From a virus, in the IMG/VR virus record IMGVR_UViG_3300026519_000057, positions 1 through 26,282 of that record: a stretch of DNA of 26,282 nucleotides; one strand, written 5' to 3'. The position numbers were made by a program, and so were the translations under genes. Every line of letters begins with the position of its first letter. The first letter of the stretch is position 1. This document shows, one piece after another, positions 1 to 26,282 of this stretch. A model generated the notes under the pieces. That model had not been told where the DNA came from and ran no database searches. It saw only the letters and a list, made by a program, of their open reading frames with translations.

Positions 1-3000
1 TGAAGTTGTCCAGATGCTGCGAGTGCTGCAGGACATACATCGCCTTCTGGGCGTCTTCGTATGTCCGAATCGTCCGTTTCTGCAAGTCCTCCGCAACCTT
101 GGAGGCGTTAATGATATACTTGCCGTAGTTGAGGATGTGGCGCGGGTCTGCCCGCGTGAGAACCTCCTCGCCTTTTTCGAGGATAGCCGGGATTTCGTTG
201 GGCCCGACGTTCACGAGCCCGCCTTCATGGAACCGGGGCGCACCAATGAAAGCTTCCGCCGGCACCGTCCGCTGACGGCCGCCGCCGGGGCGCACTACCC
301 CACCGGCATGATATTCTCCGGCGCTCGCCGAACCTCCGCCGCCGGCCGCCGCCGCCGCCCGTTTGGCGGCCGCCAATTCGCGGAAAGCCGCGGCCGCGCG
401 CAAGGCAGACCGCGCCGCCGCATCCGCAGATCGGGCGGCCCGGTCGAGGCCAGACCCAGCATCGTAGCCAGCCGACCGAACATCTTCGAGCGTATCGGAG
501 GCATCCTCGAACGCCTCGGCCGCGTCCTCATAGGCCCCGCCGGCCTCCTCGGCAACAGGCGCGGCCTCCGCCAACGTCTCTGCGGCTTCATCCGACACCT
601 CGCCGAGGTCCTCGACAGCCTCGCTCAGGGCCTCCGTCTCCTCCACCCCGTCTACATCGAGCTGGATACCCCGACTTGCCGCATCCGCCGCCATGTTGAT
701 CCCGGCGGACATGTCATACAGAGACTGAATGTTCTCCGGAGGCGCCTTGACGTTCTGCACGGCGGTTGCGGCGCCCTGCAAGGCACCGGTGGCCTGCGAC
801 GCCGCCACGGCGGCCGTGTTCATGGCGGCAGCGCTGGCCTGAGAAGCGGCCGCCGCCTCATTGCTGCTGGTTGCATACGAATACAACGCCGCACCGCCAG
901 CCACTACCGCGGCTGTGAGCGCCACCACCCAACCCGGCAGCGCCAGGAACGCCGCGGCCAACCCAGCGATTGCGCGCGCGACGACCCCGACCACCCCGGA
1001 CAGACTGGTGAAAGACGCCACCGTTCGCACGACGGCCCCGGCGATACCGGATAACATGGGCAGAAAGGCCCCGACAGCGCGGGACACCAACCCAAAAGCC
1101 CCCGTCGCAACGGCCATAACAGCCGACCCGAGCTGCCGCCATGCCCCAAGAGCCGCGCCCGCGATAAACCCGACAAGCGTGCGCAACGCCTGAGTTATGC
1201 GGGTGATCATGGACGACGTCCTGGACGAACCACCACCCCCTGCGGTGCCGCCGCCCGCCGGACCGCCGCCGCCCCCGCCGAACAGCATGGCCCAGAAACC
1301 GGAGATGAGGCCACGAACGCCGAGCAAGGTAGCCGCGAACAGCAGGATCTTCTTGATAAGCTTGCCCACGAGCACCGCAGCGAACGGCAGAGCGAGGCCC
1401 CAATACTCGGTCAGGAACGTGGCGAAATCGATAACCAACGAAATGAGACGCGCAAACTCGACGGCCAACGCCCGGAACACCGGATGCTCCATCAGATTGG
1501 TCAACGCATCGAACAGGCGCGCCAGCGCATCCGTGATCCCGCCGTCCGTCGCCAACACATTGCGGAACTCCAGCCAGGCGTTCTGCAGCGCCCCAAGACG
1601 GATATAGGCCTTGCCTGCGATTTCCTCGAACTGCGCACCCCAACGCTCCCACGCAAGCTCCGAGAACTTGAGGATCATGGAAGCGTCAATCTGCTTGTTC
1701 TTGACGGCGTCGTAGAACTCTTCCAGCTGGTCGCGCCCGTAACCGGCAGCCTCGGCCATCAGGGCCACCGCGGACGGAAAATGATCACCGAGCTGTTGGC
1801 GCAGCTCTTCCATCGCGATGGCGCCCTTTGAGCCCATCTGGGTGAGCGCCAGAAGCGAGCGGTCGATCTGGTAGGCGGACAGGCCGAACACCGCGAACAC
1901 GCGCATCAGCTTGTCCATCGAGGCTGCTGTCTCCTCGATGGCCACGCCGCCACCCCGCAATCCGAGATGCAACCGCGAGAAGTTGGTGATCAAGCTGGCA
2001 ATGGGCGCGCCGGTCGCGTAGGCGGTATCCTTCAGCTGCGTCCAGAGCTTGTTCTGCTCCTCGAGGGTCAGGTTTTCCTGATCCGCCACCGCCTTGAAGT
2101 TCTGCTTGGCGATGATGAGCTGCTTCTCGGCGTCGATGAGCGACGTCATCGCCCGCGGAATGGCATAGAAACCGACCGTGGCAGCGCCAATGGAGACGAG
2201 CTGACCGCGCAGACGCTCAAAGTAGGAAATAGACCGAGACGTGTTCCCGGTCAGCTCCCGCCAGGCTCGGGCCAACCGGGACGTCGCCGCTTCCGTCTTG
2301 CGTGCGGCAGCCGCCAGGCGCTCCGTCCTGGAACGCAACCGCTCGATCTCGTTCGCCGCCTGTCCGGCGTCCGCACCCAACCGGCGCTCGGCTGCACTCA
2401 ATTCACGCAGCGCGGCGTCCGTGCGCGCCGCCACCCGGCGCAGCCGGTCCGTCGCGGCTGCCAGCTTGTCCGTGTCGTTGCCGGCCGCCTGCACCGCCGC
2501 CCGCGCCCGCCGAAGCTCGTTGACCAGCGTCGAATACCGCTGTCGGAGCTGCGTGAGGCGATCCGACGCCGCCAGCATGGCCGCATCCAGCCCGCGGTGC
2601 TCGCCTGCTGTTTTCGAAGCCTGTGCCGCGAAGGCCAGCATGCGCTGCTCCGTGGCCGTCAGCGCCTGCCTCAACTTCGCCAGCTTCTGCTCCTGTGCGT
2701 CCAGAGCACCCAGAAGCGACCCCCGGGCCGCACTGGCAGCCTTCTGCTGCGTGGTCGCGTATTCTCGAACCGCCTGACTGGCTGCCTTGAACTCGGCCTG
2801 CGAGCGGTTGAGCGCCTTCTGTTGTTGCTGCGCCTCGCGACGGGCCGCGGCCATCGCGGACACCAGCTTCTTCTGCTCCTCGGCCGCGGACGCCACCATC
2901 GCATCCAGCCGAGCCTGCGCCTCGCGAGCCGTGTTCAGATGCTTCGTGGTAACCGCCAGCGCGCTGGAAACGTTCTGCTGTGCGGCCGCATACCGGCGGG

Positions 3001-3685
3001 CGGCCTCCACGGCTTTCTGCTGTTCCGCACGCGCCGCGGCCTGATCCTGCTGCAGCTTGAACAACCGTTCCTGGAGACGCTGGAGCTGGCGCGACGCCGC
3101 CTCATAGCTCCGCGTCAGCCGCGCCGTCGGCGTGTCGGCCTTGGCCATCTCCGCAGCGAGGCGCGCCACGCGCTCACGGGCCGCCGTGAACGCCTGCAGG
3201 GTCTTGGCATGCCGCTCGTCCAGCGAGACCAGCTTCCTGTCGTAACGAGCAACAGCCCGCTCGGCCTTGCGATACCCGGTCTCAGCGGATTTCAGCTCCT
3301 TAGTGAGCTTGCGCTGCTGCGTCGCAAGTTCTGAGACCAACTCCGTAGTGCGCTGCTGGCGCTCCGACAAGGCGGCCAGCTCGACCCGAACCACCCGCAA
3401 GCGCTCGGAATACGCTGCGTAGGCCTCCAGCGCCTGCTGGACGGCTTCCCGCTGCGCCCGGATGCGATCGCCGAGCGTCTTCAAGTCCGTTGCGACCGCC
3501 GCCTGCGACAGCGACACGAGACTGTCGCGCAACCGCCGCAGCGCCGAATCCGTGCTGGTGGACCCGTCAACCAATGAACGCTGCGCGGCCTCTATGGCCC
3601 GCAGCGCCTGATCGATACGTTGCAAATGCCTGGACGCATCATCCCTGGCCCTGATGCGCAGCTCTACGTCATGCCTTGTCGGCAT
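1..3685 (-). CDS. Phage tail tape measure protein (C-terminus cut by the window edge)
   Basis: Sets tail length and is expelled through the tube during DNA injection. The frame is open from an ATG at 3685, preceded by GAGGGG, to the left edge, giving at least 1228 residues. Residues about 1-480 are Ala/Gln/Arg-rich and look like one long coiled coil. Residues about 480-700 match the conserved tape-measure N-terminal domain, including the hallmark MEELRQQLGDHFPSA near residue 622. Hydrophobic, probably membrane-interacting stretches follow at about 752-815 and 832-938, separated by a Gly-rich linker. An Ala/Glu/Asp-rich segment leads to the typical late motif VGPNEIPAILEKGEEVLTR near residue 1165. 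The start overlaps the preceding small frame by 17 bases. Position directly after the two-frame chaperone is the standard siphovirus order. The family call is secure; the true C-terminus is outside the window. Confidence 0.93.
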   Translation of the reverse strand, partial: MPTRHDVELRIRARDDASRHLQRIDQALRAIEAAQRSLVDGSTSTDSALRRLRDSLVSLSQAAVATDLKTLGDRIRAQREAVQQALEAYAAYSERLRVVRVELAALSERQQRTTELVSELATQQRKLTKELKSAETGYRKAERAVARYDRKLVSLDERHAKTLQAFTAARERVARLAAEMAKADTPTARLTRSYEAASRQLQRLQERLFKLQQDQAAARAEQQKAVEAARRYAAAQQNVSSALAVTTKHLNTAREAQARLDAMVASAAEEQKKLVSAMAAARREAQQQQKALNRSQAEFKAASQAVREYATTQQKAASAARGSLLGALDAQEQKLAKLRQALTATEQRMLAFAAQASKTAGEHRGLDAAMLAASDRLTQLRQRYSTLVNELRRARAAVQAAGNDTDKLAAATDRLRRVAARTDAALRELSAAERRLGADAGQAANEIERLRSRTERLAAAARKTEAATSRLARAWRELTGNTSRSISYFERLRGQLVSIGAATVGFYAIPRAMTSLIDAEKQLIIAKQNFKAVADQENLTLEEQNKLWTQLKDTAYATGAPIASLITNFSRLHLGLRGGGVAIEETAASMDKLMRVFAVFGLSAYQIDRSLLALTQMGSKGAIAMEELRQQLGDHFPSAVALMAEAAGYGRDQLEEFYDAVKNKQIDASMILKFSELAWERWGAQFEEIAGKAYIRLGALQNAWLEFRNVLATDGGITDALARLFDALTNLMEHPVFRALAVEFARLISLVIDFATFLTEYWGLALPFAAVLVGKLIKKILLFAATLLGVRGLISGFWAMLFGGGGGGPAGGGTAGGGGSSRTSSMITRITQALRTLVGFIAGAALGAWRQLGSAVMAVATGAFGLVSRAVGAFLPMLSGIAGAVVRTVASFTSLSGVVGVVARAIAGLAAAFLALPGWVVALTAAVVAGGAALYSYATSSNEAAAASQASAAAMNTAAVAASQATGALQGAATAVQNVKAPPENIQSLYDMSAGINMAADAASRGIQLDVDGVEETEALSEAVEDLGEVSDEAAETLAEAAPVAEEAGGAYEDAAEAFEDASDTLEDVRSAGYDAGSGLDRAARSADAAARSALRAAAAFRELAAAKRAAAAAGGGGSASAGEYHAGGVVRPGGGRQRTVPAEAFIGAPRFHEGGLVNVGPNEIPAILEKGEEVLTRADPRHILNYGKYIINASKVAEDLQKRTIRTYEDAQKAMYVLQHSQHLDNF

Positions 3686-3881
3686 CGTCCCCTCGCGGCT
3701 TCACGGATACGACCATATCCTCCAGTTGTTCCCGAAGAGCCTTCGCGCCGTCCTTGGAAAACATCGCCGCGATGCACGTAGACAAGACGCTGAAATACAT
3801 CGCATCACGCCGGGTTTCACGCGCCTGAGCTATACACGCCTCATCGAACAACAAACCTACCGGCAGCTCGTGGGCGTTCAC
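3669..3881 (-). CDS. Downstream frame of tail assembly chaperone (possible frameshift product)
   Basis: This 70-codon frame begins at a GTG that overlaps the stop of the upstream chaperone frame (GTGA) and lies in its -1 frame. It runs into the tape measure gene with a 17-base overlap. In many siphoviruses the second chaperone half (lambda G-T type) is made only as a frameshift extension. Here the -1 frame stays open upstream of the GTG and reads naturally there (FRRWLLRRREDASFLAEKG). This suggests the segment is at least partly made as a fusion with the upstream frame rather than by independent initiation. No Shine-Dalgarno stands out ahead of the GTG. No enzymatic motif is visible. Existence as coding sequence is likely; the exact N-terminus is unresolved. 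Confidence 0.6.
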   Translation of the reverse strand: MNAHELPVGLLFDEACIAQARETRRDAMYFSVLSTCIAAMFSKDGAKALREQLEDMVVSVKPRGDDADKA

Positions 3882-4351
3882 GATACCTTTCTCGGCGAGG
3901 AAGGAGGCGTCTTCTCGCCGTCGGAGGAGCCACCGTCGGAACCAGACGGCAGCAGCTTCTCTGTCGCCTGCGCCATCGTCTCCAACAGACTGCCCACGGC
4001 CTCGACGGCTAGTTCCAGGTCCACACTCGACACGATGGTCTGCTCCAGGACAGCCCCGAGCAGCTGCAGCTGAATGGTGGCAGGAAGCCGGTCGAGGGCT
4101 TCCTTCTCCTCCTTGTCCTCGATGTCGGCCGCATACGCGATCATCTCGACCGCAAGCCCGGGCGCGGTAACCAAAACGTTGCGGATGCGACGATCAGGAT
4201 GCGGATCTGTCGTAACGGCCTTGATAAGCCGCGCCAAGTCTTCGTAATACTTGGCCGCGAGCAGGGACAGGTCGTTCACGGACAGACCCCTTACGCTGAT
4301 CGCGTGGCCATTGTAATCAATGGTCTTGCGGGGGATCGCAATCTTGCTCAT
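3878..4351 (-). CDS. Tail assembly chaperone (upstream frame, lambda gpG-like position)
   Basis: A 157-residue acidic protein starting at an ATG with AGAGG about nine bases upstream. The N-terminus (MSKIAIPRKTIDY) and the following helical region (NDLSLLAAKYYEDLARLIKA) are typical of tail assembly chaperones that coat the tape measure protein before tube polymerisation. The C-terminal tail (residues about 130-157) is Ser/Gly/Glu/Pro-rich and low-complexity. That is where the reading frame would switch to the -1 frame. It sits between the major tail protein and the tape measure gene, the canonical location. Assignment rests mainly on gene order, size and the paired overlapping frame, since these proteins are poorly conserved. 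Confidence 0.72.
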   Translation of the reverse strand: MSKIAIPRKTIDYNGHAISVRGLSVNDLSLLAAKYYEDLARLIKAVTTDPHPDRRIRNVLVTAPGLAVEMIAYAADIEDKEEKEALDRLPATIQLQLLGAVLEQTIVSSVDLELAVEAVGSLLETMAQATEKLLPSGSDGGSSDGEKTPPSSPRKVS

Positions 4352-4389
4352 GCTGCCTGCCTCTTCATCTCCGCCGGGAATACACCAAT

Positions 4390-4421
4390 GGCTGTCTGCC
4401 GGAAAACACCGGCAGACAGCC
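4390..4421 (-). terminator. Strong hairpin after the major tail protein gene
   Basis: A perfect 13-bp inverted repeat (GGCTGTCTGCCGG at 4390-4402 and its complement at 4409-4421) encloses a 6-base loop. It lies 31 bases past the stop of the leftward major tail gene and before the chaperone gene. No clear U-tract follows on the leftward transcript, so it may be a leaky terminator, an attenuator, or a 3' stabiliser that keeps major tail mRNA more abundant than downstream mRNA. Confidence 0.55.
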
Positions 4422-4452
4422 TCGCACTATCACACGATCGCCCGCAGCGCAA

Positions 4453-5232
4453 TCAGGCAATCGGGTTGTTATCGATATACAGCGCAACACCGCCGTCCGC
4501 CGGCACCAGGAACTCCGCCGAGACCGGAATCTGCATCCAGTCGTCGCCGATGAACTGCATATCGCCATCCGGGGACAGGTTCACGTTCGGCGCATACACG
4601 ATCTGGTTCTTGCCGACCGGGTTGTCGGACACATACCGCAGCGCGCCGTTGATGGGCTCACGGCCAGCCGGGATGTGCACGCGGTCGTAGGCGTTCTGGT
4701 CGTAGGTAACCTGGATGTTGTCCCCATCCGCCACGTTCGTTGCCGTCGGCAGGATGTGGATGAACCCGCTCGCCTGATCGACCTCATAATCCGTGCCGGC
4801 CACCAGCGCCACGTTGGTGGTGGTGTTCTGGATGGCCGTAACGGTTACGTTCAACGCACCGGACCCGGTGCCACCGCTCATGCCGAGCGGGTAGTAGAAC
4901 CCTTTCGTTACGCCGTTGATGGTTTCGGTCAGACCGATAGCCGCCGCCACGGCCAGCGTCTGGGCCTGCCCGTAAAGCGCGAACGCCACGTTCTCCGGCT
5001 GGATGTCGTCCAGCGTGAAGGAGCCGGTCCGGTTCGTCTGAAGCGGAACCGTCAGGTCCTTCTCCTTGATGCCGCCGGTGGACTGATAGTGATCCACCAT
5101 GTCGGCGGTGATGTTGATGGAGAACTCCGGAGCGTTTCCGAGGAACCGGAAACCGCCCAGCGTGCCGGTGGTCTTGTCGCGACGCGCGAAATACAGCTTG
5201 CCGCGACCGATGACGTAGTTCTTGTATTCCAT
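4453..5232 (-). CDS. Major tail (tube) protein
   Basis: Hexameric rings of this protein would form the siphovirus tail tube. The ATG at 5232 is chosen because GAGGAG precedes it at good spacing; an in-frame extension to 5283 would read into the upstream gene. The product is 259 residues, rich in beta-strand-like, Thr/Val/Asn-containing segments. It starts MEYKNYVIGRGKLYFAR, with a conserved-looking core DMVDHYQSTGGIKEKDL and a C-terminal half with repeated short strands (GTDYEVDQASGFIHILP). Location after the gpU/gpZ-like genes and before the chaperone pair, and the strong hairpin directly downstream, fit a highly expressed tube protein. The family is inferred from context and fold pattern, not from catalytic residues. 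Confidence 0.75.
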   Translation of the reverse strand: MEYKNYVIGRGKLYFARRDKTTGTLGGFRFLGNAPEFSINITADMVDHYQSTGGIKEKDLTVPLQTNRTGSFTLDDIQPENVAFALYGQAQTLAVAAAIGLTETINGVTKGFYYPLGMSGGTGSGALNVTVTAIQNTTTNVALVAGTDYEVDQASGFIHILPTATNVADGDNIQVTYDQNAYDRVHIPAGREPINGALRYVSDNPVGKNQIVYAPNVNLSPDGDMQFIGDDWMQIPVSAEFLVPADGGVALYIDNNPIA

Positions 5233-5243
5233 CTCTCTTCTCC

Positions 5244-5714
5244 TCAGAATCTCCCGACCACCACGAGGTCGAGATGTTGCCAAAAGTGCGCCCGGCGGGC
5301 AACCTCATCCGCCGGACGGACAATACCGTGCCCGATGTTGAACTCGATAACCCCCTTGACGCCGAGATACCCGACGGCGGGGGCGCTGACCGCATCCCGG
5401 ATCTCGAACAGACGCCGCGTAACGTCTTCGAGCAGTCGAGCCGCCGGATCGGTGGGATGCACCGGGTCCTCTTTCGCCATCCCCTGGATCAACAGCCGGT
5501 AATTCGCCTTGACGCTACGCCCGCCGGCAGGAGACATGTTCTCGACCACCTCGATATCCGGGTTTTCGAGGATGCTCAGGAACGGAACCTCCGTCTCCTC
5601 CCCGAACAACACACGCCCGCGATACACACGCCCCGCCAGGTCGTGCGCGTAGCCGTTCGCCGGTGTGATCTTCTCCAGCTCCGTCGTCAGCGCCTGTTGT
5701 ATCGCCAGCCGCAT
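5244..5714 (-). CDS. Tail terminator / minor tail protein (gpU-like position)
   Basis: A 156-residue protein beginning at the ATG in a TGATG junction with the preceding gene; a GTG one codon earlier is the alternative start. It is alpha/beta in appearance, with helices at the N-terminus (IQQALTTELEKI) and a central strand-rich part (YRGRVLFGEETEVPFLSILENPDIEV). In lambda-like phages the gene between the gpZ-like protein and the major tail protein encodes gpU, which caps the tail tube and joins it to the head. No catalytic motif is seen. The functional call depends on synteny; coding status is supported by tight coupling on both sides. Confidence 0.62.
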   Translation of the reverse strand: MRLAIQQALTTELEKITPANGYAHDLAGRVYRGRVLFGEETEVPFLSILENPDIEVVENMSPAGGRSVKANYRLLIQGMAKEDPVHPTDPAARLLEDVTRRLFEIRDAVSAPAVGYLGVKGVIEFNIGHGIVRPADEVARRAHFWQHLDLVVVGRF

Positions 5715-6307
5715 CACACCAAACCCCGCTGCAGTTGCCGGATGATTTCCTTCGCCGTGTCCTCCGCTATCCGGGGCGCCTTATCGACGGCAACACCTGT
5801 CTCCCGGTCCGTCAGGAAGGCCTGCTGGACGGAAGGGCCGTAAAGCAGATACAAGTTGCTCCCCGGCCACAACTCACGAGCCGACTCGCGCTTGTTGCGC
5901 ACCATCCGACCACGACGCGTCCGCAGCACGAGACCGACGTTGCCGCCACGCAGTTTCATGAGAAACGTCCCAGGCATCGTCCTCGTCCGCCCAGGCGCCA
6001 CCATGACCCGCGCCGGCACCTTGTATCGCGGCCGGCTGACCATGAACCGCGACAGCATGGTCGGACGGCGACGCGCCGACACCGCACCGGTCAAGTCTCC
6101 CTGGCTCGCCCGCCTGGACACCCACAACCGGCCGGGACGGTTCGCCAGATACCCACGCGGAAAGGCTACCTGCGCGGCGATGGTCCGAGCCGTTTCCGCC
6201 CGCGCCCGCTTCGTGCCGTAATTGATCCCCCGCGACACGGCACGCCGCAGACGATCCGGGGACAGTTTCGGCAACGGGGCCGGATCTATGGAGAAAACCG
6301 TCGTCAT
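5714..6307 (-). CDS. Minor tail protein Z-like (gpZ family)
   Basis: A 197-residue, very Arg-rich protein. The segment at about residues 20-50 (RAVSRGINYGTKRARAETAR) resembles the N-terminal helix of prophage minor tail protein Z, which in lambda is needed for a functional head-tail junction. The middle is basic with short strands, and the C-terminus (APRIAEDTAKEIIRQLQRGL) is an amphipathic helix, as often seen in this family. Its start overlaps the stop of the preceding gene (ATGA) and its stop overlaps the start of the next, so all three are translationally coupled. Being between the gpFII-like and gpU-like genes matches the lambda order FII-Z-U-V. Confidence 0.7.
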   Translation of the reverse strand: MTTVFSIDPAPLPKLSPDRLRRAVSRGINYGTKRARAETARTIAAQVAFPRGYLANRPGRLWVSRRASQGDLTGAVSARRRPTMLSRFMVSRPRYKVPARVMVAPGRTRTMPGTFLMKLRGGNVGLVLRTRRGRMVRNKRESARELWPGSNLYLLYGPSVQQAFLTDRETGVAVDKAPRIAEDTAKEIIRQLQRGLV

Positions 6308-6672
6308 GGATACCCGACTACCTCATCTTCCGACATGCGAACCACGTGCAGACGAATGGTTATGTCGTCGGTCGGATCGACCACCTCCACGCGATACCCC
6401 TCGCCCGGACCGAGAATGAACACGTCCCCGCGCGCCGGCGTGTGGTCCTCAGCCATCACGATGAGCGCCGGCTGGACTTCGGACACCTCAGCATACTCGA
6501 AACTCGTGCCGAGGATGTCGCCGACACGTCCGAACCGTTTGTGAAGGCGCACCGGCACCTGGACGGGCGTAGCCGCCGGGTCCCCTTTCGGGAACACACG
6601 CGCGGTAATACACAGATGCCTGTGCAAATCCCGCCTCGCGGCCCACAACGTATCCCGCCAGGTGCACGGCAC
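6304..6672 (-). CDS. Head-tail joining protein (gpFII-like)
   Basis: A 122-residue protein starting at a GTG with AGGGG close upstream. The region from about residue 45 is strand-rich (GTSFEYAEVSEVQPALIVM, then ARGDVFILGPGEGYRVEVVDPTDD). This strand pattern, with a central G-D turn, is reminiscent of the small beta-barrel of lambda gpFII, which forms the attachment ring for the tail. Size (lambda gpFII is 117 residues) and location just before the gpZ-like gene agree. Sequence identity is too low to be certain by eye, and a generic head-closure protein is the alternative. Confidence 0.6.
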   Translation of the reverse strand: MPCTWRDTLWAARRDLHRHLCITARVFPKGDPAATPVQVPVRLHKRFGRVGDILGTSFEYAEVSEVQPALIVMAEDHTPARGDVFILGPGEGYRVEVVDPTDDITIRLHVVRMSEDEVVGYP

Positions 6673-6679
6673 GATCCCC

Positions 6680-6898
6680 TCAGCCCTTCACCTTCTTGCT
6701 GCCGGACAAACGGGCAGCGGCCTTCTTGCCATCGGCGTCGGCCTTCCCGGCCGGAACGTCCTTCGCGGCCTCGGCGGCACCACGGGCCACCAAATCCTTG
6801 CCGGATTCCTCGGACACTTCGACCTCGGCCCCGGCAGGGCGCACCACATAGGCGCCATCGACGACCACCATCGCGGCCTTCAACAAACGGATTTTCAT
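6680..6898 (-). CDS. Small protein at the gpFI position, function unknown
   Basis: A 72-residue protein. The ATG at 6898 is preferred over upstream in-frame codons because AAGGAG lies eight bases before it. The N-terminal half (MKIRLLKAAMVVVDGAYVV) is strand-like and the C-terminal half is Ala/Lys-rich and probably flexible, ending KKVKG. Similar small proteins commonly follow the major capsid gene in lambda-like and other siphophages. Lambda has the packaging helper gpFI there, but no specific resemblance to gpFI can be seen. It is followed after a few bases by the gpFII-like gene, so it belongs to the head completion cluster. Confidence 0.65.
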   Translation of the reverse strand: MKIRLLKAAMVVVDGAYVVRPAGAEVEVSEESGKDLVARGAAEAAKDVPAGKADADGKKAAARLSGSKKVKG

Positions 6899-6935
6899 AA
6901 TCTGTCTCCTTGGTTGTCCTCGCCAGTGTGCGAAC

Positions 6936-6959
6936 GGCAAGCGCCTCGCGGCGCCTGCC
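6936..6959 (-). terminator. GNRA-capped hairpin after the major capsid gene
   Basis: On the leftward mRNA, a 10-bp stem with one G-U pair (arms 6950-6959 and 6936-6945) is closed by a GCGA tetraloop, 11 bases beyond the capsid stop codon. There is no U-run, so it is more likely an attenuating or mRNA-stabilising 3' structure than a full intrinsic terminator. Confidence 0.5.
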
Positions 6960-6970
6960 ATTAGCGATCA

Positions 6971-8038
6971 TTACGGTAGCACACGCACGTGGAAGCTGCG
7001 GTTCGGCGCCGACGGGAACATCAACGGAGCCGACTGGGTCATGATGAACTCGCTGGACGGATCCTGCTCCATCCACGACTTCGACCACATCTCCAACGGG
7101 CGAAGCTCGCCCAGATCCTTGATGGCGCCGTAGCAAGCCGCACCCATGACGTCGCCGACCAGCAGGACATCACGCTGGTCCATGTAATACTGCCACTGGC
7201 CGTTCTCGTCCTGGTATTGGGCCGAGAACACGTAGATGGGCAGCCCGTTGGTCATGTAACCGACCTGACGGAACTCAGTGTTGGCCTGCGGAGAGCGCAC
7301 GCCACGCTCGACCTCCGCCTGCGGGATGGTGATGACATCGCGCGTCATCATCTCCTTGATGCGGACGTTCTTGCGGAACGCGGCCCAGGCGGCGTTACCC
7401 ATGATCATCATGCTGGGCGCACCCCCAAACGGGGCTGCCTGCATGGCATCCATCCAGGCTTCCACCTGGTCGACGATGTCCACGGCCGTGTTATTCCACA
7501 TATCCGCCGCCGGCAGTGTCGGGCTCAACGTCGGATCACGGCGGAAATCAACCACCGTGCGCGGATAGTCCGGGCCTTCCAGCACCACCTGGGCGTCCAC
7601 GATAGCACGCACGGCCATCCATTCCCAACGGCGGTAGATGCTGTGCTTGTGCTCGCGCAGGATGTCGACGCGGATGGCGTTCAGACGCTCCTGCGGAGAC
7701 ATGGCGTTGGTTACCATATACGGCCCGAACTCACCGAACCCGGCCTGGCGCTGAATGACACGGTCCGGATCCACGGAATCCTTCGGCTTCAGGTAGGCCG
7801 GGCTGATGACCTCGACCGATTCCGCCCGCTCATAAACCGGACGGCCCTGGGCCGTGGGGACCACCAGGGGGGCCAGCTTCGCGGCACCAGCGACTTTGTT
7901 GAGGAAAATCTCCTGCTTGTCGGACCGGTGCACGTTGGTGAAGAACTGGTTCAGGAACCACGTGGTGGGCGGGCGCAGCGTCTTGTCGTCGTAGATGACG
8001 CGGGTGAGCTGCTCCGCGGTTACAGTATTGATGCTCAT
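6971..8038 (-). CDS. Major capsid protein, lambda gpE family
   Basis: HK97-fold shell protein of 355 residues (lambda gpE has 341). Family features seen are the N-terminal RPPTTWFLNQFF, typical of phage major capsid protein E, and the central FGPYMVTNAMSPQERLNAIR. Also seen are NRQAGF-type framing around residue 95, the segment GLPIYVFSAQY, and the C-terminal SEFIMTQSAPLMFPSAPNR, which matches the way gpE proteins end. The ATG at 8038 has GAGGGG nine bases upstream. It directly follows the decoration protein gene, as in lambda (D then E). A stable hairpin follows the gene, consistent with high expression. No maturation cleavage site is evident, as in gpE. Confidence 0.95.
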   Translation of the reverse strand: MSINTVTAEQLTRVIYDDKTLRPPTTWFLNQFFTNVHRSDKQEIFLNKVAGAAKLAPLVVPTAQGRPVYERAESVEVISPAYLKPKDSVDPDRVIQRQAGFGEFGPYMVTNAMSPQERLNAIRVDILREHKHSIYRRWEWMAVRAIVDAQVVLEGPDYPRTVVDFRRDPTLSPTLPAADMWNNTAVDIVDQVEAWMDAMQAAPFGGAPSMMIMGNAAWAAFRKNVRIKEMMTRDVITIPQAEVERGVRSPQANTEFRQVGYMTNGLPIYVFSAQYQDENGQWQYYMDQRDVLLVGDVMGAACYGAIKDLGELRPLEMWSKSWMEQDPSSEFIMTQSAPLMFPSAPNRSFHVRVLP

Positions 8039-8080
8039 TGCGTGTTATCCCCTCTTGGAATTGCCTGCATACCACCCGCA

Positions 8081-8500
8081 TCACACCTGGATGTTGCTGC
8101 CATCCGGGGCGCGCGAAGCAAACAGTTGTGCCGGCGGTGTCGCAGCCTGCAGAATCGCCTTCTTCGCGTCGTCCGTGGTTACGGCCGGATCGAAAATGAG
8201 GCGCGACAGGTTGAAGTTGCCGACACGCCAAACCACAGCAGCCGTCGTCTCACCCACGCCCGTGTTCACCGGCGACATGAGAACGCCGAACGGAGTGCTG
8301 GTGGCGCCAGCCAACGCCATAGTCTGCGTAGCCGGGTCATACGTTACCACAGAACCCGGTTCCAACGTGGTGTTCTGACCGACCTGCACGCTCTCCGTTA
8401 CGGGCGGAGGGTTGTGGTTGACCAGAATGGCGTATTCGTAGACGCCAGTCTCCTTCTCGGCCTTGGCAAGCCCCCAAAAACCGTCATGCGTGATTGCCAT
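8081..8500 (-). CDS. Head decoration protein, gpD family
   Basis: A 139-residue protein of the bacteriophage lambda head decoration protein D family. It would bind at three-fold sites of the expanded capsid and stabilise it against DNA pressure. It has the small, beta-rich, Thr/Val/Pro-rich composition of the family, with a central motif GSVVTYDPATQTMALAGA and ending LFASRAPDGSNIQV. AGGAG precedes the ATG. Placement between the protease/scaffold gene and the major capsid gene is exactly the lambda C-D-E arrangement. Confidence 0.88.
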   Translation of the reverse strand: MAITHDGFWGLAKAEKETGVYEYAILVNHNPPPVTESVQVGQNTTLEPGSVVTYDPATQTMALAGATSTPFGVLMSPVNTGVGETTAAVVWRVGNFNLSRLIFDPAVTTDDAKKAILQAATPPAQLFASRAPDGSNIQV

Positions 8501-8543
8501 TGTTCATCTCCTGTATTCGCGTTTGCTGCCTTCTCGGCAATCT

Positions 8544-9008
8544 TCAGCCGGCCACCCCTGCCGCACGACGATAGCTGGCGAGCATGGCTTTCACCGGATC
8601 GTCGTCGGCCGTTTCTCCGGCTTCGTCGTCTGCCGCCGCATCGACAGGCGTGTCATGCACCGTCATGGCTGCAGCCAATGGGGATTTCGCCTCCGCCGGC
8701 TGCTCGCCAACGGCCCTGGCCACGATACCCGCCGTCTCCGTTGCCAGCTCGGCGGACCCGCCCCCCAGAAGGACCTTCATACCGGCCTCGAACGGGGCAG
8801 GAATACCGGCATTGGCGACAGCCTCCGTCTCCATGAGGGCCTTGACAGCGGCCAGGACTTCCTCGCGCGCTTCCGAGCGTGCCTTCTCGATGGCCGCGAG
8901 CTGCACCGCCGCATCGGCAGCAATCGCCTCGGACCCGGCAGCCTCGGGCGCCTTCGCCGCGCAATCCTTGTCCTTGCGGCGCTTCTTCGCCTCAGTATCG
9001 TCAGTCAT
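8544..9008 (-). CDS. Probable nested scaffolding protein (Nu3-like) inside the protease gene
   Basis: Inside the protease gene, in frame, ACAGGAG lies nine bases before an ATG at 9008. A second ATG at 9017 is too close to that Shine-Dalgarno. Initiation there would give a 154-residue protein made only of the charged, helical C-terminal region, without the protease active site. In lambda the scaffold Nu3 is made exactly this way within gene C. The internal site is seen; its use is inferred. Confidence 0.5.
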   Translation of the reverse strand: MTDDTEAKKRRKDKDCAAKAPEAAGSEAIAADAAVQLAAIEKARSEAREEVLAAVKALMETEAVANAGIPAPFEAGMKVLLGGGSAELATETAGIVARAVGEQPAEAKSPLAAAMTVHDTPVDAAADDEAGETADDDPVKAMLASYRRAAGVAG

Positions 9009-9860
9009 GTCATCCATCTCCTGTTGCTCCTGCTGATCCTGAACCACGCCTCCTGCCGGATCGGTCGTTGCCGCGATAACGGCATCAGCGAGGCCTACCC
9101 GCACGGCGCGTTCACCCGCATACAGACCTGCTCCCCACCGACCGACCACGACATCACGCGATATGCCGCGACCATCGGCGACCACACCGACCACGACGTC
9201 ATACATGTCGTCTATCATCTGTTGCATATTGGCGACAGCCCCTTCATCCAATGGGCTTGCGTATGACGTCGAATCCTTCCATTTGCCAGCGGACACGACA
9301 GCCACGTCGACGCCAGCCTCATCCAGCATACGGGCATACGACGCCATCTCGGTGATAACGCCGATGCTGCCGACAACAGCCGTCGGGGTTACCGCAATAT
9401 GGGCCGCCGGAGCCATGATGATATACGCCGCTGACGCCATGAGGTGCCGCACCTCGACCTCGACAATCTTCTCATCCGCCAGCCCGGCCACGGCCTCGGC
9501 TACGGAAGCCACCGGACCGGCCTCTCCGCCGGGTGAATTGACCACAAACACGACCCGTTCGATCGTCTCGTCGTTGCGCGCCCGAGCGATGGCGGCCTCC
9601 AGGTATTCATATCCGGTGAACCACGGCGTGGTCATGGCTACACCGGAAAGCAACACGCCCCGCACGGGAATGCGCACCTCCGACCCGGCTTGCTCCCAGG
9701 GGGCGAAGGTGGTTCCCCATGCAACATCGGCCGCACTCATGGGGACCAACGGGGCGTTGTTACGCATCTGGGCGATCGCCATGCGGGCTTCGTCCTCATA
9801 GCCCGGCGCCAGGGCCCACAACCCGGAAACCGGCGTCTTACTCGTCTGCGCCTTGCTCAT
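8544..9860 (-). CDS. Head maturation protease, S49 (gpC-like), with C-terminal scaffold region
   Basis: A 438-residue S49/SppA-type serine protease that would process portal/scaffold components during prohead maturation. Family features are VVFVVNSPGGEAGPV (about 103-117), the nucleophile Ser143 in MASAAYIIMA, and PTAVVGSIGVITE (about 159-171). The likely general base is Lys195 in GKWKD. The Ser-Lys spacing of 52 equals that of Bacillus SppA (Ser147/Lys199). Residues about 275-438 are charged, Ala/Glu/Asp-rich and helical, as expected for a scaffold domain. The gene start overlaps the portal gene end by 23 bases. Like lambda gpC, it probably contains a separately initiated scaffold (see the nested feature). 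Confidence 0.9.
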   Translation of the reverse strand: MSKAQTSKTPVSGLWALAPGYEDEARMAIAQMRNNAPLVPMSAADVAWGTTFAPWEQAGSEVRIPVRGVLLSGVAMTTPWFTGYEYLEAAIARARNDETIERVVFVVNSPGGEAGPVASVAEAVAGLADEKIVEVEVRHLMASAAYIIMAPAAHIAVTPTAVVGSIGVITEMASYARMLDEAGVDVAVVSAGKWKDSTSYASPLDEGAVANMQQMIDDMYDVVVGVVADGRGISRDVVVGRWGAGLYAGERAVRVGLADAVIAATTDPAGGVVQDQQEQQEMDDMTDDTEAKKRRKDKDCAAKAPEAAGSEAIAADAAVQLAAIEKARSEAREEVLAAVKALMETEAVANAGIPAPFEAGMKVLLGGGSAELATETAGIVARAVGEQPAEAKSPLAAAMTVHDTPVDAAADDEAGETADDDPVKAMLASYRRAAGVAG

Positions 9861-11520
9861 CGTCCATCATCTCCATGTCATCGGTCTGCGGCTCCACGGC
9901 AGTCTGCGCTCCGGAGGAAACCGTGAGACCCAAGCGCTCACGGACATCCTGCTCGCGCTTCAACTGCTGCATGACATCACGCCAGTCGCGACCCATCTGG
10001 GCCTGCGCATCCTCCATCGTCAGCAGGCCCGCCTCGACCATGAGCGCCGTGGCCTGCGCCTCCTTGAGCGGGTCGATGTGCCCCTGCGGGGCGCCCAGCC
10101 AACGGCCGGCGATAAAGGCGTCCATGTTCATGCCGTCGTAGATACTGGGAACGCGCCGGCTCTGCATCGTCTCCAGACCGCCTTCCGCCGGCGGGAGCTG
10201 GGCCGCCTCCTCGAACCAGGCGCGCAGGATGGCCGCCGCCACCCGCTCAGCCACGAACCGCCGGCGGGCCTGCAGGCTCTGATAGGTCAACAGCATGGCA
10301 GCGCGGGCGGATGAGTAATTGGTGTTCTCGAAATCCCGGGTGAGCTCCTCATAACTCACCCCACCAACAGCAGCGATATGATGCAGCAGATGACGCGGAA
10401 ACTCGGGATCCGCCCCGCCGACACGCCCGGCCGGCTGGATGTTGAGCTTCGACCCCGGAAAGAGATGCGGGATGCGCACCCCATCCACGGTCAAATGCCG
10501 GCTGCCGCGCACGTAACGCCCGACCGCTTCGAGATACTGTTGCGCCGCGGATACGTAGGCGTCCCCGCCACCGCCAGCCGGTTGCGCCCCCAGTGCGGCC
10601 AACGCGACCTCCGGCGGCATGTCGGACTCGATAACAGCGGCGAACGAGGCGCTGACGATGGCATTCTGCAAGGCAATGAGCCGAAAATCCTTCAGCAGCT
10701 TCGTCTCTCGCAGGGCGGCAGCAAGCTCAGTGATGCCGCGGATCTGCTCCGGCCTGACACTGTTGCGCAGATAGAGGATCTTGCGGCGGCCCCACGGCAG
10801 GTGCGTCCGGTAATACCGCCACTCACGCCCTCCGGCGGCATGCGTGAACCCGAGCTCCCGTGGATGGCGTCTCCAGATATAGAAACCGATGGGCTTGCCG
10901 TTGCGATTGACCCTGACGCCCTGACGGACACGGTCGTCCATCGCGTGCTCCGGCGGGGTCTGCAGACGGTCCAGCTCGATCGGCAGCACGACCGTGCGAT
11001 ACGGGGACCCATTGCGTTCCCGATCGGATAGCCAGTTGAACGCCATCAGATACTCGCCCGACAGCAACTCGATAGCCACGGCCTGCCGGACGATCTCCGT
11101 CAACGTCATGTGGCCCCGCGCGTCGGGGTAAGCCTCCAGGCTTTCCGCCCACAGGCTGAACTTCGTCTCCAACTCCTGCCGAAACTCCTCGGCCCATACC
11201 TCATCATCCTGCAGTCCGAGGACATCAAGACGCGGCGACGACACGAACCGGAACCTGGCCCCAACCACCTGATTCTGATGCAGCGACACCAGAGACCGGA
11301 ACGTCCCCTCATTGCGCAGAAGGTCTCGCGCTCTGGCATCGAGAACAGGCTTGTCCGTCTCGACCTCGACGTTCGGCGACATCAGCTGGGGTTGCCACCC
11401 GGCAAGGTCCCTCTCCAATCGACTGGCCGCCTCATAGGCACCCATCATGCGGGTCGCACGGTTGGGGCCGACGAGACGCTCCAGCTTCGACTTGCGGACA
11501 TCGACCGTTGCCACGCCCAT
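9838..11520 (-). CDS. Portal protein, lambda family
   Basis: A 560-residue dodecameric portal of the lambda gpB family, the DNA entry channel at one capsid vertex. Features are the N-terminal MGAYEAASRLERDL, the segment NQVVGARFRF after a conserved region on the initial helices, and ELLSGEYLMAFNW. Also seen are the C-rich-free central part IELDRLQTPP, GKPIGFYIWRRHP and the late helix motif YEELTRDFENTNYSSARAAML, a strong signature of the family. The C-terminus is acidic with several Met. I choose the ATG in the TGATG junction with gpW; a GTG at 11538 is the alternative. The preceding gpW gene and following protease gene reproduce lambda order W-B-C. Confidence 0.94.
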   Translation of the reverse strand: MGVATVDVRKSKLERLVGPNRATRMMGAYEAASRLERDLAGWQPQLMSPNVEVETDKPVLDARARDLLRNEGTFRSLVSLHQNQVVGARFRFVSSPRLDVLGLQDDEVWAEEFRQELETKFSLWAESLEAYPDARGHMTLTEIVRQAVAIELLSGEYLMAFNWLSDRERNGSPYRTVVLPIELDRLQTPPEHAMDDRVRQGVRVNRNGKPIGFYIWRRHPRELGFTHAAGGREWRYYRTHLPWGRRKILYLRNSVRPEQIRGITELAAALRETKLLKDFRLIALQNAIVSASFAAVIESDMPPEVALAALGAQPAGGGGDAYVSAAQQYLEAVGRYVRGSRHLTVDGVRIPHLFPGSKLNIQPAGRVGGADPEFPRHLLHHIAAVGGVSYEELTRDFENTNYSSARAAMLLTYQSLQARRRFVAERVAAAILRAWFEEAAQLPPAEGGLETMQSRRVPSIYDGMNMDAFIAGRWLGAPQGHIDPLKEAQATALMVEAGLLTMEDAQAQMGRDWRDVMQQLKREQDVRERLGLTVSSGAQTAVEPQTDDMEMMDDEQGADE

Positions 11521-11774
11521 CACCGCACCCCCATCCACACATTGGCCGGCCCACCAGACCCGTAATCGGCCTCGCCACGCTCGGCGAGCGCCATCTCCAG
11601 CATGCGGATAAACCGGGAAAGCTCGTTGATGTTGGCGCGGCTGTAACGCACCTGCTCGCCGTTCTGATCCTGAACCTCGGCCACGGCGCGACCCATGACG
11701 AGCTGGCGGTAGGCCTCACGGGCTTCGGCCAACTGGGTTTTCAGCGTAGCGGTATCGATTTCGGCAAAGATCAC
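11520..11774 (-). CDS. gpW-like head-tail connector protein
   Basis: An 84-residue protein of the gpW family, which in lambda adds to the head after packaging and is needed for tail attachment. The N-terminal helix (TLKTQLAEAREAYRQLVMG), the short beta hairpin (AVAEVQDQNGEQVRYS) and second helix (NELSRFIRMLEMALAER) follow the known gpW fold order. The GTG start overlaps the terminase stop (GTGA) and the stop abuts the portal ATG (TGATG), so it is translationally coupled on both sides. Slightly longer than lambda gpW (68 residues) because of a Gly-rich tail. Confidence 0.87.
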   Translation of the reverse strand: MIFAEIDTATLKTQLAEAREAYRQLVMGRAVAEVQDQNGEQVRYSRANINELSRFIRMLEMALAERGEADYGSGGPANVWMGVR

Positions 11775-13930
11775 GCCAGCAATCCCCCAAGGTCTTCCAA
11801 GGATTGATCTTCGTCCTCTTTAGGGGGTGTTGCAGAATCTGGCAAGGACGGATCGAAAACATTGTCATTTTCATCCCACTCCCGGGCGAACGGTGGGGGA
11901 TCCGTCCAGTCTATCTTCTCGATGGAAATGTCCGGCATGAGTGTCGCCGCCTTGGCGTAGACCATAAGGTCCCACGCCTCGTTCCGGCGGCGGTGCGGGT
12001 TGATCCACCCCTTCTTGGGGTCCTTGATCTCCGCACACAACTCTTCGTAGAACCACCCCGGCAGCCACTCCGGGAAATGCACCATACCGCCAGGCTCGTC
12101 CCGCATGAGCATGGCGTCGACGGAATCCTTGAGCACCTGGGTGTTGAGCTCCCAGACCGGAACCTCTCCCCGAATAACCGCGTAACGATCGCGCCGACCG
12201 CTGTCCGGGAATGTCAGCTTCACGCGAGGCCCGCTCGGCCGGCCCCGCACCAGATGAAACCGCGCATCCAGCCCCGGCTCCCAGACATACAAGGGTTGGC
12301 CTGTTTCGTCCACGAAACCATCGTCGCCGCCGTGCCGCAGCCAATAGACGAACTTGTAGGCCGCCTCCGTGGCGCCGCGCAGACCGGCGCTGTCGCTCAC
12401 CACGGAATGAATGCGCATCACCCGACCACTGCCATCGGCCAGCGGATACGTCCGGAGCAGCACCTCTTCCACCAACTGGCGCCAATCTTCGGGATGACTG
12501 GCCGGATCGATGCGCTTGCGTTCGCCGTCCTCGTCCAGCCGGCGGGATTTGTAGATGTTGAACCGGTCGATGACCCACCAATCCGGATCGCCATGCAGCC
12601 CGGCACCGATACCGATGACCTGGACCACGAACCAACGCTTCTGCACGTCGATCGCCGCGACCAGAAAACGCACGCCCTCCGGCACTTCCTTCTCCGGCAA
12701 TGGGCGGGCGCGGTTGCGCAGCACCTCCGGCGTGCGTGCGTGCTGCTGCGTAACGGGGATATACGGCTCCGCCAGCGACACGTTGGTTACCGCGCGGAGC
12801 TCCTGATCCTCACCGGTCTGTTCGAACGTGCGCAGCGCCGACAGATAGTCGAACACCAACCCCTGCAGGGTAACGAACGTGGCGGCAGGCCCTTTCAACC
12901 AGAACGACGCAATGTCCGTGCGCCGCAGTTTTCCCTCCACCTCCCCGTTCTTGCGCCACACCTGCCCGTCCCCGATCCAGCGGGCGTGGTGGCGGTTCAT
13001 CTCCACCCGCGCTGGGGTGTTCTCGCTCGCCGAATCGTGATAGCGCGCCTGGCACTGCGGGCATTCGATGCGTGCCGTATGCGACGCCTCCGTGATGTCC
13101 GGGATGTCGTCCCAGCGGACGGTCTTCCAGGACGGCTCGAACGCATGTCCGCAGCACACGCATCTCCAATACCAGCGCCGACGATCGCCCTGGTTGTATA
13201 TGGGGAGGATGCCACCAAAGGCCGGCGGGGCCTCATGCGGCGTCTCCGGCGTCCAGTTGGCGTGGTCGATGGGAAACGACGGCGAGCTTTCGGCCACTAC
13301 CATCGCGCGCCGGCCGAACGTCGTGGCGCGCTTGCGGGCAAGGGCGAACGGGGCGCCTTCGCCGCCGATGTCGACGTCCATGCGGTCGTAGTCGGCCAGC
13401 CACAGGGACCCCACGGACCGACCCGCGAAGTTGGCCTTGCTCGGCCACGACACGATGAGATTCATGCGCTGCCGGAACTCCACGCGGAACACCACGCGGT
13501 CAACGATACTGTCGGCCAACACCGGCGTGTGCTCCAGGACACGCTCCAGTTTCACCTTGGACCACTCCTCGGCCCGGTGCTTGGCCGCGTCGTAGAAGAT
13601 CATGTCGGTCGGATCGCAGGCCACCTTGTAGGTCAGCCAGTTGAAAAACATGTCCGACTTGCCGCACTGGGCCGGCCCGACGAATACTGCGGCCCGATAC
13701 TCGTCGCTTTCGAGCACGTCCATGAAATCCACGAGATACGGGGTCGTCGAGTTGCGCCACGGACCCACATACGCGCCCGGGTTATACACCTGGCGATAGC
13801 GCTCCGCCGCTTCCGACACCGTCAGGTCCTCCGGCGGGCGCAGCACATCCGGGATGGCATCGATGACTTCGCGCAGCTTGCGGACCTCGACCCGCTGAAC
13901 GAGCCTGGCGTCGTCAACCCTTTCGTTCAT
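11771..13930 (-). CDS. Terminase large subunit, GpA family
   Basis: A 719-residue packaging motor with ATPase and nuclease domains. Walker A is GPAQCGKS at residues 85-92. A Walker-B-like acidic run WLADYDRMD is at about 177-185. Four cysteines, CVCC (257-260) and CPQC (290-293), look like a zinc-binding insert. The nuclease domain begins near VAAIDVQ (about 425), the usual acidic residue motif of GpA terminases, and further conserved stretches include SDSAGLRGA and NPHRRRNEAWDLMVYA near the end. The acidic C-terminal tail may contact the portal. Length is close to lambda gpA (641) plus extensions. AAGGG precedes the ATG. GpA-type terminases generally act on cos sites. Confidence 0.95.
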   Translation of the reverse strand: MNERVDDARLVQRVEVRKLREVIDAIPDVLRPPEDLTVSEAAERYRQVYNPGAYVGPWRNSTTPYLVDFMDVLESDEYRAAVFVGPAQCGKSDMFFNWLTYKVACDPTDMIFYDAAKHRAEEWSKVKLERVLEHTPVLADSIVDRVVFRVEFRQRMNLIVSWPSKANFAGRSVGSLWLADYDRMDVDIGGEGAPFALARKRATTFGRRAMVVAESSPSFPIDHANWTPETPHEAPPAFGGILPIYNQGDRRRWYWRCVCCGHAFEPSWKTVRWDDIPDITEASHTARIECPQCQARYHDSASENTPARVEMNRHHARWIGDGQVWRKNGEVEGKLRRTDIASFWLKGPAATFVTLQGLVFDYLSALRTFEQTGEDQELRAVTNVSLAEPYIPVTQQHARTPEVLRNRARPLPEKEVPEGVRFLVAAIDVQKRWFVVQVIGIGAGLHGDPDWWVIDRFNIYKSRRLDEDGERKRIDPASHPEDWRQLVEEVLLRTYPLADGSGRVMRIHSVVSDSAGLRGATEAAYKFVYWLRHGGDDGFVDETGQPLYVWEPGLDARFHLVRGRPSGPRVKLTFPDSGRRDRYAVIRGEVPVWELNTQVLKDSVDAMLMRDEPGGMVHFPEWLPGWFYEELCAEIKDPKKGWINPHRRRNEAWDLMVYAKAATLMPDISIEKIDWTDPPPFAREWDENDNVFDPSLPDSATPPKEDEDQSLEDLGGLLA

Positions 13931-14762
13931 CGCGCTTGCCCTTCGTCAATCTGTCCAATCCCTTGCGGGCGGCATCCTTGCGGTGCGCCTCCTTCTCTGC
14001 CATCTCGACCAACTCCGTCATGGCCTGCTCGTCCTCGGTGATGACGAGCCCGGCCCCGCGCTTGCGCATGGCATCCGCGGCCTCGATGACGCGATCGAGC
14101 TCCGCCGCGTAGGACTCCCACGCCGCTTCGCTGACGACCCGCCTGACCGCCTTCTCCGCCACCCGCATGACCTCCCGCACGGCCTGCTTGACCTCCTCAT
14201 ATTGCTGTGGCGAAAGCCCGAGCCGGCGTTCCATGTCCTGCGGAAACGCCATCAGCGCCTCGCGCAACGCCGACAGCATGTCCATCATGACCGCCTCTAT
14301 GTGCTCACGGCGCCACAGCTCGTTGGCGGCTTCCATTGCGGCCAGCCGATGTTTCAAGGCCGTCCAGAACTGCGGCTGATAGCGCACCGGGAGGACCTCG
14401 TTGATCTTGGCCGGCGGTGCAGACGAAAGCCAGTCGGCCACCTGCTGTTTCGGCTCCACCAGGTAACTGGCCGCCACACCGACGTCATACAACGGGCCGC
14501 TGCGTCCCGAGATACGCACGATAGGGGCCTTGGCCAGGCGGGCCCTGACGATATGCGGCGGCTGGCGGAACACGGTTGACAGCCAGTGCACCGATACGCC
14601 ACCGATGACCGCCATCGGATCGAGCCGACCGAGCGGGCGATACTTCCTGGCCTCGCGGACAGCCGCGGCCTCGTCTTCGTCGTATCCGTCGAGGGGAGGC
14701 AGGATGTCTCCCGCCAGCTCTCCCTCGTCGGGAATGTCCTGACCGTCAACACCCGATTTCAT
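13914..14762 (-). CDS. Putative terminase small subunit / DNA-recognition protein
   Basis: A 282-residue protein directly upstream of, and overlapping by 17 bases, the large terminase gene. Residues about 52-102 (VIGGVSVHWLSTVFRQPP then RLAKAPIVRI) look like a winged-helix or Nu1-type helix-turn-helix followed by the wing segment SGPLYDVGVAASYLVEP. This would fit recognition of the packaging site and recruitment of the large subunit. The rest is helical with a long coiled-coil-like region, ending in a basic tail KGKRDERKG. The ATG at 14762 is chosen because GGG lies at normal spacing; 14768 and 14798 are alternatives. The call rests on position and on the HTH-like segment, not on a firm family match. 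Confidence 0.65.
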   Translation of the reverse strand: MKSGVDGQDIPDEGELAGDILPPLDGYDEDEAAAVREARKYRPLGRLDPMAVIGGVSVHWLSTVFRQPPHIVRARLAKAPIVRISGRSGPLYDVGVAASYLVEPKQQVADWLSSAPPAKINEVLPVRYQPQFWTALKHRLAAMEAANELWRREHIEAVMMDMLSALREALMAFPQDMERRLGLSPQQYEEVKQAVREVMRVAEKAVRRVVSEAAWESYAAELDRVIEAADAMRKRGAGLVITEDEQAMTELVEMAEKEAHRKDAARKGLDRLTKGKRDERKG

Positions 14763-16149
14763 CGGCATAGACCCGTATGGCTTCCAACATGGCGTCATTG
14801 CCGCTCTTCTTCCGGTCGAGCAGCTCTAGTGCCACCTCGTCAAACGTGCCTTTCGCCACAATGCGATGAACGAACACGGTTTTCGACTTCTGCCCCGACC
14901 GATGCAGTCTCTTGATGCCCTGCAGGTAGTGCTCCAGGTTGTTCGTGGGACCATACCAGCACATGTGGTGTCCGCCAAACTGCATGTTCAAGCCGTATGC
15001 TACCGACGCTGGATGGGCGAGCAGAAGCCGGATGCGACCGGCATTCCAGTCCTCGTAGTCCGTTTCACTGTCCCCGTAGCACCGGGCGAACGGAAACATT
15101 TCGAGAATGGCGTCGCGGTCCGACTGGAACATCCAAAACAGGAGCAACGGCTCGCCGCCGAGATCCTCCAACAACTCCTCAAGCGCGCGCAGTTTCTCGG
15201 AATGGAACCGCACCGGATCGCCGTCGCTGTCATACACGTGCCCCGACGAGAACTGCAGTAGCTTGTTGGCCAGCACGGCGCTGTTGGCCGCCTCGATGTT
15301 CTTCTCGGCCAGGATGGCATCACGGGCCAGCCTCTTGTATATCTTTCGGGCCCTGGGCGGCAATTCGACCCGGCGATCCGTAACCACCAACGGCGGGAGG
15401 TCCAGATAGTCCTCCTCCTTCATGAAGAACACCACATCCCGTATCCGACCCATGATCTCCTCATGCGCGCCGGCCACCGGCACCCACTTGTGCGCGCGCG
15501 GGATCGGCACGAAGAACCGCCGCAGAAAGACCTCCCGATTCTTCCCAAGCCGCTGACCACCGTCCATGAGAAACAGGGGCGCCCACCAGTCCTGCAGTCC
15601 TTGCGGTGCCGGCGTTCCCGACATCAGCACCACTCGCTTGAAATGCCCCCTCCGACGGCACAACATGGCAAAGGCCGACAGGCGTCGGCCGCCCATAGAG
15701 CCGTCCTTGCGCGTCGTCTTCGGCGTGCGAAGACGCCCCGACTTCAACCGCGACGCCTCGTCATACACGAGCGCGTCAAAGGGCCATTCGTCCTTCCCGA
15801 AATACCTATACAACCAGGGAATGTTCTCGCGGTTGATGACATAGACGTCGGCGTCGACCGCCAGGGCCCTCTCACGCTCCTGCCGGGACCCGAGAACCAG
15901 CGACATGCGCAAACCCCTGGCGAACTCCCACTTACGGCGCTCCGTCGGCCACGTATCCCGAGCCACGGTCAAGGGCGCCACCACCAACACCTTCCGGACG
16001 CCCAGCCGATCGCGCCACATCTGCATGGCCTTCAACACCACCGCCGTCTTCCCGAGCCCCGGCTCCGCGGCCAGATAGACATACGGCTTCTCCACGGCCC
16101 AGCGGACCATGCGACGCTGATACGGTCTGAGATCCTTCCAGCCCGGCAT
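14746..16149 (-). CDS. SNF2-type DEAD-like helicase/translocase
   Basis: A 467-residue superfamily 2 DNA translocase. Motif I is EPGLGKT (about 29-35), motif II DEAS (130-133), motif III SGTPAP (177-182), motif V-like AYGLNMQF, and motif VI RLHRSGQ (414-420). This full set is typical of the compact SNF2-like helicases in phage replication cassettes. It follows a VRR-NUC nuclease gene, a pairing seen in many phages where the nuclease and translocase are thought to act together in recombination or DNA processing. The ATG in the TGATG junction is taken; a GTG one codon upstream is also possible. Its stop overlaps the small terminase candidate, so replication and packaging genes are continuous. 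Confidence 0.92.
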   Translation of the reverse strand: MPGWKDLRPYQRRMVRWAVEKPYVYLAAEPGLGKTAVVLKAMQMWRDRLGVRKVLVVAPLTVARDTWPTERRKWEFARGLRMSLVLGSRQERERALAVDADVYVINRENIPWLYRYFGKDEWPFDALVYDEASRLKSGRLRTPKTTRKDGSMGGRRLSAFAMLCRRRGHFKRVVLMSGTPAPQGLQDWWAPLFLMDGGQRLGKNREVFLRRFFVPIPRAHKWVPVAGAHEEIMGRIRDVVFFMKEEDYLDLPPLVVTDRRVELPPRARKIYKRLARDAILAEKNIEAANSAVLANKLLQFSSGHVYDSDGDPVRFHSEKLRALEELLEDLGGEPLLLFWMFQSDRDAILEMFPFARCYGDSETDYEDWNAGRIRLLLAHPASVAYGLNMQFGGHHMCWYGPTNNLEHYLQGIKRLHRSGQKSKTVFVHRIVAKGTFDEVALELLDRKKSGNDAMLEAIRVYADEIGC

Positions 16150-16424
16150 CACCGTATCCCCAGCACCCGAAACGCGTGATCGGCGTCATCAATTACGTGC
16201 ACTTCCGCCCCGGCAGCGGCCATACGCTCCAGCTCCGCCTTCTGGCGGGGCGACAGCCGCCCCCTGCCGGGGCGTTTGAACTCGATGAACACCACGCGCC
16301 CATCGCGTATGAACAGGCGATCCGGCGCGCCGACACGACCGATCCACGACAACTTCCGGACGAACCATCCGGCATCCTGGGCCGCCTTGACGACTTTCCC
16401 CTCGATGCTCGCTTCAAGTGTCAT
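16149..16424 (-). CDS. VRR-NUC family nuclease
   Basis: A 91-residue stand-alone VRR-NUC (PD-(D/E)xK) endonuclease domain, probably a Holliday-junction- or branched-DNA-cleaving enzyme. Visible active-site candidates are Glu8 in SIEGKVV, Asp35 in APDRLF, Glu48 and Lys50 in VFIEFKRPG, and Gln61 in LSPRQKAELERM. This is the full family signature, and the length is normal for phage versions. The ATG at 16424 follows the polymerase stop by five bases with AAGGA upstream; the longer open frame only overlaps polymerase sequence. Its stop forms a TGATG junction with the SNF2 helicase gene. Confidence 0.92.
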   Translation of the reverse strand: MTLEASIEGKVVKAAQDAGWFVRKLSWIGRVGAPDRLFIRDGRVVFIEFKRPGRGRLSPRQKAELERMAAAGAEVHVIDDADHAFRVLGIR

Positions 16425-16429
16425 CCCCG

Positions 16430-18499
16430 TCAATCCTTCACGAACACCCTCGTTACCGCCCCTGCCGCCCCCAACGGCAAGCCGGGAGCCCAGTCTATGG
16501 GCTCTGACATCAGGGCAATGAGCTCCTCCAGGCGCTCCCGGGCCAACGACGCGGGCTCCAGCGCGACGATCTGGTCGTGCACGTGCATGATGACATTGAA
16601 CCCGCGTTCTTCGGCGCGCCGCAAGCACGTCATGAGCACATCCGCAGCCACCGCCTGCGTTACGTTCTCCAGCAGCTTGCCTCCGTGGGTGAACTGGCGC
16701 ACCCACTGGCCCATATTCATGCCTATGTAGCTGATCGTGGGGCGCACCTCACCCCACGGTGTCTCCCGCGGGCGGATGGACGGCGCGTAGTAGTGCAGCC
16801 ACCGGCCGGACGGCAGCCGGATGCGCAGGAAGTTGCGATCCCGCTCTATGTCGAACCAGTAGGACCGCGTTCGATGCCCGGTCCGGATGACCCACTTCAC
16901 CTTGTCCTCGAACTCCGTCCAGAACGCCGTTACGTCCGCATAGGTCTTCCGGAACACCGTCACGGCATGCTCGGCCTCCTCCGGCGTCATGTCGACGCCC
17001 AGGGACATGGCATAGCCGAGCAGTCCCGTGGCCTCCTGCTGGCCCGTCTCGGGGTCGATACGCAGCTCGCCCTTGCCTAGGCGATACCCAGCCCCCAGCA
17101 CGGCTGGTTTGGCGAGGGTGCGCTTGCTCTTGTCTCCAGCCTTGTATTCCGCCCACAGCTCCGCGTAGGGCTGCCGGAACATGTAGGTCGCGAAATCCAC
17201 GTAGGGATCCCGCCCCTGGCGGAAAACGTCGAGGATCTTCTCGTCGCCGCAGATCCAGCCGATGAGGCGGTTCTCGATGGCCGACAGGTCCGCATCGACC
17301 AGCCGGTATCCGGGCGGAGCCTGCACGGCCGGACGCACCGCCGAACGCAGACACTCCATCAAGGGGCCGAACCGCCGTCTTACCGCCGGCGCTGGCCAGA
17401 ACTCGATGGCCCTCGCCAACGGCTCCAGACGCTTCTCCAGGGACCAGTGCGGACGCGGCAAGTTCTGCGGCTGGAACACCCGACCCGCCCAACGCCCGGT
17501 GCGCGCCGCACCGAGGAACTGGAATGCCCCACGCAACCGACCGAACCGCTCTCCGTCTCGGCACTCCGTGGCCCGCTCCAGTGCCGCGAACTTGGCCACA
17601 CTGGCCACGGAGGCTTCCTGCCGCAACAGCAACGCCTTCTTCAGCTTCTCCGGCTGCGGGACATCCAGCGCGCCCTCCTCCAGCTGCGCCAACACCCGGG
17701 CCACGTGCGCCTTCTGCAGATCATCGAACGGATAACCCAATCGCCGCAAGGCCGGCAGCAGCTGGGCCTGTGAATTGGCGTTGTCGATACCGACCAGCTC
17801 GGCCAGCTCGGCCAGCAGGCGGGCCTTCTCCGCTTCCGCCATCCGCACCGCACGACACACCATCGGGACGTTCACGGGAAGGCCGCGCTCATTGATGCGC
17901 TGGTCCAGGATCCACATGTCCCAGACCCATTCCTCTGGCGCATACCGCAACAACTTCCGATGGACAGCCCGCTCGGCCTCGACGTCCATGCGGTTATAGG
18001 TCTTGAACTCTTCCCACGCCTCCGGTTCGTTCTCCGGCGTGTTCACGAACTTCTCCCCGAGACGCCGGGTCGGCACACAGAACTTGCGGATGAGGTGCGC
18101 ACCGGCCTGTTTCCCGGATCCATCCTTGTCTAGGCCCAACACCTTGGAAAGGCGCGCCAGATCCGGCGGCAGCGCACAAGTGTTCGCCAACACCATCGTG
18201 TCCCGGAACCGCTCCAGCGGCAGCCGGATATGGCGGGTCTGCGGCGCCGCCCACAACACGGCTCGCTCGAACGCGGCGTTGTGCGCCCAGATGATGACCT
18301 CCGGCGACGACAGTAGGTCCTCCAGATCGCCGGGCAAGGGCTCACCCTCGGCCGGCGTCCATTGACGCACCGGACCCTCCGGCAGGGCCCAGGCCGCCAG
18401 CAACACACGGAAGGAGGGGTGGGACACATAACGCCCCACCCCGACCTTGCGCAGATCGAGATCACAGTAGGTCTCGAAATCAAGGTGGATCTCAAGCAT
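16430..18499 (-). CDS. Family A DNA polymerase with 3'-5' exonuclease domain
   Basis: A 689-residue replicative polymerase. The N-terminal exonuclease retains Asp7/Glu9 (LDFETY), an Exo II block WAHNAAFERAV (about 71-81) and Exo III YNRMD (about 168-172), so proofreading should be active. Polymerase motif A is VDADLSAIE (401-409). Motif B reads R460 xxx K464 xxx L468 xxx Y472, and motif C is VHDQ (640-643). The residue equivalent to Klenow Phe762 is Leu. Motif C has Gln where Glu is usual (HDE). The start ATG forms a TGATG junction with the ssDNA-binding protein gene. The polymerase is of the type found with DUF2800/DUF2815/VirE in phage replication cassettes. Confidence 0.95.
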   Translation of the reverse strand: MLEIHLDFETYCDLDLRKVGVGRYVSHPSFRVLLAAWALPEGPVRQWTPAEGEPLPGDLEDLLSSPEVIIWAHNAAFERAVLWAAPQTRHIRLPLERFRDTMVLANTCALPPDLARLSKVLGLDKDGSGKQAGAHLIRKFCVPTRRLGEKFVNTPENEPEAWEEFKTYNRMDVEAERAVHRKLLRYAPEEWVWDMWILDQRINERGLPVNVPMVCRAVRMAEAEKARLLAELAELVGIDNANSQAQLLPALRRLGYPFDDLQKAHVARVLAQLEEGALDVPQPEKLKKALLLRQEASVASVAKFAALERATECRDGERFGRLRGAFQFLGAARTGRWAGRVFQPQNLPRPHWSLEKRLEPLARAIEFWPAPAVRRRFGPLMECLRSAVRPAVQAPPGYRLVDADLSAIENRLIGWICGDEKILDVFRQGRDPYVDFATYMFRQPYAELWAEYKAGDKSKRTLAKPAVLGAGYRLGKGELRIDPETGQQEATGLLGYAMSLGVDMTPEEAEHAVTVFRKTYADVTAFWTEFEDKVKWVIRTGHRTRSYWFDIERDRNFLRIRLPSGRWLHYYAPSIRPRETPWGEVRPTISYIGMNMGQWVRQFTHGGKLLENVTQAVAADVLMTCLRRAEERGFNVIMHVHDQIVALEPASLARERLEELIALMSEPIDWAPGLPLGAAGAVTRVFVKD

Positions 18500-19197
18500 C
18501 ACCGACGCCCGAACAACCGGCTCCGGCCGGCGGAAGCGCCGGCTGCTTCCTCCTCATCACCGCCGTCTTCAGGATCCTCATAGTCCGTCTCGTCGAACTC
18601 GACCGCCTCTACGTCGTCATCCGAGAAGACGGAATCGACGTCCGGCGTCGCCACGCCGCCCAGACGTTCTCCGTGCGCCCTGAACTGCACGGCGTTGAGG
18701 AACGCATTGATGCGCCGTCCGAACTTGTTGTCCTGGGCCCAGAACTGAACCACCGCGTTCACACGCGCGCCCGAATAGAACAACTCCAGCGCCTTGTCCT
18801 TGTCAGCCGGCCGGTTCTGCGGGTCGAGCGTCTGCCAACGGCCATCCGGACCCTTGGTCGGCAGAACAAGCAGAGGCGGCGTGCGGGTGGACGCCTGGAC
18901 GAACCACCAGCCGGGGAAGTATTCGTCGTCCTCGTCCATCTGGCGGAAACACAGACGGTCCTCCGGCGGCAGTTTCTTCTCCCACTGCTTGCCCCATTTC
19001 TCCTTGGCGACGTCGACAATGGCCTGCTCAATGGCGTCCATCATGTCCGCCGTCTGCGGGGCCTCCGGATCGATCATCAGCCGGGTTCGCCATTTCGGGT
19101 CATCCGTTCCTTCCGGGCCCCTGTCGGGATCCACGACATGTGCGTAGCTGAGCACGACGTTCTTGAGAACGACTTCACCGGGTTTGTTTCCAGCCAT
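18499..19197 (-). CDS. ssDNA-binding protein, DUF2815 (gp2.5-like) family
   Basis: A 232-residue protein of the DUF2815 family, regarded as an OB-fold ssDNA-binding protein like T7 gp2.5. The N-terminal region VVLKNVVLSYAHVV and DPKWRTRLMIDPEAP, the central block CFRQMDEDDEYFPGWWFVQAS, and YSGARVNAVVQFWAQDNKFGRRINAFLNAVQF are family hallmarks. Aromatic residues in the middle would stack on bases. The C-terminal 45 residues are very acidic (DSVFSDDDVEAVEFDETDYE) before a short basic end, like the protein-interaction tail of SSBs. A near-perfect AAGGAGG precedes the ATG, implying high expression. It abuts the polymerase it would serve. Confidence 0.88.
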   Translation of the reverse strand: MAGNKPGEVVLKNVVLSYAHVVDPDRGPEGTDDPKWRTRLMIDPEAPQTADMMDAIEQAIVDVAKEKWGKQWEKKLPPEDRLCFRQMDEDDEYFPGWWFVQASTRTPPLLVLPTKGPDGRWQTLDPQNRPADKDKALELFYSGARVNAVVQFWAQDNKFGRRINAFLNAVQFRAHGERLGGVATPDVDSVFSDDDVEAVEFDETDYEDPEDGGDEEEAAGASAGRSRLFGRR

Positions 19198-19203
19198 GAT
19201 ATG

Positions 19204-19236
19204 CCTCCTTCACGGGTTTCACGGGTTTCACGGTTT
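19204..19236 (-). promoter_or_regulatory. Strong ribosome binding site preceded by three 9-bp repeats
   Basis: The leftward mRNA has three tandem copies of the unit AAACCCGTG (third copy shortened by one base) running straight into AAGGAGG ahead of the ssDNA-binding protein start. The repeat lies in the only real intergenic gap of the replication module (19198-19256). A translational operator for autogenous control by the ssDNA-binding protein is possible but unproven. Confidence 0.5.
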
Positions 19237-19256
19237 GCCATCTGCCTGCTTGTCGA

Positions 19257-20510
19257 TTACACATCGCCAAGGGCCTTTAGGCCTCCCAGGGCATCCCGGT
19301 AATCCGGTTTGCCCCCTTCTTCCGGGGTGTCAAAAGCCAGCACTGGCTTCGGCTCTCCCTGGCTCACGAACCCCCCGAAAACCTTATCGAACGCCTTCTT
19401 CCCCATCTGCTTCTCCAGCCGCGACAGGGTTTTCAGTCGGCGCTCGAACGCCTCTTCGCCGAGTGCCTTCTCAGCGATCTCCATGACTCTCTCCTCATCC
19501 GTCCAGCGGCGAGGCGGGCGGCGACCCGGCACCAGACGCACACCCGGAATATCATGCCCGGCCAGCAGGTCCTCGACGGTCTGGCGCTCGAGCGCATCGA
19601 GCCAGCCTCGAATGAGCTTCGCCGCCTTGAGGACCTCCACTCGCTGGGCCGGCTCAAGGACCGGCGGAAACTCTGACATGCGCTTCGCCAGCGCGCCAGG
19701 CGTGTCGAGCTCCCCGGCGTCCATGTCGACGTCGAGCAGCGACAGGACGCGATCCTGCACCGCCGGGCACGCCGCGTTCCTGGCCGCCGCACAGAAATCG
19801 CACTGCGGCGACCCGGGAACCAACGGCGGGTCCTCCTGTCTGGTGGCCTCCGCCGCGGCGGCGAACCGGTCGCGCCAGGCCAGCAACTTATCGCCGCCCA
19901 GCGTCCACGACCCGCCCCCGGCCGGTATGCGCGGCTGTTCTATGAGAATCTCGACGGTCATGCGCGATGGCACCAACTGCAGCGCCTTCGGCACGAAGCT
20001 CTTCCATGCGCCCAGTGCATACAGCACCGCCTGCATGTTCTCTTTCGGGCTCACCGGCACGCCGGCGCCGTATTTCCAGTCGGCCACCAGCAGATGGCGC
20101 GACTGGCGGTTGACGACGATGACGTCCGCGGTGCCGAAAGCCTTCTCGCCGAGAACCCACGACAGATCCACGCGCTGCTCGACGAACAGCCTGGCGCCCG
20201 GCCGCTCCGCATACTGCCGGATGCGCTCCAGGCCGGCCACCATGTGCTGCGCCATCTCGTCCGTGCAGACGAAGGTCTCGGTTACCGGCTGGCCATCGGA
20301 CGTATGCCAGACGACCTTCGTCTTGCGCCCGATGACCTCGTCCGGCTCGATGTCCTGCTCCAGGCACATGGCCACGAAATGGTGGAACGCCGTCCCTTCC
20401 GCAGCCGCCCGGCCGGAATGGTCCGGAAACTGCTCGCACAACCGGACGGAACCCGGACACGCCACCCAACGTGCCGCCGCCGATGGGGACAGCCTTGCGT
20501 GGGAAGCCAT
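19257..20510 (-). CDS. DUF2800 family PD-(D/E)xK nuclease, probable Fe-S cluster
   Basis: A 417-residue protein of the DUF2800 family, related to RecB/AddB/Cas4-type nucleases. Likely catalytic residues are Glu111 (FVEQRVDL), Asp129 (GTADVIVV), Asp144-Trp-Lys146 (VADWKYGAG) and Gln160 in QAVLYALGA. Cys18 (WVACPGS) near the N-terminus plus Cys237, Cys240 and Cys248 (CDFCAAARNAAC) give the one-plus-three cysteine pattern of AddB/Cas4 4Fe-4S clusters. The role is probably 5'-3' or end-processing exonuclease in phage recombination or replication. ATG 20510 has AAGGG at nine bases; the longer open frame upstream overlaps the previous gene. It sits between the lysine-rich protein and the ssDNA-binding protein. 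Confidence 0.85.
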   Translation of the reverse strand: MASHARLSPSAAARWVACPGSVRLCEQFPDHSGRAAAEGTAFHHFVAMCLEQDIEPDEVIGRKTKVVWHTSDGQPVTETFVCTDEMAQHMVAGLERIRQYAERPGARLFVEQRVDLSWVLGEKAFGTADVIVVNRQSRHLLVADWKYGAGVPVSPKENMQAVLYALGAWKSFVPKALQLVPSRMTVEILIEQPRIPAGGGSWTLGGDKLLAWRDRFAAAAEATRQEDPPLVPGSPQCDFCAAARNAACPAVQDRVLSLLDVDMDAGELDTPGALAKRMSEFPPVLEPAQRVEVLKAAKLIRGWLDALERQTVEDLLAGHDIPGVRLVPGRRPPRRWTDEERVMEIAEKALGEEAFERRLKTLSRLEKQMGKKAFDKVFGGFVSQGEPKPVLAFDTPEEGGKPDYRDALGGLKALGDV

Positions 20511-20514
20511 ACCA

Positions 20515-21153
20515 TCAGCCCTTCTTGCGGCGCAGCAGGGATGCCTTGCCGGAAGACTTCTTCGCCGGATCCCGTTCCTTGGCCTCTTCCAGGACCTCCA
20601 GCGCCTGAGCCGGCTCCAGGGACATGAGATCATCGACGCCGAACTTCTCCTGCATGATGCCGAACACGAGATCGACGCGAGCCTCGATGTCCTCCTCCTT
20701 CACCTTGCCGCTTTCCAGCCAGTCACCGAACATCTCCTGGATCTCGTCCATCGTCAGGTCGGCGGCCATGTCTTCCGGGTCGGCCGGAGCGGCATCATCC
20801 ACCTCGTTGGCTTTCGGGGCCTCGGCCTGGACTTCCTCCGCTGCCGCCTTCTTCGCGGCGGCCTTCTTCGTCGTCTTCTTCGCGGCAGTCTTCTTCGTCG
20901 TCTTCTTCGCCGTCTGCTTCTTCGGCGTGGGCTCCTCCGCCGGTTCTGCCGGTTCTGCTGGTTCTGCCGGTTCTGCCGGTTCTGCCGCTGCCCCGCCTAC
21001 GGAAGCCATCGCCGCCGCGGCTTCCCTGGACGCCTCGGCGGCCATCCGATACACGCCCGCCACGGCGTCTATGGATTCACGCAGCTTGCGTGTTTCCTCG
21101 ACGCTCTTGCCGATTACCTCAACCAGCTCAGCCAGCCTTTCCTCGATGCTCAT
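20515..21153 (-). CDS. Lysine-rich, histone-H1-like protein with Glu-Pro-Ala tract, function unknown
   Basis: A 212-residue protein starting at an ATG with AAGGAG. Its parts are an N-terminal coiled coil (SIEERLAELVEVIGKSVEE, residues 2-36) and an Ala-rich helix. A tandem Ala-Glu-Pro tract (about 58-75) follows, then a Lys/Ala/Thr tail resembling bacterial histone-H1-like proteins (TPKKQTAKKTTKKTAAKKTT and KKAAAKKAAAEE). An acidic helical domain ending in another basic patch completes it. The mixture suggests a DNA- or nucleoprotein-binding partner with an oligomerising head. The AEP tract is encoded by a 9-bp tandem repeat, so its length may vary. No known family is certain; the helical C-terminal domain may be an interaction module for the nuclease or ssDNA-binding protein next to it. 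Confidence 0.75.
   Translation of the reverse strand: MSIEERLAELVEVIGKSVEETRKLRESIDAVAGVYRMAAEASREAAAAMASVGGAAAEPAEPAEPAEPAEPAEEPTPKKQTAKKTTKKTAAKKTTKKAAAKKAAAEEVQAEAPKANEVDDAAPADPEDMAADLTMDEIQEMFGDWLESGKVKEEDIEARVDLVFGIMQEKFGVDDLMSLEPAQALEVLEEAKERDPAKKSSGKASLLRRKKG
20940..20984. repeat. Five 9-bp tandem repeats (CCGGTTCTG) within a gene
   Basis: Five tandem units, one with a single T for C change, encode the Ala-Glu-Pro tract of the lysine-rich protein. The 9-bp period keeps reading frame, so unit gain or loss would lengthen or shorten the linker without disrupting the protein. Confidence 0.85.
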
Positions 21154-21154
21154 C

Positions 21155-21784
21155 TCAATCTCCTTCCGTCGTTGCTTCTGTCTCCGTCCCGGACACGCCG
21201 GTCGAACCCTGGTGCACATACACCCGCAACAGGTGATACGCACACCAACTCGTCCCCGGTTCCACCGGATGCCCGCAATAGGCCCACCGGTTCGTCCGGG
21301 GATCCCCTTCCACCCAACGGCAGCGCCCGTCCTGCGGGGCCTGCTGGGGGTGTTTGGACAACCGCATCGCCGGTTTGACAGGGTCGCATCCAGCCAGACG
21401 ACGGAGCGCCTGCCCGGCCTTGCGGTTGATGCCTGTTTCCGGGGACACCACCGTCCTTCGTCCTCCGCCCACCGATGCCGCCAACGTCTCCCGGACCAGG
21501 CGATGTATGAGCCCATCGGCTTCGGCCTCGTCGGGTTCGGCGGTCTCGCTTTCTTCCTCACGCCCCGGCCCGCCACCGGAAAAGTCTTTCAATTCTTGCC
21601 GCAGTCGACGGGCGGTGTCAACATCCCCAAACAGCCCGAGCCTGGAAGCCCGCGTTACCACGGCAGCCCTGGTCCGCCCCGTCTCACGGCACACCAGCGT
21701 CAGCCACCCCTGCATGCCGAACACCCGGCACAGCAGGTCGTCCTCCTCAGGTGTCCACCGACGCCGTGTGCTGTTGGCGGCCAT
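21155..21784 (-). CDS. GcrA-like regulator (SANT/HTH-like N-terminus, Cys-rich C-terminus)
   Basis: A 209-residue protein resembling GcrA, an alphaproteobacterial regulator that binds sigma70 holoenzyme and m6A-methylated GANTC promoters. The N-terminal RRRWTPEEDDLLCRVFGMQG followed by TRAAVVTRASRLGLFG (to about 52) is like the GcrA helix-turn-helix. The C-terminal CRWVEGDP, WAYCGHPVEPG and WCAYHLLRVYV (155-190) match the family pattern C-(R/K)-W-x-x-GDP ... FCG ... YCxxH. Cys155, Cys170, Cys181 and His184 could bind zinc. The middle (about 70-150) is acidic and probably flexible. The start lies 38 bases inside the end of the primase-helicase gene. A regulator of phage or host transcription is inferred; DNA replication-linked function is the alternative. 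Confidence 0.72.
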   Translation of the reverse strand: MAANSTRRRWTPEEDDLLCRVFGMQGWLTLVCRETGRTRAAVVTRASRLGLFGDVDTARRLRQELKDFSGGGPGREEESETAEPDEAEADGLIHRLVRETLAASVGGGRRTVVSPETGINRKAGQALRRLAGCDPVKPAMRLSKHPQQAPQDGRCRWVEGDPRTNRWAYCGHPVEPGTSWCAYHLLRVYVHQGSTGVSGTETEATTEGD

Positions 21785-24700
21785 CCGACGGTGCCCCCTG
21801 CTCTCCTTCCAGGCGTTCGCCGCATCCGAACCACTCGAAATCCTGCGTCTGCCACGCCATCGCCACCTCTTCCGGCACCCAGTCGCGCGCCACGATCCCG
21901 GTGCGCCGGGCGAACTCCGCGTAAGGCTCCTTCACGTGGTCGAGCAGGATCGCCCGGTAATACGTCGTCGTGGCCCCGCCCCCGACACGGACACGACGCA
22001 ACTCGAACACCGGCAGGGTGGACAACCAGCGGCTCACGTAGATGGCCCGGCCACGAGCCGTCGAGGCCAGCGCCTTCCACGGATCCCAGGACGCCAGACG
22101 GGCGTCGACGGTGCTGCCCCGCACCAGCGCCAGCCAACCGTCCGCATCGAGAATGTCGTCCGATGATACCCCGTCCGGCAGCAATTCGTGCTTTTCGGCC
22201 CACAACACGAGATTGCTGACATCCGGCCATTCGAACAACGGACCAGGCTCGAACACCCAGCGGGACACATACTGCCCGACGACCTCCATCGGGTTCTCCT
22301 TGCGGTGGGCCTCGTTCATCTCCTCCTGGGCCCTGGCGGCATCACGCGACAGCACCGGCACCCGGCCTTCACGCCACAGCGCCAGAGCCTCGGCCCACAA
22401 CTGGGGGCGCCACTCCACCAACCGGTCAACGTCCAGCTGTGCGCGCATGCGCACCAGCAGGAACCGACGGTTGCCGGTGTCGTCAGAGAACAGCTGCACC
22501 TCGTTCGTCGTGCCCACCGTCACGAACCGGCGTGGCATCACCACCGCCTTGCGGGCATAGGCCGGCCGGGCGTTGTCCTCCTGGCGGGTGATGAACGACT
22601 TGATGGCCTCGACGGATGCATGCGACAGGCTGGCCATCTCGGGCAGCTCGACCACGATGGCGGAGGCCGTCTCCTCCATCACCGTCTTCGGGGAGAGCGC
22701 CTGCGGGTGGGTGGATTCGATGGTCGCGAACAGCTTCTCCGACGGTGGCAGGAGACGGGCGAACGTCGACTTGCCGATACCCTGCCGGCCCTGGACGACC
22801 AGCATGTAATCGAACTTCGCTCCAGGCTCCATCACCCGCGACACGAGCCCCAGGAAGAACACCTCACCGGCTTCCCGATGGTATTCATCATCCGGTGTCC
22901 CCAACAGCTCCGGAAACAGGCGCCGCAGGCGCGACGTGCCATCCCACTCGATGCCATCCAGCCACCACCGCACGACGGCGTCCGGCGTGGCCATCGCCCG
23001 GCGCGCGCCGACATCGACCAGGTCGTGAACGGTCTGCTTCGTGGCGCGAACCCCGCACGCCAGCAGCGGCTTCGCCGACTTGCAGGCCGGCGGGACGGCT
23101 AGGGCCAGCCCGAGGGCCGCAACGGCGGAATCCGCCACCTGATCGCCGGCCTCCAGCGGGAGATCGAGACCCAGCCATTCGGCCGGCACGGCAAGCCGCG
23201 GAGCCTGCTCCTCACCGGTGGTGAAGAACAGGTCGAACAGGGGGTGCCGCGACAACAACGCCAGGTTCTCCGGCGATGACGGCCTGATGTTACCCTTCCT
23301 GTCGCGCCCCAGACCGGCGAGCAGATCCTGCATTCGCTGGCGATACCACTCCAGGAAAGCCTTCCTGGACGCAAATGGCGCCTCCGCCAGCCCGTAATGC
23401 GCCATCGCGGCCTGCCGGGCCGGCGGCACGTCCGTCGAGCCGGTCGTGGGGTTCACGGGCTGGCCGGCGCGCCGTCTGGACGAGAACAGACGAGCCAGAC
23501 CGGAGACAACGGGGTCATCCGGCCGGCTCTCGGTAGTCAACGAGGGAAGAACGTCATGGCCGGGATGGAATCCGGCGGAGAGGCTTCCTGGTGGTGGTGA
23601 TGGTGGCGGTCCAGGTTTGCGTTCCCGTGGGCGGGGTGCCTCTCCGCCGGCGTCCCGGCAACCACCTGCAAGGATGGTTTTCCTGCGCACACAGGGAGAA
23701 TGCGCATCCCCCTCATACGCCGTCTCCGGATCGTCGTCAAGCCCTTTCAGGGCCTCCGACGCCTCGAACCGGCGGAACCTCTCCGTCTTCTCGTTCGAAG
23801 GGTCATACAGCCATTCGACCATCGCCTGGTAGGAGGGCAAATCCGTATATGCCGTTTCCTGGCCCTCCGGAGCCGCAGGAGAAGCGTTATCGAGTTTCCC
23901 GAACAGGTGTATGCGGACAAGGTCAAACGCGTCTCTGGCACGTCCTGAGGCCGGATCCGTGCCATGATGGGAATACAGGCGCTGCCCGTCCGACAGGATG
24001 ACGGCCCCGGCCGGCCCTTTCGACGAACGGTGTCGCCAGCGGTCGGCGTCGGCGTCGGCCGGCTCGTAGACGTCGTCCAGGAAACGCTCGATGGCCGTTA
24101 CGACGTCGCCGACCCAACGGTTGAACGCGCCGGCCGGACCCGGCCGCTCCCGCGGATCCCGCTGCTCCGTCGCCGCCACGAACGCCGGCACGCCATCGGC
24201 GACGATGATGTCGTCGAGGCTGTCGTGGTCTTCGAGGATGGCCGCCTCGATGGCCTTGGCGTCGAGCAGGGTGTCGATGGTCGGGATGGCGGCCCTCGCC
24301 GCGGCGCCATCTTCGGTCCGGGGCTCCGGCACGTGAAGGCGGGCCCGGTATTCCTGGTCGCTGGACACGGTCGGGAAAAAGGCCAGCTGGGCCGGACGAT
24401 AGCAGGTGCGGTCGACGACGTCGTCGACGCCGAGGGTCCTGGCGACCCAATGGGCGATGGCGGCCTTCTTCTCCGGCGTGGGCCACGTGTCCGGATGGAT
24501 GGGGATGATCAGCCGCACGTGCGGGTCGTCCGGCCCGTGGCTGCGCGTGGTATGCGCGATGAAGGTAATGCCGGTCAGCGGGTCGGCCGGCTCCGCGGCC
24601 TCCGGATCGAGCAGGCGGGCGGCCAGGTCCGGCTCGATGTCGTCGAAGTCGAAGGCCAGCATGGTGATGGCCTCGATGTCGGCCGCCACCCGTGTCGGAC

Positions 24701-25007
24701 GGGCGAACAGGGCCGGGATGAAGGCTCCGGCTGCACCCTTCGCCTGGGCTTTCCGGCTCGGCGACATGCGCTCGTATTGCGCTATCGTGGTCCGGGCCGA
24801 ACGCAGCGGGGCGGCGAAGCGCTTCATGAACCCGGACAGCGACACCAGCTTCCGGGCAGCCTCCTTCGCCGTGGGCCGGCGCACGAACTGGTATGCGATG
24901 CGGACGGCCGGAACGGGCGTGGCCGGTTGATGAACGATGTCCAGCTCGCTCCTGACGGTTCTGGCTGTTTTCTTCAGGAGACGGGAAACGGGTTTGCTGA
25001 ATGCCAT
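21747..25007 (-). CDS. Primase-helicase: AEP-like primase fused to VirE/SF3-like helicase
   Basis: A 1086-residue multidomain protein that probably initiates phage DNA replication. The N-terminal part shows an archaeo-eukaryotic-primase pattern, with metal-binding AFDFDD (118-123), His163 in DPHVRLIIP, and YRPAQLAFFP (about 203-212). Then comes RLYSHHGTDP (about 343-352) and a segment GRARDAFDLVRIHLFG of the kind found between primase and helicase domains. A Pro-rich linker (about 455-475) separates the C-terminal virulence-associated E / SF3-like helicase. That has Walker A GRQGIGKST (740-748), Walker B IVVELPEM (784-791), VTVGTTN and DDTGNRRFLLV (842-852). ATG 25007 is chosen for the AGAAGGA five bases before it; the open frame extends to 25175. 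It leads the whole leftward operon. Confidence 0.9.
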   Translation of the reverse strand: MAFSKPVSRLLKKTARTVRSELDIVHQPATPVPAVRIAYQFVRRPTAKEAARKLVSLSGFMKRFAAPLRSARTTIAQYERMSPSRKAQAKGAAGAFIPALFARPTRVAADIEAITMLAFDFDDIEPDLAARLLDPEAAEPADPLTGITFIAHTTRSHGPDDPHVRLIIPIHPDTWPTPEKKAAIAHWVARTLGVDDVVDRTCYRPAQLAFFPTVSSDQEYRARLHVPEPRTEDGAAARAAIPTIDTLLDAKAIEAAILEDHDSLDDIIVADGVPAFVAATEQRDPRERPGPAGAFNRWVGDVVTAIERFLDDVYEPADADADRWRHRSSKGPAGAVILSDGQRLYSHHGTDPASGRARDAFDLVRIHLFGKLDNASPAAPEGQETAYTDLPSYQAMVEWLYDPSNEKTERFRRFEASEALKGLDDDPETAYEGDAHSPCVRRKTILAGGCRDAGGEAPRPRERKPGPPPSPPPGSLSAGFHPGHDVLPSLTTESRPDDPVVSGLARLFSSRRRAGQPVNPTTGSTDVPPARQAAMAHYGLAEAPFASRKAFLEWYRQRMQDLLAGLGRDRKGNIRPSSPENLALLSRHPLFDLFFTTGEEQAPRLAVPAEWLGLDLPLEAGDQVADSAVAALGLALAVPPACKSAKPLLACGVRATKQTVHDLVDVGARRAMATPDAVVRWWLDGIEWDGTSRLRRLFPELLGTPDDEYHREAGEVFFLGLVSRVMEPGAKFDYMLVVQGRQGIGKSTFARLLPPSEKLFATIESTHPQALSPKTVMEETASAIVVELPEMASLSHASVEAIKSFITRQEDNARPAYARKAVVMPRRFVTVGTTNEVQLFSDDTGNRRFLLVRMRAQLDVDRLVEWRPQLWAEALALWREGRVPVLSRDAARAQEEMNEAHRKENPMEVVGQYVSRWVFEPGPLFEWPDVSNLVLWAEKHELLPDGVSSDDILDADGWLALVRGSTVDARLASWDPWKALASTARGRAIYVSRWLSTLPVFELRRVRVGGGATTTYYRAILLDHVKEPYAEFARRTGIVARDWVPEEVAMAWQTQDFEWFGCGERLEGEQGAPSDGRQQHTASVDT

Positions 25008-25012
25008 CGCGT

Positions 25013-25125
25013 CCTTCTCCGTGGTGTCTTGCCACGCCCGCGAGACCAGACCCACACCACGCATGGAACCCGTCTCATCAATGACCGGGCCTGGGAAAGA
25101 CCCCAGGCCCGGTGTGGCAAGACAC
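25013..25125 (-). promoter_or_regulatory. Structured leader (three-way junction-like) before the primase-helicase gene
   Basis: On the leftward mRNA a perfect 12-bp outer stem (GTGTCTTGCCAC at 25114-25125 in mRNA sense, partner 25024-25035) encloses an 11-bp hairpin. That hairpin has arms 25102-25112 and 25085-25095 and a 6-base loop. A weaker GAGAC/GTCTC stem (25072-25076 with 25042-25046) is also enclosed. The 3' strand of the outer stem ends about five bases from the Shine-Dalgarno (AGAAGGA, about 25013-25019). Two nested perfect stems make chance unlikely. The role as translational or transcriptional control is inferred. Confidence 0.6.
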
Positions 25126-25160
25126 TCGGAGTTCCACGACCGTCGAAAACGGTCTGGTCC

Positions 25161-25209
25161 CAGGTTCGGCCCCACCTATCGGCGCCTGGCGGGAAATCAA
25201 CCGAACCTG
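25161..25209. repeat. 9-bp inverted repeat CAGGTTCGG
   Basis: Arms at 25161-25169 and 25201-25209 are perfectly complementary with a 31-base spacer. It lies just upstream of the structured leader. It could be an operator half-site pair or an additional RNA stem; no further support is visible. Confidence 0.4.
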
Positions 25210-25378
25210 CCAGCTCGATACCAGGGCCAGGAAGGGCTGTCAAGCGGTTTCGACGGGCTGGCTGGATGGCCGGCGGGCGGCCGGCTGGTGGCCGGCGAAT
25301 TGATACAAAAAGCGAACGCAGCAAAGGCGATGGGGGGAAAGGGGGGTAGGAGGAATAAATGACTTGTTTGGGGTGGTG

Positions 25379-25420
25379 TTTCACACGCGCGCCTGCGCCT
25401 ACGCGCGCGCGCGTGTGAAA
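25379..25420. repeat. 14-bp perfect inverted repeat TTTCACACGCGCGC
   Basis: Arms 25379-25392 and 25407-25420 are exact complements around a 14-base spacer that is itself GC/alternating. Both arms contain a TTCACA edge that is one base short of a DnaA-box match. No U-tract follows on either side beyond AAAA/TTTT at the arm ends. A cruciform, protein-binding site, or bidirectional terminator are all possible. Confidence 0.6.
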
Positions 25421-25561
25421 ACGACTCAGAACCCATTCGTTAGGGAGAGATTGCAACATTGCTGCGCCGGAAAGAAAAACAAAGAAAGACAGGGCGTTAG
25501 CTGCAGCAAACCAGGCGCAGCAAAGGCGTTGCCAACCAGGAGACAAGACAGACATTGCTGC

Positions 25562-25591
25562 GTCATACATGTATAAAGCTAAACACGTAAA
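25562..25591 (-). promoter_or_regulatory. Weak sigma70-like promoter candidate, leftward
   Basis: On the minus strand TTTACG (25586-25591) and TATGAC (25562-25567) are separated by 18 bases, each matching the consensus at four of six positions. It points toward the primase-helicase operon and overlaps one iteron-like site and the palindrome ATACATGTAT (25565-25574). No better leftward promoter was found in this AT-richer part of the control region. Confidence 0.25.
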
Positions 25592-25814
25592 CAGTGTTAC
25601 ATGTTTCTGACGTCGCAGCTATCCCGGCCATGATGGAGATTGCTGCGCCAGAATCATGGTAAGATGACACTACAAACGCAGGTTGCTGCAAGGAAAATCT
25701 TCCTATCTCCTGTTTTGGCCGGTCTTTCCGGGAGGCCATGGGGCCGGTGAAACCGGCCAAAACATCCAGTTGGCCTTTCCGCCATGCGGAAACACCTGCC
25801 TGGGGGTTTTCCAC
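25563..25814 (-). CDS. Possible small protein in the control region, unrecognised
   Basis: An 83-codon frame starting at GTG 25814, with AAAGG nine bases upstream, would encode a soluble small protein (MENPQAGVSAWRKGQLDV at the start). Another frame on the same strand (25654-26067) and frames on the plus strand overlap it. The frame also contains a 13-bp inverted repeat and three of the iteron-like motifs, which argues that the DNA may be conserved for another reason. No domain is recognised. It is listed because its ribosome site is the best in this interval. Confidence 0.22.
   Translation of the reverse strand: MENPQAGVSAWRKGQLDVLAGFTGPMASRKDRPKQEIGRFSLQQPAFVVSSYHDSGAAISIMAGIAATSETCNTVYVFSFIHV
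25711..25764. repeat. 13-bp perfect inverted repeat TGTTTTGGCCGGT
   Basis: Arms 25711-25723 and 25752-25764 are exact complements with a 28-base spacer. A second, tight hairpin (TTTCCGC/GCGGAAA, 25776-25792, loop CAT) follows 11 bases later. The pair lies between the iteron-like cluster and a DnaA-box match. It could fold as a cruciform or as RNA hairpins on either transcript. Confidence 0.65.
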
Positions 25815-26032
25815 AGAATACAACCTTTCGGAGAACCATATTCCCCTTTTCGGTGTGTCCTCGTTGGCGTGATTCGCCAGCCGATTGCAGAGATGGCGTG
25901 ATTCCGCGCCTTTTCGTCAGAAAAGCGGGGAATCCCGTGCAGAGCGATGGCTCGGCGTCCCCCCGCCCACCGGCCCAGCGGCCAGAAGGACCCGCCGCCA
26001 GGCCGTTAACCATAATCACCGGAAAGCCTTGA
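25784..26032 (+). CDS. Possible short rightward frame, Ash/Icd-region-like (tentative)
   Basis: An 82-codon ATG frame on the opposite strand to all other genes. The segment SVCPRWRDSPADCRDGVIPR and the following LFVRKAGNP remind me of short hypothetical proteins near ash/icd loci of enteric P4-like prophages, but this is from memory only. No Shine-Dalgarno precedes the ATG, and the frame overlaps hairpins and direct repeats. It may be non-coding conserved DNA rather than a gene. Confidence 0.18.
   Translation: MRKHLPGGFPQNTTFRRTIFPFSVCPRWRDSPADCRDGVIPRLFVRKAGNPVQSDGSASPRPPAQRPEGPAARPLTIITGKP
25807..25815 (+). promoter_or_regulatory. DnaA-box match TTTTCCACA
   Basis: TTTTCCACA fits the consensus TTWTNCACA at all nine positions. 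A single box is weak evidence, but it lies close to the iteron-like cluster and large inverted repeats, in the only gene-poor segment upstream of the replication operon. Confidence 0.35.
25864..25904. repeat. Direct repeat TGGCGTGATTC, operator-like
   Basis: TGGCGTGATTC occurs at 25865-25875 and 25894-25904, 29 bp apart. The first copy is part of a palindrome TGGCG-TGATT-CGCCA (25865-25879). Both copies include a GANTC site, and a further GAATC occurs at 25930. This pattern suits a dimeric repressor or a methylation-sensitive regulator. Confidence 0.45.
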
Positions 26033-26057
26033 CAAGACACATGGCACGAAACTTGCA

Positions 26058-26088
26058 ACGCGCGCATACGCGCATGCGCGCGCGCGTG
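26058..26088. repeat. 31-bp alternating purine-pyrimidine tract (Z-DNA-prone)
   Basis: Uninterrupted purine-pyrimidine alternation dominated by CG steps, including GCGCGCGCGCG. It directly precedes the G-rich repeat array. Such tracts adopt Z-DNA under negative supercoiling. Confidence 0.7.
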
Positions 26089-26105
26089 GGATTACCTTGC
26101 ATGGG

Positions 26106-26282
26106 CAGGGCAGGGCAGGGCAGGGCAGGGCAGGGCAGGGCAGGGCAGGGCAGGGCAGGGCCAGCAGGGCCAGGGCCAGCAGGGCCGGCCAAGGCCAGCA
26201 GGGCCGGCCAGGGCCAGCAGGGCCGGCCAGGGCCAGCAGGGCCGGCCAGGGCCAGCAGGGCGTGGCAGGGCAGGGCAGGGCA
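26106..26282. repeat. Composite G-rich repeat array: CAGGG 5-mers flanking a 19-bp unit
   Basis: Eleven perfect CAGGG units (26106-26160) are followed by a shortened copy and then four near-perfect copies of the 19-bp unit GGCCAGCAGGGCCGGCCAG (26174-26249) and a degenerate copy. CAGGG units resume from 26266 to the window edge. The 19-mer contains the palindrome GGCCGGCC. Neither period is a multiple of three, so it is unlikely to be coding. The plus strand holds several potential G-quadruplexes (GGG separated by CA). Confidence 0.85.

Follow-up and report, generated by a model that had tools for sequence, protein, structure and literature searches.

A cluster of TTGCTGC repeats surrounding the softest DNA of a phage fragment of 26,282 b is very probably a replication origin, because distant relatives share the layout of repeats around soft DNA beside the same primase-helicase gene; its initiator is probably the phage's own AEP/VapE-type primase-helicase. 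The fragment, referred to here as the window, is an entire linear IMG/VR record. The initial annotation had put forward an origin with an AEP-helicase initiator as a candidate, and this is now the best-supported reading. The repeats, the soft DNA between them, the resemblance of the initiator to PriRep1 and the recurrence of such a layout next to the VapE-type gene of many other phages are direct observations, and a correlation of repeat type with the initiator C-terminus adds to them.

Phage identity and gene organization

Every gene of the window runs leftward up to 25007 with intergenic gaps of 101 bp or less, and 25008-26282 is the only larger gap. This segment is non-coding, and the ORFs within it do not display the GC3 bias typical of this phage's genes, so that its earlier description as gene-poor holds. 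The encoded proteins (Pfam/PHROG) include a DUF2800 exonuclease, an Enc34/DUF2815-type ssDNA-binding protein, a family-A polymerase and an SNF2 helicase, and virion and packaging genes (terminase including terL, portal, major head protein) are present as judged by protein matches. The gene order DUF2800-ssb-polA-VRR-SNF2-terS-terL-portal is common to the window and to Casjensviridae and related phages. Ruegeria vB_RpoS-V16, Synechococcus S-ESS1, Rhodobacter RcIroh and Stenotrophomonas Suzuki share with it the DUF2800 exonuclease, DUF2815-type SSB, polA, VRR-NUC, SNF2, terS, terL and portal, at protein identities of mostly 25-48%. By gene set and order, as far as a linear 26 kb fragment displays them, the phage is Casjensviridae-like. 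The best single related locus (L184) has a terL of 57% identity; IMG/VR and GTDB genomes yielded no close relative, a search of phage records for DNA similar to the region gave no match, and Rfam and tRNA scans found nothing.

The genes show a strong depletion of GANTC (25 sites in 1-25175 against about 111 expected under a Markov model), unlike the non-coding end (5 against 2.3 expected). Together with a GcrA-like gene at 21155-21784, the depletion suggests an alphaproteobacterial host with CcrM/GcrA. GANTC sites were also considered as a sign of a GcrA-bound origin and set aside, the enrichment in the gap being non-significant (P 0.08); the earlier suggestion of the GcrA-like protein as an initiator found no evidence in its favour.

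The repeat cluster and the soft element

The elements of the cluster, in order of position, are as follows.

25318-25324, minus strand: repeat copy 1 (GCAGCAA on the plus strand), exact match, distant from the core
25379-25420, no strand: 19-nt-arm CG-alternating inverted repeat (hairpin), left edge of the cluster
25459-25465, plus strand: repeat copy 2 (TTGCTGCGCC), exact match
25498-25504, plus strand: degenerate repeat TAGCTGC with one mismatch, ranked 8th among the PWM sites of the contig, overlapping the oppositely oriented copy 3
25503-25509, minus strand: repeat copy 3, exact match
25517-25523, minus strand: repeat copy 4 (TTGCTGCGCC), exact match
25555-25561, plus strand: repeat copy 5, exact match, abutting the soft element
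25562-25611, no strand: candidate DNA-unwinding element (66% AT), the softest 50 bp anywhere in the contig
25615-25621, minus strand: degenerate repeat TAGCTGC beyond the soft element, with one mismatch, ranked 10th among the PWM sites
25640-25646, plus strand: repeat copy 6 (TTGCTGCGCC), exact match
25683-25689, plus strand: repeat copy 7, exact match
25711-25764, no strand: 21-nt-arm inverted repeat, right edge of the cluster

Exact matching confirmed the seven TTGCTGC/GCAGCAA heptamers in both orientations, earlier reported within about 375 bp, and placed them within 372 bp (25318-25689), with a tight core of 231 bp. The cluster had been described as immediately upstream of the primase-helicase; the side is correct, but the distance to the start codon is 311-682 bp (452 bp for the tight core). 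The 10-mer TTGCTGCGCC, by which the repeat had been named, is exact in three of the seven copies and CGCAGCAA is present in five, whereas the heptamer is conserved in all seven. With a PWM built from the copies, two extra one-mismatch TAGCTGC sites were located amid the cluster, and nine of the contig's ten best sites fall inside it, seven of which had built the matrix.

The genome-wide count that had been proposed as a check revealed 15 heptamer copies against 3.5 expected, at unequal density, the eight outside the cluster being dispersed within genes. When all 7-mers were searched over 375 bp, TTGCTGC gave the joint top cluster (7 copies), tied solely with a lysine-codon repeat inside orf353 (20515-21576), a gene with a lysine/alanine/threonine-rich repeat tract and no Pfam or PHROG match. 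In Markov-shuffled versions of the contig the best 7-mer clusters had only 3-5 copies, 5 being rare, and none of 2000 shuffles of the non-coding segment alone went above 5. The segment is also AT-richer, as had been claimed (56-58% GC against 65% for the contig).

The soft element ranks first in the contig in the nearest-neighbour stability scan (z 4.3), with five exact copies and one degenerate copy to its left and two exact copies and one degenerate copy to its right. The large inverted repeats noted previously are real, as listed above, and a further CG-alternating repeat (26058-26091), 82% similar to that at 25379-25420, brackets the repeat core together with it. The DnaA-box match of the initial annotation was found at 25807-25815; it counts for little, because one match against 0.38 expected is at chance level and it lies outside the repeats, and it was rejected as support for an origin. 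The GC-skew check did not point to the cluster either: the cumulative minimum lies at 23416, 2.2 kb off in a contig that is itself a fragment, and was dropped as support.

The primase-helicase as proposed initiator

21747-25007, minus strand: VapE-type primase-helicase, 1086 aa, likely ATG at 25007, preceded by GGAGAAGG
21950-22160, minus strand: C-terminal region, residues ~950-1019, helix-helix-helix-strand-strand (AlphaFold, moderate confidence)

The protein matches Pfam VapE (5.6e-65) and PHROG DNA helicase (5.9e-125). Its AlphaFold model has a pLDDT of 74 overall with a well-predicted helicase, and the best PDB match of the model is PriRep1 (7pds), a vapE-like helicase with dsDNA (E 1.2e-18; TM 0.66-0.70 by target). 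The N-terminal part matches PHROG DNA primase families and keeps the invariant DxD (D120, D122), while the Pfam scan gave no primase domain above threshold. The C-terminal region is a candidate winged-helix-like, DNA-reading domain in the predicted model; in a fold search against the PDB, the C-terminal part alone (model confidence 60) gave no significant match.

In the proposed mechanism, the primase-helicase would bind the TTGCTGC repeats flanking 25562-25611 via its C-terminal region, melt this soft stretch, load itself as the replicative helicase and prime synthesis, and replication thus begun would be handed over to the family-A polymerase and the ssDNA-binding protein from the same gene run.

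Survey of relatives

An alignment of ten VapE-type proteins was used as the query and yielded 80 IMG/VR loci, which are partly non-independent, and a repeat cluster was scored at p <= 0.01 within 700 bp of the gene. A significant cluster is present 3' of the VapE-type gene in 44 of 75 usable flanks and 5' of it in none of 78, against a background of 9 in 320 random stretches. In 31 of the 75 there was no significant 3' cluster, some clusters lying just beyond 700 bp; L136 has 12 copies outside the test range. The median relative carries 6 copies over ~235 bp, compared with the 231 bp of the window core, and in 28 of the 44 the repeat span contains the softest 50-mer (14.8 expected, P 5e-5). 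The same test applied to the window is positive 5' of the gene and negative 3' of it, where gcrA is found and no cluster.

Repeat sequences differ from phage to phage, and no close relative has TTGCTGC repeats. Beside the VapE-type gene, AE4_2 carries GTATCCA (10 copies), StAB GGAACAA (7), RcIroh ACTGAGC (7), Suzuki ACTGTCAC, RuegV16 AATCGGAC and Staphylococcus 3A GTTGCATCA. In AE4_2, StAB and Suzuki, the VapE-side gap contains the strongest repeat cluster as well as the softest DNA in the genome examined, and RuegV16 and RcIroh come near to this pattern; AE4_2, StAB, BcepNY3, RuegV16 and Suzuki all have their softest 50-mer in the gap with the repeats, as does the window. Where the gene is divergent, the gap on its promoter side has no cluster, except a weak one in S-ESS1. 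Of eleven additional IMG/VR relatives, most have a cluster just 3' of the gene together with the softest DNA of the examined stretch (for example TGGGACA in 11 copies in G008 and TATCCCA in 9 in G016), and most of the nearest relatives by polymerase with enough 3' sequence have a cluster, such as seven copies of GGGGGACA in L184. L187, one of these polymerase relatives, has a 4-copy TGTCACAA cluster 5' of the gene and may be another 5' case, because its contig stops 23 bp past the gene and the 3' flank is lost.

Second strong clusters occur a few kb from the primase-helicase cluster in G013 (11828-12148, CGGATTC, 8 copies), G004 (45235-45518, GTTCGCA, 7 copies) and G006 (57968-58269, TGCACCA, 9 copies). 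In BcepNY3 (L082), seven TCTGTCA copies with the same spacing are found at both 14719-14943 and 35099-35323, 20.4 kb apart. Both blocks sit in gaps between divergent genes, one of them 5' of a VapE-type primase gene. This is the clearest 5' case apart from the window, but the function of the block is ambiguous because it occurs twice in the genome; it looks regulatory or duplicated, and could be a regulatory block or an origin present in two copies.

Relation of repeat type to protein region

Comparison of 37 non-redundant loci, by a repeat similarity measure that is crude, showed that repeats tend to be more alike where the C-terminal regions share higher identity (rho 0.26, permutation p 0.006). 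When the helicase is controlled for, the C-terminus retains a partial correlation of 0.24; the reverse control leaves -0.11 for the helicase. These values suggest that the repeat sequence tracks the C-terminal region and not the helicase, the effect being modest.

Position of the cluster and alternative functions

Several observations weigh against an origin. The clusters of the relatives lie 3' of the gene while that of the window lies 5', the expected place of promoters and operators of the leftward run, and the 5' cluster of BcepNY3 has its second copy 20 kb off. To these are added the 31 relatives with no significant cluster, the distant GC-skew minimum, the moderate confidence of the C-terminal model with no significant PDB match of its own, and the lack of these repeats in any close relative. 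The repeats might instead be operators, bound by a phage regulator that acts on the promoter from which the leftward replication and structural genes are expressed; this is the main rival reading, improbable but kept alive by the unusual 5' placement. It would accord with a cluster 5' of the first gene of an apparently single long leftward run, in the only large non-coding gap, and with the two identically spaced BcepNY3 clusters upstream of divergent gene sets. However, the repeats have no fixed-spacing dyad and flank the softest DNA in both orientations; the clusters of the surveyed relatives lie 3' of the gene and never 5', away from its promoter; the contig has no second TTGCTGC cluster; and the repeat type follows the initiator C-terminus. 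Origin and operator functions could also occur together in one cluster.

The unusual placement may be explained within the origin reading. In the window the primase-helicase is co-directional with the replication genes, whereas in the relatives it is divergent, and in either arrangement the cluster occupies the outer flank; the flipped window reads cluster, primase-helicase, exonuclease, polymerase. We infer that the initiator gene is here inverted beside a fixed origin. The wider reading, in which in addition every phage uses a repeat of its own that the initiator C-terminus recognizes, has roughly even chances.

A terminase-binding packaging site (cosB/pac-like) is very unlikely. In Suzuki (L085), ~110 bp separate the end of the cluster (55467-55977) from a cos overhang that is predicted, and the ends of several Casjensviridae-like contigs lie close to the cluster, but the repeats of StAB and AE4_2 are kilobases from terminase genes and record ends, terS of the window is ~10.5 kb away, and cluster location follows VapE and not terminase. 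Given the proximity in Suzuki, origin and packaging site may therefore be neighbours in Casjensviridae. Repeat arrays are also typical of plasmid partition sites, but a centromere-like site for partition, or a site for another protein array with no part in initiation, is the least probable function, since no ParA/ParB family match occurs among the window genes scanned and the soft element and VapE linkage would be left unexplained.

Comparison with known replication systems

In PICI, the origin consists of iterons on either side of AT-rich DNA beside rep, and a plasmid carrying rep and ori replicates (PMC6092414). The phages surveyed here appear to have this organization as well. The window shares with the PICI/SaPI pri-rep-ori modules (PMC6092414; 7pds) a VapE-type primase-helicase, element-specific short repeats flanking AT-rich DNA, and adjacency of the repeats to the initiator gene. 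It differs in that the PICI/SaPI origin is immediately 3' of rep while the cluster here is 5' of the gene, and in that a PICI is a satellite relying on the virion genes of its helper, whereas the window has its own terL, portal and major head protein. By analogy, the origin probably works like a PICI-type origin, though the phage itself is not a PICI; 'works like' and not 'is' applies because the helicase and the repeat-AT-repeat arrangement are found and the 3' position is not.

The Casjensviridae phages likewise have a repeat cluster and soft DNA beside the primase-helicase, but their gene is oriented divergently to the replication genes and has the cluster on its 3' side. BcepNY3 resembles the window in having a seven-copy cluster with the softest DNA of the genome 5' of the VapE-type primase gene, and differs in its duplicated block. 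DnaA-dependent iteron plasmid origins also have repeats adjoining AT-rich DNA, whereas here the repeats are in both orientations and the DnaA box is at chance level; no plasmid Rep family was found among the window genes scanned.

No described origin for Casjensviridae or VapE phages was found in the open-access literature, and earlier subscription reports may exist. The present reading would provide a testable rule, an origin beside the VapE-type gene and usually 3' of it, for a large class of phages for which no mapped origins were found. It would also offer dozens of natural initiator-repeat pairs for studying DNA recognition by the protein, and would connect the replicons of phages with those of satellites.

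Other features of the non-coding end

Nested inverted repeats occupy 25024-25125 in the 5' leader of the primase-helicase, with arms at 25024-25038 and 25111-25125 around a perfect 12-bp hairpin; they are possibly an RNA leader or terminator, with no Rfam match. A GC-rich tandem array (26103-26282, GGGCA plus a 19-bp unit) forms the right end of the contig, and the relatives L181 (CTGACCGC unit) and L177 likewise end in tandem arrays just past the repeat cluster, which may represent either a shared feature or an assembly break.
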